Assembly: GCA_021324615.1 (NCBI GenBank)
Contig: JAJPIT010000016.1
Coordinates: 1 to 64,000 of the forward strand
Origin: Terriglobia bacterium
Lineage (GTDB): Bacteria; Acidobacteriota; Terriglobia; Bryobacterales; Bryobacteraceae
Length of the DNA stretch: 64,000 nt
Reading direction: 5' to 3'
This document shows positions 1 through 64,000 of this stretch, in pieces; the first letter of the stretch is position 1, and every line of letters begins with the position of its first letter. The notes under the pieces were generated by a model. The model was given only the letters and a program-made list of their open reading frames with translations, was not told where the DNA came from and did not search any database. Both the position numbers and the translations under genes were made by a program.

Positions 1-57
1 CAGCCGCGGCGCCGGCGCGATCACGGCGCCCAACTCCTCGATGATTCCTGTAAACAT
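1..57 (-). CDS. ribE: Riboflavin synthase alpha subunit, N-terminal fragment cut by window edge
   Basis: Only the first 19 codons are in the window. They begin with MFTGIIEELG, the near-invariant start of the riboflavin synthase alpha chain, which dismutates two 6,7-dimethyl-8-ribityllumazine molecules into riboflavin. The ATG overlaps the TAA stop of ribD (TAATG), so translation is probably coupled to ribD. This agrees with the usual ribD-ribE gene order. The rest of the gene lies beyond position 1. The identification rests on the start motif plus the ribD context. Confidence 0.85.
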   Translation of the reverse strand, partial: MFTGIIEELGAVIAPAPRL

Positions 58-1154
58 TATTTTTCGAGATACGCCTCCACCGCGAACTCATCCGGCGTGA
101 TCGAGTGGATTTTCAAATCTCGGAAGCGGATGGCATCCACGCGCCGCCGCCTGCCGATGCCGCCGGCCACCGGCAGGGACTGCATGCCGCCCAAAATCTT
201 CGGCGCATAATAGAAAAAGATTTTATCCGCCGCTCCCGATTCGAGCGCGGTCCAGTTCACCCGGCTGCCCGCCTCGATCATCAGGGACAGATATTGTTCG
301 CGGCCGAGCAGCTCGATGGTTGCGTTCAGATCCGCGCGCCCGTCCGGCCCTTCCAGCACCTCGACGCGCACTCCTTTCGACTCCAGCGTGCGCCGCCGTT
401 CGGCGGAAGCGGCCGAAGTCGTGATCACTAGCACATCGCTCGCGCAGGATTGGACCATTTTCGAATCCGCCGGCAGCCGGAGCTGCGAATCGAGCACGAT
501 GCGCAGCAGGGGCCGCGCGCGTTCGCAGCCGCTGCGGTCCGTCAGGCGGCAGTCGTCGGCCAGCACGGTGCCGATTCCGGTGAGAATCGCGTCGGATTCA
601 TGCCGCAGCGTCTGCACATGCGCCCGCGCCTGTTCGCTGGTGATCCAACCCTGATTATCCTCGGGCGCGGCGATCTTTCCATCGAGCGTGACGGCCGCCT
701 TCACCGTCACCAGCGGACGGCCGGTTCGCATGAAATGAACGAAGGCCTCGTTCAACGCCGCGGCGCGCCCGGCGTATTCTGCGGCGATCTCCACCTCGAC
801 GCCGCCCGCGCGCAACTCGTCGAACCCGCGGCCGCTCACCCGCGGATTGGGATCCTCCATCGCCGCGACCACTTTTTTGAGGCCGGCGCGGAGGATGGCG
901 GTGGTGCAGGGCGGGGTGCGCCCCTCAAAGCAGTGCGGCTCCAGCGTCACGTACATGGTGGCCCCGCGCGCGAGCTCGCCCGCCTCTTCGATCGCGAGCA
1001 CCTCCGCGTGCCGCACCCCGCGCGCGGTGTAAAATCCCCGCCCGACGATTTGGGACCCGCGGACGATCACCGCGCCGACCGCGGGACCCGGCGATACGCG
1101 GCCCCGGCCGCGCGCGGCAAGCGCCAGTGCTTCCTCCATGTAGTCCTGCTTCAT
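57..1154 (-). CDS. ribD: Bifunctional riboflavin deaminase/reductase RibD
   Basis: This is a 365-residue two-domain enzyme for the second and third steps of riboflavin synthesis from GTP: deamination of the diamino-pyrimidinone ribosyl phosphate, then NADPH reduction of its sugar. The N-terminal cytidine-deaminase-like half has the zinc site HAE followed by LEPHCFEGRTPPC. The C-terminal half is the RibD reductase domain (VTVKAAVTLDGKIA onward). I chose the ATG at 1154 because the protein then starts MKQDYMEEAL, as family members do. A TTG at 1184 that overlaps the ftsY stop (TTGA) would add ten residues and cannot be excluded. It is co-transcribed with ftsY upstream and ribE downstream. Confidence 0.93.
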   Translation of the reverse strand: MKQDYMEEALALAARGRGRVSPGPAVGAVIVRGSQIVGRGFYTARGVRHAEVLAIEEAGELARGATMYVTLEPHCFEGRTPPCTTAILRAGLKKVVAAMEDPNPRVSGRGFDELRAGGVEVEIAAEYAGRAAALNEAFVHFMRTGRPLVTVKAAVTLDGKIAAPEDNQGWITSEQARAHVQTLRHESDAILTGIGTVLADDCRLTDRSGCERARPLLRIVLDSQLRLPADSKMVQSCASDVLVITTSAASAERRRTLESKGVRVEVLEGPDGRADLNATIELLGREQYLSLMIEAGSRVNWTALESGAADKIFFYYAPKILGGMQSLPVAGGIGRRRRVDAIRFRDLKIHSITPDEFAVEAYLEK

Positions 1155-1180
1155 CAATCTCGGACGCGGCCGAAGCGGGC

Positions 1181-2131
1181 TCAATCAAACAGCGAGGCCA
1201 CGAACTCTTCCGGGTCGAACGGCAGCAGATCGTCCATCTGCTCGCCCACGCCGACGTAGCGGATCGGGAGATTCAACTCGCGCGAGATCGCCACCACGAC
1301 GCCGCCCTTGGCGGTCCCGTCGAGCTTGGTCAGGATGATGCCCGTCACCGCGCTGGTCTCGGTAAATTTGCGCGCCTGTTCCAGGCCGTTCTGGCCGGTG
1401 GTCGCCTCGATCACCAGCAGCACTTCGTGCGGCGCCGAGGGGATCACCCGCGCCGCCGTCCGCCGCATCTTTTCGAGCTCGGCCATCAGGTTGGTTTTAG
1501 TATGCAGCCGGCCCGCCGTGTCCACGATCACGCAGTCGATTTTGCGCGCGCGCGCCGCCTGCAAGGCGTCGAACACCACCGCGCTGGGATCGGCGCCCTG
1601 CTGCTGTTTGATGAGATCCGCGCCGGTGCGCTGCGCCCATATTTCAAGCTGCTCGATGGCCGCCGCGCGGAAAGTATCCGCCGCGCACAGCATCACCGTG
1701 CGGCCTTCGGCTTGAATCCGCCGCGCCAGCTTGCCGATGGAGGTTGTCTTTCCCGCGCCGTTGACGCCGACCACCAGGATCACCGCCGGCGGTTCGGGAA
1801 CCTCGGCCGGCGGGCGATCCGCCGCCTGCAAAATTTCCAGCAGATGCTGGCGGATGAGCTTTTTCAGCTCGCCGGCATCGCCCAGGGCCTGGCGCGAGAC
1901 CTGCTGCCGGATGCGCTCTAAAATTTCCTCGCTGGTCCTGGCTCCGATGTCGGCCGTTACCAGCGCGTATTCGAGCTCTTCGAGAACGCCGGCGTGGATT
2001 TCCTTGCGCCCGCCGACGGCGTCCTCGATCCTTTCCAACAGCCCGGCGCGGGTTTTCTGAATACCGGCCTTGAGGCGTTCTAAAAGATTCGGTTCGCTGG
2101 CAGGCTCGGAGCCGAACAGGGACTTGATCAT
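1181..2131 (-). CDS. ftsY: Signal recognition particle receptor FtsY
   Basis: This 316-residue GTPase is the membrane receptor of the signal recognition particle; it delivers ribosomes making membrane proteins to the Sec translocon. A helical N domain is followed by the G domain, with P-loop [21 protein letters not shown] and TKLDG motifs in order. The long acidic A domain of E. coli FtsY is absent, as in many bacteria. The stop overlaps the alternative TTG start of ribD, so ftsY heads a small operon with riboflavin genes, a grouping with no obvious functional logic. Start ATG at 2131. Confidence 0.95.
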
Positions 2132-2171
2132 GGAGGCGCTGAAACTCCAGTGTATCAGCGCCGCGCGCGGG

Positions 2172-2903
2172 CTACGGAAGCTGAAACTGGACGTGCCGGT
2201 CGCGGTTGATCTGCTCGCTGAAGCGCCGGTCCACGGAAGAGAGCGGCGCCGTCTTCTCTTCGTGTTGCAGGGTCGTATAGTGCAGTGTGTCGCCTTCGAC
2301 GTAGTAGGACAGCGCGGCCTGGATGCTGTGATCGTTGAAAGCGATCAGATAATAATCGGCGGCGCGGTAGTAGGACGAGCCGTTGGGCGAATTCGGGGAA
2401 ATCTGCTGATTGATTACAACCGGCGGCTGCGAAGATCCGCCGCTGGCCGATCCGGAAGCCGGATACGACGCGGTCCCATAATATCCGTCGTAATAGTATC
2501 CGCCGGCCGGGTACGCGTAGCCGTATCCATAAAATGCGGAGCAATCGAAAACCCAGGGATCGCACGCATACGGGCCCCACCCGTAATACGGCCAGCCCCA
2601 ACCCCATCCCCAATATGGCCAGCCGAAGCCGATCCCGACTCCGAATCCGAAGCGGCCGTAGCCGAAGCGGTCATAGCCAAAGCGGCCGCCATAGAAGCCG
2701 CGGTTAAATCCGCCGCCCACGAATCCGCGATTGGTGGTGAATCCGCCGGTTCCCCCGCGGAAGCCGCCGATCGAGCCGCCGCGGAATCCGCCGATCGAGC
2801 CGCCGCGAAAGCCGCCGCCCCCGGCATGTCCTCCGCCGCCTCTTTGCGCAAAACTCAACGCGGGAGCCATCGCCAGGACGAAAGCTAAACTCAGGACTTT
2901 CAT
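2172..2903 (-). CDS. Glycine/tyrosine-rich secreted protein of unknown function
   Basis: This is a 243-residue protein with a clear Sec signal peptide ([20 protein letters not shown]). A Gly-rich segment with repeated [10 protein letters not shown] units follows, then a Tyr/Trp/Gly-rich segment with repeated [12 protein letters not shown] and [13 protein letters not shown] patterns. The more ordinary C-terminal 80 residues include [12 protein letters not shown] and a segment on a '[15 protein letters not shown]' theme. The low-complexity part suggests a flexible secreted or surface protein. A Shine-Dalgarno-like GGTGG lies 4-8 nt before the ATG. I cannot assign a function. Confidence 0.75.
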
Positions 2904-2980
2904 AGAACCACCGCCCCTAACCTCAACTTACTGCCATCCCTGCGGACAAGCAAGCGTCTTAATATTCCGGCGCAAAGCGG

Positions 2981-3130
2981 CTAAAGTGATTCACCGTGCG
3001 GAAGATGCAAGGACATCAGAATGAGGTCGCCGTTGATTTCGCGGAACCCGTGCGGCGTATTTCGGGAACGAAAAGAAAATCGCCTTTGGCGGCCGCCTGC
3101 GCCTGGACGCCCTCGATCGCGGGTTGCCGC
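2981..3130 (-). pseudogene. Remnant of a cupin-domain protein, C-terminal end only, with a frameshift
   Basis: Directly after the hslR stop, two overlapping frames read as the end of a small cupin. One gives KGDFLFVP; the next, one base shifted, gives NTPHGFREINGDLILMSLHL and then stops at 2981. Restoring one C near 3065 would yield KGDFLFVPRNTPHGF, which matches cupin motif 2 (a PHGF-type metal-binding strand). No cupin N-terminus with the HxH motif exists upstream, because that sequence is hslR. So this is either a decayed gene or an error in a small gene whose start I cannot see. The call depends on recognising a short motif. Confidence 0.45.
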
Positions 3131-3508
3131 TCATCGGCGGCGAAGCCGGTCGATCTGGCGGCGGTCGCGTTTGGACGGCCGGCCCTGGCGGGAATCTTCG
3201 ATCCGCGGCGTGTTCCTTCGCTGCTCGGCAATTTTCTGGCGCTGCTCGCGGCTTTGTTCGGTTTCGCGATACAGGGTTTGGGCGACCGGCGCCGGCCCGC
3301 GGATTTCGCTAAGGCCGAGCACCTCGACCTCGAAGACGCCGGCGGGATTTTTGATGCGCAGCAGCTCGCCGATACGGATCTCGCGGGCGGGCTTGCAGGA
3401 TTGGCCGTTGGCCTCGACGCGGCCGAGTTCGCAGGCGCGCGCGGCAAGGGACCGTGTTTTGAAAAACCGCGCGGCCCACAGCCATTTGTCGATGCGGACG
3501 CCGTCCAT
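3131..3508 (-). CDS. hslR: S4-domain RNA-binding protein, Hsp15 family
   Basis: This 125-residue protein resembles the heat-shock protein Hsp15, which binds stalled 50S subunits still carrying nascent peptide. The S4 RNA-binding domain occupies residues 4-65 (IDKWLWAARFFKTRSLAARA, then GELLRIKN). A highly basic tail follows (GRPSKRDRRQIDRLRRR), as in other members. The ATG at 3508 has no Shine-Dalgarno sequence. The gene is divergent from the FecR-like gene at 3573. The last codons are followed immediately by the cupin remnant. Confidence 0.88.
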   Translation of the reverse strand: MDGVRIDKWLWAARFFKTRSLAARACELGRVEANGQSCKPAREIRIGELLRIKNPAGVFEVEVLGLSEIRGPAPVAQTLYRETEQSREQRQKIAEQRRNTPRIEDSRQGRPSKRDRRQIDRLRRR

Positions 3509-3572
3509 AATTCATTCTTACCCGCCCTTGACCGCGGCAACGGCCGGGCAGATACTCTTATTGGGAGTTATC

Positions 3573-4631
3573 ATGATGAGGACCGGGTCCGCGCTTTTCA
3601 CCTTTGCGTCCATCTTAGCCGGCGCGATTCCCGCTTCGGCTCAATCCGTGGTTTCCACCCATTCCGGCGTCGTTTATTATTTCGACGGCGCGGTTTTTCT
3701 GGGCGATCAGCCTTTGCAGGCGCGGCTTGGAACGTTTCCCAGCGTGCCCGTGGGCTGGGAGCTGCGGACCGAAAAGGGAAAGGCGGAGGTTCTGCTGACG
3801 CCGGGAGTGTTTTTGCGGATGGGCGAAAACAGTTCCATCCGGATGGTGGCCAATGATCTGGCGAACACACGGGTGGAGTTGCTGGAAGGCTCGGCGATCA
3901 TCGACGCTCCGCAGCAGGCCTCGGGAACTTCGGTCACGCTGCTGTTCCGGAATTGGGAGATCCGGCCGGGCCGGAGCGGCTCCTGCCGGCTGGATTCGAA
4001 TCCGCCGCGGCTGTGGGTGAGCAGGGGGGAAGCGGAAGTGAGCGGGGCTGACGGCCAGCCGGTGAAGGTCGAGCAGGGGATGGATCTGCCGCTGGCCAAG
4101 GTGCTGGTGCCGGATCAGGCCGCGCCGCAGCCGCTCGACGATTTGAGCGTGTGGGATCAGGGACGCAGCGATTCGATCGCCGCCGATAACGCCATTACCC
4201 AGCAAATCGATCAGGACCCGGCATCGCATCCGGCCGACGTGGATGCGTTCACCTATTTCCCGATGCTGGGTGTTCCGGCGCCGGGGCTTTATTCGAGCCC
4301 ATATCCATCCGTGATGCCCGCGCAGCCGGGCTTTTATTCGATGTACCTGCCGGGCTACACCTATCCGCCGCTGCTTTTGGGGATCATCGGACGGGGAAGC
4401 CTGACCTCGTTTCCGCTCTCGCCGCTCCGGCTCGGGACGATGCCGGGGATGCCGGGAATCGGCGTGGGCCGGCCGGGGCACATGGGCGCCATCGGCGGCG
4501 GAATCGGAAGCGGCGGCATATCGACTCGTCCGACGCCGCGTCCGGTGATTCCGGCGCGGCCGATGATATCGCCACGCCCGATGACGGCGCCGGCGGCCCG
4601 GCCGCTGGCTCATCCGGGAATCCGCAGATAA
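3573..4631 (+). CDS. Secreted FecR-domain-like protein with Pro/Gly-rich tail
   Basis: The protein has 352 residues with a signal peptide (start MMRTGSALFTF, cleavage near IPASAQS). Residues 30-190 look like a FecR-type beta-rich domain: a sequence on the pattern of GVVYYFDGAV, EVLLTPGVFLRMGENSSIRM and VELLEGSAII is typical of FecR proteins in Acidobacteria. The last third is Pro/Gly/Met-rich and low complexity (repeated RP-x-P motifs). I chose the start at 3573 because GGGAG lies five bases upstream; the open frame extends further 5' only as an antisense shadow of hslR. It is probably periplasmic or cell-surface; its partner is unknown. Confidence 0.75.
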   Translation: MMRTGSALFTFASILAGAIPASAQSVVSTHSGVVYYFDGAVFLGDQPLQARLGTFPSVPVGWELRTEKGKAEVLLTPGVFLRMGENSSIRMVANDLANTRVELLEGSAIIDAPQQASGTSVTLLFRNWEIRPGRSGSCRLDSNPPRLWVSRGEAEVSGADGQPVKVEQGMDLPLAKVLVPDQAAPQPLDDLSVWDQGRSDSIAADNAITQQIDQDPASHPADVDAFTYFPMLGVPAPGLYSSPYPSVMPAQPGFYSMYLPGYTYPPLLLGIIGRGSLTSFPLSPLRLGTMPGMPGIGVGRPGHMGAIGGGIGSGGISTRPTPRPVIPARPMISPRPMTAPAARPLAHPGIRR

Positions 4632-4635
4632 CCGC

Positions 4636-5562
4636 CTAGGGTTGCGGCGCGTAATAGCCGAGCCGCCAATGCGCCTTAAGCGCGGAGACGCCAGGCGGCT
4701 GCACGACTTTCACTTCCACTTTGCGGTATTTTCCGTCGTGCGTTTGGTCTTTGGGGTAATACCCGAGCACGTATTGATTCCGCAGTTCGACGGCGATGCG
4801 CGCGGCGACGCTCGGCAGATCGCTGGTGAGCGCGGCGGCGAAGGCGCGGCCTCCGGTTTGCGTCGCGATTTCCGAGAGAAGACGCGGGCCGGAGATCTCC
4901 TCGGGTGTGAGGCCGAAGGAGAGCGTCGGCTCGAAGACTCCCATGGCGTAAACCTGGACGTCGGCCTCGCGCACCAGCGCGGTGATCTGATCGGCGGTGT
5001 ATTTGCTGTTGTTGTCGCCGCCGTCGGAGATGATGACGATCGCCTTGCGCGAATTTTTCGCGGTTTTCATTTCGCGGAGCGCGAGATGGACCGCATCGAG
5101 CAGCGCGGTCAGCCCGCCGGGGCGGATCCCGGCCAGGGCGTTCTGAATTTCCTGGGCCTGGGCGGTGAAGGGAACCGCCATCTTGGCGGAGTCGCTGAAC
5201 TCGACCAGAAACGCTTCATCGCCGGCGTTCATGGTTTTGAGCAACTGCGCCACGGCGGCCTGCGAGGTGCGGAGTTTATAGTCCATGCTGCCGCTTTCGT
5301 CGAACACCAGGCCGACGGAGAGCGGCGCGTCCTCGCCGGAGAAATGGGCGACGTTTTGTTCGACGCCGTCTTCGAATACGTGAAAATCGCCTTTTTGCAG
5401 GCCCAGCACGAAGCGATTGGAGGAATCGGTGACCGCGACCGGGATCTCCACCAGTGTGGTTTCGACGCGCAGATTCAGGCCGCTCTCCGGATTCTGGCCG
5501 CCAACAGGAACGCAGCAGATGAGGAGGGGGAGAAAAAACCACCGCCTGGCGGGCATGGGCAC
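4636..5562 (-). CDS. Secreted VWFA-domain protein, Acidobacteria-type family
   Basis: This 308-residue protein has a signal peptide and a von Willebrand A domain. It belongs to the family known as 'VWFA-related Acidobacterial domain'. The N-terminal TTLVEIPVAVTDSSNRFV segment is followed by the MIDAS-type DESGSMD. The C-terminus has the hallmark LRNQYVLGYYPKDQTHDGKYRKVEV and ends LGYYAPQP. These are exported, and their ligands are unknown. GGAG six bases before the ATG supports the start. A second, shorter relative lies at 13919. The gene ends four bases from the convergent FecR-like gene. Confidence 0.9.
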   Translation of the reverse strand: MPMPARRWFFLPLLICCVPVGGQNPESGLNLRVETTLVEIPVAVTDSSNRFVLGLQKGDFHVFEDGVEQNVAHFSGEDAPLSVGLVFDESGSMDYKLRTSQAAVAQLLKTMNAGDEAFLVEFSDSAKMAVPFTAQAQEIQNALAGIRPGGLTALLDAVHLALREMKTAKNSRKAIVIISDGGDNNSKYTADQITALVREADVQVYAMGVFEPTLSFGLTPEEISGPRLLSEIATQTGGRAFAAALTSDLPSVAARIAVELRNQYVLGYYPKDQTHDGKYRKVEVKVVQPPGVSALKAHWRLGYYAPQP

Positions 5563-5661
5563 TCCGAGCGCGATTCGAGTTTAACACATCGCGGGTTTTC
5601 GCGCCGCCCGCGTTGCGCGCCGGCCGCGCGGGCGCGGTTTGTTAAACTAACCGGTAACAGG

Positions 5662-6249
5662 ATGCTTCTCGCACGCGAGTTTGTCGACTACATATCCCGG
5701 CAGATGATCAAGAAGCTGACGCCGCAGTGGATCGAGACGACGGACCCGCAGGTGGCGGCCGATTTTATTTCCGGGGTGATTGAAGAGGACCTGGCGGTGG
5801 AGGACCGCCTGAATGACGAGGTGCGCGACCTGCTCAGCCAGTACAGCGAATACATGCGCAAGGAAGGCGTGAGCTACCAGGAGATGTTCCGGCGCATCAA
5901 GAACACGCTGATCACGCAACGCAAGGTGATCCGCGCCTCGGGTCGGGACTCGGGCGATCACATGAAGCTGTCGCGCGACAAGATCAACGATCTTTCCCAC
6001 AAAATTGTGGCTTCCCTGCGCAAGAGCCGCGAGTTCCGCCTGAAACGCGATCCGAACGACGTCCGGCTGGAGCTGGTGAAGGTCATCACCGAGCTGCTGC
6101 AGACCGAAGAGCGGGTGGACCGGGCCGCGCGCACCAAGATCCGCTCGCAGAAACGGGAAATCGCCGAGGGAACCGAGGAGTGGGATCTGCTGCATAAGCG
6201 CTACTACGCGGAAGAGCTGAAGAAGCTCGGCATCGATCTCACCCGCTAG
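5662..6249 (+). CDS. DUF507 family protein
   Basis: This is a 195-residue, strongly charged, helical protein of the DUF507 family (start MLLAREFVDYISRQMIKKL). The two halves look like repeats of the basic DUF507 unit: residues 1-95 and 96-195 each carry a helix followed by a conserved LRLKRDP- or ERVDRAARTKIRSQKREI-like stretch. The function is unknown; it is soluble with no signal peptide. I chose the ATG at 5662 since the frame upstream is an antisense shadow of the VWFA gene. It converges on the M28 peptidase gene. Confidence 0.85.
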   Translation: MLLAREFVDYISRQMIKKLTPQWIETTDPQVAADFISGVIEEDLAVEDRLNDEVRDLLSQYSEYMRKEGVSYQEMFRRIKNTLITQRKVIRASGRDSGDHMKLSRDKINDLSHKIVASLRKSREFRLKRDPNDVRLELVKVITELLQTEERVDRAARTKIRSQKREIAEGTEEWDLLHKRYYAEELKKLGIDLTR

Positions 6250-6283
6250 CCTCCCCGCCGGCCCGGAGAATCCCGGCTGCGGG

Positions 6284-7657
6284 TTAGCGGAGTTTTTTCG
6301 CCGCGGCGGCGTACTTGCTTGCGGCGGAATTTTGCTCGTTCCACTTCGGCGGAGCAGCGTCGGAAGCGAGCTCTATCAGCCCGGCCGCGACCATGCGGTC
6401 GATTTTCGCCATGTTCGCATAGTCGATTTTGGGCCATTCATCGCCGACGCCGTGATAGTCGGGATAGTCGAACGCCACGCAAAGCGTGTGCGCGGGAACG
6501 CCCAGGTCGGCCAGGGCCTGATTGTCGCTGCGGGCGAAATAGGCGTCGCTGGCTTTTTCGTTCTTATATACTTTGACGCCGGTGAGCTTTCCGGCCTCGA
6601 TCAGAACTTTGGTCACATCGGAAAAATCGAAGCCGGTGAGCGTCGCCGTTCCCTGCTGCGGGCCTTCGCTGTCGTCGGTGCGGCCCACCTGTTCCAGGTT
6701 CAGATCGGCGACGGTCTTGGCGAGCGGCTCCAGCGGATGGCGGCCGTAGTAGCGCGACCCGACCAGGCCGATCTCTTCTCCGAAGAAGGTTACGAACAAA
6801 ATGCTGCGCTTGGGACGCGGATTCATGGCGGCCAGGGCGTTGGCGATTTCGATGACGGAGACGGTTCCGCTGCCGTCGTCGTTGGCGCCGTTGTAGATGC
6901 GGTCCTCCCCGGTTTCGCGCATGCCCACGTGGTCGTAATGGGCGGTGAGCATCACGTAAGTGTCGCGCAGCGCGGGATCGGAGCCGCGCAAAATTCCGGC
7001 GACGTTCCGCACCTTGGCCGAATGTTCGAGCGACGCCTCGACGCGCAGGCTCATGCGCGCGTCTTTTGCGCCTTTGATCAGCGCGATCGCGTCGGCCGAG
7101 GCGAGGGTGTTGAAAAACGCGCGCGAGGATCTCGTCTCCGGATCGAAAACGGAGGCGGCGAACAGGACGAGCACGGCGCTTCCGGGAAGGTTCGGGCGGT
7201 GGCCGCGGCCGGTCCAAAGGATCACCTTTCCGGCGGCTTGATCGGCGGAGATTTCGTGGTCGGCGGCGATGACGGGAACATTTTCAAGCGAAATTGCTTT
7301 ATCCGTCAGGATGGAGGATTCCGCCGCCGGGACCTTGATCGCCCGGCCTCCGGCGGCGACCGTCATTTCGAATCCGCTGGGATTCTGCTCGCGGATGGTG
7401 AGCGCGGCGGTCTGGAAATAACCGTCGTCGCCGGCCGGTTCGAGTCCCGCGGCGCGAAAGCGGGAGGCGATGAATTCGGCGGCGAGATCGAGCCCGCGCG
7501 ACGGCGTGGCGCGCCCCTCGAGCAGATCGGAAGAGAGAAACGACAAGTTGCCGCGCAGCGAATCCGGCGAGATGCGCTGGAGCGCCGCCTGCTCATCCGG
7601 GGTCAATTGCCCGGCGGCAAGGGTCAGGGTTGCGGCGAAAATAACGAGGCTCCGCAT
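6284..7657 (-). CDS. Secreted M28-family zinc aminopeptidase
   Basis: This 457-residue exported metallopeptidase has a signal peptide MRSLVIFAATLTLAAGQ. The M28 catalytic core carries the expected two-zinc ligands in order: HYDHVG, NDDGSGT and FFGEEIGLVGS, then a later aspartate and a histidine in the segment HTLCVAFDYPDYHGVGDE. An inserted protease-associated-like region lies at about residues 100-210. It probably removes N-terminal residues from peptides outside the cytoplasm. No Shine-Dalgarno is seen; TATACT ends 7 nt before the ATG. Confidence 0.92.
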   Translation of the reverse strand: MRSLVIFAATLTLAAGQLTPDEQAALQRISPDSLRGNLSFLSSDLLEGRATPSRGLDLAAEFIASRFRAAGLEPAGDDGYFQTAALTIREQNPSGFEMTVAAGGRAIKVPAAESSILTDKAISLENVPVIAADHEISADQAAGKVILWTGRGHRPNLPGSAVLVLFAASVFDPETRSSRAFFNTLASADAIALIKGAKDARMSLRVEASLEHSAKVRNVAGILRGSDPALRDTYVMLTAHYDHVGMRETGEDRIYNGANDDGSGTVSVIEIANALAAMNPRPKRSILFVTFFGEEIGLVGSRYYGRHPLEPLAKTVADLNLEQVGRTDDSEGPQQGTATLTGFDFSDVTKVLIEAGKLTGVKVYKNEKASDAYFARSDNQALADLGVPAHTLCVAFDYPDYHGVGDEWPKIDYANMAKIDRMVAAGLIELASDAAPPKWNEQNSAASKYAAAAKKLR

Positions 7658-7664
7658 GATTTCC

Positions 7665-7670
7665 AGTATA
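7665..7670 (-). promoter_or_regulatory. Candidate -10 box of a leaderless promoter (M28 peptidase)
   Basis: TATACT lies 7 nt upstream of the ATG at 7657. Transcription would start at or next to the start codon. No clear -35 is visible. The intervening GGAAATC could alternatively act as a weak ribosome site. Confidence 0.4.
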
Positions 7671-7710
7671 CGCGCTCAGGCCCGGCGCTCCGGCCCCGCC
7701 CGCAACGTGT

Positions 7711-7716
7711 TATAAG
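7711..7716 (+). promoter_or_regulatory. Candidate -10 box of a leaderless promoter (DUF711 gene)
   Basis: TATAAG lies 5 nt upstream of the ATG at 7722, with no Shine-Dalgarno between. Spacing fits a leaderless or nearly leaderless transcript. No convincing -35. Confidence 0.4.
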
Positions 7717-7721
7717 CAGAC

Positions 7722-8942
7722 ATGCGAAAACTCCTGATCGCATTCCTGTTTCCGGCCCTGGCCTTTTCCGCCCCGCGCCCGCGGATTCGCGCCATTACGG
7801 TTTTCATCGACGTCGACCGCGAGCATTACGCCGCGCAGATCGCCGATGCGCAAAAATTTCTGGCGGAGGCCAAGGAAGCGTTCAACGGAGCGGGATTTGA
7901 GGGCGCCAACGGCCGGATCACCACGCAGCCGTTTCCTGTCTGGAGCAAGGGCCTGAGCCGGGAGGAAGCGGTCGCCTTCGCGCGCAAACTGCGGGAAGCC
8001 GCCTTGCAAGGGCATAGCGCGCTCAACATCGGTCCGGCGATGACCCGCGATGATGACGATCCCGCAAACGCCGCGCTGCTCGCCGACATCATGAGCGCGG
8101 TCAGCGTAAACGCGAATCTCATCGTCGCCGGCGAGGATGGAATCCATTGGCGCGCGCTGAAGCAGGCCGCGCGGCTGATGAAGACTCTCGCCGAGCGCAG
8201 CCCCCACGGCGACGCGAACTTCGGATTTGCCGCCATCGCCATGATGAAGCCGTACGGCCCGTATTATCCGGGCTCCTATCATCTGGGGAAAAGCCGCGCG
8301 TTCGCGGTCGCCATGGAAGGCGCGAATGTGGTCGGCGACGTCTTCACGAAGGATCACGATCCGGCCGCGGCGGAACACGATCTGGCCGCGGCGTTCTCCC
8401 GGTACACCAAGGAAGCCGAGGCGATCGCCACTCGTCTGGCGAAGAAAGACGGCTGGACCTATGAAGGAATCGACGCCACGCCCGCGCCGGGCGCGCAAAA
8501 CTCGATCGCCGCCGCCATTGAATCCTTCACCGGCGCGCCGTTCGGTTCGCCCGGCACCATGACCGCCGCCGGAATCATCACTCGCGCGGTGCAATCGACA
8601 CCGGTCAAGCGCACCGGCTATTCCGGATTGATGATTCCGGTGATGGAGGATAAACTTCTGGCGCAAAGATGGGCCGAAGGAACCTACAATCTGGATTCCA
8701 TTCTGGCGTACTCGGCGGTGTGCGCGGCCGGGGTGGATACAGTTCCGCTGGCGGGCGACACCGGCGTGGAACAGATCGAGCGGATTCTTTCCGACGTCGC
8801 GTGGCTGGCCTGGAGGTGGAACAAGCCGCTGGGCGTGCGCCTGATGATCGCGCCGGCGAAGCATCCGGGCGACAAAACCGGGTTCAGCGGCGGGGCCATC
8901 ATCAATACGTCGGTGCAGCCGCTGCCGGGAACCGCGCGCTGA
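7722..8942 (+). CDS. DUF711 (UPF0210) family protein with signal peptide
   Basis: The protein has 406 residues. Most of its length matches the DUF711/UPF0210 family: LNIGPAMTRDDDD, FGFAAIAMMKPYGPYYPGSY, FAVAMEGANVVGDVF and the terminal GFSGGAIINTSVQPLP. The family's biochemical role is not established. Unusually, this copy begins with a Sec-type signal peptide (MRKLLIAFLFPALAFSAPRP), whereas the DUF711 proteins I know are cytoplasmic. The gene is divergent from the M28 peptidase, separated by 64 bp. Confidence 0.88.
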   Translation: MRKLLIAFLFPALAFSAPRPRIRAITVFIDVDREHYAAQIADAQKFLAEAKEAFNGAGFEGANGRITTQPFPVWSKGLSREEAVAFARKLREAALQGHSALNIGPAMTRDDDDPANAALLADIMSAVSVNANLIVAGEDGIHWRALKQAARLMKTLAERSPHGDANFGFAAIAMMKPYGPYYPGSYHLGKSRAFAVAMEGANVVGDVFTKDHDPAAAEHDLAAAFSRYTKEAEAIATRLAKKDGWTYEGIDATPAPGAQNSIAAAIESFTGAPFGSPGTMTAAGIITRAVQSTPVKRTGYSGLMIPVMEDKLLAQRWAEGTYNLDSILAYSAVCAAGVDTVPLAGDTGVEQIERILSDVAWLAWRWNKPLGVRLMIAPAKHPGDKTGFSGGAIINTSVQPLPGTAR

Positions 8943-8943
8943 A

Positions 8944-8949
8944 TATAAT
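8944..8949 (+). promoter_or_regulatory. Perfect TATAAT close to a GTG start (leaderless promoter candidate)
   Basis: TATAAT overlaps the end of the DUF711 gene and lies 9 nt before the GTG at 8959. It could start a leaderless mRNA. The alternative is read-through from DUF711 with AAGCAGG as a weak ribosome site. Confidence 0.4.
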
Positions 8950-8958
8950 CGTAAGCAG

Positions 8959-9225
8959 GTGGCCACGCTTGTTCGCGCGATTCTCTCCCTGCTCGCCCTT
9001 TTCGCCGCGGTTTACTGCGCCGATTATCTTGCCGCGCGCTCCTATCCGCTCGGCTCGGTTCAAGTGCAGCCCTATTACGCCATTCATCTCAAGAACAAGA
9101 AGGTCGAATTCGATTTCAACGTTCCGCCGGAGACCGATCCGTGCGTGCAGTCGATCGCGCCGCATCTCGGCTACCCGGCGTGCTGGTATTTGAAGCGCCA
9201 CGCGAACAAGCGGATCGACGAATAG
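8959..9225 (+). CDS. Small membrane-anchored or exported protein, conserved hypothetical
   Basis: This 88-residue protein starts at GTG. A hydrophobic N-terminus (VRAILSLLALFAAVYCADYL) acts as signal or anchor. The soluble part is short: PYYAIHLKNKKVEFDFNVPP, then a two-cysteine segment CVQSIAPHLGYPACWYLKRH. The two cysteines could form a disulfide outside the cytoplasm. I believe similar short proteins occur in other Acidobacteria, but I cannot name a family or function. It follows DUF711 by 16 bp. Confidence 0.6.
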   Translation: MATLVRAILSLLALFAAVYCADYLAARSYPLGSVQVQPYYAIHLKNKKVEFDFNVPPETDPCVQSIAPHLGYPACWYLKRHANKRIDE

Positions 9226-9237
9226 CGCGCACGGCTC

Positions 9238-10146
9238 TCAGCTTGGCGCGTCAAAGCCATAGCGGAAGGCATTTTCGCGAAGCTCCTCGATTTCGGCGTC
9301 CGTGAAACCGAGACATTTTCGCGCAATCTCGTACTCGCCGGCGAGCGTACATCCGAACAGCGCCGGATCATCGGTGTTCAGCACGATCGGCACTCCCGCA
9401 TCAAACAGCCGCCGGACCGGATGCCCGGCGAGCGAGGCGGCGGCTCGCGTCCGCACGTTGCTGGTGATGCAGATTTCGAGCGGAATCTTCTTTTCGCGGA
9501 GATGAGCGATCAGCGCGGGATCTTCGATTGCGCGAATGCCGTGGCCGATCCGCTCGGCTCCGATCGCCAGCGCGTCCCAGACGTCGCGCGCATCGGTGAT
9601 CTCGCCGGCGTGACAGACTGTGCGGAGCCCGTGATCGCGCGCGCGGCGGTACAGGCCGGCGAACTCGGTTGCGCGCGCGCCGCGCTCGAAGCCGCCCAGC
9701 CCGAAGGCGGCCACGCCCTCTTTCGCCCGCTCGATGGCCAGATCCAGCACCGGCTCCGCCGCGCCGGCGCCAAAATGGCGGACCGCGTCAACGATCCATC
9801 GCACGCGAAGCGGCGCCAGCGAAGCCTCGCGCTGCACCGCGTCGAAGATCGCGGCGAAGTTCTGCTCCTTCCACAGCATCACCCCCGCCGACAGAGTCAC
9901 TTCCGCGTACACCACTCCTTCGCCATGCAGCTTTTCAAACAAACGCCGCGCGGCGATGGCGTAATCCCCCGGCGATTTCAGCCTCCGGTTGACCCAGATG
10001 TAGCTTTGGATGAAGCCGTCGAAATCCCCGAAGGCGGTGTTCTCGGCGATCTCCTGAAGCGTCAGCGACGGGTCAATTTCCCGGAGCGTTTCGGCCTCGA
10101 TCGATCCCTCCAGGTGCAGGTGCAGTTCGGCGAAACCGCGGCTCAT
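9238..10146 (-). CDS. add: Adenosine deaminase family protein
   Basis: This 302-residue amidohydrolase is of the adenosine/adenine deaminase family. It should convert adenosine (or adenine) to inosine (or hypoxanthine) with release of ammonia. Metal and catalytic motifs are in order: ELHLHLEGS (HxH), CHAGE, IGHGI, and [17 protein letters not shown]. At about 300 residues it is slightly shorter than E. coli Add (333). The start ATG at 10146 gives [15 protein letters not shown]; the open frame upstream is an antisense shadow of glgB. The start codons of this gene and glgB are only 18 bp apart. Confidence 0.88.
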
Positions 10147-10151
10147 CTTGC

Positions 10152-10158
10152 CATAATA
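10152..10158. promoter_or_regulatory. Shared symmetrical -10 element between add and glgB
   Basis: The seven bases CATAATA read as CATAAT on the plus strand, 7 nt before the glgB GTG. On the minus strand they read TATTAT, 6 nt before the add ATG. With only 18 bp between the start codons, both transcripts would have to start at or near their start codons from the same melted DNA. There is no room for a leader with a ribosome site. Confidence 0.5.
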
Positions 10159-10164
10159 GCGGTC

Positions 10165-12327
10165 GTGCCGACTCAAGCGAGCCCCGAACAGATCCAAGCC
10201 GTCATCGAAGGCCGCCACTGCGATCCCTTCAGCATCCTCGGCCCGCATGAGAACGAAATTCGCGCCTGGCTGCCGGCAACGCAGACGGCATCGGTGGTCA
10301 TCGGCGATCGTTCGATCGAGATGGAATTGGCGCATCCGGCGGGATTTTTCGTTGCCGAGGTCGAAAACGCGCCGCGGAATTATCGCTTGCGCTCCGGCGG
10401 ATACGAGTTCGACGATCCCTACCGTTTCCCGCCCCTGCTCACTCCATTCGAGCTGTACCTGCACGCCGAAGGCACCAATCATGAAAGCTACCGGACGCTG
10501 GGCGCGCACCTGATGGAGGTCGAAGGCGTCGCCGGCGTGCGATTTGCCGTATGGGCGCCGAACGCGGAAGTGGTTAGCGTCATCGGCGATTTCAACCGCT
10601 GGGATCGCCGCTTTCATCCCATGCGGCTGCGCGAGGGCGGCGTCTGGGAAATTTTTGTTCCCGGCCTCGGCGAGGGCGCCAACTACAAATATTCCGTCCT
10701 TTCGCGCGACGGGCAGGAGCGGCAGAAAGCCGATCCCTACGCTTTTTACGCGGAAGTTCCGCCGAAAACCGCTTCGCGCGTCTGGCGTCTTTCCAACTAC
10801 GCCTGGCGCGATGAAGAATGGATGCGGTCCCGTGCACAGCGGCAGTGGCTGCGCGAGCCCATCTCGATCTACGAAGTACATCTGGAGTCGTGGATGCGCG
10901 GCCCCGGCAATTCGCTGCTCAGCTACCGCGAGCTGGCGCGGCGGCTGGTCGAATACGTGAGGCGCATGGGTTACACCCATGTCGAGCTGCTGCCGGTCAT
11001 GGAGCATCCTTTTTCCGGATCGTGGGGCTATCAGGTTACCGGATATTACGCGCCGACCTCGCGCTTCGGCAGCCCCGACGATTTTCGTTACTTCATCGAC
11101 GAGTGCCACCAGGCCGGCATCGGCGTGATCCTCGATTGGGTCCCCGGCCATTTCCCGCGCGACGCGCACGGTCTATATCGCTTCGATGGGACGGCCTGCT
11201 ATGAGCATGAAGACCCGCGCCAGGGCGAGCATCGCCAATGGGGCACGATGGTGTTTAATTACGGCCGCAACGAGGTGAAAACCTTTCTCCTCTCCAACGC
11301 CTTATATTGGCTGCGCGAGTTTCACGCCGACGGCCTGCGGGTCGACGCCGTCGCCTCCATGCTGTATCTGGACTCCGCGCGCCAGCCCGGAGAATGGATT
11401 CCCAACCGCTACGGCGGCAAGGAAAACCTGGAAGCGCTGGATTTCCTCCGCCGCTTCAACGAGCTGGCGCACCGCGAGCCTGGCGCGGTCACCATCGCCG
11501 AAGAGTCGACCTCCTGGCCCGGCGTGTCGCGGCCGACGTATTTGAACGGCCTCGGATTCACCATGAAGTGGAACATGGGGTGGATGCACGACATGCTGCA
11601 TTACTTCTCGCTGGATCCGATTTTCCGGAAATATCATCAGAACAACATCACCTTCAGCCTGCTGTACGCCTTCAGCGAAAACTTCGTGCTGCCGGTTTCG
11701 CACGACGAGGTGGTGCACCTGAAACGCTCCCTGCTTTCCAAAATGCCCGGCGATGAGTGGCGGCGCTTCGCCAACGCGCGCGCGTTCCTCGGCTACATGT
11801 TCGGCCATCCCGGCAAAAAGCTGCTGTTCATGGGCTGCGATATCGGCCAGACCGAGGAGTGGAATCACGACGAATCGCTGCCCTGGCACTTGCTGGAATG
11901 GCCGGTGCATCACCGGTTCCAAACTTTCGTCCAGGAATTAAACTGGCTGTACCGGCGGGAAGCTTCGCTGCACCAGGTGGATGACGACTACGCGGGCTTT
12001 GAATGGATCGATTTCCGCGACGCCGAGTCGTCGGTGATCTCGTTTGTCCGCTACGCGCGTGATCGCGGGGATTTTTTAGTTTTCGCGTGCAACTTCACTC
12101 CGGTCGTCCGCTACGACTACCGCATCGGCGTGCCGCGCGAGGGCTTTTATCGCGAAATTTTCAACTCCGACGCGGAGATGTTCGGCGGCTCCAACGCCGG
12201 CAACGCGGGCGGCGTAACCGCGCAGCCGCTTGCATCGCACGGCCGTCCGGCGAGCATCTCGATCACGCTTCCGCCGCTGGGCGTAGTGGTGTTCAAGCCC
12301 GCGGCTGGCCAGGCCACTCCCGTCTGA
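10165..12327 (+). CDS. glgB: 1,4-alpha-glucan branching enzyme GlgB
   Basis: This 720-residue glycogen branching enzyme cuts alpha-1,4 glucan chains and re-attaches the pieces as alpha-1,6 branches. Order: N-terminal beta-sandwich (1-105), CBM48 domain ([20 protein letters not shown], about 110-210), GH13 barrel and C-terminal beta domain. Catalytic motifs are [12 protein letters not shown] (nucleophile Asp), TIAEEST (Glu) and [11 protein letters not shown] (Asp). The GTG at 10165 gives [16 protein letters not shown], matching the family start; no ATG is available. The gene is divergent from add. No other glycogen genes are in the window. Confidence 0.95.
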
Positions 12328-12372
12328 GGCGGCGCCGCCGGTGGGGCAAGCGGCGCCGGATCGCCGGAGGAG

Positions 12373-13591
12373 TTACCATAAGACCCGTTCCAGGGCCTCG
12401 CAGAAAAAATACTCGCCCCACATCACCGATTCGTCCACGCCCAAGCCTTTGTGGACGTGATACACGCCGCCGCGCAGGATGCCTTCCCACTTCGGGTCGG
12501 ATTTGGCCAGGTGCTTTTCGCACAGCGTGGTCAGGATCTGCACCGCCGAGGACCAGTAGAGATGAGCCTTCAACGGGTCCGGCTCCAGGCGGCACAGGCG
12601 CAGCAGCCCGGAAGCGCAGATCGCCGCCGAAGAGGTATCAAGCAGCGTGCGGTTTTCCGCCGGCGCGTTGAAATCCCAGGGCGGGACGCCGTCGGCGGGC
12701 GAATGCGAGATGTAATAGTCGGCGCAGGCGCCGGCGGTTTGCAGAAAATGCGGATCGCGGCTGTACTCGTAGGCGGTGGTGAACCCGTACAGCGCCCAGC
12801 TCAGCCCGCGCGACCAGCAGGAATCGCCGCGGTAGCCCTGGTGCGTGGCCTGGCGCAGGAATTCGCCGGTGTCGGTGTCGAAGATGCCTTCGTGCGCGGT
12901 GGATCCGTCGCCGCGCACCAGCGTCCGCCGGGTGGTCAGGCAATGGCGCACGGCGATATCGCGCAGCCGGCGGTCGCCGGTTTCCCGCGCCGCGTAAAAA
13001 ACGATCCCGACGTTCATCATGATATCGATGAACAGCGAGTTGTCGCCGACGAATGATTTCAGATACTGTCCCTTTTCCTTGTAGCGCAGCGCCATGGTGC
13101 GCCCGGCTTCGATGAGCACCTCGCGCAGCGCCGCTTCGCGGGTCAACCGATACCAGCGATAGTACGTGGACAGAAACAAAAAGCCCAGGTCATGGATTTC
13201 CTTGTCGTGCTTGCGCGGCTCCAGCGGCCTGGTGTACTTGATCGCGTTCTCCAGCCAGAACTTCGAGTCGGCCGAATCCGGGGCGGCGTGCTTATGGAAG
13301 ATCCACATCATGCCCGGCAAAAAGCCGTCGCACCAATGCGTCCAGGCCGGGCCTTCGTGCTTCCACGCTCCGTTCTTGGTGTACAGCGGATAATAGCCGG
13401 GATATTTTTCGATCAATCGCCGGACCTGCTTTTGCGCGAAGGCGTACGCCTGCGTGAACAGCTCCCCGGATTCGTTGGACAGATGAATCAAAATATCGTT
13501 CTCCAGAACCTCAAAGGCCCGCGCCGGAAACGATGCGAAGTTGCGCAAAAACGGCCGCCGCGCACGCAAAAAGCACCGCAAAAGACAGCAT
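12373..13591 (-). pseudogene. GH88 unsaturated glucuronyl hydrolase with a frameshift after the signal peptide
   Basis: The catalytic part belongs to glycoside hydrolase family 88, which removes unsaturated uronic acid residues from oligosaccharides released by lyases. Motifs include HDLGFLF (Asp), LFIDIMMN (second Asp) and RGLSWALYGF. That frame has no plausible start before the overlap with the divergent CDGSH gene. In the next frame, an ATG at 13591 starts a perfect signal peptide, MLSFAVLFACAAAVFAQ, which stops at 13511. Removing one C near 13518 joins them as VSGAGFEVLENDIL and gives 405 residues, the usual GH88 size. It is either a fresh frameshift mutation or a sequence error. Confidence 0.7.
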
Positions 13592-13600
13592 AAATGTTCT

Positions 13601-13606
13601 ATTATA
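13601..13606 (-). promoter_or_regulatory. Perfect TATAAT 9 nt before the GH88 start
   Basis: The consensus -10 hexamer sits 9 nt upstream of the ATG at 13591, with no Shine-Dalgarno between them, so the mRNA would be leaderless or nearly so. This also supports 13591 as the true start of the GH88 gene. Confidence 0.5.
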
Positions 13607-13662
13607 GGCGAACCGCGCGACTCCCGATCCGAACGCGCGCCGTAGCGCGGCCGCCGATCTGC

Positions 13663-13668
13663 TAGCAT
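13663..13668 (+). promoter_or_regulatory. Candidate -10 box of a leaderless promoter (CDGSH gene)
   Basis: TAGCAT lies 7 nt before the ATG at 13676. No -35 or ribosome site is evident. Confidence 0.3.
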
Positions 13669-13675
13669 CGGGTTG

Positions 13676-13906
13676 ATGGCAGCGAAAGTCACCATTTCCA
13701 ACAACGGCCCCATCCGCATCGAAGGCGATTTCACTCTTCACGACGCCGAGGGCAAAGCTTTTGGCCTTGCCGGGAGGACGAGTATCAGCCTGTGCCGCTG
13801 CGGCCACTCCGAAAACAAGCCGTTCTGCGACGGCTCCCACAAGCGCATGGGATTTGCCTCGGTGTGCCCGGCGCGCGATCTGCCGCCGCCGCAGCCGAAA
13901 CTATAA
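13676..13906 (+). CDS. CDGSH-type iron-sulfur protein
   Basis: This 76-residue protein carries one CDGSH iron-sulfur motif: CRCGHSENKPFCDGSH supplies three cysteines and one histidine for a redox-active 2Fe-2S cluster. The N-terminal half (ISNNGPIRIEGDFTLHDAEG) is the short beta segment usual in bacterial single-CDGSH proteins. Redox or iron-sulfur transfer roles are proposed for the family, but this protein's partner is unknown. A TTG directly upstream is an alternative start adding one residue. The VWFA gene follows after 12 bp, possibly in one transcript. Confidence 0.9.
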   Translation: MAAKVTISNNGPIRIEGDFTLHDAEGKAFGLAGRTSISLCRCGHSENKPFCDGSHKRMGFASVCPARDLPPPQPKL

Positions 13907-13918
13907 ACAGAGGCGTTT

Positions 13919-14884
13919 ATGCGTGCGGTGATCGCCGCGCTGGGCTTTGGCGCCGCGCTGATGGCGCAGCAGGCGGACATCCGCATCGAGGTGGGCGCGG
14001 TCAACGTCGCCTGCGAGGTAACCGACCGCCGCGGCGCGCCGGTGAAAAATCTCACGGCGGCGGATTTCGAGCTGCGCGACAACGGGCGCCTGCAAGCGAT
14101 CGATCATCTCTGGCAGGAGGACGATCTTCCGCTCACCATCGGGCTGGTGGTTGACGTGAGCGGGAGCCAGAGCGCTTTCATCCAGTCGCATCGCGATGCC
14201 GTCACGCAATTTCTGAAGCAGGTGATGCGAGCGCGGGACCGCGCGTTCATCGTCACGGTGGGGCCGGAGGCGAAGCTGCTCGCCGATCTGACCTCGTCGG
14301 TGGAGGAGCTGCGGCGCCGGATCGAGCTGATCGACGTTCTCGACACGCCCGGCGCGCAGTTCGGCGAATCGTGCGAGGCGGTGCTGCCGCTGGCCGGCTG
14401 CGGCGGAACGGCGCTGTGGAACGGCATCTACGCCTCCGCGCGGCAGAAGATGAAATGGGTGCAAGGGCGGAAGGCGCTGATCGTTCTTTCCGACGGGCTC
14501 GACACCGGGAGCATGCACTCGCTGGCCGAAGCGATCGAGGCCGCGCAGGAGACGGAGACCGTGGCCTACGCGATTCAATACATCGATCCGGGGATTTCGC
14601 CCGCGCAGGCCGGAGTCTCCGGGCGCAGGCCGAACCGCGGGCTGGAGCGGCTGACGGAGGAAACCGGCGGCTGGACTTTTCCCAATCCTCAGGATCAACT
14701 CCCCGCGATTTTTTCGAAGATCGAGGCGGATCTGCGCAATCAGTACGTGCTCGGATTCACGCCGCCGCCGGAGGCCCGCGACGGGCGATTTCATAAACTG
14801 GAAGTTCGGATGCATCCGGGCTCTGCCCGTTTCAAGGACATAACTGTTCGCGCCCGGGCGGGCTATTTTGCGCCCGCGAAATGA
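13919..14884 (+). CDS. Secreted VWFA-domain protein, Acidobacteria-type family (second copy)
   Basis: This 321-residue exported protein has a signal peptide (MRAVIAALGFGAALMAQQ) and a VWFA domain, a paralogue of the 4636-5562 gene. It shares the family N-terminal beta segment (VACEVTDRRGAPVKNLTAAD), a MIDAS motif DVSGSQS in which the final position is Gln rather than Met/Ser, and the terminal LRNQYVLGFTPPPEARDGRF. GAGG lies about 7 nt before the ATG. The ligand and role are unknown. Confidence 0.88.
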   Translation: MRAVIAALGFGAALMAQQADIRIEVGAVNVACEVTDRRGAPVKNLTAADFELRDNGRLQAIDHLWQEDDLPLTIGLVVDVSGSQSAFIQSHRDAVTQFLKQVMRARDRAFIVTVGPEAKLLADLTSSVEELRRRIELIDVLDTPGAQFGESCEAVLPLAGCGGTALWNGIYASARQKMKWVQGRKALIVLSDGLDTGSMHSLAEAIEAAQETETVAYAIQYIDPGISPAQAGVSGRRPNRGLERLTEETGGWTFPNPQDQLPAIFSKIEADLRNQYVLGFTPPPEARDGRFHKLEVRMHPGSARFKDITVRARAGYFAPAK

Positions 14885-14891
14885 GAAGGGG

Positions 14892-16124
14892 TTACTCTTC
14901 TCCGCGGATCAGGTCTTCGTACGATTCGCGGCGGCGGATGATGCGCCACTGGCTGCCCTCCACCAGAATCTCCGCGGCGCGGGGCCGCGAATTGTAGTTG
15001 GACGACTGGGCGAATCCATAGGCTCCTGCCGCGAGCACGGCGAGGACGTCTCCGGGGAAAACTTGCGGGATTTCACGATCGCGCGCGAGAAAATCGCCGG
15101 TTTCGCAGACCGGCCCGACGATGTCGGCGCGCAGCATCGGCGCTTGGGTTTGCCGCACCGGCAGGATGTGGTGATAGGCGCCGTAAAGGGCGGGACGAAT
15201 CAGATCGTTCATGGCCGCGTCCACCACGACAAGCTCCTTCTCTCCGGTCCTTTTCCGGTACAGCACGCGGGTGAGCAGGACGCCGGCGTTTCCGGCGATG
15301 GAGCGGCCGGGCTCGATCAGGATGTGCAGGCCGCGGCCGGCGGCTCGTTCCCGCACCTGCTTCACAAATCCGGCAATGTCCGGCTCGGCATCCTCCGGCT
15401 GGTAGGCGATGCCGACTCCTCCGCCAAGGTCGGCGTGGCGAATGTCGAATCCCTGCGCGCGCAGCCGGTCGATCAGCAGCATCAGGCGATCGAGCGCGGC
15501 AAGCAGCGGCGCGGAATCGAGGAGCTGCGATCCGATGTGGCAGCTTACGCCTTCGAGCGAGAGATTTTTCAGCTCGCGCGCCCGCAGATAAACGGCTTCC
15601 GCCTCGCCGATATCGACGCCGAATTTGTGCGCCAGGCGGCCGGTGGAGATGTAGGCGTGGGTGGCGGTGTCCACATCGGGATTGACGCGCAGAGCGACGC
15701 GGGCCTTCCGGCCGCGGCGATGAGCGAGAGCGTCGATCAGGGCCAGCTCCGGCTCGGATTCGGCGTTGAAGACGAAGATGCCGGCCTCCAGCGCCTGATC
15801 GATCTCCGCGGCGGTCTTTCCGACGCCCGAAAACACGACGCGCGCCGGATCGCCGCCCGCCTTCCTCACGCGATAGAGCTCGCCGCCGGAGACGATATCG
15901 AATCCAGCGCCGGCGCGGGCCAGCAGCCGAAGAATCGAAAGATTGCTGTTGGCCTTAACCGAGTAACAAATCGAATGGGGGTCCGGGCCGAAGGCGGCGT
16001 CGTAGGCGCGGAAATTTCGCCCGATCGCGGCCGAGGAATAGACGTAGGCGGGCGTGCCGGCCCGCGCGGCGATTTCGGCCAGCGGAGCTTCTTCCAGATA
16101 TAAAACGCGGTCGCGATAGGTCAT
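14892..16124 (-). CDS. lysA: Diaminopimelate decarboxylase
   Basis: This 410-residue PLP enzyme makes the last step of lysine synthesis, decarboxylating meso-diaminopimelate. Motifs seen: YSVKANSN (PLP lysine), CHIGSQ, IEPGRSIAGNAG, GPVCETGDFLA (substrate cysteine) and YGFAQSSNYN. The ATG at 16124 overlaps the TGA of the upstream phosphatase gene (TGATG), so translation is coupled. It sits 16 kb from the dap operon in an operon with deoC and an RsbU-type phosphatase, not with the riboswitch-controlled genes. Confidence 0.95.
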   Translation of the reverse strand: MTYRDRVLYLEEAPLAEIAARAGTPAYVYSSAAIGRNFRAYDAAFGPDPHSICYSVKANSNLSILRLLARAGAGFDIVSGGELYRVRKAGGDPARVVFSGVGKTAAEIDQALEAGIFVFNAESEPELALIDALAHRRGRKARVALRVNPDVDTATHAYISTGRLAHKFGVDIGEAEAVYLRARELKNLSLEGVSCHIGSQLLDSAPLLAALDRLMLLIDRLRAQGFDIRHADLGGGVGIAYQPEDAEPDIAGFVKQVRERAAGRGLHILIEPGRSIAGNAGVLLTRVLYRKRTGEKELVVVDAAMNDLIRPALYGAYHHILPVRQTQAPMLRADIVGPVCETGDFLARDREIPQVFPGDVLAVLAAGAYGFAQSSNYNSRPRAAEILVEGSQWRIIRRRESYEDLIRGEE

Positions 16125-17872
16125 CAGCAGATCCGGATGACGACCACCGATTGATCGTCGGTGATCGGCGTATCGTCGCGGAATTGGTCCAGATGATCGA
16201 AGAGCGCGGCGGCGATCGATTGAGGAGGCTCGGCGCCGTGCTTGTGGAGCAGGCGCAGGACGCGGAGGCGCGAGAACTCCTCGCCGCGGGCGTTGAGCTG
16301 ATCCTCGACGCCGTCGGAATAGAACACGATCACGTCGCCGGGCATCATGCCGACGGGGACCTCTTCGTATTCGCGGTCCTCCAGCAGGCCCACGGGCACG
16401 CCCTCCACCTTGGGCCGGATCACTTCTCCCTGGCGGAAGATCAGCGGGGGCTCGCCGCCGGCGTTGCAGAGCGTGAGGCGGCGCTCGCGGGGCTCCCACA
16501 GGGCGACCAGCAGGGTGGCGTACTGCGCGTCCACCTTGCGTTCGAGCAAAGTTTCGTTGAGCGCGCGCATCAACACCGCCGGGCTGCGGCGGCGCGGGGC
16601 GAGGATGCGAAGAAGGCCGCTGATCAGCGCGCCGTAGAGCGCAGCGGCGGCGCCCTTGCCGCTCACGTCGCCGAAGACGATCACCGCGTAGTCGTCCCCG
16701 TGATCGAAGAAATCGTAGACGTCGCCCGAAATTTCCCGCGCCGGACGCGCGCGCAGCGCGATTTCCAGGCCGCGGATCTCGGGCGGCGTGCGCGGCAAGA
16801 GCACCGATTGCAGTTTGCGCGCCGCCTTGAGGTCCTGCTCCATGCGCTGCTCGCGCTGCGCCAGCTCCTCGTACAGCCGGGCGTTTTCGACCGAGCTGGC
16901 GATCTGCGGCGCCAGCAGCGACAGCGTTCTTTGATGATCCTCGGTGAAAAACGCGACGCGGTCGCTTTCCACATCGAGCACGCCGATGACGCGGTCCTGC
17001 AAGATGAGCGGCACCGCGAGCTCCGAACGGATATCCTCGTGTGAGGCGATATAGCGCGGATCCTCGGCGGTGTTGGAGACGCGAATCACCTCACGCGATT
17101 CGGCCGCGGCGCCGGTGATGCCCTTGCCCAGCGGAATGTTATCGAGATGGACGCGCTGGTCGTAGCGGACGCTGAAGCGGTGGCGCAGCACCTTCTTTTC
17201 CGCGTCGAGCAGGAAGATGCTGAAGGAGTCGTAATTGATCAGCGCGCGGATGGTCGCGGCGATTTTGCCGAGCAGCTCGTCCAGGTCGAGAATGGAGCTG
17301 AACTCTTGGGACAGGTGGGCCAGCGTGCGCAGCGTGCGGTTCTGCCGCTCCGCGCGGCGGTAGAGGCGCGCATTGTCGATGGAGGCGGCCACGCGCTGCG
17401 CGATCAGCCGGATCAGGGCGCGGTCCTGTTCCGAATAGGCCCGGACGCGCGTCGATTGCAGGTCGATGACGCCCACCAGTTTGCCGCGCGCCGTCATGGG
17501 CACGGCCAACTCGCTGCGCACCGCGTCGAGCGCGTTGAGGTAACGCGGATCATCGCGTACATCGTCGACCATCACCGGCGTGAGGGTCGCGGCGGCCACG
17601 CCGGTGATGCCTTCGTTCAGGGGAACGATCAGGTTCCGGACCAGCTCGTCCCGGTGCCCGATCGAGTAGCGGATGCGCAGCCCCCCGCGCGCCTCGCTGT
17701 AGAGCAGAATGGCGAACAGGTCGTAGGGAACCACCGTTTTGACGATGGCCGCGACATTTTCGAGCAACTGATCGAGGTCCAGCGTTTCGGAGGTGATGCG
17801 CGAGACCTCCAGGAGAAAATCGAGCAACTCGGCGCGCTCGCGGAACACGGCGGACTTGCGCGGCGCGGCCAT
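16124..17872 (-). CDS. GAF-GAF-SpoIIE protein phosphatase, RsbU-type
   Basis: This 582-residue cytoplasmic signalling protein has two GAF domains (about 20-170 and 190-345), a short coiled coil (LYEELAQREQRMEQDLKAA), then a PP2C/SpoIIE phosphatase domain (about 385-580). Metal-binding aspartates are in EISGDVYDFF, VIVFGDVSGKG and VFYSDGVEDQ. Such proteins dephosphorylate anti-anti-sigma factors in partner-switching stress pathways; no antagonist is encoded nearby. The start at 17872 lies 2 bp after the deoC stop, and the end overlaps lysA. Confidence 0.9.
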   Translation of the reverse strand: MAAPRKSAVFRERAELLDFLLEVSRITSETLDLDQLLENVAAIVKTVVPYDLFAILLYSEARGGLRIRYSIGHRDELVRNLIVPLNEGITGVAAATLTPVMVDDVRDDPRYLNALDAVRSELAVPMTARGKLVGVIDLQSTRVRAYSEQDRALIRLIAQRVAASIDNARLYRRAERQNRTLRTLAHLSQEFSSILDLDELLGKIAATIRALINYDSFSIFLLDAEKKVLRHRFSVRYDQRVHLDNIPLGKGITGAAAESREVIRVSNTAEDPRYIASHEDIRSELAVPLILQDRVIGVLDVESDRVAFFTEDHQRTLSLLAPQIASSVENARLYEELAQREQRMEQDLKAARKLQSVLLPRTPPEIRGLEIALRARPAREISGDVYDFFDHGDDYAVIVFGDVSGKGAAAALYGALISGLLRILAPRRRSPAVLMRALNETLLERKVDAQYATLLVALWEPRERRLTLCNAGGEPPLIFRQGEVIRPKVEGVPVGLLEDREYEEVPVGMMPGDVIVFYSDGVEDQLNARGEEFSRLRVLRLLHKHGAEPPQSIAAALFDHLDQFRDDTPITDDQSVVVIRIC

Positions 17873-17874
17873 CG

Positions 17875-18561
17875 TCAATAGGCGGAGTCGGCGGAGCCGG
17901 CGGGGGCTTGCGACGCTTCGACGATCTGCACGCCGGCGCTCGTGCCGATGCGCGTGGCACCCGCCGCGATCATTTTGCGCGCGTCTTCGAGCGTGCGGAT
18001 TCCGCCGGAAGCCTTGACGCCCATGGCGTCCCCGGCGGCGCGGCGCAGCAGCTCGACGTCGCCAACGGCGGCTCCGCCGGCGGCGAATCCGGTGGAAGTT
18101 TTGACGAAATCCGCGCCGGCCTCGCGGGCGATGGCGCAGGCGGCGAGCTTCCGCGCGTCGTCGAGCAGCGCGGTTTCCAGGATCACTTTCACCAGGGCGC
18201 CGCGCGCGTGCGCCGTTTTCACCACCGCGCGGATATCCTCGAGCACCGCGGCGGTATTGCCGCCGAGCAGTTCGCCGATATTCAGGACCATGTCGATTTC
18301 GCGCGCGCCGTCGCCGAGCGCGATTTCGGTTTCGGCCACCTTGACCGCGGTGGTGTTTGCGCCCAGGGGGAATCCGACGACGGTGCAGACCTTCACCGCC
18401 GATCCAGCCAGCTCGGCGGCGGCGAGGGGAACCCAATAGGGGTTGACGCAAACGCTGGCGAAGCCGTATTTACGGGCCTCCGCGCACAATTTGCGAATGT
18501 CCGCCGCGGCCGCGCCGGGGCGAAGCAAGGTGTGGTCAATCAAGTGCGCAATATTTTCCAT
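17875..18561 (-). CDS. deoC: Deoxyribose-phosphate aldolase
   Basis: This 228-residue class I aldolase splits 2-deoxyribose-5-phosphate into glyceraldehyde-3-phosphate and acetaldehyde in deoxynucleoside breakdown. It starts [15 protein letters not shown] as the family does. The Schiff-base lysine lies in DFVKTSTGF, with a second lysine in [10 protein letters not shown] and the KVILET strand. The last 15 residues are a low-complexity tail. It is the first gene of the deoC-rsbU-lysA operon. The C-terminal Tyr ends the protein as in many family members. Confidence 0.94.
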
Positions 18562-18675
18562 GAAGACAGCGGATGGGGTCGTTGCTGGTTCATCGTAGCA
18601 CGCGGCGGAGGGTGAATTTTGAATCCGCTGCGGGCTCCGCGGGTGGAAGCTCCGCGCCGGACCGGCCCGGGCGGG

Positions 18676-20736
18676 TCAGCGCTTGGCCAGCTTCCGGGCG
18701 AAGAAGTCTTCGGCGGCGTGATAGGCGCGGAGCCAGTCCTGCTCCAGCAGAAAATCGTGAATTTCGTCGGGGAAGATCAGTTCCTCGAAATCGACGCCCT
18801 GCGCGCGCAGCGCGGCGACCAGATTCACGGTCTGGCTGAAATCGACGTTGCGGTCGTCGTCGCCGTGAATCAGAAGAACCGGCGAGCGCCAGGTCTTGAT
18901 GCTGGCCATGGGTGAGGATTCGAACGCCAGGCGGATCTGATCCTGCTGTTTGAGCGGATCGAGATTGGGATTGGCCACGCTGCCGCCGCGGGCGCTCCAG
19001 TCGTGGACGCCGTGCATATCGACGCCGGCGGCGAACATGCCGCTCGCCCGCGACAAAGCCAGCGCCGTGAGATAGCCGCCGTAGGATCCGCCCCAGACGC
19101 CGATGCGCGAGCTGTCCACGTCGGAACGGGAGCGCAGATAGAGGCCCGCGCCGATCACGTCGTTATATTCGCTGGCGCCGGTGGCCCCGTAGTTTTCCGC
19201 TTCGCGGAAATTCAGGCCGTAGCCGATCCCGCTGCGGTAATTCACGCTGAGCACGACGTAACCCTTGCTCGCCATGTACTGATTCATGCCGTAGGCGTTG
19301 GAGTAGTAATACATGTAGTGCCAGCCGAGCAGCATCTGCCGCCGCGATCCGCCGTGGAAGAAGACCAGCGCGGGATGTCTTCCGCCGCCCTTGGGCAGAA
19401 AAAGCTGGCCGTGGATGCTCAAGCCGTCAGCGGCGGGGAAGATCACCTGCTGCGGAACCACCTGTTCGGCTTGCGAATAATCGGAGGGGATCGAATCGGG
19501 CGCCAGATCGCGCGGCGCGCTGCTGGCGGGCTTGACCGCGGCGCGAATCGTTTCGGTGGCGCTCGAACGAAGGTAGGCGACGTCGCCGTTGCCGGCGTCC
19601 TCGGGTTCGAGCTCGATGCCGTCGCCGTTGCGGGCGAGAACCGGCCGGGGGACGCCGCCCGCCACCGGAACGCGCCAGTTGTGGCGGCGGTCGATATCGT
19701 CCTGGTTGGAGGAGAACAGCACTTCGCGGCGATTGGCGGTCAAGGAAACGTGCTCGATTTCGAAGTCGCCGGGTGTGAGCAGCACCGCCGGGCCGCCTTC
19801 GGCGGAAACCGAGTAGAGATGCAGCCAGCCGGTTTTCTCCCAGGGAAAAACGAGGCGGTCGCCGGCGGCCCAGAAAAGCTGATCGGAGGCGACCATGGGA
19901 TGGAATGCGCTGCCGGGGCCCTGATCGGCGCGCCAGACTTCGCGGCCCTGGCCGGTAGCAAGGTCGGCGATGCGAATCGACCAGGGAGTGAGAGCCTCGC
20001 GCACGGGGCCGGCGCCGCCGGGGCGGTTGACGCTGGCGATGCGGATGAAGGCGAGGCGGCGGCCGTCGATGCTCCAGGCGGGCGATTCGTCGCGATCCGA
20101 GGACGGATCAAGGTATTTGAGCGATTTATCGGCGGTCGAATAAACCTCGATCAGGGCGTGATCGCCGCGGTTGGACACGAAGGCCAGATGGGAGCCATCG
20201 GGAGACCAGCGGAGCGTGCTGGGATTGGCTTTGGTCTGGACAATCTCGACGGGTTTATCCATGCCGTCGATGGCGGTGAGATAAATCTGGCGGTTGCGGA
20301 TGAAGGCCACGCGGCCGTCGTGAGAGACTGCGGGCGAGTGGCCGTCGGCGAGCTTGCGCGGCGCGCCGCCGTCGAAGGCAATGACGTAGATCGCCTGCTC
20401 CGGCGTCATCGCCGCGCTGCGCGGGTTGGGGTTGTCGCGCCCGATGTGCTCCAGATCGCCGCCCCGCACGTAGACGATCGATTTGCCGTCGGCGCTCCAC
20501 TGGATCATGCCAATATCCTGGCCGTCGTCTTCTTTATAAGAAGTGAGCCGCCGACCTTTGTAGTCGGGCGCGGAAGCGACCCACAGATTGCGCGCGCCGC
20601 GTTCGTTCAGAATCCAGACCAGCTTTCCTCCGCCGGGAGCGGCATGAATTTCGGAGGCGAACGGAGCTGAGAGATATTGTTCGAGCGTCGCGGCGGAGCA
20701 GCTCAGGATGGAGAAAAGCAGGAGGATCGAACGCAT
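18676..20736 (-). CDS. Exported S9-family prolyl-oligopeptidase-like peptidase
   Basis: This 686-residue serine peptidase has a signal peptide (MRSILLLFSILSCSAATLEQ), an N-terminal beta-propeller (WSPDGSHLAFVSNRG-type WD40/TolB-like blades, about 40-400) and a C-terminal alpha/beta-hydrolase domain. The catalytic triad is visible as GGSYGG (Ser), HGDDDRNVDF (Asp) and EIHDF (His). It probably trims peptides in the periplasm. TATAAA lies 8 nt before the ATG at 20736, with no ribosome site. Confidence 0.92.
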   Translation of the reverse strand: MRSILLLFSILSCSAATLEQYLSAPFASEIHAAPGGGKLVWILNERGARNLWVASAPDYKGRRLTSYKEDDGQDIGMIQWSADGKSIVYVRGGDLEHIGRDNPNPRSAAMTPEQAIYVIAFDGGAPRKLADGHSPAVSHDGRVAFIRNRQIYLTAIDGMDKPVEIVQTKANPSTLRWSPDGSHLAFVSNRGDHALIEVYSTADKSLKYLDPSSDRDESPAWSIDGRRLAFIRIASVNRPGGAGPVREALTPWSIRIADLATGQGREVWRADQGPGSAFHPMVASDQLFWAAGDRLVFPWEKTGWLHLYSVSAEGGPAVLLTPGDFEIEHVSLTANRREVLFSSNQDDIDRRHNWRVPVAGGVPRPVLARNGDGIELEPEDAGNGDVAYLRSSATETIRAAVKPASSAPRDLAPDSIPSDYSQAEQVVPQQVIFPAADGLSIHGQLFLPKGGGRHPALVFFHGGSRRQMLLGWHYMYYYSNAYGMNQYMASKGYVVLSVNYRSGIGYGLNFREAENYGATGASEYNDVIGAGLYLRSRSDVDSSRIGVWGGSYGGYLTALALSRASGMFAAGVDMHGVHDWSARGGSVANPNLDPLKQQDQIRLAFESSPMASIKTWRSPVLLIHGDDDRNVDFSQTVNLVAALRAQGVDFEELIFPDEIHDFLLEQDWLRAYHAAEDFFARKLAKR

Positions 20737-20744
20737 GATCAGAT

Positions 20745-20750
20745 TTTATA
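20745..20750 (-). promoter_or_regulatory. Candidate -10 box of a leaderless promoter (S9 peptidase)
   Basis: TATAAA ends 8 nt before the ATG at 20736. No Shine-Dalgarno lies between. The divergent AMP-ligase gene has its own candidate box at 20804. Confidence 0.4.
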
Positions 20751-20803
20751 GCAGGCGCGGCAACGCGCAAGCGCGGAAGCCGGTGCCGCGCGGCTCCGGC
20801 TGA

Positions 20804-20809
20804 TAGAAT
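20804..20809 (+). promoter_or_regulatory. Candidate -10 box of a leaderless promoter (AMP-binding ligase)
   Basis: TAGAAT ends 7 nt before the ATG at 20817. No clear -35 or ribosome site. Confidence 0.35.
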
Positions 20810-20816
20810 TTCCGAG

Positions 20817-22430
20817 ATGGCCAGCTATGCCCGCGGTCCCGACCTGGAGCTCACCAGCTTGACGACTCATCAGATCTTCCGGCAAACCGTGGAGCGGTTT
20901 CCGGAGCGCGACGCCTTGCTTGTCCGGCATCAGAACATCCGGCTGAAGTGGCGCGAATTGGCGGAGGAAGTCGAGCGCACCGCGCGCGGGTTGATCGGGC
21001 TGGGGCTGGAGCCCGGCGACCGGGTCGGCGTCTGGGCGGCGAATTGCGCGGAGTGGATTTATCTCCAGCTCGGCTGTGCGCGCGCGGGATTGGTGCAGGT
21101 CAACGTCAATCCCGCCTATCGCGCGCATGAGTTGAAGTACGTTCTAAAAAAATCCGGGATGAAGGCGCTGATGCTTCGCTCCGGGGATGCGCGGGCTGAT
21201 TACCGGGCGATTCTCGAGGAGGCCCGCCGGGGTCAGGATCTGGCGCTGCGGCACATCATTTATCTCGGCGAAGATTCGTGGGCGCGAATGATCGAGGCCG
21301 GAGTTGAGGCAGGGGCCGGGCCGCGGGATTGCCACGACGTAGTCAATATCCAATACACCTCCGGCACCACGGGAGCTCCCAAAGGGGTGCTGCTCACCCA
21401 TCACAATTTAGTGAACAACGGGCGCATTATCGCGGAGAGCCTGCGGATTACCGAAGCCGACCGCATCTGCGTTCCCGTGCCGATGTATCACTGCTTCGGC
21501 TGCGTCGGCGGCACTATGGTTTCGATCAATACCGGCGCGGCGATGATTCTCCCTGCGCCGTCGTTCGATCCGCTGTGCACCATGGAGGCCATTCAGGAGG
21601 ATCGCGCGACCACTATCTATGGCGTGCCGACCATGTTTATCGCGCAGCTCCAGCATCCCGAGTTCTCCCGCTTCGATTTTTCCAGCTTGCGGACCGGCAT
21701 CATGGCCGGCGCGCCCTGCCCCATCGAGGTGATGAAGCGCGTGGTCGCCGATATGCACTGCCCGCAGATGACGATCATTTACGGCCAGACCGAATCGTCG
21801 CCGACGATCACCGCCGCCAGCGTCGACGATTCGCTGGAGCGGCGCACTTCAACGGTGGGCAAAGCGTGCCCGGCCACGGAAGTGAAGATCGTTTCGCTCA
21901 CTGGCGAGACCGTGCCCATCGGCGAACAGGGCGAGCTCTGTACACGCGGGTACCTGGTGATGAAAGGCTACGATCAGGAGCCGGAGGCGACCGCGCGCGC
22001 CATCGACCCGGAGGGCTGGCTGCACACCGGAGATCTGGCCACCATGCGGCCGGACGGCTATTTTCGCATCACCGGGCGATTGAAAGACCTGATTATTCGC
22101 GGCGGCGAAAATATTTATCCGCGCGAAGTGGAGGAGTTTTTGTACACGCATCCCAAAATTGCGGAGGTACAGGTGGTCGGTGTGCCGGATGAAAAGATGG
22201 GCGAAGCCGTCGCGGCGTGGGTCAAACTGAAGTCCGGCGCAACGATGACCGCGGACGAACTGCGCGATTTCTGCAAGGGGCGGATCGCGCACTTCAAAAT
22301 CCCCCAGTATATAAGGTTCGTCGAAGCGTTTCCGATGACGGTGACCGGAAAGATTCAGAAATTCGTGATGCGGGAAACCGAGATCCGCGAGCGGCATCTG
22401 GAAAACGCGGCCAATATCGAGACGGCCTAA
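20817..22430 (+). CDS. AMP-binding acyl-CoA synthetase
   Basis: This 537-residue adenylate-forming enzyme is of the medium/long-chain acyl-CoA ligase type. It activates a carboxylic acid with ATP and joins it to CoA. The P-loop-like YTSGTTGAPKGVLLTHHN, YGQTESSP, the hinge GRLKDLIIRGGENIYP and the C-terminal catalytic lysine in TVTGKIQKF are all present. The substrate cannot be read from sequence; a medium-chain or branched acid is likely. The enoyl-CoA hydratase/AtuA module at 54243-56657 could in principle use its product. The gene ends in a bidirectional hairpin. Confidence 0.9.
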   Translation: MASYARGPDLELTSLTTHQIFRQTVERFPERDALLVRHQNIRLKWRELAEEVERTARGLIGLGLEPGDRVGVWAANCAEWIYLQLGCARAGLVQVNVNPAYRAHELKYVLKKSGMKALMLRSGDARADYRAILEEARRGQDLALRHIIYLGEDSWARMIEAGVEAGAGPRDCHDVVNIQYTSGTTGAPKGVLLTHHNLVNNGRIIAESLRITEADRICVPVPMYHCFGCVGGTMVSINTGAAMILPAPSFDPLCTMEAIQEDRATTIYGVPTMFIAQLQHPEFSRFDFSSLRTGIMAGAPCPIEVMKRVVADMHCPQMTIIYGQTESSPTITAASVDDSLERRTSTVGKACPATEVKIVSLTGETVPIGEQGELCTRGYLVMKGYDQEPEATARAIDPEGWLHTGDLATMRPDGYFRITGRLKDLIIRGGENIYPREVEEFLYTHPKIAEVQVVGVPDEKMGEAVAAWVKLKSGATMTADELRDFCKGRIAHFKIPQYIRFVEAFPMTVTGKIQKFVMRETEIRERHLENAANIETA

Positions 22431-22448
22431 CGGGGGACTCCGCCCCGT
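22430..22448. terminator. Bidirectional hairpin between convergent genes
   Basis: ACGGGG and CCCCGT form a 6-bp stem with a 7-base loop at the junction of the AMP-ligase gene and the convergent 22455 gene. There is no U tract, so it would be a weak or factor-assisted terminator. Confidence 0.4.
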
Positions 22449-22454
22449 CGGGCC

Positions 22455-22823
22455 CTAAGCGGCCTTGAGGCGGATGTCCACGATCGCCGAGGTGACGATC
22501 GGACCGCGATAGGCGGGATGGCGGTATTCCAGGTGCATCCCGCGGCCTAAATACGAAGTCTTGAGCATGGACCCGCCCCAGTTCGATCCGCTGATGCTCA
22601 CCTCGACCGGTTCCGGGCAGAACTCGGGATGGCCCCAAATGAGCGCGCGGCCATCGCGGCGGACCACCAGCGTGTACCAGCGGTTCTGGGTTTCCACCTC
22701 GATGGTGCTTTCCTCCGGCAGATCGTTCAAATAAACCCCGCCTTCAATCTCGCTGCGGATAATGTTCGCGTTGATCTGATCGCTCAGATTCCGGTGGGGA
22801 ATGAACAAGTTTGTATTGCGCAC
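22455..22823 (-). CDS. Conserved hypothetical protein, Acidobacteria-type
   Basis: This is a 122-residue soluble protein with no signal peptide, starting at GTG ([19 protein letters not shown]). It is rich in beta-strand patterns: [55 protein letters not shown] and [11 protein letters not shown] recognise the motif layout ([18 protein letters not shown]) as recurrent in Acidobacteria but know no function. TAAAAT lies 8 nt before the GTG, inside the end of the upstream glycosyltransferase gene. Confidence 0.75.
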
Positions 22824-22831
22824 CCAGTCTT

Positions 22832-22837
22832 ATTTTA
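22832..22837 (-). promoter_or_regulatory. Candidate -10 box of a leaderless promoter (22455 gene)
   Basis: TAAAAT ends 8 nt before the GTG at 22823 and overlaps the stop codon of the upstream gene. Only AAGACTGG lies between, a poor ribosome site. Confidence 0.35.
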
Positions 22838-23929
22838 TAACCTGAGATTTCGCCAGGCGGCTGGCCAGGTGAAACGGTCAAGGTACAGATGGCGGCCGGC
22901 TTCGCCGAGCGACCGGCGGCGCGCCGCGTCGGCGAGCAGACCCTCAATGGCGAGGACAAATTCTTCCGCGGTATCGGCGATCAGAAGATGTTCGCCCGGC
23001 CGCGCGCCGAGGCCTTCGGCGCCCAGCGAAGTCGAAACGACGGCGCGCGCGGCGGCCCACGCTTCCAGAATCTTGAAGCGCGTCCCGCTGCCGGACCGCA
23101 GCGGGACCACGCAGACTTTGGCGCGCGCCAGTTCGGCGACGGCGTCTTGCACCGGACCGGTGAGCGTGATCCGGGAGGCGCCCCGCAGCAGCGGGCGCAC
23201 GGCGTGCTCATTGCGCCCGATCAGCCGCCACTCTGAGGCGCCGCGCAGCCGCGGCCAGATTTCTTGCGCGAACCAGCGCACCGCTTCGATGTTGGGATGA
23301 TACTCGAGATTGCCGCTGAAGGCGATGCAATCTTCCTCCTCCACCTGCGGACATTCCATCACCGGCAGCGCGTTCGGGTAGACGCAGATGTCGGGATGGC
23401 GGAGCCGGCGCGCGTCGTCGCCGGAGGCCACCAGCAACTGATCGAACTGCGGCAGCCACTCGGCCTCCCAGCGCTCGGAAGCGCGGGCGAAGCGGCGGAG
23501 CGCGAGGCGTTGCAGTCCGCGGCTCGCCTCGGCGTGGGTGCGCGCGAGCCGGCTTTCGATGTTGTGCAAGTCGAGGATGAGGCGGCGGCAGTGCGGGCGC
23601 AGCGTGCGGGCGTAGGGCGCGCACCAGAAATGCTCGATGATGGCGAGATCGTAACGGCGGCCGTCCAGCAGCGGCGCCAGTTGTGCTTCGAATCCCGCGA
23701 AGCGGTCGATCAGCGGAGGGACGCCGCGCAGGAACCGCCATCCGTTGCGCCACACCCGCGGCAGAAGCGATTTGGAGTGATGCGGCAGCACGAATCGGGC
23801 CACCTCCACCTGGTAATGCTGGCGCAGATATTCGAGCAGCGACGCCGATCGAAGGCCGCCTCCGCCCAAGCCGGCGGCGGGTTCCTCGGGGGAAAGAAAC
23901 AGCGCGCTGGGCCTCGCCATCCGATTCAT
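22835..23929 (-). CDS. Glycosyltransferase, GT4-like
   Basis: This 364-residue GT-B fold transferase is probably involved in polysaccharide or glycolipid synthesis. The N-terminal domain begins with the acceptor-loop pattern GLGGGGLRSASLL. The C-terminal nucleotide-sugar domain has the segment SGTRFKILEAWAAARAVVST, which carries the family's conserved Glu. Donor and acceptor are unknown. It starts MNRMARP (two ATGs, 23929 and 23920). It lies 9 bp after the next glycosyltransferase gene, so the two are probably one operon. Confidence 0.85.
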   Translation of the reverse strand: MNRMARPSALFLSPEEPAAGLGGGGLRSASLLEYLRQHYQVEVARFVLPHHSKSLLPRVWRNGWRFLRGVPPLIDRFAGFEAQLAPLLDGRRYDLAIIEHFWCAPYARTLRPHCRRLILDLHNIESRLARTHAEASRGLQRLALRRFARASERWEAEWLPQFDQLLVASGDDARRLRHPDICVYPNALPVMECPQVEEEDCIAFSGNLEYHPNIEAVRWFAQEIWPRLRGASEWRLIGRNEHAVRPLLRGASRITLTGPVQDAVAELARAKVCVVPLRSGSGTRFKILEAWAAARAVVSTSLGAEGLGARPGEHLLIADTAEEFVLAIEGLLADAARRRSLGEAGRHLYLDRFTWPAAWRNLRL

Positions 23930-23938
23930 TCCGGCGCT

Positions 23939-25027
23939 TCAGTCCCGGCCGCGGGCGCTTCGGCGCCTGCGGAACCAGTTTCGGGCGGTGTCATAGACTT
24001 GACGGGTTTCTTTCGCGGCGCGGCTCCAGGAAAATTCGCGCGCGCGGGCGATGGCCCGCCGCCGCAGATCGCCGAAGCGGTCCGGCGAGTCGAGCGCGGC
24101 CGCGAGCGCCGCGATCCATCCCCGGGCGTCCCCGGCGTCGACGTGCACCGCCGCGCCGCCGGAGACCTCCATCACCGCGGGATCGCGGGAAGCGATCACC
24201 AGCGCTCCGCACTGCATGGCTTCGAGCACCGGCAGACCGAAGCCTTCGTAAAACGTCGGATAGACCACGGCGGCGGCGCCGGAATAGAGGCGGGGAAGCT
24301 CCGCGTCGGGGACCGCGCCGAGCAGCTCGAGCCCGGGCTCGGGCGGGATCGGCGTGAAATCGGACCGCGCGCGGCCGGCGATCTTCAGGCGCACGCCGCG
24401 GGATTTGTGCAACTCCCTCCACGCTTCGATGAGCATCGAAAGATTCTTGCGCGGCTCGAGGGTGCCGGCGAAGAAAAAATAGTCGCGTGTTCCGGCCGCG
24501 GCGGCCGGCTGGAACAACTCCGAAGCCGCCAGCGGGACGGCGATCACCCGGCTGGCGCGAAGACCGAAGCGGTCGATCACCGCGCGGCGGATGGCCTGGC
24601 TCGGCGTAATCACCATGGTGGCCAGCCCGGCCCGCAGCAGCAGCGGCGTCCGGCGGCGGATCCGCTCCGCGCCGGGCTGCCAGGCCGGAAAGAGCCACGG
24701 CGAAAGATCGTGGACCGTCATCACCCCGGGACGCAAGGGCAGATAGGGAACGGAAAAGTCCGTGCCGTGAAACAGGTCCGCCCCGCGCCGCATCATTTCC
24801 TGTTGCAGTCCCCAAAGCCACCACTTCCGGGCCAGCGGAGTGCGCGGCGGCTCGCCGTACTTCAGGTTTCCGGATGCGCCGTGAAGCTTGGGGAAAGGCT
24901 GATCGGAAAGCAGCCAGAATTCGTCCTCCGGAAATCGCGCCGCCATAGCCCTGGCCAGTTCCGCCGTGTAGCGCGCGACTCCGCCTGTCGGTACCGTCAA
25001 CGGAGTGGCATCCAGGGCGATGATCAC
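23939..25027 (-). CDS. Glycosyltransferase family 4
   Basis: This 362-residue GT4 retaining glycosyltransferase is distinct from the downstream partner at 22835. N-terminal TGGVARYTAELARAM is the acceptor side. The C-terminal half has YFFFAGTLEPRKNL and the EX7E motif in FYEGFGLPVLEAMQCGALVI. The start is a GTG at 25027 (VIIALDATPL); no ATG is near. Probably acts in cell-surface glycan assembly. It is 27 bp from the divergent PEGA gene, so the two share a promoter region. Confidence 0.9.
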   Translation of the reverse strand: MIIALDATPLTVPTGGVARYTAELARAMAARFPEDEFWLLSDQPFPKLHGASGNLKYGEPPRTPLARKWWLWGLQQEMMRRGADLFHGTDFSVPYLPLRPGVMTVHDLSPWLFPAWQPGAERIRRRTPLLLRAGLATMVITPSQAIRRAVIDRFGLRASRVIAVPLAASELFQPAAAAGTRDYFFFAGTLEPRKNLSMLIEAWRELHKSRGVRLKIAGRARSDFTPIPPEPGLELLGAVPDAELPRLYSGAAAVVYPTFYEGFGLPVLEAMQCGALVIASRDPAVMEVSGGAAVHVDAGDARGWIAALAAALDSPDRFGDLRRRAIARAREFSWSRAAKETRQVYDTARNWFRRRRSARGRD

Positions 25028-25042
25028 CTATTCTTTGAAGTG

Positions 25043-25048
25043 TAGGAT
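25043..25048 (+). promoter_or_regulatory. Candidate -10 box of a leaderless promoter (PEGA gene)
   Basis: TAGGAT lies 6 nt before the GTG at 25055 in a 27-bp divergent intergenic region. No -35 or ribosome site. Confidence 0.3.
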
Positions 25049-25054
25049 AACATC

Positions 25055-27838
25055 GTGGGCGCACAGAACCAGAATCCGCTCGAGGAGTTGAAGTATCTCG
25101 ATCAGCAGGTCGAGCTTGTCACCGAATTGGCCGACCTGAAGCCGATTTTTGCGCGGCTGGACGAGATCGCCAAGCAAAATCCGGATGACTTCGAGGTACA
25201 ACTGGTGGCCGGGGATGTGAAGCAGCATCTGGTGAATCGCGGGACCAAGATCAAGGAAGCGGCCCGGGAGCAGCGGCCGGCGGGACCGCCGCCCATTCCT
25301 GGCGCCATGGCGGACATCCGAGGTCCGGCCGCTCCGCCCGCGCCGCCGGCCGGCGCGCCGCCGCTGGCCGATACGCGTCCGCTGGCTCCGACCGTGAAAG
25401 TCCCGCGCGTTCCGCCGCCGATCCCCGGCCCGGCCGCCGAACCCAGGATTCCTGCGGGAGCAATGCCTCCGCCTCCCGAAGCGGCGCAGAAGGGCCCGCC
25501 GGTTTCCGCCACAGAGCTGATGGGGCCGGCCGCGGCGGCGCCTCCTTCGCCTCCGGTTCCTCCGATGCGGCTGATGTCCTCGGGCCAGTTCGCGCATCCC
25601 GGCGCGCCTGGCCCGCCGCGTCCTCCCGCCCTTCCGAAGCAGGACGCCGGGCGGCTGCCCAACACCACCACGCAGGCTTACGTCCCGCGGACGCCGGGCA
25701 GTCCCGCTTCGGCCGAACCCTTGAACACCGGCCAGCAATCCCCGGTGATGGCGGGCGCCGGGATGATCGGAGCGGGCGCTCCGCCGCGGGTGCCTCCTCC
25801 GGGGGCGCCGCAGCCGCAATCCCCGCGGTCCGCATCTCGGCAAGGCTCGCCGGTGAACTGGAAACGGTCGCTGCTGGTGGGCGCGCTGATCGGGGCCGTG
25901 GCGACCATCGCCATCATCGCGCTGCTGGTCAATCAGGCGCGCAAGCGCTTCCGGGACAAGGAAACCGCGTCCTCCACCGTGCTGGTGAATTTCACCACCA
26001 CGCCGGCGCAGGCCTCCATCCGCATCGATGGCGAGGCCAAATGCACTTCGCCGTGCTCGGTGCAACTGGCTCCTGGAACCTATCAGGTGACGGCGTTTCT
26101 CGATGGCTATGATCCGGCGGCAAGCTCGCTCAACGTCGCCGCGGGCCAGCCGGCTAACGTGCAGCTCGCCTTGAGCGCGCTGCCGCAGTCGGTGCGCATT
26201 ATCACTGATCTGGAGCAGGGAAAAATCGCTCTCGACGAGGCTCCCGCCGTGGATCTTCAGGAGGGGCAATACACGTTTGAAAAGATCGCGCCGGGAGCCC
26301 ACACCATCAAGTTGACGTCAAAAACGGGCGAAGCGTCCTTTTCCTTCTCGGTGGCCGAAGCCAGGCCGCCGGAGATCACCGGCACGGTGGCCGCGCGCAA
26401 TCTGGTCGCGGTGCTGGTGTCGAGCCTGGGCAGCCAGGCCCGCGTGTTTACGAATTCGGGGCCGTTGAAGCTGGCCGTCAACGGCCAGCCGGAAGGCGAC
26501 GCCGGCCCGGCCGGCGTGGATCTCAGGAATTTTCGTCCGGGGGCGGATGAGATCGTCGTCGGCGAGGGGAAAAATCAGCATACGCTGAACGAAACCTTTA
26601 CGCCGGCGCCGACGCTGACGGCGTTCTTCAAGTCCGACGTGAACCTCGGAACGCTGGTGGTGGTCACCGGAGAGGACGACGTGAAGGTGTTCGTGAACGG
26701 GAAGGAATACCGGCGGCGGACGCAGAAGGGTCAGGTTCGGATTCCGGCGATCGGCACCGTCGCGGTGCGCGTCGCCAAGGACGGATTTGAGTTCGCCCCG
26801 GCGCAAACCGCGGAGGTGAAGAAGGGCTCGGAGGTGCGGCTGGAGTTCAAGATGAAGCCGCTGCCGCGCATGTCCACGCTACAGATTCGCGGGGCCACGC
26901 CCGGCGCCGAAGTCCTGCTTGATCAGAACAGCATCGGCACCATCGGCGCGGATGGAAATTTCACTTCCACCAGCATTCCGCCCGGCGATCACACCATCGA
27001 TCTGCGGCGGGATCAGTTCACGCCGAAGCGTATGCTGCGCAGCTTCAGCGCGGGCCAGACGGTGGTGATCTCGGGATCCGACGCGGTGCTGGCCGCGGCG
27101 GCGGCCAACGGAACGATCCGCCTGGCGCGCACGCCGCCGGACGCCTCGGTGACCTATCGGCGGGCGGATGAGGCGCAGCCGCACGAGCTGCGGTCACCGC
27201 AGATCGAGCTGCCCGCAGGAACTTACGTGTTCACCGCCCGCGCGCCCGGTTACACCGAGAAATCGGAGCGCGTGCAGATCGCCGCCGGCGAGACCAAGAC
27301 GGTGGAGCTGGCGCTGGCGCGTATCGCAACGCCGGTGGTCAAGCCGGGCACCATGGCGGATTTCGAGGATCCCTCCGCCTGGCGGCGCGAAGGCGAGTTG
27401 TGGACGCATCGCGGCGGCGGATTTATTCCGTACAGGCTCGGTCCGAAAGGTGTGTACACGTTCACGGTGGAGCTGGTCCACGGCGGCAATCTGTTCAAGG
27501 GCGGGCGGATCCGCTGGGCTGTCCAGTATGTCGACAGCCGGAATTATCTGCTCTACGAGCTCGATCACAAGAATTTTTGGGCCGAAGTGGTGCAGAACGG
27601 CAAGAAATTCGAACGGGAAAAAATGCAGCACGATCTGGAAAAGCAAAAGGCGTTCACGCTTCAGGTCGAGATTACTCCGGAGCGCTGCGTGCACCGCATC
27701 CGCAACGCCAGCGGCCAATGGATGGTGCTCGATTCCTTCTCCGAGCCCGGGCGCGATTTTACCAAAGGGAAATTTGGTTTTTTGATCCAGGGCAAGGACG
27801 AAATCGGCGTGTCCGATTTTTCGTTCACTCCGAAGTAG
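25055..27838 (+). CDS. Single-span membrane protein with Pro-rich cytoplasmic half, PEGA repeats and a C-terminal lectin-like domain
   Basis: The protein has 927 residues. Residues 1-70 are helical (EELKYLDQQVELVTELADL). Residues 75-265 are Pro/Ala-rich and disordered. A transmembrane helix follows at 270-291 (LLVGALIGAVATIAIIALLV), flanked by basic residues, which puts the N-terminal part inside and the rest outside. Residues 312-382 form a PEGA domain (ASIRIDGEAKCTSPCSVQLA); further PEGA-like beta units run to about 760. Residues 765-927 look like a concanavalin-type carbohydrate-binding fold (ADFEDPSAWRREGELWTHRG, NYLLYELDHKNFW). No enzyme motif is seen. Start GTG. Confidence 0.8.
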   Translation: MGAQNQNPLEELKYLDQQVELVTELADLKPIFARLDEIAKQNPDDFEVQLVAGDVKQHLVNRGTKIKEAAREQRPAGPPPIPGAMADIRGPAAPPAPPAGAPPLADTRPLAPTVKVPRVPPPIPGPAAEPRIPAGAMPPPPEAAQKGPPVSATELMGPAAAAPPSPPVPPMRLMSSGQFAHPGAPGPPRPPALPKQDAGRLPNTTTQAYVPRTPGSPASAEPLNTGQQSPVMAGAGMIGAGAPPRVPPPGAPQPQSPRSASRQGSPVNWKRSLLVGALIGAVATIAIIALLVNQARKRFRDKETASSTVLVNFTTTPAQASIRIDGEAKCTSPCSVQLAPGTYQVTAFLDGYDPAASSLNVAAGQPANVQLALSALPQSVRIITDLEQGKIALDEAPAVDLQEGQYTFEKIAPGAHTIKLTSKTGEASFSFSVAEARPPEITGTVAARNLVAVLVSSLGSQARVFTNSGPLKLAVNGQPEGDAGPAGVDLRNFRPGADEIVVGEGKNQHTLNETFTPAPTLTAFFKSDVNLGTLVVVTGEDDVKVFVNGKEYRRRTQKGQVRIPAIGTVAVRVAKDGFEFAPAQTAEVKKGSEVRLEFKMKPLPRMSTLQIRGATPGAEVLLDQNSIGTIGADGNFTSTSIPPGDHTIDLRRDQFTPKRMLRSFSAGQTVVISGSDAVLAAAAANGTIRLARTPPDASVTYRRADEAQPHELRSPQIELPAGTYVFTARAPGYTEKSERVQIAAGETKTVELALARIATPVVKPGTMADFEDPSAWRREGELWTHRGGGFIPYRLGPKGVYTFTVELVHGGNLFKGGRIRWAVQYVDSRNYLLYELDHKNFWAEVVQNGKKFEREKMQHDLEKQKAFTLQVEITPERCVHRIRNASGQWMVLDSFSEPGRDFTKGKFGFLIQGKDEIGVSDFSFTPK

Positions 27839-27845
27839 GCCGGAG

Positions 27846-27864
27846 GGCGGGATTGCTCCCCGCC
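27846..27864. terminator. Bidirectional hairpin between convergent genes
   Basis: GGCGGG and CCCGCC pair around a 7-base loop in the 36-bp gap between the PEGA gene and the convergent anti-sigma-like gene. No U tract. Confidence 0.4.
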
Positions 27865-27874
27865 AGCCAGCCGT

Positions 27875-28453
27875 TCAACCCTTGACGTCGATATAGCTGG
27901 TCCGTAGCGACAGCCGCATCCGCCCCTCCACCGGCTGGCCGAATCGCGTGGCCGGAACGAAGCGCGTCAGCAGCAGGGTGCCTTCGATGCTGCGGCGCAG
28001 AGTCTCGTTGTCGGAGACGTTGCCGCTGACCACCTTGTAGTCGATCATCCGGCCTTCGGCGTCGATGGTGACATCGACGATGACGTCGCCCGGCGCGGCG
28101 GCGATGGGAGCCGTCACCAGCAGTTCCGCGTCGGTGTGCAGGCTGGTGGGCACGTCCAGGGTGCTGGAGGCGTGCACCGAATACATCGGCATCACGCACA
28201 TACTGAACAACAAAACAGTGGAAAACAGGCCGCCGGCCAGGGGCAGCGCCAGCGGACGCATCAGGTTGTCGAAAAACAGGCGCAAGCGGTCCGCGAAAAC
28301 GATGTTCTGGCCCATGGCGCGCATCCTCTCGCGCGAGGCCACCACACGCAGCCGGGAGCGCAGATCGGCCGGCGGCATGCGCCGCGGCAGCCTCCGCAAA
28401 GCCCTCCCCAGCATCTCCTCGCTGATGAATTCGTCTTCCTGTTGGCTTCTCAT
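27875..28453 (-). CDS. Putative anti-sigma/membrane protein with TonB-like C-terminal domain
   Basis: The protein has 192 residues. The N-terminal part is cytoplasmic and charged (EEMLGRALRRLPRRMPPADLRSRLRVVA), like anti-sigma factors that lack the zinc motif. A single transmembrane helix follows near 80-100 (ALPLAGGLFSTVLLFSMCVM). The outer part has the beta-hairpin pattern of a TonB C-terminal domain (GDVIVDVTIDAEGRMIDYKV, then MRLSLRTSY). It starts 22 bp after the ECF sigma stop; MRSQQEDEF at 28453 is preferred over an upstream start that overlaps the sigma gene. I infer an anti-sigma role from position and topology only. Confidence 0.65.
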   Translation of the reverse strand: MRSQQEDEFISEEMLGRALRRLPRRMPPADLRSRLRVVASRERMRAMGQNIVFADRLRLFFDNLMRPLALPLAGGLFSTVLLFSMCVMPMYSVHASSTLDVPTSLHTDAELLVTAPIAAAPGDVIVDVTIDAEGRMIDYKVVSGNVSDNETLRRSIEGTLLLTRFVPATRFGQPVEGRMRLSLRTSYIDVKG

Positions 28454-28475
28454 ACCACTCGTATCGCCCTTTCGG

Positions 28476-29159
28476 TTACTCCGCCAGTTGCGCGGACCAC
28501 TCACCCGCCGAATTCGGCTCGAGCCGTTCCGCGAGACATTTCTTCAGTGCCTCCCGGCCGCGCAGAATTCTCGATTTCACCGTTCCCAGCGAAACCTCCA
28601 GAACCTCGGCAATCTCCTCGTAGCTCAACCCCTCGATTTCCCGCAGCACCAGCGCCGCGCGGAACTTGGGATTCACCTCCAGCAGCGCGGCCTCGATCAT
28701 CTCCTGCGTCTCCCGGTCCAGGGCCAGCTCAAACGGCGACCGGCCGGGGTCTGGCAGCCACTGGTTCGGGGCTCGCTCGTCCGGCTCCCCGCGCGCATCC
28801 GTCTCCAGGCCGATCTCCTGGCGCCGATGCCGGCTGAACCACCGCCGGTGGTTTTTCGCTTCATTCACCGCGATGCGGTAAATCCAGGTCTTCAGCGAAG
28901 AGTCCTGCCGGAAGGAGCCGATGTTGCGGAAAATCTTCAAAAAGACCTCCTGAACCACATCGGCGGCGTCGCCCGGATCGTCCAACAAGCGGCTCACGAT
29001 GTTGTACACCGGCTGCTCAAACCGCAGAATCAATTTTTCGTAGGCCGATTCGATGCCCGAGCGCAGATCCAGAACCAGCGCGGATTCGTCTTCACGCAGC
29101 GCCGGCGCGAAACCTTCGGGACAGCGGTCGAATTCGAACCCAACCGTAGTATCTGCCAT
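28476..29159 (-). CDS. ECF-type RNA polymerase sigma factor
   Basis: This 227-residue group 4 (ECF) sigma factor has region 2 at about 40-105 (VYNIVSRLLDDPGDAADVVQ, FLKIFRNIGSFR, TWIYRIAVNEAKNHRRW) and region 4 at about 160-210 (LREIEGLSYEEIAEVLEVSL followed by GTVKSRILRGREALKK). A linker of about 50 residues joins them. TAAAAT lies 11 nt upstream of the ATG, so the leader is very short. The membrane protein downstream is its probable anti-sigma factor. The regulon is unknown; the adjacent subtilase is a candidate. Confidence 0.92.
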   Translation of the reverse strand: MADTTVGFEFDRCPEGFAPALREDESALVLDLRSGIESAYEKLILRFEQPVYNIVSRLLDDPGDAADVVQEVFLKIFRNIGSFRQDSSLKTWIYRIAVNEAKNHRRWFSRHRRQEIGLETDARGEPDERAPNQWLPDPGRSPFELALDRETQEMIEAALLEVNPKFRAALVLREIEGLSYEEIAEVLEVSLGTVKSRILRGREALKKCLAERLEPNSAGEWSAQLAE

Positions 29160-29208
29160 GCCCGGCCACTATTTTAGCGCTTCTTGCCTGCCGCGGCCGG
29201 ACCCATTC

Positions 29209-32028
29209 CTACCGAATCGCGGCCTGCCCCGTTTTCCTCCGCCGCGCGGTGATCCCGCGGCTCTTCAGTAAAGACACCGCCCGCGCCGAAGTTGTTCCCG
29301 TCAGCGCCGCGCCTCCGCAACTGGTGAAGCCGCTGGTATCGATGGCGATGAAGACCGGTGGAAAGATCGTATTGCCGGCGGAGATCGTGAACTCGTTGCC
29401 CCCGTTCTGGTCCGGGCGCCCGGTGACGATCTGGGCTTCGAAGGTGCCGGAGATGTCCCCGATGGGGGCTACGCTGACCACCTGCGCCCGCGCGTTCGCG
29501 GTAGTGACCGTGGGAGCCGCCGCCGGCTCAAACGGCAGCCCCACAGCGTCCAAAATCCGGAAATCGATGGCGTCGGAGCAGCCCGACGGATCCACGCCGG
29601 GGTTATACAAAACCAGCAGATTCGCCGCGCTGGAGCCTGCCACGCCGTACCAGTAGGGAATCCGCAGCGGTGTTTGGCCCTGCGTGCCCTCAATCCACAG
29701 AAAACCGTGGTACTGGCCGGAGGCCAGTTGCGCGGCCCCGGGGATCGAGACGTTGATGGTTTGCGATGCGCCCGGCGCCAGAGGGAACGAGGATTGGTCC
29801 ACGGCCGGAACCGCGATCCCATCGATCGACGTCACGGTCACGGCGAACGTGTCGGCGTTGGGTCCGGTGTTGGTGATGGTCACCGCTTCGCTGGCGTTGG
29901 CCGGCGCCGCTCGGGGCGTGGCCAGACGCGCCCGGGCCGGACTAATCGCGTCCGCGCCGCCCGATCCCGCCGGGGTTGCGGCCGGAGCGAAATTGAGCGA
30001 GATGGAGGACGCGGCCAGGCCGGACCCCAGCGCGTTGCTCAAGTCCAGACGCCCGGCGCCGGCGCTCTGCGGCGCGGCCATCGCGCCGTTGGGATACAGA
30101 TCCAGCTCGCCGGCGCTGTTGACGATTAAGGACCGGTACTGCGCCCCGTTGAGGCCGGGAAACTGTGCCATGGCCACCGCCACCGCGCCGGTAACCATGG
30201 GAGCCGCAAAACTGGTTCCCGCCGCATCGTCGAAATATTGCCCGTAGGAAAGCCCGTAAGACGATTCAGCCTGGAACGGGCTGTCGAGAAAACTGTACAC
30301 CGGGTAGCAGCCGTTGTTGAGATCGAGAACGAACGGCGCGGCGCAGCCGGCGGCCTCGCCTTGCGTAGTCACCGGAGCCACCAGATTATCCCCCACCGCG
30401 ACGATGTCAGGTTTCACATTGGCGAGCGGCGTCGGGCCCAGGCTCGAAAAATCGGCGATGGTGTTGGAGGGATAGGCAAACGCGGTCTTGCCGTCGAAAT
30501 CGAGATCCACCTGCGCGTTGGCGTTCGCTGCTGCGAGCTGCTTGATCGCTGCGCCGTCGTTCTGGCTCACCAGCAGCGCCGGAAGAGTCGCCGCGCCCAT
30601 GGACCAGCCGAAAATCTCGGCGTTGCCGCTGGCGTCGGCGGGGGCGGTGCCGAACAGCAGATATCCCGCGTAATCGACTCCGGAAAGCGCTTCATCCACC
30701 AGGTTTTCCGGTTTGTTGTCGTAGAGAATCGCCCCGATCGCGCCGGCCCGCTGCGCATTATTGAGCTTGGTGGCGAAGGTGCATGCGGCGCCGTTCGGTC
30801 CGCCGCGCTGGATCAAGGCGATCGAGTTGCTCAGGCTGCCGGCGGGAAGGGGACTGCAAGCATAGCCGCCCGCGTCCGGGCCGATCGCCGCCACATCCAC
30901 CAGCGGGCCCACGGTATCGCCGGAGACCGTGCCCAACTCCTCGCGGGCGGGCGTCGCCAGGAACGTGCCGAGCGGGCCGAAATTCGCCGAAAACCAGAAC
31001 CAGCGCTGATTCTCGATCGCGCCGACCGCGATCGCCGCCGGACTGGCCGCCGGTGCGGCGACCGTGCCCGGCCCGGGACCCGCGTTTCCCGCGGCTCCGA
31101 CGAATACCATCCCGCCCGCCACCGCGTTGGCGATGGCCTGCGCGTCCGGACCATCTTCATCCGAGTAGTTGTAGAGCAGATAGCCGGAGCTGTAGTTCAC
31201 CACCTGCATGCCATCGTTGAAGGCGTCGTTCAAGCCGGCCAGAAACGTCAGATCGTCGCTTCGGCCGAAATCATCGGCGACCTTGTAGTTGCCGATCCAG
31301 GCGCCGGGAGCGACGCCTTGGATCGTCCCGATTCCGTTGAACACGGGCGAGGTAGGCAAGCCGGCGGCGATGCCGGCCACCGTGGTCCCGTGGTCGCAGT
31401 AATCGAGACCATCGCTGAAACTGTTATCGACTCCGTTCTCCGGATCCGAGTACACCCGCGCGACGATCACTTTGTTGTTCACATTGGAGGCGGTGGCGGT
31501 TCCCGACGTGATCGGAAATCCGGACGGCATCGGCGTCTGAAAATTCTGAAATGCGGGATGATTGACGTCGACGCCGCAGTCGAGAATGCCGATCTTCACC
31601 CCCGCCCCGGCGTTGGAGGCCCCGCCGGAAATCATCTGATATGCCTGGTTGAACCGATGCACCACCGCCGCCTGATCCATCAGGATGTGATGACGCATCA
31701 CCGGATAAACCCCCGCCACGCGCCCATCCCGGCGCAGCCGCTCCGCCGCGGTTTCGTCCATCCTCGCGCCCAAGGCGTTGAGCAGAGTGTCGAAGCGGTG
31801 GGTGACCACGCCGCCCGCTTCACCAATGGCGGCTTCGATGGCGGCGTGTTCGGCATGAATCTGCTTCTTGCGCTCGGCCACCTCGCGATCGGCCGCGGAG
31901 TAGCGGGTCTTGTTGTGAATGGAAACGGCTGCGGCGGGCTCGGTCTTCAGGACGACGATGTAGCGGCCGGGAATCGGTTGAGCCGCGACACAAGCGGCGG
32001 AGGCGAGGATAAGGACCATGCTCTTCAT
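29209..32028 (-). CDS. Exported subtilisin-like S8 serine protease with PA insertion
   Basis: This 939-residue protease has a signal peptide (MKSMVLILASAACVAAQP) and an inhibitor-I9-type propeptide (GRYIVVLKTEPAA to about residue 120). The S8 catalytic domain has ILDCGVDVNHPAF (Asp), YCDHGTTVAGIAAG (His) and GTSFAAPMVTGAVA (Ser). A protease-associated domain is inserted between His and Ser (about 370-500). The last 250 residues contain Fn3-like and Ala-rich beta domains. The start at 32028 is chosen because the strong AAGGAG lies 13 nt before it, and the upstream reading extends only 23 residues without a signal. The gene lies just upstream of the ECF sigma factor. Confidence 0.9.
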   Translation of the reverse strand: MKSMVLILASAACVAAQPIPGRYIVVLKTEPAAAVSIHNKTRYSAADREVAERKKQIHAEHAAIEAAIGEAGGVVTHRFDTLLNALGARMDETAAERLRRDGRVAGVYPVMRHHILMDQAAVVHRFNQAYQMISGGASNAGAGVKIGILDCGVDVNHPAFQNFQTPMPSGFPITSGTATASNVNNKVIVARVYSDPENGVDNSFSDGLDYCDHGTTVAGIAAGLPTSPVFNGIGTIQGVAPGAWIGNYKVADDFGRSDDLTFLAGLNDAFNDGMQVVNYSSGYLLYNYSDEDGPDAQAIANAVAGGMVFVGAAGNAGPGPGTVAAPAASPAAIAVGAIENQRWFWFSANFGPLGTFLATPAREELGTVSGDTVGPLVDVAAIGPDAGGYACSPLPAGSLSNSIALIQRGGPNGAACTFATKLNNAQRAGAIGAILYDNKPENLVDEALSGVDYAGYLLFGTAPADASGNAEIFGWSMGAATLPALLVSQNDGAAIKQLAAANANAQVDLDFDGKTAFAYPSNTIADFSSLGPTPLANVKPDIVAVGDNLVAPVTTQGEAAGCAAPFVLDLNNGCYPVYSFLDSPFQAESSYGLSYGQYFDDAAGTSFAAPMVTGAVAVAMAQFPGLNGAQYRSLIVNSAGELDLYPNGAMAAPQSAGAGRLDLSNALGSGLAASSISLNFAPAATPAGSGGADAISPARARLATPRAAPANASEAVTITNTGPNADTFAVTVTSIDGIAVPAVDQSSFPLAPGASQTINVSIPGAAQLASGQYHGFLWIEGTQGQTPLRIPYWYGVAGSSAANLLVLYNPGVDPSGCSDAIDFRILDAVGLPFEPAAAPTVTTANARAQVVSVAPIGDISGTFEAQIVTGRPDQNGGNEFTISAGNTIFPPVFIAIDTSGFTSCGGAALTGTTSARAVSLLKSRGITARRRKTGQAAIR

Positions 32029-32193
32029 TCTGAAAGAAGAACTCCTTTGAACTGCGTTGACGCAGCTCTGCATAGAATCGGTCGGACGCGGCGGCAAACA
32101 TCTTTAGGACGTAAGCTCCCGGCCCGGGATGACCCGGAAATCCGCCCTGCTCTGCGGCCCTTTCGGCTTTTGTTACAATGAATTGAGGCATTC

Positions 32194-32427
32194 ATGGCCA
32201 ATAAACCCGCCTTTTCGCAGGGTGCGCAAGTCGAACACCCCAAATTCGGACTGGGCAGTGTGCTGTCCTGCAACGAGGAGTATATCGTGATCAAGTTCGA
32301 CGATCACGGAGAAAAGAAGTTCGTTCTTCCCATCGTTTTGCCAAATTTGAAGAAGAGCGACCGGCAGCCGCCGGTGGAAAAGCGGCGCAGCTCGAAGAAG
32401 AAAGCCCCGGTCCCGGCGGCGGGCTGA
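32194..32427 (+). CDS. Small conserved protein with a Tudor/KOW-like core
   Basis: This 77-residue basic protein has a beta-barrel pattern (GAQVEHPKFGLGSVLSCNEE, EYIVIKFDDHGEKKFVLPIV). It resembles the DUF3553/UvrD-C-terminal Tudor-like segment that contacts RNA polymerase or nucleic acid. The last 30 residues are Lys/Arg/Pro-rich and disordered. TTGAGG about 7 nt before the ATG, plus TACAAT upstream, support a normal leadered start. Function unknown. It converges on the dap operon end. Confidence 0.7.
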   Translation: MANKPAFSQGAQVEHPKFGLGSVLSCNEEYIVIKFDDHGEKKFVLPIVLPNLKKSDRQPPVEKRRSSKKKAPVPAAG

Positions 32428-32479
32428 GCCCGGCGGCGCTTATCTTTTCATCGTACAAACGAAATTGCGGCTCCCTCCG

Positions 32480-33316
32480 CTAACGGAGAAGGTCCTCCAG
32501 TTGGACGCGCGCGTCGGTTTTTTCGTCGCGGTATTTCACGATCACCGGAGTGTAAAGCGAAATGCCCCAGTCCTTTCCGCGTCCATGGGAAACGGCTCGC
32601 GAGCCGGGCACCACCACCGCCCCTTCCGGCAAAATCAGCGGCGTCTCGCCCGAGGCGGCATACACCTGGCCGCGGACGATGTCATAGACAGGCGTCGACC
32701 GGGTGAGAATCGTGCCGCTGCCCAGAACACAGCGCCGCTTGATCACGGCGCCTTCATAAACGCCGCAATTTCCGCCGACCAGAACTTCGTCCTCGATAAT
32801 CACCGGCAGCGCCCCGACCGGCTCAAGAACGCCCCCGATCTGCGCGGCGGCGGAAATATGGCAGTTGCGCCCGATCTGCGCGCAACTGCCCACCAGAGCG
32901 TGCGAATCGATCATGGTGCCGTCGCCGACCCAGCTCGCCGTGTTGATGTACATCGGAGGCATGCAGGTGACGCCCTTGCCGATATAGGCGCCGTCGCGGA
33001 TGCTGGAGCCTCCGGGAACAATGCGGACGCCGCTTTCCGCTGTCAGATGCTTCACCGGCCAGGTGGATTTGTCGAACATCGGCTGGCGGGCCCGATCGAC
33101 CGACATATCGACCACCATCCCCATGCGGAATCCGACCAGCACACCTTTTTTGACCCATTCGTTCACCCGCCATCCGGTGGGCGCGGACGGGTCGGGTTCG
33201 GCCGCGCGGATCTGGCCCTGGTTCAGCGCCTGCTTGAAGCGCTGGAAAAGAGCGAAGTGAAAATCGGTGTAATTTGCGGGTTTTTGATCGAATAATGCTT
33301 CAATTTCAGTCCGCAT
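32480..33316 (-). CDS. dapD: Tetrahydrodipicolinate N-succinyltransferase
   Basis: This 278-residue left-handed beta-helix acyltransferase transfers succinate from succinyl-CoA to tetrahydrodipicolinate, the committed step of the succinylase route to lysine and DAP. The hexapeptide-repeat core is visible (VRIVPGGSSIRDGAYIGKG, SWVGDGTMIDSHALVGSCAQ, EDEVLVGGNCGVYEGAVIKR). The helical N-terminus is typical (FHFALFQRFKQALNQG). It is the last gene of the lysine operon and its ATG overlaps the end of dapA by 11 bases, so translation is coupled. Confidence 0.95.
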   Translation of the reverse strand: MRTEIEALFDQKPANYTDFHFALFQRFKQALNQGQIRAAEPDPSAPTGWRVNEWVKKGVLVGFRMGMVVDMSVDRARQPMFDKSTWPVKHLTAESGVRIVPGGSSIRDGAYIGKGVTCMPPMYINTASWVGDGTMIDSHALVGSCAQIGRNCHISAAAQIGGVLEPVGALPVIIEDEVLVGGNCGVYEGAVIKRRCVLGSGTILTRSTPVYDIVRGQVYAASGETPLILPEGAVVVPGSRAVSHGRGKDWGISLYTPVIVKYRDEKTDARVQLEDLLR

Positions 33317-34208
33317 GCGTGCCCCGCGCGCCCGCCAGCAGGCCGCTCGATCTCAGCACCGCTTCGATTTTGGCCTGATTCGCCGCCGACGGAGCGCACA
33401 TCGGCAGCCGCCAGACCGGCTCCAGCAGGCCCATGAGAGCCATCGCGGCTTTGACCGGGATGGGATTCGATTCGACGAAGTTCACTTCCATCAGCGGCAG
33501 CCATTTGCGCTGCAGTTCCCGCGCCTGAGCGAACTGGCCGCTCATTGCGAGCTGCGCCAGGCGCGTCATTTCGGCTGGAATTTCGTTGGAGACCACCGAC
33601 ACGATGCCGCGGCCGCCGAGGGCGATCAGCGGAATGGTGATGGAGTCGTCCCCGCTGAGGACGTAGAATCGTTCGGGCACCTCGTGAACCACGCGCGCCA
33701 TCTGGCTGATATTTCCCGAGGCTTCCTTGACCCCTACGATGTTGTCGATTTCGGCCAGGCGTTTCAGCGTGGCGGGCTCGACGTTGACTCCCGTCCGGCC
33801 TTGCACGCTATAGACCACGATCGGCAGCGGAACGGCCGCGGCGATGGCTTTATAGTGCTGATAGAGACCTTCCTGGGTCGGCTTGTTGTAGTAAGGCGTG
33901 ACGGAGAGAATCCCGTCGACGCCGATTTCCCGGAGCTCTTTGGCGAGCTCGATCACTTCGGCGGTGTTGTATCCGCCGGCCCCGCCCAGGACGGGAACTT
34001 TGCCCTTGGCCTCCTCGACCGTGATTTCGATGACGCGCAGATGTTCGGCCCGCGTGAGCGTGGGGCTTTCGCCGGTGGTGCCGCAGGGGACCAGGAAATC
34101 GATTCCGGCGTCGATCTGGCGGCGAATCAGGCGCCGCAGCGCGGATTCGTCGATGCGCAGATCTTTTTGAAAGGGGGTGACCAGGGCCGTGCCGCATCCT
34201 GTGAACAT
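33306..34208 (-). CDS. dapA: 4-hydroxy-tetrahydrodipicolinate synthase
   Basis: This 300-residue class I aldolase condenses pyruvate with aspartate semialdehyde. It starts MFTGCGTALVTPF. CGTTGESPTL binds pyruvate. The Tyr of the catalytic triad lies in VVYSVQGRTGVN, where most relatives have YNVP rather than YSVQ. The Schiff-base lysine is in GVKEASGN. The ATG at 34208 is chosen because it gives the family N-terminus with AGAGGC upstream; the frame runs on 5' only into the dapB shadow. It is 40 bp after dapB. Confidence 0.95.
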   Translation of the reverse strand: MFTGCGTALVTPFQKDLRIDESALRRLIRRQIDAGIDFLVPCGTTGESPTLTRAEHLRVIEITVEEAKGKVPVLGGAGGYNTAEVIELAKELREIGVDGILSVTPYYNKPTQEGLYQHYKAIAAAVPLPIVVYSVQGRTGVNVEPATLKRLAEIDNIVGVKEASGNISQMARVVHEVPERFYVLSGDDSITIPLIALGGRGIVSVVSNEIPAEMTRLAQLAMSGQFAQARELQRKWLPLMEVNFVESNPIPVKAAMALMGLLEPVWRLPMCAPSAANQAKIEAVLRSSGLLAGARGTHAD

Positions 34209-34248
34209 GATGTTTGCCTCTTTCTCTATTTTGCGCCGCCGGAGGGCG

Positions 34249-34932
34249 TCAAGCGCCTCGCGTCTGGCCGAATAACACGTCCTCGAATTTGTAGACGCCG
34301 CGCTTGCCGGGAATCCATTGCGCCGCTTTGAGGGCGCCCCGCGCGAATCCCTCGCGGCTGCGCGCGGCATGGCGCAGCGTGATCGTGTCGGCCGCCGAAT
34401 CGAAGCCGATTTCGTGGGTGCCGGGGTGCGCGCCGGCGCGATTGGAGCTGGTATCGATCGGGCGGGCGTAGCCGGCCCGCTTCATATCCTCGACCAGCTT
34501 GACCAGCGTGCCGCTGGGGGCGTCCTTTTTCGTGTGGTGATGAATCTCCCAGGCCCAGGCGCCGTACTGCGGCTCGTTGGCGAGCAGGCGCGCGGCCTCG
34601 CTTACCAGGCGGGCGAAGACGTTGACGCCGATTGAGAAATTCGGGCTCCAGACCAGCGCGGAGCCGTGGTTTTCTATGGCGGCGCGGACCCGTTCGAAGT
34701 CCTGGAACCATCCGGTGGTGCCGACGACGGCGGGTATCTTCAACTCCGCCAGCTTTTCGACGTTGGCGGCGACGGCCCGCGGCTCGGTGAACTCGACGGC
34801 CACGTCGGCGCCGCGGGCCTGTTCGATCTGCTGGCCGAGATCGATGCGCGCGTGGACGGAAAAATCGTACTCCGGAGCGAGCTGCTCGAGGAAACGCCCC
34901 ATTTTGCCGTAACCGATGATCGCCAGTTTCAT
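34249..34932 (-). CDS. dapB: 4-hydroxy-tetrahydrodipicolinate reductase
   Basis: This 227-residue NAD(P)H reductase for the product of DapA has an N-terminal Rossmann fold (MKLAIIGYGKMGRFL) and the catalytic motif EIHHHTKKDAPSGT. It is shorter than E. coli DapB (273); the early part of the nucleotide domain is compact. The start ATG overlaps the lysC stop (ATGA), so translation is coupled to lysC. Third dap step in the operon order asd-lysC-dapB-dapA-dapD. Confidence 0.95.
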   Translation of the reverse strand: MKLAIIGYGKMGRFLEQLAPEYDFSVHARIDLGQQIEQARGADVAVEFTEPRAVAANVEKLAELKIPAVVGTTGWFQDFERVRAAIENHGSALVWSPNFSIGVNVFARLVSEAARLLANEPQYGAWAWEIHHHTKKDAPSGTLVKLVEDMKRAGYARPIDTSSNRAGAHPGTHEIGFDSAADTITLRHAARSREGFARGALKAAQWIPGKRGVYKFEDVLFGQTRGA

Positions 34933-36272
34933 TCAAACGCCGCCGGATCGGGATTGCGGAAAAACTCCGCGTGCAGCGATTCTACCGCGCGGCGCAGGTC
35001 CGCTGCCGCGACCACCAGGCTGAAGTTCAGCAGCGAGGCTCCCTGGGAAACCATCCGCACGTTGACGTCTTTGAGCGCGCCGAAAATCCGGGCGGCGACG
35101 CCGGGCGTGTGGCGGAGGTTATCGCCCACCAGGCAGACGATGGACTGATCGGTTTCGACCGACACTTCGGAAAACGTTTCCAGCTCGGCGCGAATGGAAG
35201 CCAGCGCGCGGATATTATCGATGGTCATCGAGACGCTGACTTCAGAGGTGGCCAGCATATCGACGGGGGTTTCGAAGCGGTCGAAGACCTCGAAGATCCG
35301 GCGCAGGAAGCCGTGGGCCATCAACATGCGCGTGCTGACGATATTGACCAGCGTGATATTCCGCTTGCAGGCGATGGAGCGGATCGCGTTGTTGCAGGGC
35401 GGCGCTTCGGCGACGATCAGCGTTCCCGCCACTTCCGGCCGGCGGGAGTTAAGAATGCGCACCGGAATATTCTTTTCGATGGCCGGCAGAACCGTGGCCG
35501 GATGCAGAACCTTGGCGCCGAAGTAGGCCAGCTCGGCCGCTTCGGCGAAGGAACAGGTTTTCACGCGGTAGCCGCCGGGCAGGATTCCGGGATCGGCGGT
35601 CAGCATGCCGTCGACGTCGGTCCAGATCTGAATTTCGCTCGCCCCGATGCCCGCGCCGACGATGGCGGCGGTGTAATCCGATCCGCCGCGGCCGAGTGTG
35701 GTGGTGACGCCGTCTTCGGTGGAGGCGATGAATCCGCCCATCACCACCACCTGATTGCGGGCCAGCGGCGGAATGGCGGCCGCAAGCCGGGCGTACGTCT
35801 CGGCGAACAGCGGCGCGGCCTGGGTGTGGCGGCGGTCGGTGACGATCAATTTTCGCGAGTCCAGGTGGACGGCGTTCAACCCCCGCCGGCAGAAGGCGGC
35901 GGTTACGATGAGGCTTGAAAGGCGCTCGCCGAAGGCGGAGATGGCGTCGGTGGCGCGCGGCGTGAGCTCGCCCATCACCGCCAGGCCGCGGACCAGCTCG
36001 CCCAGCTCGGAAAAATGGGCGTCGATTTCCGCCTCCGCGTCCCAGGATTCGCGGCGATGAAATTCGCGGAGCTGAGCCAGTTGGTCGAGCGCCTCCTGGC
36101 GCCGTCCGGCGGCGGCCAAGGAAGCGATCGCCAGGAGCTGGTTGGTGGTCTTGCCCATGGCCGAGACAACCACCACCGGCCGCTGTGCGATGCGCGCTTC
36201 GACGATGCCTGCCACCCGCGCGATGGCCTCTCTGGATTCGACGGAGGTGCCGCCGAATTTCATCACGATCAT
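34929..36272 (-). CDS. lysC: Aspartate kinase
   Basis: This 447-residue monofunctional aspartokinase phosphorylates aspartate, the entry step to lysine, methionine and threonine. Motifs: MKFGGTSVES at the N-terminus, GRGGSDYTAA for nucleotide binding, and KVLHPATVLPAIEKNIPVRI. Two ACT regulatory domains occupy the last 150 residues (TRMLMAHGFLRRIFEVFDRF, then VVAAADLRRAVESLHAEFF), implying feedback control by lysine or threonine. It overlaps asd by ATGA upstream and dapB by ATGA downstream. Confidence 0.95.
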   Translation of the reverse strand: MIVMKFGGTSVESREAIARVAGIVEARIAQRPVVVVSAMGKTTNQLLAIASLAAAGRRQEALDQLAQLREFHRRESWDAEAEIDAHFSELGELVRGLAVMGELTPRATDAISAFGERLSSLIVTAAFCRRGLNAVHLDSRKLIVTDRRHTQAAPLFAETYARLAAAIPPLARNQVVVMGGFIASTEDGVTTTLGRGGSDYTAAIVGAGIGASEIQIWTDVDGMLTADPGILPGGYRVKTCSFAEAAELAYFGAKVLHPATVLPAIEKNIPVRILNSRRPEVAGTLIVAEAPPCNNAIRSIACKRNITLVNIVSTRMLMAHGFLRRIFEVFDRFETPVDMLATSEVSVSMTIDNIRALASIRAELETFSEVSVETDQSIVCLVGDNLRHTPGVAARIFGALKDVNVRMVSQGASLLNFSLVVAAADLRRAVESLHAEFFRNPDPAAFE

Positions 36273-37324
36273 CGCGCCAGCCAGCCCTCCGAGTGCATTA
36301 GCTCCGCGTTCAGCACCGCCGCCCCGGCCGCGCCGCGGACGGTGTTATGGCCCAGCGCCACGAACTTGTAGTCGAGCACCGGGCAGGGCCGCAGGCGGCC
36401 GACGAATACGGCCATGCCGTTTTCCCGCTCCACGTCGCGGCGCGGCTGCGGGCGGTCGGGTTCTTCCATATAGATCACCGGACAGGGTGGAGCGCTGGGC
36501 AGGCCTTTCCGCTGCGGCACGCCTTGCCAGCCGCGCAGTGCGGCGATGATTTCGGCCGCGCTGGGCTTGTGTTCAAACTCCACGGATACGCACAGCGTGT
36601 GGCCGTCGACCACCGGCACGCGGTTGCACTGCGCGCTGACCCGGGCGGCGAGCGGCTCCACGCGGTGGTCGCGGAATTCGCCGAGAATCTTTTGCGTTTC
36701 CCGCTCCATCTTGTCTTCTTCTCCGCCGATGAAGGGGATGACGTTGGCGTTGATGTCCAGGGAGGCCACGCCGGGGTAGCCCGCTCCGGAAATGGCCTGC
36801 ATGGTGGTCACCATCACGCGGCGAATCCCGAACCGCTTCAGCGGCGCCAGAGCCATGACCAGAACCACGGTCGAGCAGTTGGGGTTGGTGACGATCTGGC
36901 CCTTCCAGCCGCGCCGTTTCTGCTGTTCCGGAATCAGTTGCAGGTGGTCGGCGTTGATTTCGGGAACCAGCAGCGGCACGTCTTCCTCCATGCGGTGGTT
37001 GCGCGAATTGGAAACGACGACGTGGCCGGCCTGCGCAAAGGCGCGCTCGATTTCGGTGGCCACGGAGGCGTCCATGGCGGAAAAGACCAGCCGCGGCGTA
37101 TCCTTGGACGGCTTGCATTCGTTGACCATCAGATCGCGCGCATGCTGCGGCGTCACGCCGCCGAGCCGCCAGGAAGCCGCCTCGCGATAGGGTTTCCCGG
37201 CCGACCGGTCGCTCGCGCCCAGCCAGGCCAGATCGAACCATGGATGATCGCGCAGGAAGCTGACAAACTCCTGGCCGACCATGCCGGTCGCGCCCAACAC
37301 ACCCACCTGAATTTTTTCGCTCAT
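36269..37324 (-). CDS. asd: Aspartate-semialdehyde dehydrogenase
   Basis: This 351-residue NADPH enzyme reduces aspartyl phosphate to aspartate semialdehyde. The N-terminal Rossmann motif GVLGATGMVGQEF and the catalytic cysteine in TNPNCSTVVLVMAL are clear, as is the active-site histidine region CNRVPVVDGHTLCVSVEF. It is the archaeal/yeast-like class by length and motif spacing. The ATG at 37324 overlaps the TGA of the upstream peptidase gene; an in-frame extension upstream is only a shadow. Probably translated by coupling. Confidence 0.95.
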   Translation of the reverse strand: MSEKIQVGVLGATGMVGQEFVSFLRDHPWFDLAWLGASDRSAGKPYREAASWRLGGVTPQHARDLMVNECKPSKDTPRLVFSAMDASVATEIERAFAQAGHVVVSNSRNHRMEEDVPLLVPEINADHLQLIPEQQKRRGWKGQIVTNPNCSTVVLVMALAPLKRFGIRRVMVTTMQAISGAGYPGVASLDINANVIPFIGGEEDKMERETQKILGEFRDHRVEPLAARVSAQCNRVPVVDGHTLCVSVEFEHKPSAAEIIAALRGWQGVPQRKGLPSAPPCPVIYMEEPDRPQPRRDVERENGMAVFVGRLRPCPVLDYKFVALGHNTVRGAAGAAVLNAELMHSEGWLAR

Positions 37325-38316
37325 TTGAGTAACTGCCTCACCATGTTTTGGTAGATCCGCACTGCCTCGGCGATCTCCTTTTTTGGCACACGCTCCTCGG
37401 CGGTGTGCGCAAGATGAATACTGCCGGGACCGAGCAGGAACGGCTCGCCCCAGGCGCCGTTGAATGTCGGAATGTCGGTGGCGAACGATACGACGCTGGT
37501 TTCGAATCCGTCGAGCCGGCCGAATTTTTGCGCGGGAAGGCACAAAACTTCGGTGAGCTCGGCCTGGCCGTTCACAACCTCCGCCATGGCGGATCGGGTG
37601 GATGCGCCATCGTCCACCAGGCGGAAGAAAATCTCGGCCTTTGCGAAATCCGGAATGACGTTCGGCGCGCGGCCGCCTTCGATGGTGCCGATGTTGACGG
37701 TGCTGGGGCCAAACATCTCATCCACGGGAAGCTTCATGCGCCGCAGGCGCTCCAGGACGTCAAGCAGTTTCTCGATCGCCGATTCGCCCAGATGCGGATA
37801 GGCGGAGTGGGCCATCCGGCCGCGCGCGGCGATCTCAAAGCGCAGCGCGCCCTTGGAACCGAGCGCGAGCTTATTTTCGGTCGGCTCGCCGTTGATCAGA
37901 AAACGCGTGCCGCGCGGGTCTTTTGCGGCCGCCTTTGCGCCCGCGCTGTTCCGCTCCTCGCCGACCACGAACAGCAGCGCGGCCCGGCGTTCGCCGGAGG
38001 CGAGCAGATCCTGAACGGCGAAGATCATCGACGCGATGATGCCCTTGGTGTCGCAGGCGCCGCGGCCCCAGATGAACTGATCGTCCTCGCGCGAGGCGAA
38101 AAAAGGCGGGACGGTGTCGATATGGGTGGAAAGGGCGACCACCGGCGGATCCCAGCGCGCGAAGACGTTGAAGCGGCCCGGCTCGACCGGCATGCGCTCG
38201 ACGCGCGCGCCGGGGATCTTCGAAAGATAGTCGAACAGAAACTCCCCCACGCGCTCCTCGCAGGGAGTGACGGAGTCGATATCGACCAGCGCTCTGGTGA
38301 GCTCAAACAGATTCAT
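37321..38316 (-). CDS. M20-family zinc hydrolase, probably succinyl-diaminopimelate desuccinylase
   Basis: This 331-residue M20/M28-fold deacylase is the first gene of the lysine operon. Metal ligands: THIDTVP (His), GACDTKG (bridging Asp), VVGEERNSAG (two Glu) and a final His in GPGSIHLAH. Its place in a dap operon that uses DapD makes DapE, which removes succinate from N-succinyl-LL-DAP, the likely function. By sequence alone it could be another M20 deacylase such as acetylornithine deacetylase. The ATG at 38316 is used; an upstream ATG lies inside the riboswitch stem and is unlikely. Confidence 0.85.
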   Translation of the reverse strand: MNLFELTRALVDIDSVTPCEERVGEFLFDYLSKIPGARVERMPVEPGRFNVFARWDPPVVALSTHIDTVPPFFASREDDQFIWGRGACDTKGIIASMIFAVQDLLASGERRAALLFVVGEERNSAGAKAAAKDPRGTRFLINGEPTENKLALGSKGALRFEIAARGRMAHSAYPHLGESAIEKLLDVLERLRRMKLPVDEMFGPSTVNIGTIEGGRAPNVIPDFAKAEIFFRLVDDGASTRSAMAEVVNGQAELTEVLCLPAQKFGRLDGFETSVVSFATDIPTFNGAWGEPFLLGPGSIHLAHTAEERVPKKEIAEAVRIYQNMVRQLLK

Positions 38317-38328
38317 AAATGTAGAGAT

Positions 38329-38359
38329 GGAGCGAAAGGGGAGGTCCCGATAGCGCTCC
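38329..38359 (-). promoter_or_regulatory. Possible switching hairpin of the lysine riboswitch
   Basis: GGAGCG at the end of the aptamer can pair with CGCTCC 19 bases downstream. Forming this stem would use the conserved GGAG core and part of the P1 strand, so it cannot coexist with the lysine-bound fold. No U-rich terminator is seen, so control may act on translation start. Confidence 0.4.
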
Positions 38360-38526
38360 ATTCGCTGTTGCCACGAATGACAGTGAGCAGGTGTTAGCCT
38401 TGCTCACCAACCGCCGCGCGGCGGGACGATGCGGCGATTTCGGCGAGGCTGCCCCTTTCGCCAGCCGCTCCGTGCCCGCCGGAACCGCGCGCCTGGCTAC
38501 TGATGGCCCCCGCTCCTCTATCGAAC
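38347..38526 (-). ncRNA. Lysine riboswitch (L box) in the leader of the lysine operon
   Basis: Read on the minus strand, the leader carries every conserved element of the lysine aptamer in order: CGATAGAGGAGCG (P1 and loop-E side), CAGTAGCCAG pairing with CTGGC (P2), GAAAGGGGCAGCCTCGCCGA, a P4 stem GTGAGCA/TGCTCAC, CTGTCA, a P5 stem TTCG/CGAA and GGAGCGCTATCG closing P1. It sits 31 bases upstream of the first gene of the M20-asd-lysC-dapB-dapA-dapD operon. It should repress when lysine is bound. Fit to the family pattern is by eye, not by covariance model. Confidence 0.9.
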
Positions 38527-38528
38527 CG

Positions 38529-38544
38529 CCCCGGCGGACCGGGG
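38529..38544 (-). promoter_or_regulatory. Very stable 5' hairpin ahead of the lysine aptamer
   Basis: The RNA CCCCGG-UCCG-CCGGGG has a 6-bp GC stem and a UNCG-type tetraloop at the 5' end of the leader. It may protect the transcript or insulate the aptamer. Confidence 0.45.
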
Positions 38545-38555
38545 CGAACCTCCTC

Positions 38556-38561
38556 AGGATA
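38556..38561 (-). promoter_or_regulatory. Candidate -10 box of the lysine operon promoter
   Basis: TATCCT on the minus strand lies upstream of the leader hairpin; TTTGAT 16 bp further up is a weak -35. It overlaps the start region of the divergent BrkB gene. Confidence 0.3.
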
Positions 38562-38574
38562 GCACGGATGACGT

Positions 38575-39513
38575 ATGATCAAATCGCGGCGTCCGCGCAT
38601 GCTGAGGAAGACGGCCGAGCCGAATCTGCATATCATCCAGCACGGATACTGGTCGCGGTTTTGGCCGCTGCTGCGCGCCGCCTCTGCCGCGCTTTATAAA
38701 GACGGCTGCCTGGGCATCGCCAAGGGAGTCGCCTATTCGGGACTGCTGGCGTTCTTTCCGATGCTGACCACACTCGCCGCGATCCTGGTGCAGGCGCGGG
38801 CCGAAGCCGTCTCGCGCACCGTCGCGCGGCTGCTTTACGACGTCGTGCCGCCGGGCAGCGAAGATGTCGTGCGGCAGTTGTTCATCGTCCACGGGGAGCG
38901 GCCGGCCGGCCTGCTGATTGTGGCGACGGTACTGGCGTTGTGGGCGGCGTCCGGGGCCATGATGAGCCTGATGGAGGGCTTCCGCGCCGCGTATCGGATC
39001 CCGCGCGGGCGGTCCTTTGCGCGGGAGCGCGGCATGGCGATGCTGCTGGTGGCCACCTCGGCGCTGCCGGTGATCGGAGCTTCGGCGCTGATCGTCTTCG
39101 GCCATCGCAGCGAGCGCGCCGTGGTCGAGTGGCTCGGGATGTCGCCGGAGGGCCGCGGCTGGGTATTGCTGGCGGGCCAGGCGCTGCGTTTCCTGCTGGC
39201 CACCGGCTCCATCGTCCTCGCCACGGCCCTGGTTTATTATTGGGGTCCGAACCGGCGGCAGAGATTCCGGCGGGTGTTTCCGGGCGCGATTCTGGCCACG
39301 ATTCTGTGGCTGGCGGCGACGCTCGGCTTTGGATGGTACGTGCGGCACGTCTCCAACTACAACCTGATGTACGGCAGCGTCGGCGCGGGGCTCGCGCTGC
39401 TGGTGTGGCTGTACGTGTTGTCGGTCATCGTTTTGCTCGGATGCGAGTTCAACGCCGCCGGCGAGGCTGAATCGCCGTTGGCCGGTTCGGATCCGCAGCC
39501 CGGGCGGGACTGA
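38575..39513 (+). CDS. YihY/BrkB-family inner-membrane protein
   Basis: This 312-residue integral membrane protein is of the YihY/BrkB (UPF0761) family. A cytoplasmic N-terminus of about 40 residues is followed by about six transmembrane helices (LGIAKGVAYSGLLAFFPMLT starts the first, RPAGLLIVATVLALWAASGA the second). The terminal motif YGSVGAGLALLVWLYVLSVI is family-typical. Function is unsettled; it was formerly misnamed ribonuclease BN. The start at 38575 is not certain, since other in-frame ATGs follow (MLRKTAEPN). It is divergent from the lysine operon. Confidence 0.88.
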   Translation: MIKSRRPRMLRKTAEPNLHIIQHGYWSRFWPLLRAASAALYKDGCLGIAKGVAYSGLLAFFPMLTTLAAILVQARAEAVSRTVARLLYDVVPPGSEDVVRQLFIVHGERPAGLLIVATVLALWAASGAMMSLMEGFRAAYRIPRGRSFARERGMAMLLVATSALPVIGASALIVFGHRSERAVVEWLGMSPEGRGWVLLAGQALRFLLATGSIVLATALVYYWGPNRRQRFRRVFPGAILATILWLAATLGFGWYVRHVSNYNLMYGSVGAGLALLVWLYVLSVIVLLGCEFNAAGEAESPLAGSDPQPGRD

Positions 39514-39539
39514 AGCCCAGCCCTCGCCGCGCGCGGATC

Positions 39540-39572
39540 GAAATCCTCGGAATTTTAACGCTGCAGGATTTC
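39540..39572. repeat. Inverted repeat upstream of the 39596 gene
   Basis: GAAATCCT and AGGATTTC form a perfect 8-bp dyad around 17 bases. It could be an operator for the small gene at 39596 or a terminator of the BrkB gene. Confidence 0.35.
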
Positions 39573-39595
39573 CCGCCCTCGCCGATAAGCTTAGT

Positions 39596-40009
39596 GTGAA
39601 ATTTTTTACCATCCTACTGCTGGCGGCGGCGTCCGTTTCGGCGGCGAACCGGCTGGACTCCGAACATTCTCGAACGCCCAAGCGGGTTTGGGTCCGCCGT
39701 CTTACTCTGGCCGCCGGATGCGCGGCGAGCCTCGCCTTCGACACCTGGAGCACCCATCGGGCGGTGAGCGCGGGCGCGCTGGAGGCCAATGGCCTGTTCG
39801 CCAATCCTCAGGGGCGGCCGCAGTGGGGCCGGATGTTTTCGATCAAGGCGGGGATTTGCGGAAGCTCGGCCCTTCTCCAGGAGACGCACCTGTTCGGAAG
39901 CTGGGAATCCCCCGCCGCCGATTGGACGTGGACGGGCATCAACGCCGGCGCCGCGGGACTTTACTCCTGGGCGGGCTGGCACAATTTAAGCCTCGCTTCG
40001 CGGAAATAA
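39596..40009 (+). CDS. Small exported or membrane protein, hypothetical
   Basis: This 137-residue protein begins at GTG with a signal peptide (MKFFTILLLAAASVSAANRL). Hydrophobic stretches follow at LTLAAGCAASLAF and GINAGAAGLYSWAGW, so it may have two or three membrane segments. The segment FDTWSTHRAVSAGALEANGL resembles short acidobacterial proteins of similar topology, but no function is known. It abuts the convergent TonB-dependent receptor gene with no gap. Confidence 0.65.
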   Translation: MKFFTILLLAAASVSAANRLDSEHSRTPKRVWVRRLTLAAGCAASLAFDTWSTHRAVSAGALEANGLFANPQGRPQWGRMFSIKAGICGSSALLQETHLFGSWESPAADWTWTGINAGAAGLYSWAGWHNLSLASRK

Positions 40010-42715
40010 TTAAAAGCGGAAACGCAGCCCGCCCCAGACTCCGATGGGCGCGCCGGGAGCGAAAAACGTCGTGGTGCGGATCGGGTAATTGCCATTCACC
40101 GCCGGGAACGGCCGCGCGACGAAATTTCCCTGATTGTCGAACGGCGTCGGCCCCAACTGCGCCGCCGTGTAATAGCGGTGATCGAGCAGGTTGTCGATCT
40201 GAAAATAGAGCTGAACGCCCTTTCGCATCTGGTAATGCCCGCCCAGATTCACCACGCCGTAGCCGGGCGAATAACCCGGACCCAGATAGTAGACGCCGTC
40301 CGGCGCATCCAGATTGTTTTCATTGCCGCGCGCGAACGATCTGCCCACGGCGACGAAATCGAGGTCGAGGGCGATTTTTGAAACCGGCTCGTACTCCAGG
40401 TAGCTCTTGAAAATATTTTTCGGCATCTGCGAAATCTCATCGCCGGGCTGCACGGTGATGTTCCCGTCGAGCCCGCGTCCGGCGTCGTTGGCGCTATTGC
40501 TGCCGCCGTCGATGGTCTGCGAGCTTTGGTAAGTCGCGCTGAGGAAGGTATAGTTGCCGCCCAGGGTGAGATGGGGCAGGCGGCCGCTCAAGCTCACCTC
40601 GGCGCCTTCGCGGCGCGTCTGCCCGAAATTGGTGAAGTACCCGAATCCGGTCTGTTCGGAGGCGACGAACAGGATGTCATTGTCGTTTGCGCCGCGGAAC
40701 CAGCCGGCGCTCCAGCGGAGATGGTCCTCGCCCAGTTTGCCGCGTATTCCGGCTTCAAACGTCCGCGTCACGACTTGTTTTAGGGGCGGATCGCTGACCA
40801 GCGCGTTCGGCAGATTGCAGGGCTCGTTCGGATCGGCGCAGCCGAGCTCGATCGCCGTGGGTGCGCGGCTGGCTTCGCTGTAGCTGAAATAGAGCCCGGC
40901 CAGCCGCCAGGGGCTGTAGGTCAAGCCGGCGGCGGGATTGAAGCGCTGGAACACATACTGCCCGTTTAGCGATCCCCGCGCGCCCGGCGCCGTTTCGGGC
41001 GGAAGGCGGTCGATGTTCTCGATGGGCGTCCGGTTATAGCGCCCGGACAGGGTCAGGGCGAAGGCCCTTCCCAGCGTGATCGTGTCGCTGGCAAAGACGC
41101 TGCAGGTGTGAAGCAGGCCGCGCAGATTCACCCGGGTGTCCACCGGGACGCCGTCTTGGTTCGTGCTGCCGTCGGCGAAGGCGTTGATGGGGGTAAAGGT
41201 GATGCGGTCCGGATTCAAATAGGCGAACTGCGAGCCCTGTTGAAACGTGATGCTGCTCTGGTCCCACGCCGCGCCCGCCTGAAGATGATGGCGCGGCGCA
41301 TTCCAGGCCAGTTGCCCCGACAAGCCGTAGTTGTGCTGCTTGGCGTATGTGTTGGTCAGGATCCCGTCGCATTTCTCGACCGGCTCGTCCTTTTCGAGCC
41401 CCTGCGCGATGCAGCGCCACTTGGGAAAAGGTTCGGTGGCGGCGTTGCCAGTGATGGGGAAGCCGCTGTATCCGGCGGCGGTCAGGGCCGCGATGTCGGA
41501 TGGGCTCAGATTGTAGAGGGATTGGTCAAAGGAGTTGGAGTTGATGTCGCCGTTGGTGGTGTCGGCGCGGATGTAGCGGAAGTAAGCGTTGCCGGAGAGT
41601 GTGAGGCGGCTGTTGAAGTCGTGGCGGCCGCTCAGATTGAATGAAGGCGAATGGTTCCAGGTGACGTCGGGAATGCTGTAGACGCTCGAATAATTCTGCT
41701 GAAGGAAGCGGAAGTCCTGAAGGCCGTTCCCGGTGAGCCAGTTGTCGGCGTAGGCGAAGCTCAGGCTCAGCGCGGTGCGGGCGCCCCTCCAGCCGGTCTT
41801 GGCAAAGCTCTGCCGCACCTCGGAGGGCGAGTGCTGCCGCCAGCCGTCCTCGCGAAACAGATTGCCGGCGGCATACCAGTGAAACCCCCGGGCCGTCGAG
41901 CCGCCGTTTTCGAATTCGCCCTGCCGCCTCCCGAAGCTTCCGCCGCTGAGGGAAAGCATCGTTTTCGGGGCGGTGTAGCCGTCCTTGGTTTGGACCGCCA
42001 GCGCGCCGCCCAGCGTGTTCAATCCAAACAGCGGGTTCGATCCCGGCATCAGGGCCATTTCGGAGATGGCGATTTCCGGAATCAGGTCCCAGGCGACAAC
42101 ATCGCCAAAGGGCTGATTCTGGCGGACTCCATCAACATAGACCGAGATTCCCTCCGGCGTGCCCAGCAGGGGCGAGGCCGTATAGCCGCGATAGTTCACG
42201 TCGGGCTGGAACGGGTTTTCCTGGTTCTGATTGATGTGGACGCCGTCGAGCCGCTTGTTCAGAAAATCGGACAGGTCCAGCGCGCCGCTTCGTTCGAGAT
42301 CGCCTGCGGTGGCGGTTTGCACTGGCGCGGGAATTTGATCGAGCGCCAGATCCGTGCCCGGCAGAGGAGTGGGAGCGACCACCTCCACCCGCGAGGCCTG
42401 CGCCGCGATTTGCAGCACGACCCGGCGCACCACCGGCGAACCCGGCTGCACGTCGATGGAAAACGATTGCGGGGCAAAGCCGTCCTTAGAAATCGTCACC
42501 CGATAGCGGCCCGGCGCGGGATTCTCCAGGGAATATACGCCGGTCGAATCGGTCTGGAACGGACGGCGTTCGCCGCCGGCGGCGCTCTCGATCGTTCCCG
42601 CTGCCGGGAGTGCGGCGCCGGAGGAATCCCGCACTTCGATGGTGATTTGCGCCCGCGCAGCCGCGCCGGACCACAAACAGAGAGCGGCCACCAGCACGCC
42701 GCGGCAGAGTTGCAT
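40010..42715 (-). CDS. TonB-dependent outer-membrane receptor with N-terminal regulatory-like domain
   Basis: This 901-residue outer-membrane transporter has a signal peptide (MQLCRGVLVAALCLWSGAAA), a carboxypeptidase-regulatory-like beta domain (ITIEVRDSSGAALPAAGTIE, 25-105), a plug domain (QIPAPVQTATAGDLERSGAL to about 240) and a 22-strand beta-barrel. It ends with the barrel-terminal GVWGGLRFRF. The substrate is unknown; the plug has GVRQNQPFGDVV. It is divergent from an ECF sigma factor, an arrangement like the iron-sensing FecI-FecA type, but no FecR-like signalling domain precedes the plug. Confidence 0.9.
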   Translation of the reverse strand: MQLCRGVLVAALCLWSGAAARAQITIEVRDSSGAALPAAGTIESAAGGERRPFQTDSTGVYSLENPAPGRYRVTISKDGFAPQSFSIDVQPGSPVVRRVVLQIAAQASRVEVVAPTPLPGTDLALDQIPAPVQTATAGDLERSGALDLSDFLNKRLDGVHINQNQENPFQPDVNYRGYTASPLLGTPEGISVYVDGVRQNQPFGDVVAWDLIPEIAISEMALMPGSNPLFGLNTLGGALAVQTKDGYTAPKTMLSLSGGSFGRRQGEFENGGSTARGFHWYAAGNLFREDGWRQHSPSEVRQSFAKTGWRGARTALSLSFAYADNWLTGNGLQDFRFLQQNYSSVYSIPDVTWNHSPSFNLSGRHDFNSRLTLSGNAYFRYIRADTTNGDINSNSFDQSLYNLSPSDIAALTAAGYSGFPITGNAATEPFPKWRCIAQGLEKDEPVEKCDGILTNTYAKQHNYGLSGQLAWNAPRHHLQAGAAWDQSSITFQQGSQFAYLNPDRITFTPINAFADGSTNQDGVPVDTRVNLRGLLHTCSVFASDTITLGRAFALTLSGRYNRTPIENIDRLPPETAPGARGSLNGQYVFQRFNPAAGLTYSPWRLAGLYFSYSEASRAPTAIELGCADPNEPCNLPNALVSDPPLKQVVTRTFEAGIRGKLGEDHLRWSAGWFRGANDNDILFVASEQTGFGYFTNFGQTRREGAEVSLSGRLPHLTLGGNYTFLSATYQSSQTIDGGSNSANDAGRGLDGNITVQPGDEISQMPKNIFKSYLEYEPVSKIALDLDFVAVGRSFARGNENNLDAPDGVYYLGPGYSPGYGVVNLGGHYQMRKGVQLYFQIDNLLDHRYYTAAQLGPTPFDNQGNFVARPFPAVNGNYPIRTTTFFAPGAPIGVWGGLRFRF

Positions 42716-42725
42716 ATCGGTATAT

Positions 42726-42775
42726 CCGGCGCCGCCGCCGTTTGTTCACCAAAAAGTTGAACAAACCGGCGCCGG
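42726..42775. repeat. Large imperfect inverted repeat between the receptor and sigma genes
   Basis: CCGGCGCCG, then 5 unpaired bases, then GTTTGTTCA form one arm; TGAACAAAC and CGGCGCCGG form the other, around a 9-base loop. The 18-bp stem fills nearly the whole divergent gap and its last base abuts the ATG of the sigma factor. It could be an operator, or an RNA hairpin that hides the sigma start. Confidence 0.7.
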
Positions 42776-43357
42776 ATGGAATATCTTGATAGGAAGATCT
42801 TGGCGGACGTTTTCCAGGCCGGTGTTCTGACCTTAACGGGCGGCGCGGCGCGTCCGGCGTGTTCCGCCGTCGAAGACGAGGTGGTGGCGCTGTTTGATGA
42901 GTATCGCGAGCCGCTGCTGCGCTACCTGACGACGTTCGGCGTGTGCGCCGCCGACGCCGAAGAACTGCTTCAGGACGTTTTTCTGGCGCTGTTCCTCCAT
43001 CTGCGCGGCGGAAAGTCGCGCGCGAATCTACGTGGCTGGCTGTTCCGGGTCGCGCACAATCTGGCGTTGAAGCGCCGGCAGCGCGACCGCGGCGGCGCGG
43101 TCGCCGGTCTGCCCGCGCCGGCGCAGACGCCGGATCCCGCTCCGAATCCCGAGGATCAGCTTCTGCACGGGCAGTTGCAAAAACGTCTCGCGGCGGCCTA
43201 CCGGGCGCTTCCCGAGCGCGACCGCCGCTGCCTCTGGCTGCGCGCCGAAGGGTTGAACTACCGCGAAATCGCCGCGGTTCTGGAAATTTCTTTGGGAGCA
43301 GTGGCCCTTTCTCTGGCGCGGTCGCTGGCGCGCCTGGAGCGCTGCGCGGAGCGGTGA
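42776..43357 (+). CDS. ECF-type RNA polymerase sigma factor (second)
   Basis: This 193-residue ECF sigma factor has region 2 at about 35-100 (LLRYLTTFGVCAADAEELLQ, FLALFLHLRG, GWLFRVAHNLALKRR) and region 4 at about 140-190 (LRAEGLNYREIAAVLEISLG). The first 30 residues are unusually hydrophobic and may not be translated, but no better start is obvious. A large inverted repeat ends at its ATG. It is followed after 4 bp by its probable anti-sigma factor and is divergent from the TonB-dependent receptor. Confidence 0.88.
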   Translation: MEYLDRKILADVFQAGVLTLTGGAARPACSAVEDEVVALFDEYREPLLRYLTTFGVCAADAEELLQDVFLALFLHLRGGKSRANLRGWLFRVAHNLALKRRQRDRGGAVAGLPAPAQTPDPAPNPEDQLLHGQLQKRLAAAYRALPERDRRCLWLRAEGLNYREIAAVLEISLGAVALSLARSLARLERCAER

Positions 43358-43361
43358 TGCC

Positions 43362-44129
43362 ATGGCGCGCGATCCCCATCTCTCGGATCCGCAACTGCTG
43401 ATGGAGCTGGAAGGCGAGCTTTCCCGGCGCGCGGCGACCAAGATCGGGCGTCATCTCGCCGCCTGCGGGAAGTGCCGCGCGCGCCGCCGCGCGCTGGAAG
43501 CGATGATCGCGGATTGGACCCGCCTTCAGCGGACGGCGGTCGCCCTGCCGTCCGGCGACGGCCCGCGCGCGCTGCTGAGAGCGCGGATCGGACGGCTCGG
43601 GCCGCCGCCGGCCGGGCCGGCCCGCGGCGCGCTGGCGCACGGGAAACTGACGTTGGCCGCATGCGCCCTGATCGTGCTGGCCGCGGCGATGGTGAAGCAT
43701 TCGTCCCCGCGCCCCGTCTGGGCGGCCGCGGTTCCCGATGCGCGTCTCACTCCGGGCGCGACGCTGCGCGCCACGCGCGAATCGGTGTGCGCCCAGCCCA
43801 ACACGAAGAACCGCGCGGTTCCGGTCGCGCTGCGGAGGAAGGTTTTTGAGTCCTACGGTCTGCGTGATGCCTCGCCGCGCGACTTCGAGGTGGATTACCT
43901 GATCACGCCGGCTTTGGGCGGCGCCGACGACATTCACAATCTGTGGCCGCAGCCGTACCGTTCGACGGTGTGGAACGCGGAGGTCAAGGACGCGCTGGAG
44001 GACCGTCTGCGCGATCTGGTTTGCGGCGGCGCGCTCGATCTGTCGGAAGCGCAGCGGGAAATCGCCGCGGACTGGATCGCGGCATATAAAAAATATTTCC
44101 ATACGGACCGGCCGCTCGAGCCGCGGTAA
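43362..44129 (+). CDS. Anti-sigma factor fused to a degenerate HNH-like domain
   Basis: The protein has 255 residues. The N-terminus is a zinc-binding anti-sigma (zf-HC2) domain (IGRHLAACGKC, His and two Cys). A transmembrane helix follows near 93-108 (LTLAACALIVLAAAMVK). The external C-terminal 130 residues resemble an HNH-type domain of unknown role (ALRRKVFESYGL, VDYLITPALGGADDIHNLWP, REIAADWIAAYKKYF). Related domains usually have DH where this one has DY, so nuclease activity is doubtful. Position after the sigma factor supports the anti-sigma role; a sensing role for the outer domain is inference. Confidence 0.75.
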   Translation: MARDPHLSDPQLLMELEGELSRRAATKIGRHLAACGKCRARRRALEAMIADWTRLQRTAVALPSGDGPRALLRARIGRLGPPPAGPARGALAHGKLTLAACALIVLAAAMVKHSSPRPVWAAAVPDARLTPGATLRATRESVCAQPNTKNRAVPVALRRKVFESYGLRDASPRDFEVDYLITPALGGADDIHNLWPQPYRSTVWNAEVKDALEDRLRDLVCGGALDLSEAQREIAADWIAAYKKYFHTDRPLEPR

Positions 44130-44147
44130 GCGCTCCGCTTTCTTTTC

Positions 44148-44176
44148 TTGACAAATTCTCAGATTAGATTTAATCT
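44148..44176 (+). promoter_or_regulatory. Promoter of the PerR-like regulator gene
   Basis: A perfect -35 TTGACA and a -10 TAATCT are separated by 17 bp. The -10 ends 9 nt before the ATG, so the mRNA is leaderless or has a leader of two or three bases. The operator overlaps the -10. Confidence 0.8.
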
Positions 44177-44178
44177 AA
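44164..44178 (+). promoter_or_regulatory. PerR/Fur-type operator, 7-1-7 palindrome
   Basis: TTAGATT-T-AATCTAA is a perfect 7-1-7 dyad matching the layout of the Bacillus PerR box. It overlaps the -10 of the regulator's own promoter, so the regulator probably represses itself and the downstream katG. Confidence 0.8.
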
Positions 44179-44185
44179 ACTTTTC

Positions 44186-46893
<2,708 letters not shown>

Positions 46894-46944
46894 GTTTCCG
46901 GAAGAGGCGTGCGCTTGCCGGAGCGTTCCGGCAGGCGCGCGGCG

Positions 46945-47268
46945 CTAGGCGCAACTCGCCAATTGCAGTTGGCAGCCCTCCGCGGGGCGGGCCAACTGCC
47001 GTTCCAGCCGCTCAATGCTGCGCTCCAAATCGCGGACCCGCCGGCGCAGTCCGTCGCGCTCTTCCGGGCCGATCCCGCCCAGCAGCGGAAGCAAACGGGC
47101 CGCTTCGAGATAAGCCCTTTGGGCCTTCGCCCAGGCCTCTGACGGTTCGGCGGCGGAACCGGCGGATGCACAAAGCGCGAAGCCGGAATCCAGCTTTCGG
47201 TTGAGCAGATTCACAATCTCCCGGTCGGTTTTCCGCCGGAGCTCATCGAATTTCGAGAGTCCTTCCAT
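46945..47268 (-). CDS. Short coiled-coil hypothetical protein
   Basis: This 107-residue soluble protein starts MEGLSKFDELRRKTDREIVN. Most of it is helical with heptad-like spacing, ending in a coiled coil (RRRVRDLERSIERLERQLAR) and a Cys-containing tail (EGCQLQLASCA). I recognise no family. The start at 47268 was chosen by protein-like composition; a longer frame reaches 47352 (MPKRISFIGDSPT) and no strong ribosome site separates the two. The gene is divergent from gcvT. Confidence 0.5.
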   Translation of the reverse strand: MEGLSKFDELRRKTDREIVNLLNRKLDSGFALCASAGSAAEPSEAWAKAQRAYLEAARLLPLLGGIGPEERDGLRRRVRDLERSIERLERQLARPAEGCQLQLASCA

Positions 47269-47407
47269 GCCAACGTGCGCTCCTGATTCATAAGACGCTC
47301 GAATGCGCGGGTTGGTTGGTGAATCTCCGATGAAAGAAATCCGCTTTGGCAAGCGCGGCCAGGCGCGGAGACGGGCGCTCGCATCACTATGTTAGTCTGA
47401 ATCTTTC

Positions 47408-48508
47408 ATGCAACCCGCTCCGCTCAGGACCACTCCGCTTCACGCGATCCACCGGCGCATGGGCGCCAGAATGGTCGATTTCGGCGGCTGGGAGATGCCG
47501 GTTCAATACTCCGGAATCGTCGAGGAGCACATGGCGGTGCGCCGGAGCGTTGGCGTGTTTGACGTCAGCCACATGGGCGAGATCGAAGTCCGCGGGCCGG
47601 AGGCGCTGAAGCTGGTGGATTACGTGGCGACCAATGCCGCCTCCAGACTGAAGATCGGCCAGGCGCATTATTCCGCGCTGCTTTACGAGCACGGCGGTTT
47701 CGTCGACGACATTCTGGTGCACCGCGTCGGCGAGGATCACTTCTTCCTGTGCGTCAACGCCTCCAACCAGGAGAAGGATTACGAGCACATCGCCGCGCAC
47801 AATAAATTCGACTGCACCGTGGAAAACGCCGGCTCCCGCTATGCGCAGATCGCAATTCAGGGGCCGCGCGCGCTCGAAACTCTGCAAAAACTCACGGCGA
47901 TCGAACTTGCGCCGATCAAGTATTACTGGTTCACCGACGGCGAGGTTTGCGGAGCGAAGGCCCGCATCGCGCGCACCGGCTACACCGGCGAAGACGGGTT
48001 CGAGATTTATGTTGATCCGGGCGAATCGCCGCGGATCTGGGATGAAATTCTCTCGGCGGGCGCCGAATTCGGCATCAAGCCATGCGGCCTGGGAGCGCGT
48101 AACACGCTGCGCCTGGAAGCAAAAATGGCGCTGTACGGCCATGAGATTACGGCTTCGATCACGCCGTGGGAAGCCGATCTGGCCTGGATTGTGAAGCTCG
48201 ACAAGGGCGATTTTATCGGCCGCCAGGCGCTGGTCAAGCAAAAAGAGCAGGGCATCACGCGCAAGCTGGTGGGATTCGAGATGCGTGGCCGGGGAATCGG
48301 CCGCGATGGATACGAGGTCTATGTGAACGGGTCGCCGGCGGGCTGGGTGACCAGCGGAGGACCGGCGCCGTATTTAAACAAAAACATCGGTTTGTGTTAT
48401 TTGCCGCTGAGCCAGGCCGAGCCGGGCCGCGCGATGGAAGTGATGATCCGCAATCAGCCGGTGGCGGCGGTCACGGTTCCCACACCTTTCTACAAACGAG
48501 CGAAATAA
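47408..48508 (+). CDS. gcvT: Glycine cleavage system T protein (aminomethyltransferase)
   Basis: This 366-residue tetrahydrofolate-dependent aminomethyltransferase takes the methylene group from the lipoyl arm of GcvH, releasing ammonia. N-terminal FGGWEMPVQYSGIVEEHMAV, SHMGEIEVRGP, RTGYTGEDGFEIY and GLGARNTLRLEAKMALYGHE are family motifs. gcvH follows with one intervening base. The P protein (glycine decarboxylase) is not in the window. No glycine riboswitch is visible upstream. Confidence 0.95.
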   Translation: MQPAPLRTTPLHAIHRRMGARMVDFGGWEMPVQYSGIVEEHMAVRRSVGVFDVSHMGEIEVRGPEALKLVDYVATNAASRLKIGQAHYSALLYEHGGFVDDILVHRVGEDHFFLCVNASNQEKDYEHIAAHNKFDCTVENAGSRYAQIAIQGPRALETLQKLTAIELAPIKYYWFTDGEVCGAKARIARTGYTGEDGFEIYVDPGESPRIWDEILSAGAEFGIKPCGLGARNTLRLEAKMALYGHEITASITPWEADLAWIVKLDKGDFIGRQALVKQKEQGITRKLVGFEMRGRGIGRDGYEVYVNGSPAGWVTSGGPAPYLNKNIGLCYLPLSQAEPGRAMEVMIRNQPVAAVTVPTPFYKRAK

Positions 48509-48509
48509 A

Positions 48510-48893
48510 ATGTACCCACAGAATTTCCGCTACACCAAAGAGCACGAATGGGTGAACGTTGAAGGCGAAACGGGCACCATCGGCATCACGCATCATGCCC
48601 AAAAAGAGCTCGGCGATATCGTTTACGTGGATCTGCCGAAGGTCGGGACGATGGCCGAAAAAGGAAAGGCGATCGGTTCGGTGGAATCGGTGAAGGCGGT
48701 CAGCGACATCTATTCGCCGGTCTCGGGCGAAGTGGTGGCGGTGAATGAGCTGCTGTCGGCGTCGCCCGAAAAACTCAATGAGGACCCGCACGGGGCGGCG
48801 TGGCTGGTCAAGATCAAGCTGGCCGCGCCCGCCGATCTGGCCGATCTGATGAGCGCGGCGGACTATCAGCGGTACGCCGGGGAAGAACAGTAG
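48510..48893 (+). CDS. gcvH: Glycine cleavage system H protein
   Basis: This 127-residue lipoyl carrier protein shuttles the aminomethyl group between the P, T and L proteins. The lipoylated lysine lies in SVESVKAVSDIY. N-terminal YTKEHEWVNVEG and C-terminal WLVKIKL match the family. It starts one base after the gcvT stop and ends ahead of a strong hairpin. Confidence 0.96.
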   Translation: MYPQNFRYTKEHEWVNVEGETGTIGITHHAQKELGDIVYVDLPKVGTMAEKGKAIGSVESVKAVSDIYSPVSGEVVAVNELLSASPEKLNEDPHGAAWLVKIKLAAPADLADLMSAADYQRYAGEEQ

Positions 48894-48949
48894 CCGCGGG
48901 CGCGCATCCGGACACCGGAGGGCTGGATGCCGCGCTTGGCCGGCCCGCT

Positions 48950-48976
48950 CCGGGCGGTTTGCTTTAAACCGCCCGG
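48950..48976 (+). terminator. Strong hairpin after gcvH
   Basis: CCGGGCGGTTT pairs fully with AAACCGCCCGG (11 bp, loop GCTTT). There is no U tract after it. It is probably the end of the gcvTH transcript. Confidence 0.6.
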
Positions 48977-49114
48977 GAATCCAGAAAACAGAACCCCGCC
49001 TTCTTAATTTAGAAGATTAAAATTCTTCACCAAACAAGCAAAAATCGAATCCCAACCGGGCGCTGGCGCGTCTGCTGTTATAGAACTCGCAGTTACTGAA
49101 TTTTGGTGGAGATT

Positions 49115-49693
49115 ATGACAACACGAAAGTATCTTGTGTTAACGCTACTTGTTTCCGGGGCGGCCGCGATGGCCCAGGAGACCGCGGTGCCGAAGGCAGA
49201 AGTGGGTTTGAATTATTCATTCAACCGCATCAATCCGAACGGAGGTCTTTCGGCATATAGCGCCAACGGCGGCTTTGCCGATTTGGAGTATAATGTCACC
49301 AGAAACTTGGGAATTGTTGCCGATCTTGGTTCGAATTATGTCGGAACCGCGAACGGAATTTCTGTAAAGGATACGACATTTGAGTATCTTTTCGGGCCTC
49401 GCTACAACATTCGCCAGGGCCGGTGGAATCCCTACCTCCAGGCGCTATTCGGAGGGGAAAGGTTCTCCAACGGCTTCGCGCCCGGCTCTCCGCTGAGCTA
49501 TACCGGCGCCGCGCAGACCAACTTCGCCATGGCCCTGGGCGGCGGAGTCGACTTTGCGGTCAACCACGTTCTGTCGATCCGGCCGGTTGAAGTCGACTAT
49601 ATGCCGGTGCAGATCCCGCGCGGAAGTCTGCGCTACGACCAGAACGATTTTCGCTACGCCGCCGGCGTTGTTCTCCGCCTGGGCGCCAAGTAA
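49115..49693 (+). CDS. Small outer-membrane beta-barrel protein
   Basis: This 192-residue protein has a signal peptide (MTTRKYLVLTLLVSGAAAMA) and an eight-strand OmpA-like or Opa-like barrel pattern (KAEVGLNYSFNRIN, YNVTRNLGIVADLGSNY, FEYLFGPRYNI, FAMALGGGVDF, FRYAAGVVLRLGAK). The last residues match the barrel-end signal. The ATG at 49115 follows GGTGGAG closely; upstream GTG and TTG codons are less likely. A TATAGA box at about 49080 may be its promoter. Function unknown. The gene is less GC-rich than its neighbours at the 5' end. Confidence 0.8.
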   Translation: MTTRKYLVLTLLVSGAAAMAQETAVPKAEVGLNYSFNRINPNGGLSAYSANGGFADLEYNVTRNLGIVADLGSNYVGTANGISVKDTTFEYLFGPRYNIRQGRWNPYLQALFGGERFSNGFAPGSPLSYTGAAQTNFAMALGGGVDFAVNHVLSIRPVEVDYMPVQIPRGSLRYDQNDFRYAAGVVLRLGAK

Positions 49694-49739
49694 CACCCGC
49701 CCGTGTGGTGGTGACGGAAAAGGGCGTGGCTGGATAGCG

Positions 49740-49766
49740 GCGTCCGCTGGGGTTGCCAGCGGGCGC
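49740..49766 (+). terminator. Hairpin terminator after the barrel gene
   Basis: GCGTCCGCTGG pairs with CCAGCGGGCGC (11 bp with one U-G pair, loop GGTTG), followed by TGCTTT. Confidence 0.5.
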
Positions 49767-49828
49767 TGCTTTCGCCTTGCCGAGGTAATCATTGAACCCG
49801 CAGGCCGGCGCCGGATGCACTCCGGCAG

Positions 49829-51433
49829 GTGTTTGACACAGCGCCGGCGTCCGCGGTAAAAACATTCTTGCGACCGCCTACGTCTTCTGGCGCGCTCACG
49901 CGCCGCGAACTTTTCGCCGCCGGCGCCGCTGCGGCGACGCGACTTGCCATGGCCGACACTTCCCCCGATGTGTCCACCCTGACCCTGAAGCAAGCCTCCG
50001 GCGAGGTTCGGGCCAAACGCGTCTCGCCCGTTGAGCTGACGCGGCAATGCCTGGAGCGCATCGCGCTGTTTAATCCGAAGATCAACGCCTGGATCACGGT
50101 GATGCGGGAAAAGGCGCTCGAGCAGGCCCGCGTGCTGGAGCAGGAACAGCTCGCCGGGCGCCTGCGGGGCCCGCTGCACGGCATCCCGGTCGGCATCAAG
50201 GATTCGATCGATGTCGCCGCGGTGCGCACCACGGCTGCCAGCGCCGTTTACGAATACCGCTTCGCCTCCGAGGACGCCGAAGTGGTGCGGCGTCTGCGCG
50301 CGGCGGGCGCGGTGCTCGTCGGTAAATGCAACATGCATGAGTTCGACGCCGGAGCGAGTTCCGCGGTCAGCTATTGGGGCCCGGTGCGCAACCCCTGGAA
50401 TCTGGAGCGCGTGGCGGGCGGGCCTTCCGGCGGATCGGCCGCCGCCGTGGCGATGGCCAACTGTTTCGCTGCGCTGGGGACCGATACCGCCGGCGGCATC
50501 CGCATTCCCGCCGCTTACTGCGGCGTGGTGGGCCTGAAGCCGACGTTCGGACGGGTTAGCATGCGCGGAATCGTGCCGATGGCCTGGTCGCTCGATCACT
50601 GCGGCCCGCTGGCGCGAACCGTGGAGGACGCCGCGCTGGTTCTTCAGGCGATCGCGGGTTACGATTATCAGGATATCGACAGCGCGGACCGCGCCGTGCC
50701 CGACTACCCCGCGGCCATTGGCGCGCCGGTGGCGCAGTTCCGCCTGGGCGTGCCGGTCGAGTTTTTCGATCATCTGGACGAGGACATCGCCCAAGCGATG
50801 GACGCCGCGCTGGAGGTGCTCCAGAAATTGACGAAAGGGACCCATGAAGTTGGCCTGCCGCCGCTGCTGCACGCGCAGGTGAACGCGGAAATTATCGCCG
50901 CGCACGAGAATGTCCGCGGCGTCAACGGCGGCGTTTTCGAACCGAGCACCGCCCGCGCTTTCTCCGCCTCGCCCGATTCGGCGCGGGCGGTGGATTACAT
51001 TCGCGGCTGGCGGAATCTGGAGCTGGTGCGGCGCACCGTGGATGAGAGTGTATTCCGGAAACAGAACGTGGATCTGCTGATCGCTCCGGCCGCGCGCCAC
51101 ATGCCGCCGTCGATCGAGATGGATCTGGTCCCCGCCCCGGCGCCCGGGGGCGGGCGCGGGAATGCGGCGCCGCGAAAGCCCGATCTGGAGTCGGCGACGC
51201 GCGCTTTCAACGGCTACGGCCTGCCGGTGATCACCGTTCCGTGCGGATTTTCAAAGGACGGCCTGCCGATCGGGATGCAGATCGCCGGCCCGCACTTTGC
51301 GGAAACGCAAGTTCTGGCGCTCGCGCATGCTTATCAACAGGCGACCGAGTGGCATCTGCGGCGCCCGCCGCTGGCCCCCGATACGAAGGTTCCTGTTCTA
51401 TCCAAGGCCGCCGCCGAGCAGACGGGAAGCTAG
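49829..51433 (+). CDS. Tat-exported amidase-family protein lacking both catalytic serines
   Basis: This 534-residue member of the amidase signature family has a twin-arginine signal near residue 25 (TRRELFAAGAAAATRLA). Counting from the GTG at 49829, Lys124 of the Ser-cisSer-Lys triad is present (VGIKDSID). The cis-serine position is Pro199 (GGPSGGS) and the nucleophile position is Gly223 (GTDTAGGIR). The spacing 124-199-223 equals the 75 and 24 of active enzymes, so alignment is secure. It is probably catalytically dead. The active-looking paralogue follows directly. Confidence 0.85.
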   Translation: MFDTAPASAVKTFLRPPTSSGALTRRELFAAGAAAATRLAMADTSPDVSTLTLKQASGEVRAKRVSPVELTRQCLERIALFNPKINAWITVMREKALEQARVLEQEQLAGRLRGPLHGIPVGIKDSIDVAAVRTTAASAVYEYRFASEDAEVVRRLRAAGAVLVGKCNMHEFDAGASSAVSYWGPVRNPWNLERVAGGPSGGSAAAVAMANCFAALGTDTAGGIRIPAAYCGVVGLKPTFGRVSMRGIVPMAWSLDHCGPLARTVEDAALVLQAIAGYDYQDIDSADRAVPDYPAAIGAPVAQFRLGVPVEFFDHLDEDIAQAMDAALEVLQKLTKGTHEVGLPPLLHAQVNAEIIAAHENVRGVNGGVFEPSTARAFSASPDSARAVDYIRGWRNLELVRRTVDESVFRKQNVDLLIAPAARHMPPSIEMDLVPAPAPGGGRGNAAPRKPDLESATRAFNGYGLPVITVPCGFSKDGLPIGMQIAGPHFAETQVLALAHAYQQATEWHLRRPPLAPDTKVPVLSKAAAEQTGS

Positions 51434-52966
51434 ATGGAAACGACCCGCCGCGATTTTCTCGCCCTCACCGCCGCCGCGGGCATGCTGGCCGCCGCCCCGC
51501 ACGACGATCTCGCCGCGATGACGCTGAAGCAAGCCTCCCAAGCGATCCGCTCGCGCAAAGTCTCTCCGGTCGAACTCACTGAAGCCTGCCTGGAACGGAT
51601 CGCGGCCTATAATCCCAAGATCAATGCCTGGATCACGGTGATGCGCGAGCAGGCGATGGAACAGGCGCGCGCGCTCGAAAAGGAGCAGGTTGCCGGGCGC
51701 TTTCGCGGCCCTCTGCACGGCATCCCGATCGGGCTCAAGGACAACATCGACTGCGCCGGCGTGCGCACCACCGCGGGCAGCCGTACGCTGGCCGGCAACG
51801 TCGCCTCCGAGGACGCTGAGGTCACCCGCCGGCTCAAAGCGGCGGGCGCGGTGATTGTGGGCAAGTGCAACATGCACATCTTCGCCGCAGGGGCGACGTC
51901 GGCGGTTAGCTACTTCGGGCCGGTGCGCAATCCCTGGAATCTGGAGCTCATCGCCGGCGGATCGAGCGGCGGATCGGCCGCCGCCGTCGCAATGGACAAT
52001 TGCTACGCGGCGCTCGGCACCGATACAGGCGGATCGATCCGCACGCCCTCGGCCATGTGCGGCGTCACCGGATTCAAGCCGACCTACGGGCGCGTCAGCA
52101 TTCGCGGAATCGTGCCGCTCACCTGGTCGCTGGATCACTGCGGCCCGATTGCGCGAACTGTGGAAGACACGGCGGCGGTCCTGCAAGTGCTCGCGGGATA
52201 CGATCCTCTGGACGTTCAGAGCATCGATTATCCCGTGCCCGATTATTCGCAGGGCATCGGCGCTCCGGTGGCGCAGTTCCGCCTCGGCATCCCGCCGCAG
52301 TTTTATGACGGCCTGGAGGAGCCGGTGGCGCGCGCGATGGACGAGGCCATGACGCTGCTTAAGAAGATGACCCGGGGAGCGCGCGAGGTGGAGCTGCCGT
52401 CGATCCTCGACACCGGCGCGGGGAGCGAAGGCGCCGTTTTCCGCCAGATGCTCGGCGGCGAGTTCGTGGTCGGCGAAGAGGCATCAACTCCGCCGCCGGG
52501 CGCCGGAGCCGGCGGACCTCCGGCCGGGCGCGCCGTCGATTACATCCGCCAGTGGCGCAACCTGCGCCTGGTGCGCCGCATCGTCGGTGAGGAAGTTTTC
52601 AAAAAACAGAACGTCGATTTTCTGATCACGCCCACCATTCGTGAGCTTCCCTGGCCGATTGAAGAGGAACTCGACCGGCTGGCCAACGCGCATCCGCGCA
52701 ACCCGAAGCCGGGAAACACGCGCTCGCTTGACGATTATGGCCTGCCCACGATCACGGTGCCGTGCGGAATTTCGAGCAGCGGGTTGCCGATCGGATTGCA
52801 GATCAGCGGGCCGCCGCTGGGCGAGGTGAACGTCCTGGCGCTGGCCTACGCCTACCAAAGCGCGACGGACTGGCATACACGCAAACCGCCGCTCAAGCCG
52901 GACGCGAAGGTCCCCGTGCTGTCGAAAACCGCCGCCAGCCAGACCGGAGAATCCGTCACTCGCTAG
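51434..52966 (+). CDS. Tat-exported amidase, active-site complete
   Basis: This 510-residue amidase signature enzyme hydrolyses an amide bond; the substrate cannot be told from sequence. A twin-arginine signal starts at TTRRDFLALTAAAGMLA. The full triad is present: Lys102 (IGLKDNID), cis-Ser177 (GGSSGGS) and nucleophile Ser201 (GTDTGGSIR). It starts with ATG on the base after the stop of the upstream catalytically dead paralogue, so the two are translated together. Its 3' end overlaps the convergent permease gene by 11 bases. Confidence 0.92.
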   Translation: METTRRDFLALTAAAGMLAAAPHDDLAAMTLKQASQAIRSRKVSPVELTEACLERIAAYNPKINAWITVMREQAMEQARALEKEQVAGRFRGPLHGIPIGLKDNIDCAGVRTTAGSRTLAGNVASEDAEVTRRLKAAGAVIVGKCNMHIFAAGATSAVSYFGPVRNPWNLELIAGGSSGGSAAAVAMDNCYAALGTDTGGSIRTPSAMCGVTGFKPTYGRVSIRGIVPLTWSLDHCGPIARTVEDTAAVLQVLAGYDPLDVQSIDYPVPDYSQGIGAPVAQFRLGIPPQFYDGLEEPVARAMDEAMTLLKKMTRGAREVELPSILDTGAGSEGAVFRQMLGGEFVVGEEASTPPPGAGAGGPPAGRAVDYIRQWRNLRLVRRIVGEEVFKKQNVDFLITPTIRELPWPIEEELDRLANAHPRNPKPGNTRSLDDYGLPTITVPCGISSSGLPIGLQISGPPLGEVNVLALAYAYQSATDWHTRKPPLKPDAKVPVLSKTAASQTGESVTR

Positions 52967-54233
52967 AGGGGAGCGGTTTCGGCCTGCGCGACGCGACAAG
53001 GTAATAAACCGGAAGGCCCGCCGCCACCAGCAGCAACCCGACCGCCGACTCGCGCGGATCGGCCACCAGTTGATTGACCACCACCACCGCGCATCCGGCC
53101 AGGAACAGCAGCGGCGCGGCCGCCACCTGCTTCCGCAGGCGCATCAGGCCGATGGCCATCAGCGCGAAGAACAGAAACTCGGTGTAGACGACGCGCGTAA
53201 ACAAGGTCCGGTACGTGCCGGTGGCGACCAGCGCGCAAGCCCACACGCCCTGCGCCGCGATGGCGGTGTGCGGCGTCCGGAACCGCGGATGGGTCTGGCC
53301 GAGCACCCGCCATGCGTATCCATCCCGGGCCAGCGCATAATAGACGCGCGGCCCGGCGAGCACGGTCCCGCTCAATCCGCCGAACGCGGAAACGATCACC
53401 AGAATCGCGACCAGCTCCGCCGCGCGCGGTCCGGCCAGCACGTCCGCCGCGTCCGCCGCGATGTGCTGGGAATGGAGCACGGTGGAAAGCGGCAGCACGC
53501 GCAGATATGCCGCGTTCAGGGAAAGGTAGGAGACCGTCACGATGGCCATTCCGATGAGCAGCGCCCGCGGAATTGTTTTTTCGGCGTGATGCGTCTCTCC
53601 TGCTGTGTACGTCACCTGATGCCATCCGCCGAAGGCGAACAGGCCCGCGCTGATGCCGAGCAGAAACTCGCGCGCGCCCCGCGGGGCGCCAGGGCTTATT
53701 CCCGCTTCCGGCCGCGGACCCGCAAGCACGGCGGCCGCCACCAGGATCGCCGCAATCGCCGCCACTTTCGCCATGGTGAACGCCGTCTGCACGCTGCTGC
53801 CGGCACGCACGCCGGCGTAATTGACCGCCGAAAGCAGCACAATGCAGCCGATCGCCACCACCCTGATCCCGGCGTCGTTCAGCGGCGCCAGAACCGCGAC
53901 GTACCGCGCCAGCACCACCGCGATGGCCGCGATGATTCCGGACTGCGCGCTCCAAAACATCGCCCACACCCACAGGAATCCCACCGCGGGAGAGACCGTC
54001 TCTTTCAGATAAATGTAGACGCCGCCGGTTTGGGGAAACGCCGCGGCAAGCGAGGCGGCGACCATCGCTCCGGCGATCGAAACAATGCCCGCGGCGGTCC
54101 ACACCCCGAACATCGCGCCGATGCTCGAAACATGCCGGCTGACTTCGGAGGGCTGGACGAAAATCGACGCGCCGATGATGATCCCCACCACCATCGCCGT
54201 GGCTCGCACCAAACCCATGGACCGGCGAAGCAA
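52956..54233 (-). CDS. APC-superfamily amino acid permease
   Basis: This 425-residue inner-membrane transporter has about 12 transmembrane helices. The first helix has VVGIIIGASIFVQPSEV, matching the GxGIG-type unwound segment that binds substrate in APC transporters, and a later AFGGWHQVTYTAGET matches helix 6. It may be a solute:cation symporter or antiporter for amino acids. Its 3' end overlaps the amidase gene. Upstream is the enoyl-CoA hydratase gene, 9 bp away, so the two may form one transcript. Confidence 0.88.
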   Translation of the reverse strand: MLRRSMGLVRATAMVVGIIIGASIFVQPSEVSRHVSSIGAMFGVWTAAGIVSIAGAMVAASLAAAFPQTGGVYIYLKETVSPAVGFLWVWAMFWSAQSGIIAAIAVVLARYVAVLAPLNDAGIRVVAIGCIVLLSAVNYAGVRAGSSVQTAFTMAKVAAIAAILVAAAVLAGPRPEAGISPGAPRGAREFLLGISAGLFAFGGWHQVTYTAGETHHAEKTIPRALLIGMAIVTVSYLSLNAAYLRVLPLSTVLHSQHIAADAADVLAGPRAAELVAILVIVSAFGGLSGTVLAGPRVYYALARDGYAWRVLGQTHPRFRTPHTAIAAQGVWACALVATGTYRTLFTRVVYTEFLFFALMAIGLMRLRKQVAAAPLLFLAGCAVVVVNQLVADPRESAVGLLLVAAGLPVYYLVASRRPKPLPSSE

Positions 54234-54242
54234 GAATTCAGT

Positions 54243-54995
54243 TTACGACTTCTTCACGAAGCGCTCGATGCCGCGCCGCGCGTCCTCGGTCATGCGCGCG
54301 AGGGCGTTGGTCTGCACCCCCGCCTCCAGCGCCGCCTCAAAGCTCATTCCATCCATGTGATACAGCAGATTCTTGCCCAGGCTCACCGCCGACGCCGATT
54401 TCGCGGCCAGCGCCTGGACGTAATCCTCCACGCCGCGCTCGAACTCGCCATCGGGGAACACGCGGTTGATCAGCCCGTCGGCGCGCGCCCGTTCTGCGCC
54501 GATCACTTCCCCGCTGGCGATCAGCTCGAAGGCGCGCTTTTCCCCCACCGACCGCCGCAGAATCGCCATCACCATCGCCGGAACGAATCCGATCTTCACT
54601 TCCGGATAACCGAACTGGGCCGATTCCGCGGCGAGCACCACATCGCAGGCGGTGGCCAGGCCGCAGCCGCCGGCCAGCGCGCGGCCCCGGACCGCCGCCA
54701 CAATGGGCCGCCGATGGTGCCGCATGGCCAGAAAGACCTCGGCCAGTTGCCGGGCCGTGGCCAGGTGCTCCAGCACTCCCGCGTCCGCGTTCTGTTCAAA
54801 GCCGCTCAGGTCCGCGCCGGAACAAAAATCCGGACCCGCGCCGCCGAGCAATACCACGCGAACCGTTTCCTCCCGCTCCGCCGCCGCCAGCGCCTCGCCC
54901 AGCGCCGCGATCAGGGCCGCGTTCAGCGCGTTGCGCTTCTCCGGCCGGTTCAGCGTGATCCGGGCCACGCCCGCCGCGACGCGCAGATCAATCAA
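54243..54995 (-). CDS. Enoyl-CoA hydratase/isomerase family protein
   Basis: This 250-residue crotonase-fold enzyme has the oxyanion-hole motifs DFCSGADLSGF and VRGRALAGGCGLATACDV, and the segment AESAQFGYPEVKIGFVPAMV. It probably acts on an enoyl-CoA or methylglutaconyl-CoA. The start is a TTG at 54995 with GGAG seven bases before it, and it overlaps the AtuA C-terminal gene by 8 bp. The context with the split AtuA suggests a branched-chain or acyclic-terpene acyl-CoA breakdown pathway. Confidence 0.88.
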   Translation of the reverse strand: MIDLRVAAGVARITLNRPEKRNALNAALIAALGEALAAAEREETVRVVLLGGAGPDFCSGADLSGFEQNADAGVLEHLATARQLAEVFLAMRHHRRPIVAAVRGRALAGGCGLATACDVVLAAESAQFGYPEVKIGFVPAMVMAILRRSVGEKRAFELIASGEVIGAERARADGLINRVFPDGEFERGVEDYVQALAAKSASAVSLGKNLLYHMDGMSFEAALEAGVQTNALARMTEDARRGIERFVKKS

Positions 54996-55305
54996 CGTCG
55001 ATCTCCATGCGGAGCAGCGCGCTCGAATACGTCTTGCCCTGCGGATCGGCTTTCAGCGCCAGCGTTCCCCCGCCGTCCAGGCTGCGATGGAGCAGAAAAT
55101 TCAGCGCGCCCAGATTCGGGATTTCGAACCGCTCCACCTCGCCCAGGCAAACGCCTTCGAAGTGTTTTTTGACGCGCTCCGCCGTCACCTCGCGCACCAG
55201 GATCGGATAATATTCCGGCCGGCGCGCGATAATGCCGACGTTGGCGGTATCGCCTTTATCGCCCGAGCGCGCGTGCGCCAGCTCGATCAATTTTCGCTTG
55301 GCCAA
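54988..55305 (-). CDS. AtuA-like C-terminal domain protein
   Basis: This 105-residue protein matches the C-terminal domain of AtuA proteins of acyclic-terpene use ([20 protein letters not shown], then [20 protein letters not shown] and [17 protein letters not shown]). The start is TTG at 55305: GGAGG lies exactly seven bases upstream, which decides the start. In Pseudomonas AtuA this domain is fused to the DUF1446 part; here it is a separate gene. It overlaps the DUF1446 gene by 19 bases at its 5' end and enoyl-CoA hydratase by 8 at its 3' end, so all three are translation-coupled. Confidence 0.85.
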
Positions 55306-56657
55306 ATGGAAACCTCCGGCTTCACTTCCGTTTTCGGGATCAGCGCCGGCCAGTAGGCCACGACTTCTTCCACGCGCGGCCGCCCGCTGCCCAGCCCGGT
55401 CACCACCGGCGGACCGTTCAGCGCCAGCGGCGCGATCTCTTTCGTGAATCGCTCCACCGCCGCGCGATCGTTCGATCGCACGCCCACGCGCAGCACCACC
55501 TCGGCGAGCCGCGGCTCCATATCCGGCGCCGGCTCCGCCGACGGAATGCCGTGACAGGCGTTGGCGCCCAGAAACTCGGTGCGGATCGCGTCGAATTTCA
55601 ATCCGAGCCGGTCCAATCTTTGCCGCAGAATCTGATCGGCCGCGCGGGCTTTCCGGTAGGCGTCCGGCCAGGCGTAGACCAAACTGCCGACCGCCTTGAA
55701 TCCCGCCGAATAACTCACCGAAACTTTGTAAAACGGGGTCGCCGGACGGCCGCGGATCCCGCTGAATCGCACCCGGTCCGGCCCGCACTGCTCCAGATGA
55801 ATCGTGGTGAAGTCGGCGATGCAGTCCGGCGTGATATATTCCCGCGGATCGCCCATCTCATAAAGAAGCTGCTCCTTCACCGAAGCGACAGTCACCCGCC
55901 CGCCGGTGCCGGCGTGCTTGGTGATGGTGAACGTCCCGTCGGGCTCCGCCTCGATGATCGGATAGCCGATGTCGGCCATGTTCGGGATCTCCGCCCAATC
56001 CACCTGGCAGTTCCCGCCGGTGCATTGCGCGCCGCATTCGACGGTGTGTCCCGCAATGGTGCCCGCGGCGAGCTTGTTCCAGTCGTCGGCTCTCCATTGA
56101 AACTCGTGAATCATCGGAGCCAGCGCGAGTCCGGTGTCGGTGACGCGCCCGGTGATCACGATTTGCGCGCCGCGCGCCAGCGCCCCGGCCACGGGAAACG
56201 CGCCGAAGTACACGTTGGCGCTCTGCACCCGGTCGCGAATGGCCGAAAGCGGCTCGCCCGTTTCCATGTTTTTGAGCTCGATGCCGCGCGCCAGCAGATC
56301 GTCCAGCCGGTCCAGGATATCGTCGCCGGCCACGGTGGCGACCCTGACCTCGATCCCCCGCCGTTTGGCCACCTCGAGCACGGCATCGCGGCACGCCGCC
56401 GGATTTACGCCGCCCGCGTTGGCGATGACGCGCACGCGCCGCGCGATTAAATCCGGCAGAACGTCCGCGATCATGTCCACGAAGTCGCGCGCATAGCCCG
56501 CCTTGGGATCCCGCGACCGCTGCTTTTGCAGGATCGACATGGTGATCTCGGCCAGATAATCGAGCGTCAGATAATCGATGGGGCCGCGCCGCACCTGCGC
56601 GGCCGGCGCCTCCAGCGAGTCGCCCCAGAACCCCTGCCCATTCGCAATTCGGATCAA
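55287..56657 (-). CDS. AtuA/DUF1446-family protein
   Basis: This 456-residue protein is of the DUF1446/AtuA family ([64 protein letters not shown]). AtuA is required for growth on citronellol and similar terpenes in Pseudomonas; the biochemistry is unclear. The start is a TTG at 56657. TAAAAT lies 6 nt before it with no Shine-Dalgarno. The C-terminal domain is encoded by the overlapping gene at 54988. Confidence 0.9.
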
Positions 56658-56663
56658 GCTTGT

Positions 56664-56669
56664 ATTTTA
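56664..56669 (-). promoter_or_regulatory. Candidate -10 box of a leaderless promoter (AtuA operon)
   Basis: TAAAAT ends 6 nt before the TTG at 56657. No -35 or ribosome site. The region between this and the upstream kinase stop (about 190 bp) holds no other recognisable gene. Confidence 0.4.
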
Positions 56670-56851
56670 ACGGGTTCCCGCCCGCGATATTGAGCCGCGG
56701 TCATTGCCGCGCGCTTCGCGATAGACTTCTTGGTGCGCTACCGTCCGGCCAATCCGGCGATCGGAAGCGCCGGAACGAACAGCGTGACCCTCTGCGCGCC
56801 AAGCCCCATGTCGTTTGCGATCCGCGGGCTGGTCTTCGCCGCAGCAGGAAA

Positions 56852-58420
56852 TCAGTCCGTTCCCGCGGCCCGCTGCCTCACCACGGCGGGCGGCAGCGTA
56901 AAGCAGAACTTCGATCCCTTGCCGAACGTCGACTCCACCCAGATCCGCCCGCCGTAGCGTTCCACGATTCGCTGGCAGATCGCCAGGCCGATCCCGGTTC
57001 CGGGATAAGTGTGGCCGTGCAGCCGCTTGAAGATTCCGAAAACCTGCTGCGAATATTCCGGGCGGATGCCGATGCCGTTATCTTCGACGGAAAACAGCCA
57101 GTCCGACTCGCGCTGCCGCGCGGTGATGCGAATCCGCGGAGGCTCCTTGCTGCGGTATTTGATCGCGTTTCCGATCAGATTCTGAAAAAGCTGGACCATC
57201 CGGATCTCGTCGGCCTCCACCACCGGCAGTTCCTCCCAGCTCACCTCCGCCTGATTCTCTTCAATCGACGCGCGCAGATTCAGCAGGACCTTTTCGAGCA
57301 CGGCCGCGCAGCTCACCGGCGCCGCCGGCCCCGCCGCCGATCCGGCCTGGGAATACGCCAGCAGATCCTTGAGCAGCATCTCCATGCGATGCGCTCCGTT
57401 AATCACAAAGCGGATGTAGCGGTCCGCCTCCGGGTCGAGCTTGCCGGCGTACTGCCGCTCGAGCATCTCGCTGTAGAGCGCGATCATGCGCAGCGGCTCC
57501 TGCAAGTCGTGGCTGGCGGCGTAGGCGAACTGATTCAGGTCTTCGTTCGATTGCATCAAGGCCTGGTTCACCTGCAACAGCTCGCGCGTGCGCTCGGCCA
57601 CCCGCTGCTCCAGCCGCGCGTTCAATTCCCGGATCTCTTCGTCGCGCTTCACGCGTTCGGTCACGTCGCGGATCGCCGAGGTGATCAGCAATCCTTCTTC
57701 GGTTTGCAGCGGGCTTACCGTCATCTCCGCCGGGAAAAAAGTGCCGTCCTTGCGCCGCGCCTTCACCTGCTGATGCACTCCCGGCGAGGAGAGATCCCGG
57801 TCCGGCACCAGCAGCTCGATCCCGCGTCCGATCACTTCCTCGCGGCGGAACCCGAACATCGCCTCCACCTGCGAGTTCACCAGGCTGATCTCGCCGTCCG
57901 CCGTGCTGATGATCATCGCGTCCGGCGCCGCTTCCAGCAGCGAGCGGAACTTCTGCTCCGTCTTTTTGAGCGCTTCCGTCTGCCTCCGCAGCAGCGCGTT
58001 GTTGCGGCTCAGGTCGACGAATACCGAAACCTTGGACCGCAAAATCTCCGGCACGATGGGCTTGAACAGAAAATCCACCGCGCCCATGTCGTAACCGCGA
58101 AACAGATGCTCGTCGCTTTTATAAGCAGTGAGAAACAGGATGGGCGTGTGGCGCGACCGCCGCCGCGCGCGGATCAGCTCCGCCGTCTGGAAGCCGTCCA
58201 ACTCCGGCATCTTCACGTCCAGAAGAATCGCGGCGAAATCGTCCTCCAGCAGCCGCCGCAGCGCTTCCGTGCCCGAGCGCGCCAGCACCAGCTCCTGCCC
58301 CAGGCTTTCCAGCGCGGCTTCGAGCGAAACCAGGTTCTCCGGCGAGTCGTCCACCAGCAGGATTTTGACCCGGTCGTGCGCGCAATCGGCCACTGTGGCG
58401 CTACCGAATGCTGTCGTCAT
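56852..58420 (-). CDS. Response-regulator/PAS hybrid histidine kinase
   Basis: This 522-residue cytoplasmic kinase has an N-terminal receiver domain (15-135: KILLVDDSPENLVSLEAAL, LLDVKMPELDGF, LTAYKSDEHL), a PAS domain (150-265: LEAAPDAMIISTADGEISLV), a coiled coil and a HisKA-type domain with the phospho-His in YAASHDLQEPLRM. The HATPase has VEDNGIGIRP and YPGTGIGLAIC. Such REC-first kinases relay a signal from another kinase to a response regulator. The start is the ATG at 58420, because a strong promoter lies between it and the upstream ATG. Confidence 0.9.
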   Translation of the reverse strand: MTTAFGSATVADCAHDRVKILLVDDSPENLVSLEAALESLGQELVLARSGTEALRRLLEDDFAAILLDVKMPELDGFQTAELIRARRRSRHTPILFLTAYKSDEHLFRGYDMGAVDFLFKPIVPEILRSKVSVFVDLSRNNALLRRQTEALKKTEQKFRSLLEAAPDAMIISTADGEISLVNSQVEAMFGFRREEVIGRGIELLVPDRDLSSPGVHQQVKARRKDGTFFPAEMTVSPLQTEEGLLITSAIRDVTERVKRDEEIRELNARLEQRVAERTRELLQVNQALMQSNEDLNQFAYAASHDLQEPLRMIALYSEMLERQYAGKLDPEADRYIRFVINGAHRMEMLLKDLLAYSQAGSAAGPAAPVSCAAVLEKVLLNLRASIEENQAEVSWEELPVVEADEIRMVQLFQNLIGNAIKYRSKEPPRIRITARQRESDWLFSVEDNGIGIRPEYSQQVFGIFKRLHGHTYPGTGIGLAICQRIVERYGGRIWVESTFGKGSKFCFTLPPAVVRQRAAGTD

Positions 58421-58467
58421 CGTAACCACCCGCGCTGGCTCACCACTCCAGATTTCGCTGTACTGGG

Positions 58468-58496
58468 AGTATAGCCAACGCCCCTCCATGAGTCAA
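58468..58496 (-). promoter_or_regulatory. Promoter of the 56852-58420 kinase
   Basis: TTGACT and TATACT on the minus strand are separated by exactly 17 bp. The start would be near 58461, giving a leader of about 40 nt with GGGTGG before the ATG at 58420. It rules out the ATG at 58489 as translation start. Confidence 0.75.
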
Positions 58497-58524
58497 TTGC
58501 CGGAACCAGTTCAAGCGGGATCAT

Positions 58525-61500
58525 TCAGAGATCGGTGGCCGCCATCTGCGCGGTTTCCGGATCGCGCGCCATCCACACCCGCAGCACGGAAAAAAGCTGC
58601 TCCAGATCCACCGGCTTGGTGATGTAATCGTTGGCTCCCGCTTCCATGCACTTGGCGCGGTCGCCCTTCATCGCCTTGGCCGTCAGCGCGATGATGGGAA
58701 GCGACCGGAACCGGGGCTCCTGGCGGATGGCGCGCATGGTTTCGTAGCCGTCCATTTCCGGCATCATGATGTCTATCAGAACCAGATCGACCGCCGGCGT
58801 GCGCTTCAGCAGCTCGATGCCGGCGCGCCCGTTCTCGGCGTGGATGACTTTCAAATGATGATCCTCCAGCAGGCTGGTCAGCGCGAAGATGTTGCGCACA
58901 TCGTCGTCCACCACCAGCACCGTCTTGCCCGCCAGCTCCGGATCGTTCTCGCGCAGCAGATCCAGCGTCCGGCGTTGATCGGGGCGTAGCTGCGCTTCGT
59001 CGCGGTGCAGCAGCAGAACCGATTCATCCAGCAGCCGCTCCAACGAGGTCGCCACCCGGACCACGCCATTGCGCGTCAGTCGGGCCAGCTCCATCTCCTC
59101 GCCTTTCCAGCAGGCCCGGTCCGCCAGCAGGATCGCCGGCGGCGGGTTCGGCCCGTCGAGGATGTTCTCCTGAATCTCCGCCAGCAGTTGCAGCGGCGCG
59201 ATATCTTCCAGGTCCGCGTGAATCGCAATGCCATCCAGAAACTGCTGCCGCGCCACCGCCAGGGCTTCGCCGCCGGTGGCCGCGCCGGAAATCTCCAGGT
59301 CCGGACCACCCAGCATGTTGGCCATCGCCGCCCGCTGCTCCGGATCGGCGCACACCACCAGCATCTTCTTCACCCGCTTCCGCGTGGATTGCTCGATGCG
59401 CGTGAACGCCTCGGCCAGGGAGTCGTTGGCGGCCGCTTTCTCCAGATAGGTCATCGCGCCCAGCGCCAGCCCGCGCCGCCGGTTTTCATCGCCGGAAATG
59501 ATGTGAACGGGAATGTGCCGGGTCGCCGGATCGTGCTTGAGGCGGTCCAAAATGGTCCAGCCCACCATGTCCGGAAGCGAGATATCCAGGGTGATCGCCC
59601 CTGGCTTGAACTCGCGCGCCAGCGGAATCGCGCTCGATCCGCGCAGAGCCACCAGCGCCTTCAATCCGCGCTCATGCGCCAGATCGACCAGAATGCGCGC
59701 GAACGTCACGTCGTCTTCGATCACCAGCAGCACCGGATCACCTGGCTCGATCCGGTTGCGGTCGTCGTCGAGCACCAGATCTTCCGCCAGCTCGTCGTCG
59801 TTCAAGGGCGCCGAAGGCAGGATGAGATCCACGGCTTGTTGCGTTCCGTTGGAAGGCGCCGCGCTCTGCTCGAGCAGGGCCGGCGCCGCGCCCAGCGCCT
59901 CGTTTTTGGGCAGTTGCGGCTGCGAGACATACATCTGCGGCAGATACAGCGTGAAGGTGCTGCCCGCGCCCGGCGCGCTTTGCAGGCGGATCTCGCCGCC
60001 CAGCAGCCGGGCCAGCTCGCGGCTGATCGACAGTCCCAACCCCGTGCCGCCGTACTTGCGGCTGGTGGTCCCGTCGGCCTGCTGGAAGGCCTCGAAGATG
60101 ATCTTCTGTTTGTCCGGCGGAATGCCGATGCCGGTGTCGGTCACCGAAAACGCGATCACGCTCTTGGCCCGCGAAAGAATGGAGTGGCTCGGCGTCCACC
60201 CGCCGGCCGCGCGGCCGATCCGCAGCCGCACGCTGCCATGCTCGGTGAACTTCAGCGCGTTCGACAGCAGATTCTTCAAAACCTGTTGCAGCCGTTTCGC
60301 GTCGGTATGCATCACCTCCGCGGACAATTCGCCGTCCAGCTCGATGCTGAACTCCAGGCCCTTGCCGTCGGCCACGTGGCGGAACGTCTTCGAGCAGTAG
60401 TCCTGAAGCTCGGTCAAGCGGACCCCGCCGATTTCCACGTCCATCTTGCCCGATTCGATCTTGCTCAAGTCCAGAATGTCGTTGATCAGCGCCAGCAGAT
60501 CCGAGCCGGAGGTGTGAATCGTTTCGGCAAACTTCACCTGTTTCGGAGTCAGGTTCCCTTCCGAATTTTCCGACAGCATGCGCGCCAGAATCAGCAGGTT
60601 GTTGAGCGGCGTCCGCAGCTCATGGCTCATGTTGGCCAGAAACTCGCTCTTGTACTTGGAGGTGAGCGAAAGCTGTTCGGCCTTTTCTTCCAGCGCCTTC
60701 TTGGCCTGCTCCACCTCCTGGTTCTTGGCCTCCACTTCCGTCTTCTGCTCGGCTAAAAGGTGCGCTTTTTCCTGCAACTCTTCGTTCGTTTTCTGAAGCT
60801 GGAGCTGCTGGCTTTGCAGCTCCTCGGCGAGCGCCTGGCTTTGCTTCAGCAACTGCTCGGTCCGCATGGTCGCCGCGATGGTATTGAGCACGATGCCGAT
60901 CGATTGCGTGAGCTGATCGAGGAACGCCAGGTGGACGTCGCTGAACTTGCCGAACGAGGACAGCTCCAGCACCGCCTTGACGTCTCCTTCAAACAGCACC
61001 GGCAGAACCACGATGCTCAGCGGCACACTGGAGCCCACGCTGGAGCGGATGCGGATGTGGCCGCCGGGAGCGTCGGTGATGAGGATGCGGCGGCGGTCCT
61101 TGGCGCACTGGCCGATCAGACCCTCGCCCATCAGGAATTCCCGCCGCAGTTCGCTGTCCAGCTCGCTGGTGGCGTATCCCGCCAGCAGCTTGAGCACGGT
61201 CTGGCCGTTCTGTGACTCGGCGATATAAAAGGTCCCGTGCTGCGCGCCGATCAGCGGCGTCAGCTCGCTCAGCAGCAGCTCGGAGACGGTCAATAGATCG
61301 CGCTGGCCCTGCATCATGCCGGTGAACTTGGCGATGTTGGTCTTCAGCCAGTCCTGTTCGTTGTTCTTGCGTGTCGTTTCGGCGAGATTGAGGATCATCT
61401 CGTTGATGTTGTCCTTGAGCGCCGCCATCTCGCCCTGCGCTTCGAGCGCGATCGATTGCGTCAGGTCGCCCTTGGTCACCGCGGTCGCCACGTCGGCGAT

Positions 61501-64000
61501 CGCCCGCACCTGCGTCGTCAGATTCTGCGCGAGCTGGTTCACGTTGTCCGTCAAATCGCGCCAGATGCCGGCGGCGCCCGGAACGCGAGCCTGCCCGCCC
61601 AGTTTTCCTTCAATGCCCACCTCGCGCGCCACCGTCGTCACCTGATCGGCGAACGTCGCCAGCGTGTCGATCATGCCGTTGATGGTATCGGCCAGCTCGG
61701 CGATCTCGCCCTTGGTTTCCAGCACCAGCTTGCGCTTCAGATCGCCGTTGGCGACCGCCGTCACCACCTTGGCGATGCCGCGCACCTGCGTGGTCAGATT
61801 CGCCGCCATGAAGTTGACGTTGTCGGTCAGGTCCTTGCAGATTCCCGCCACGCCCTTCACTTCCGCCTGCCCGCCCAGCTTGCCGTCGGTGCCCACCTCG
61901 CGCGCCACCCGTGTCACCTCGCTGGCGAAGGAGTTGAGCTGATCCACCATGGTGTTGACCGTGTTCTTCAGCTCCAGAATCTCGCCGCGAACATCCACCG
62001 TGATCTTCCGCGACAAATTCCCGTTGGCCACGGCCGTCGTTACTTCCGCGATGTTCCGCACCTGGGCCGTCAGGTTGCGCGCCATGGAGTTCACCGAATC
62101 GGTCAGATCCTTCCACGTTCCCGCCACGCCCTTCACTTCCGCCTGCCCGCCCAGTTTGCCTTCGGTTTCGATTTCGCGCGCCACCCGCGTCACTTCCGAT
62201 ACGAAGGAGCTCAACTGATCCACCATGGTGTTGATGGTGTTCTTCAGCTCCAGAATTTCCCCCCGCACGTCCACCGTGATCTTGCGCGACAGATCGCCGT
62301 TGGCCACCGCGGTGGTCACTTCCGCGATGTTGCGGACCTGAGCCGTCAGGTTACCCGCCATGGAGTTGACCGAATCGGTCAGATCCTTCCAGATGCCGGC
62401 GACGCCTTTCACCACCGCCTGCCCGCCCAGCTTGCCTTCGGTGCCCACCTCGCGCGCCACGCGCGTCACCTCGCTGGCGAACGAGCTCAACTGATCCACC
62501 ATGGTGTTGATGGTGTTCTTCAGCTCCAGAATCTCGCCGCGCGCATCCACCGTGATCTTGGTGGTCAGATCGCCGCGGGCCACCGCCGTGGTCACGCCGG
62601 CGATGTTGCGAACCTGGTTGGTCAGATTCGACGCCATGGAGTTGACCGAATCGGTCAGATCCTTCCACGTTCCCGCCACGCCGCGGACATCCGCCTGCCC
62701 GCCCAGCTTGCCTTCGGTGCCCACCTCGCGCGCCACCCGCGTCACCTCGCTGGCGAAGGCGTTGAGCTGATCCACCATCGTATTAATGGTGTTCTTCAGC
62801 TCCAGAATCTCGCCGCGCGCATCCACCGTGATCTTGGTGGTCAGATCGCCGTTGGCCACCGCGGTGGTCACCTCCGCGATATTCCGCACCTGCGCCGTCA
62901 GGTTGCCCGCCATGGAGTTCACCGAATCGGTCAGATCCTTCCACACCCCGCCCACGCCGCGCACCTGCGCCTGCCCGCCCAGCTTGCCGTCGGTGCCCAC
63001 CTCGCGCGCCACCCGCGTCACTTCGCTGGCGAAGGAGTTGAGCTGATCCACCATGGTGTTGATGGTGTTCTTCAACTCCAGAATTTCCCCCCGCACGTCC
63101 ACCGTGATCTTGCGCGACAGATCGCCGTTGGCCACCGCGGTGGTCACCTCCGCGATATTCCGCACCTGCGCCGTCAGGTTACCCGCCATGGAGTTGACCG
63201 AATCGGTCAGATCCTTCCACACCCCGCCGACGCCTTTCACCTGCGCCTGCCCGCCCAGCTTGCCTTCCGTGCCCACCTCGCGCGCCACGCGCGTTACTTC
63301 ACTGGCAAACGAGCTCAACTGATCCACCATGGTGTTGATGGTGTTCTTCAACTCCAGAATTTCCCCGCGCGCGTCGACGGTAATCTTGGTGGAAAGATCG
63401 CCCTTGGCCACCGCCGTGGTTACGCCCGCGATGTTGCGCACCTGGTTGGTCAGATTGCCGGCCATGGAGTTGAACGATTCCGTCAGATCCCGCCAGACGC
63501 CGGCCACGCCTTCCACCTTCGCCTGCCCGCCGAGTTTTCCCTCGGTTCCCACCTCGCGCGCCACCCGAGTCACTTCGCTGGCGAATGAGTTGAGCTGCTC
63601 CACCATGGTGTTGATGGTGTTCTTCAGCTCCAGAATTTCCCCGCGGACAATGACCGTGATCTTCCGCGAAAGGTCTCCTTTGGCGACCGCCGTCGTCACC
63701 TCCGCGATGTTCCGTACCTGGGCCGTCAGGTTGCCCGCCATGGAGTTGACCGAATCGGTCAGATCCTTCCACGTTCCCGCCACGCCCGGCACATCCGCCT
63801 CGCCGCCCAGCAACCCCTCGGTGCCCACTTCGCGCGCCACGCGCGTCACCTCGGCGGCGAACGAGCTCAACTGATCCACCATGGTGTTGATCGTGTTCTT
63901 AAGCTGAAGAATTTCCCCGCGCGCATCCACGGTGATCCGCGTCGAAAGATCGCCTTTTGCCACCGCGGTGGTCACCTCCGCGATATTCCGCACCTGCGCC
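58525..64000 (-). CDS. Giant hybrid histidine kinase with a tandem HAMP array (5' end beyond the window)
   Basis: At least 1824 residues are in the window. Going from the window edge: nine nearly identical 92-residue HAMP-type repeats, a tenth diverged half repeat, a GAF domain ([20 protein letters not shown] to about 200 residues later), a coiled coil, a HisKA/HATPase pair ([42 protein letters not shown]) and two clear receiver domains ([28 protein letters not shown] then [13 protein letters not shown]) with a degenerate receiver between them. The architecture is that of fungal group III (Nik1-type) kinases and related bacterial proteins. The gene reads in frame past 64000. Confidence 0.92.
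61510..63993 (-). repeat. Nine tandem 276-bp HAMP repeats
   Basis: Nine successive units of 92 codons are complete in the window, all on the theme [20 protein letters not shown] ... [20 protein letters not shown] ... VARE ... [16 protein letters not shown]. Units 1-8 are nearly the same; unit 9 diverges ([20 protein letters not shown]) and a tenth half-unit follows at 61380-61509. Differences are mostly at alternating positions (TT/SR/ST at residues 17-19). More units may precede position 64000. Confidence 0.95.

Follow-up and report, generated by a model that had tools for sequence, protein, structure and literature searches.

A lysine riboswitch aptamer before a dapE-asd-lysC-dapB-dapA-dapD operon of the Bryobacteraceae, with a conserved pyrimidine tract as candidate expression platform

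The stretch of DNA analysed here, which we refer to as the window, comprises 64,000 nucleotides of contig JAJPIT010000016.1 from a Terriglobia bacterium of the family Bryobacteraceae. On its minus strand, 3' of a structured leader RNA, lie six genes of lysine and diaminopimelate biosynthesis in the order dapE-asd-lysC-dapB-dapA-dapD. The first gene (37321..38316) encodes a dapE-like M20 family hydrolase whose best NCBIfam matches are to ArgE and DapE, every named family match falling under its curated cut-off. Solved relatives of this protein include both DapE and ArgE enzymes, and we infer its exact substrate from the neighbouring dapD gene. It is followed by asd (36269..37324), encoding an aspartate-semialdehyde dehydrogenase of the archaeal/eukaryotic-like class (TIGR00978, 458 bits, over cut-off), lysC (34929..36272), encoding an aspartokinase of the lysine-sensitive III type (NF006570, 502 bits against a cut-off of 455), dapB (34249..34932; 227 aa; TIGR00036, at cut-off with 122 bits), dapA (33306..34208; TIGR00674, 350 bits) and the succinyltransferase gene dapD (32480..33316; NF008808, 287 bits), all on the minus strand. 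Three of the junctions between these genes overlap by 4 nt and that between dapA and dapD by 11 nt, and as such the original prediction of six overlapping genes holds at four of five junctions and fails between dapB and dapA, which are separated by a 40-nt gap. To call this a complete dap operon, as was also proposed, is too strong, as lysA is located outside the operon (window 14898-16112), dapF is on a different contig, and there is no transaminase gene within the six-gene operon.

A cmscan search of the window identified the Rfam lysine riboswitch aptamer (L box, RF00168) at 38528..38343 on the minus strand, with a match to the full covariance model (positions 1-182 of 182) at 86.6 bits and an E-value of 2.7e-21, for a gathering threshold of 30 bits. 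This was the sole Rfam match at gathering threshold in the whole window, and a search of the whole genome (3.9 Mb, 99% complete) returned a single copy of the aptamer. The first-gene start codon at 38316 lies 26 nt past the end of the match. A lysine riboswitch had been proposed from the letters of the sequence at 38347-38526, within 4 nt of the model match, and the series of conserved elements then described is complete and in order in the cmscan alignment and sequence: AGAGG, the loop-E AGUA, GAAAGG, GCCGAA, CUGUCA and UGGAGCGCUA. All core motifs of the five-way junction (AGAGG, GCCGAA, CUGUCA and UGGAG) are present in the alignment, together with the loop-E AGUA. The covariance model takes no account of the L2-L3 kissing interaction, which therefore serves as an independent check of the aptamer. 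In the window, GGCGGG on the L2 side (38475..38480, minus strand) is complementary to CCCGCC on the L3 side (38420..38425, minus strand), and over 58 loci native L2/L3 combinations paired 5.2 bases versus 4.2 for swapped combinations, a native value that 0 of 5000 permutations reached. The L2-L3 kissing interaction is present in the window and covaries in relatives. We consider it highly probable that the leader RNA is a genuine lysine riboswitch and that it represses its operon, these two points being taken jointly, and the aptamer is predicted to bind L-lysine.

Upstream of the aptamer, a likely extended -10 element, TGC-TATCCT, can be read from the sequence (38556..38564, minus strand, with TATCCT at 38561-38556), and the expected transcription start is at approximately 38549 on the same strand; a generic promoter scan made no call at this element. 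In most relatives a TATCCT-type -10 accompanied by TTGAC or an extended TG is found just 5' of the aptamer, and because this -10 is only a few bases 5' of P1, the transcript in most relatives is likely to start with the aptamer itself. The window has the same -10 (TGCTATCCT) followed by a 5' UNCG hairpin, GCCCCGG-UCCG-CCGGGGC, which was correctly described in the original prediction and is evident in both sequence and fold at 38545-38528 (minus strand), before P1. This hairpin is absent in the relatives examined, where the aptamer starts only a few bases from the expected start of transcription, and it is therefore a lineage-specific local addition. Pairing of a downstream ACCUCC with the AGGAGG at 38554-38549 was also considered and dropped, as this AGGAGG is not conserved and lies at the expected transcription start or 5' of it.

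Of 121 genomes from the window's family, 92 have the aptamer; for the phylum the count is 43 of 396. In all 15 operons checked the order dapE-asd-lysC-dapB is identical, and in 11 of these dapA and dapD come next. A known amino-acid riboswitch is the usual leader of a lysine and cell-wall precursor operon in this large and little-studied bacterial family. The asd gene of the window, of the TIGR00978 class, shares approximately 70% identity with its counterparts in the other 12 relatives that were checked. Three congeneric relatives (L144, L147 and L152) carry at this point of the operon a bacterial-class asd (TIGR01296/NF011456) of approximately 30% identity, which amounts to replacement of the gene in place within a single genus. 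Elsewhere in the phylum, one genus of another family has two lysine aptamers per genome (L075 and L122 in one genome, L077 and L123 in another). Ca. Solibacter usitatus was already listed in 2017 with a lysine riboswitch preceding asd-lysC (PMC5584792), and the earlier suggestion that the taxon is unusual for an L box is weakened by this prior listing of Acidobacteria. The two RF00168 elements share their aptamer structure, motifs, place before lysine biosynthesis genes and phylum, while the published record lists asd-lysC only and the window operon has six genes with the dapE-like gene first. The resemblance in riboswitch class and operon type makes the acidobacterium-like placement given in the original prediction plausible. 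We found no description of an expression platform in that report (PMC5584792), and no paper in the open-access literature on the mechanism of lysine riboswitches in Acidobacteria. The class and its occurrence in the phylum are therefore known, and the window aptamer adds a member; the unusual part is the expression platform, since members of the family mostly have no terminator and few have a Shine-Dalgarno motif, with a conserved pyrimidine tract instead.

In the window this tract spans the region between P1 and the start codon (38317..38344, minus strand), where 24 of 28 bases are C or U and only one is G, making it a candidate rut site. Over 83 family loci, positions -45 to -5 are 69% pyrimidine, with 41% C and 20% G, and the segment from about -40 to -13 is strongly pyrimidine-rich and purine-poor. 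By comparison, the regions upstream of other window genes average 49 +/- 7% pyrimidine, and cobalamin riboswitch leaders of the same family are 48% pyrimidine (p 0.0005), a small control set in which only seven leaders were long enough to be usable. Cobalamin leaders were used in place of TPP riboswitches, which were dropped as a control because they are too rare (2 of 61 family genomes). As the cobalamin leaders differ, the tract seems, on this small control, to be a feature of the lysine platform and not general to riboswitches of the family. In most cobalamin riboswitches of the family, the start codon is immediately preceded by a strong Shine-Dalgarno such as GAGGGAGGAGC. A Shine-Dalgarno-like motif is present in 11 of the 83 family lysine loci, and there is none before the start codon of the dapE-like gene in the window, where the sequence is CUCUACAUUUAUG. 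A terminator scan and folding of the window leader found no intrinsic terminator, that is, no stable hairpin with a U-run, and 3' of P1 there is just a 3-bp GGG/CCC stem. At two other loci (L030 and L048) the dapE start codon abuts the aptamer, the aptamer's own GGAG being 13 nt upstream of the start, and at these loci the ribosome site may be masked by the aptamer alone, with no separate expression platform.

Folding of the window leader revealed a candidate anti-aptamer hairpin (38327..38361, minus strand) in which AUGGAGCG (38361-38354) and CGCUCCAU (38334-38327), the latter ten bases before the start codon, form 8 bp of perfect pairing. AUGGAGCG takes in the base of P5, J5/1 and the two nucleotides immediately 5' of the P1 3' strand, so that formation of this hairpin traps the P1 3' strand (38353-38349) in the loop and excludes the aptamer. 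The centroid fold of 38365-38316 has an energy of -16.5 kcal/mol (z -3.85), with 0 of 200 shuffles as stable, and the anti-aptamer duplex test gave a z of -2.46. Across the family, compensatory-change tests on energy and on contiguous pairs were not significant, native not exceeding swapped combinations, the pairing was better than in shuffles (p<0.05) at just 12 of 66 loci, and a consensus fold of 66 loci from P5 to the start contained no convincing helix. Given the negative compensatory-change test, we do not claim an anti-aptamer helix conserved across the family. Purine/pyrimidine composition may account for the average strength of this pairing in the family, and it may be that the hairpin is peculiar to the window genome while the family pattern rests on composition. 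The tract had an unpaired probability over 76 loci of 0.47 with the aptamer held apart versus 0.31 when P1 was blocked (p 6e-12), and for the start codon region there was next to no change (0.51 versus 0.49); these values are from thermodynamic folding only, and represent the bound state by cutting off the aptamer, which itself removes pairing partners. Opening of the tract with an unchanged start region fits control via the tract rather than via the start codon.

We propose that the RF00168 aptamer serves as the 5' leader of the dapE-asd-lysC-dapB-dapA-dapD transcript and that this leader would switch between two folds. Without lysine, AUGGAGCG would pair with CGCUCCAU, breaking the aptamer and hiding the C/U tract before the start. 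With lysine bound, P1 would close and the C/U tract would become single-stranded, most likely allowing its use by Rho and an early end to transcription, such that the operon would be turned down. Taken as a whole, this best explanation of the locus has in our estimate a probability of about 0.8. Lysine binding, the sense in which it regulates the operon, the exchange of one fold for the other and the involvement of Rho are predictions. Rho prefers C-rich, G-poor, unpaired RNA, and riboswitch platforms of the thiC, ribB and mgtA type are Rho-dependent. Lysine-induced Rho-dependent termination is favoured because the tract is C-rich and G-poor, because the genome encodes Rho (723 bits) and because thiC provides a precedent. 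A full rut site in E. coli is longer than the window tract, which is short for one. Taken singly, the Rho step of lysine-induced early termination is a tentative proposal, somewhat short of an even chance, and it is possible, if doubtful, that the platform throughout the family, lacking both terminator and Shine-Dalgarno, is a conserved pyrimidine tract exposed to Rho. In the thiC riboswitch of E. coli, the ligand controls access to a C-rich, G-poor rut site in a Rho-dependent process (PMC5234074). The window resembles thiC in its C-rich, G-poor platform segment, but thiC has a different aptamer and ligand, and both the control of access by the aptamer and the action of Rho, which was shown in thiC (PMC5234074), are in the window a computed and a presumed property, respectively.

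Lysine could alternatively act on translation without Rho, by altering access of the ribosome, or of S1, to a start codon without a Shine-Dalgarno. Such control would suit the short distance from P1 to the start in the window, the lack of a strong terminator in most relatives, the abutting start codon and GGAG of L030 and L048, and the frequency of starts without a Shine-Dalgarno in the window, where 6 of 39 genes have the motif (an estimate from the window only, with starts chosen mechanically). However, computed access to the start region is near-equal between the two states, there is usually no motif to hide, and a pyrimidine tract exposed by lysine should help S1 rather than repress. The family also has the Shine-Dalgarno option available, as its cobalamin riboswitches mostly carry a strong one, and we regard translational control as unlikely, if the least so of the alternatives. 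The lysC riboswitch of E. coli, which acts on translation and through RNase E, belongs to the same aptamer class and has a predicted anti-P1 stem (PMC5234074), but differs from the window, which has no Shine-Dalgarno to hide and a short leader from aptamer to start. The second arm of this E. coli control is a precedent (PMC5584792) for mRNA decay, in which lysine would open a site for RNase E-type cleavage within the tract. In the bound-like state the tract is computed to be single-stranded, but it is C-rich and not A/U-rich, and this explanation is improbable.

The lysC riboswitch of Bacillus subtilis and other Firmicutes is likewise of the same aptamer class as that of the window. In B. subtilis, an alternative pairing uses the 3' side of the aptamer and transcription ends by intrinsic termination, at a strong terminator hairpin with a U-run of a type absent in the window. 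A weaker form of such termination, in which a hairpin just 3' of P1 and a C/U-rich tail would halt polymerase when lysine is bound, is suggested by a loosely terminator-like hairpin 3' of P1 in 20 of 87 family loci, and by one subclade of 17 loci with a conserved hairpin, GAAnACGC...GCGUnnUUUCC, directly 3' of P1. The tails of the loosely terminator-like hairpins are, however, mostly C/U mixtures and not U-runs, the subclade hairpin is absent in the window, where P1 is followed only by the 3-bp stem, and clear terminators are found in other acidobacterial lineages, with stems of 12-14 bp and a long U-run 3' of the aptamer at six loci, such that weak intrinsic termination is very unlikely in the family. 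In these terminator-bearing lineages the aptamer precedes lysC where the gene is readable. The output type of the lysine aptamer varies by lineage within the phylum, one aptamer class being joined to different outputs. That the aptamer is a remnant that has lost switching, for which we found no supporting point, is highly improbable in view of its high full-length score, intact tertiary contact and association with one operon conserved over many genera.

If the Rho step is correct, Rho-dependent riboswitch control, so far mainly enterobacterial, would extend to the lysine class and to the Acidobacteria. This Rho-dependent form of the lysine riboswitch would then exist beside cobalamin riboswitches that mostly have a Shine-Dalgarno, and beside terminator-using relatives in some other families. 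Several genes of the window, including those starting at 7721 (+), 7657 (-), 20736 (-) and 47407 (+), have no Shine-Dalgarno and show a sequence resembling a -10 element roughly ten bases 5' of the start codon, which suggests that leaderless transcripts are frequent among the window genes.

Follow-up and report, generated by a model that had tools for sequence, protein, structure and literature searches.

A catalytically dead amidase and its live twin in Bryobacteraceae: a possible escort and partner for Tat export

Two amidase paralogues at one locus

The window, the whole 64,000-nucleotide stretch of contig JAJPIT010000016.1 that was analysed, comes from a Terriglobia bacterium of the family Bryobacteraceae and contains two tandem genes of the amidase signature (AS) family, A and B, preceded by a promoter-like element (Table 1). 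PF01425 (Pfam Amidase) matches both proteins at full length (E 9.8e-107 for A and 8.1e-110 for B; cut-off 27 bits), and 313 of 504 aligned residues are identical between them. At the aligned catalytic positions A has Lys124, Pro199 and Gly223 and B has Lys102, Ser177 and Ser201, with spacings of 75 and 24 in both proteins, in agreement with the residues, reading frames and spacing given in a preliminary description of this DNA. That description began A at GTG 49829, a longer alternative start; we favour TTG 49868 as the probable start, since the GTG overlaps the conserved promoter-like element and the TTG aligns with the ATG of relatives, and the rest of the reading frame stands. The start codon lies 6 nt past the element, so the mRNA of A is probably leaderless. 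The number of matches to the element expected in the window by chance is 0.00, and one is observed. At the other end of the locus, a convergent amino acid permease gene (52956-54233, minus strand) shares 11 nt with the 3′ end of B, and a related permease lies close to the A/B pair in the relatives G008 and G037 as well.

Table 1. Features of the A/B locus, in window coordinates
Feature	Position	Strand	Basis or remark
Promoter-like element TTGACA-N16-GGTAAAA	49833..49861	+	Sole match in window and genome
Gene A, pseudo-amidase (amidase signature fold, catalytic serines both gone)	49868..51433	+	PF01425 and AF2 model
Tat-type signal of A, TRRELFAAGAAAATRLAMA	49868..49954	+	RR motif and hydrophobic stretch
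Lys124 codon of A, catalytic lysine position retained	50198..50200	+	Lys in 12/12 A
Pro199 codon CCT of A, cis-serine position	50423..50425	+	Ser in 12/12 B
Gly223 codon GGC of A, nucleophile position	50495..50497	+	Ser in 12/12 B
Gly/Arg/Pro-rich insert of A, residues 434-456	51128..51196	+	Low pLDDT in this stretch
A/B junction: TAG of A (51431-51433), then ATG of B directly (from 51434)	51431..51436	+	
Gene B, amidase signature enzyme with K102, S177 and S201 intact	51434..52966	+	PF01425
Tat-type signal of B in the window genome, METTRRDFLALTAAAGMLAAA	51434..51496	+	Motif rule

The AF2 model of A, built from a 45-row alignment, has a pLDDT of 88.5 and a pTM of 0.89, and its best match is GatA (2df4; Z 53.6, rmsd 2.2, 454 residues), so A comprises the whole amidase fold. 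The solved folds nearest to A are GatA (2df4), the biuret hydrolase AtzE (6c62) and the peptide amidase PAM (1m21). Neither protein reaches the 481.1-bit cut-off of the GatA equivalog TIGR00132 (311.5 bits for A, 323.3 for B), and none of the NCBIfam amidase models among those listed passes its cut-off for A or B. All A proteins contain a Gly/Arg/Pro-rich loop insert, which is short in the window and tens of residues long in most relatives. Most B proteins have a Gly/Ala-rich loop elsewhere, at about residues 340-366 of B.

Loss of the catalytic serines and selection on A

A search of 237 family genomes recovered 12 orthologues of A, from eight genera, and an order-wide search of 257 genomes returned the identical 12. 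In a phylum sample of 396 genomes, in which the top three candidates per genome were scored and which leaves a sampling gap, no A was found beyond the window's own genome at E<=1e-165. The cis-serine position of the orthologues is Pro in seven and Ala in five, the nucleophile position is Gly in ten and Ala in two, and the lysine is kept in all 12; as a structural reading, Pro at the cis-serine position suits a cis peptide bond. Measured against the Lys, cis-Ser and Ser nucleophile of an active enzyme, every A therefore retains the lysine and has lost both serines, and all 12 B proteins have the three residues, as predicted for a live amidase. Among 144 distinct amidase ORFs at the fetched loci, the lysine is conserved throughout, and the 12 A proteins are the only ones without a catalytic serine, the other 132 being intact. 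At one of these loci (L071:612-6563, Acidobacteriaceae bacterium ZG23-2) three consecutive amidase-signature ORFs occur, every one with intact Lys/Ser/Ser.

In a tree built without the catalytic columns, the 12 A proteins form one clade (100/99), as do the 12 B proteins (100/99), and A and B jointly form a clade (100/100) with intact amidases outside. The simplest history is a single duplication, with both serines lost on the stem of A. The preliminary description had read Pro199 and Gly223 as a true substitution in a full-length protein, and its pseudoenzyme reading was to be doubted if relatives of A had intact serines, with loss in this strain only, or if close relatives had frameshifts or stops. 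The serines are absent from all 12 orthologues across the eight genera, and all 12 frames are open. Strain-specific loss or sequencing error is ruled out by the same 12 serine-free orthologues and open frames, together with an omega of about 0.1.

Selection was measured by pairwise NG86 counts, and since dS exceeds 1 in most genome pairs, omega is given for only five pairs, those whose dS is below 1. In the lowest-dS pair, the window genome (G000) and G008, omega is 0.100 for A (bootstrap 95% 0.065-0.139) and 0.073 for B, and in four more pairs it is 0.090-0.126 for A. The dN/dS test proposed in the preliminary description thus places A under purifying selection (omega 0.09-0.13). Over the amidase core of A (residues 118-263) omega is 0.016-0.105, like B. 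These low values, overall and in the core, show that A is kept and that its core is held about as tightly as that of the live enzyme. A evolves somewhat faster than B, with dN of A above that of B in 47 of 55 genome pairs, and this is what a decaying copy, a pseudogene in the making, might show; we find such a reading scarcely credible, however, because it is contradicted by the open, full-length frames of all 12 orthologues, by omega of about 0.1, and by a Tat motif that is invariant across eight genera.

Constraint within A is uneven. The nucleophile loop is relaxed, with positions 220, 221, 223 and 226 variable (T220 is T/S/A and G221 is G/A/S/N across the orthologues), whereas B and the sister group C show no variation at 220, 221 and 223, and at 226 they have Thr in 12/12 (B) and 11/12 (C) proteins. 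Lys124, Ser200 and Asp173 are invariant in all 12 A proteins; Asp173 (window 50345-50347) is Ala in 12/12 B and 12/12 C, and may be a partner of the orphaned Lys124. These three residues and the strong constraint on the core could be taken to mean that A is still an enzyme, acting through another nucleophile or chemistry that uses Lys124, Ser200 or the A-specific Asp173, but with both serines gone and the nucleophile loop relaxed in A and invariant in B and C, we regard this as improbable. In all, 17 sites are conserved (>=90%) in A and in B yet differ between them, and at these A shares the state of group C at eight and B at two; binding of a ligand of ancestral type may thus have been retained in A. 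At B residues 149 (51878-51880) and 337 (52442-52444), Glu has become Ile and His has become Arg, respectively; group C keeps the original residues, and since it is the live copy, not A, that changed here, the specificity of B may have shifted.

Inheritance, arrangement and export signals of A and B

B orthologues (threshold E<=1e-175) occur in 12 of the 237 family genomes, and 11 of these also have A (Fisher 5e-17, relatedness ignored); the assemblies are in many cases fragmented. G151 has A (on G151:C303) and no B at this threshold. In this assembly, which is 99% complete, the next best amidase shares 46% identity with B; B may have been lost or may fall in a gap of the assembly. G034 has B without A, with B at a contig end, so that A could lie off the contig. 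The pair is adjacent at eight of the 12 A loci, and unlinked in G152, G183 and G186. From the stop of A to the start of B the distance is 0 in G000 and G008, 1 in G179, 17 nt in G228, 2 in G037, 5 in G046 and −8 nt in both G042 and G001; in G001 the contig with A ends inside B, and its last seven residues are the first seven of the contig with the rest of B. The search proposed earlier, for a Pro/Gly-type copy beside an intact one, hence finds such pairs in eight genomes, and the zero gap between A and B that had been reported is true of the window genome and its close relative G008, the other tandem pairs differing. Across 17 compared stretches there is no wider operon: the flanking genes are not shared, and apart from A and B no gene recurs at the locus in the majority of genomes.

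The A and B trees have groupings in common (G000/G008 with G179, G228 with G037, and G001 with G046/G042). These conflict with rpoB, in which G228 is nearest to G152 (91%) and distant from G037 (77.5%), and with genus labels too. They suggest that A and B were transferred together or share a history of paralogy and loss. With rpoB controlled, tree distances of A and B are correlated at a partial r of 0.80 among eight genomes, a value reached in 5 of 40,320 permutations. A and B thereby show the prozyme-like pattern of an inactive paralogue that is conserved and co-inherited with the active one. Together, the conservation of A, its co-occurrence and co-divergence with B, and adjacency in eight genomes support the earlier suggestion of a pseudoenzyme partner.

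The promoter-like element follows the same genes. Searched as the strict pattern TTGACA-N16-GGTAMAA in the 237 genomes, it precedes ten of the 12 A genes (the exceptions are G046 and G042; that of the G183 A is a match on contig C16) and precedes B in all three genomes with unlinked B. The element thus stays common to A and B when the genes are apart, and an element duplicated along with the gene and then conserved would suffice to account for this. Only four further matches occur in the 12 A-bearing genomes (G001, G042, G151 and G228); stray matches of this kind are expected, since a backward control pattern also matches occasionally across the family. Promoter activity of the pattern is presumed from its sequence.

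Tat-type signals were assigned by our own rule, twin Arg and a hydrophobic stretch ahead of the mature part, and not by SignalP. They are present in 12/12 A, 12/12 group C and 5/5 group D proteins (C and D, 17/17), and in none of four of the distant group E. In B, the signal is found in four of 11 assessable genomes (G000, G008, G186 and G152), and B is without one in G179, G228, G037, G046, G042, G001 and G183; the B of G034, truncated at the contig start, is excluded from this count, and that of G001 was read from the neighbouring contig. In the seven B proteins without a signal, the distance from the start codon to the end of the conserved LTLKQAS-type motif at the head of the mature part is 13-18 residues, and the B frame of G228 is closed by a stop two codons ahead of its start. 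The asymmetry between A (12/12) and B (4/11) gives a Fisher p of 0.0013 with relatedness ignored, and the counts are not independent because the genomes are related; by parsimony, the B tree requires two changes of signal state, or three with A counted as signal-bearing. TatC is present in 13/13 genomes. Tat export of A, as first described, thus agrees with the motif in every A, and the asymmetry in B had gone unseen.

Of the seven B genes without a signal, six follow A immediately, and these six pairs (G179, G228, G037, G046, G042 and G001) have the anatomy of a Tat hitchhiker, in which one partner has the signal, the other lacks it and the two are encoded together. This anatomy is absent in the window genome and G008, in which both A and B have a signal. 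The signal asymmetry is the strongest hint of an A-B complex, and it suggests that in several relatives the dead copy is the escort with which the live sister leaves the cell. Escort would not be universal, since four genomes, that of the window among them, have a B with its own signal. The idea is also weakened by G151, with A and no B, and by the three genomes in which the genes are unlinked, one of which (G183) has a signal-less B. Taken by itself, a B that lacks a signal predicts a cytoplasmic location. On that basis, A could be an exported amide-binding protein or sensor and B a cytoplasmic hydrolase, the two forming no complex, and the group C residues that A has at 8/17 differing sites, against two for B, would fit a binding role. 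We consider this unlikely, as B has its own export signal in four of 11 assessable genomes, and the live enzyme would have switched compartment two or three times while the exported dead sister was always retained, G034 (B at a contig end) being the possible exception. Furthermore, the pair has no transporter as a conserved neighbour in the 17 stretches, and the amino acid permease is near it in three genomes only.

Interpretation and comparison with known systems

We favour, with a probability of roughly 0.55, an A-B heteromer in which the dead A carries the Tat signal and may export the live B by hitchhiking, a proposal that draws on the hitchhiker anatomy of the six tandem, signal-asymmetric pairs. 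An exported amidase of two subunits would have arisen by gene duplication, and the loss of both serines would be a single event on the stem of A. B would be the catalytic subunit, and A, with the amidase fold, the Tat signal and much of the pocket still in place, would be its non-catalytic partner. The task of A would be to escort the folded complex through the Tat pathway and probably also to stabilise or activate B; where B lacks a signal (7/11 assessable genomes), it would be carried across the membrane as a hitchhiker on A. In the window genome, where B has a signal of its own, a partner rather than an escort role must explain A, and A would there be mainly a partner or regulator of B. The complex, its co-export and an effect of A on the activity of B are what we infer from these features. 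A fused A-B chain, in which the TAG of A was read as Q and the alignment held the fused and A rows only, folded with low scores (pLDDT 34.8, pTM 0.28), as just two rows covered B. The broader evolutionary account, that one copy gave up catalysis to become a dedicated Tat escort and partner, with export of its paralogue among the functions selected for, while its live twin repeatedly lost its own signal, seems to us slightly short of an even bet.

A heteromer could also form in which A activates B allosterically or stabilises it, with hitchhiking incidental or absent. The presence of a Tat signal on both proteins in the window genome is compatible with this, and dead paralogues that activate a live partner are known for trypanosomatid deoxyhypusine synthase and the AdoMetDC prozyme (PMC3663545, PMC5201418). 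We hold this to be a minority possibility, the foremost of those that compete with escort, because it leaves unexplained why the signal is lost in B (7/11 assessable) and never in A. In the heteromer with escort, by comparison, signal loss in B would be a built-in reporter for complex formation, since a B that lacks a signal and is periplasmic only in the presence of A would demonstrate the heteromer. The natural series of genomes, with both copies signal-bearing or only the dead one, linked or unlinked, makes it possible to test directly why a dead copy is retained. If this reading is true, the pair would also be a warning against calling A an amidase and B cytoplasmic in these soil bacteria.

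Compared with the AS family, A shares the whole fold and most of the signature but, of the Ser-cisSer-Lys triad, has only the lysine, and B has all three residues. Toc64 is not known to retain the catalytic serine. AS-fold proteins in other roles include Toc64/OM64 of plants, import receptors with an amidase-like domain (PMC3095331, PMC3877065), and Tse8 of Pseudomonas, which binds GatCAB and shows no amidase activity of the GatA kind (PMC12283126). In such a non-amidase role they resemble A, whereas Toc64 differs in its TPR repeats and membrane spans. Neither Toc64/OM64 nor Tse8 is known to be encoded with an intact paralogue.

Pseudoenzymes have mostly been studied as eukaryotic allosteric regulators. 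The trypanosomatid prozymes are like A/B in pairing a dead paralogue with a live sister, and unlike it in being eukaryotic, in having experimentally shown allosteric activation and in the absence of any export role. Among open-licence PMC articles, covered by titles and abstract openings, we found neither a dead/live pair of amidase signature proteins nor a pseudoenzyme acting as a Tat escort.

MelC1, the small helper of the Streptomyces MelC1/MelC2 tyrosinase pair, is not known to be related to its enzyme. The Tat pathway carries folded complexes. In HybOC and PaoABC of E. coli a signal-less catalytic subunit rides on a partner with a Tat signal (PMC4273604). These resemble A/B in having the signal on one subunit and none on the catalytic one, and differ in being cofactor enzymes of unrelated subunits, with no pseudoenzyme. 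In MelC1/MelC2 the upstream helper has the Tat signal and the downstream enzyme, without one, hitchhikes (PMC2758597). MelC1/MelC2 and the six A/B tandems are both two-gene operons with the signal on the upstream helper and a signal-less downstream enzyme; MelC1, however, is a small copper helper, whereas A is a dead paralogue of its enzyme and the hitchhiking of B is predicted. What A/B adds to these systems is a dead copy that always has the export signal and a live copy that has it only sometimes.
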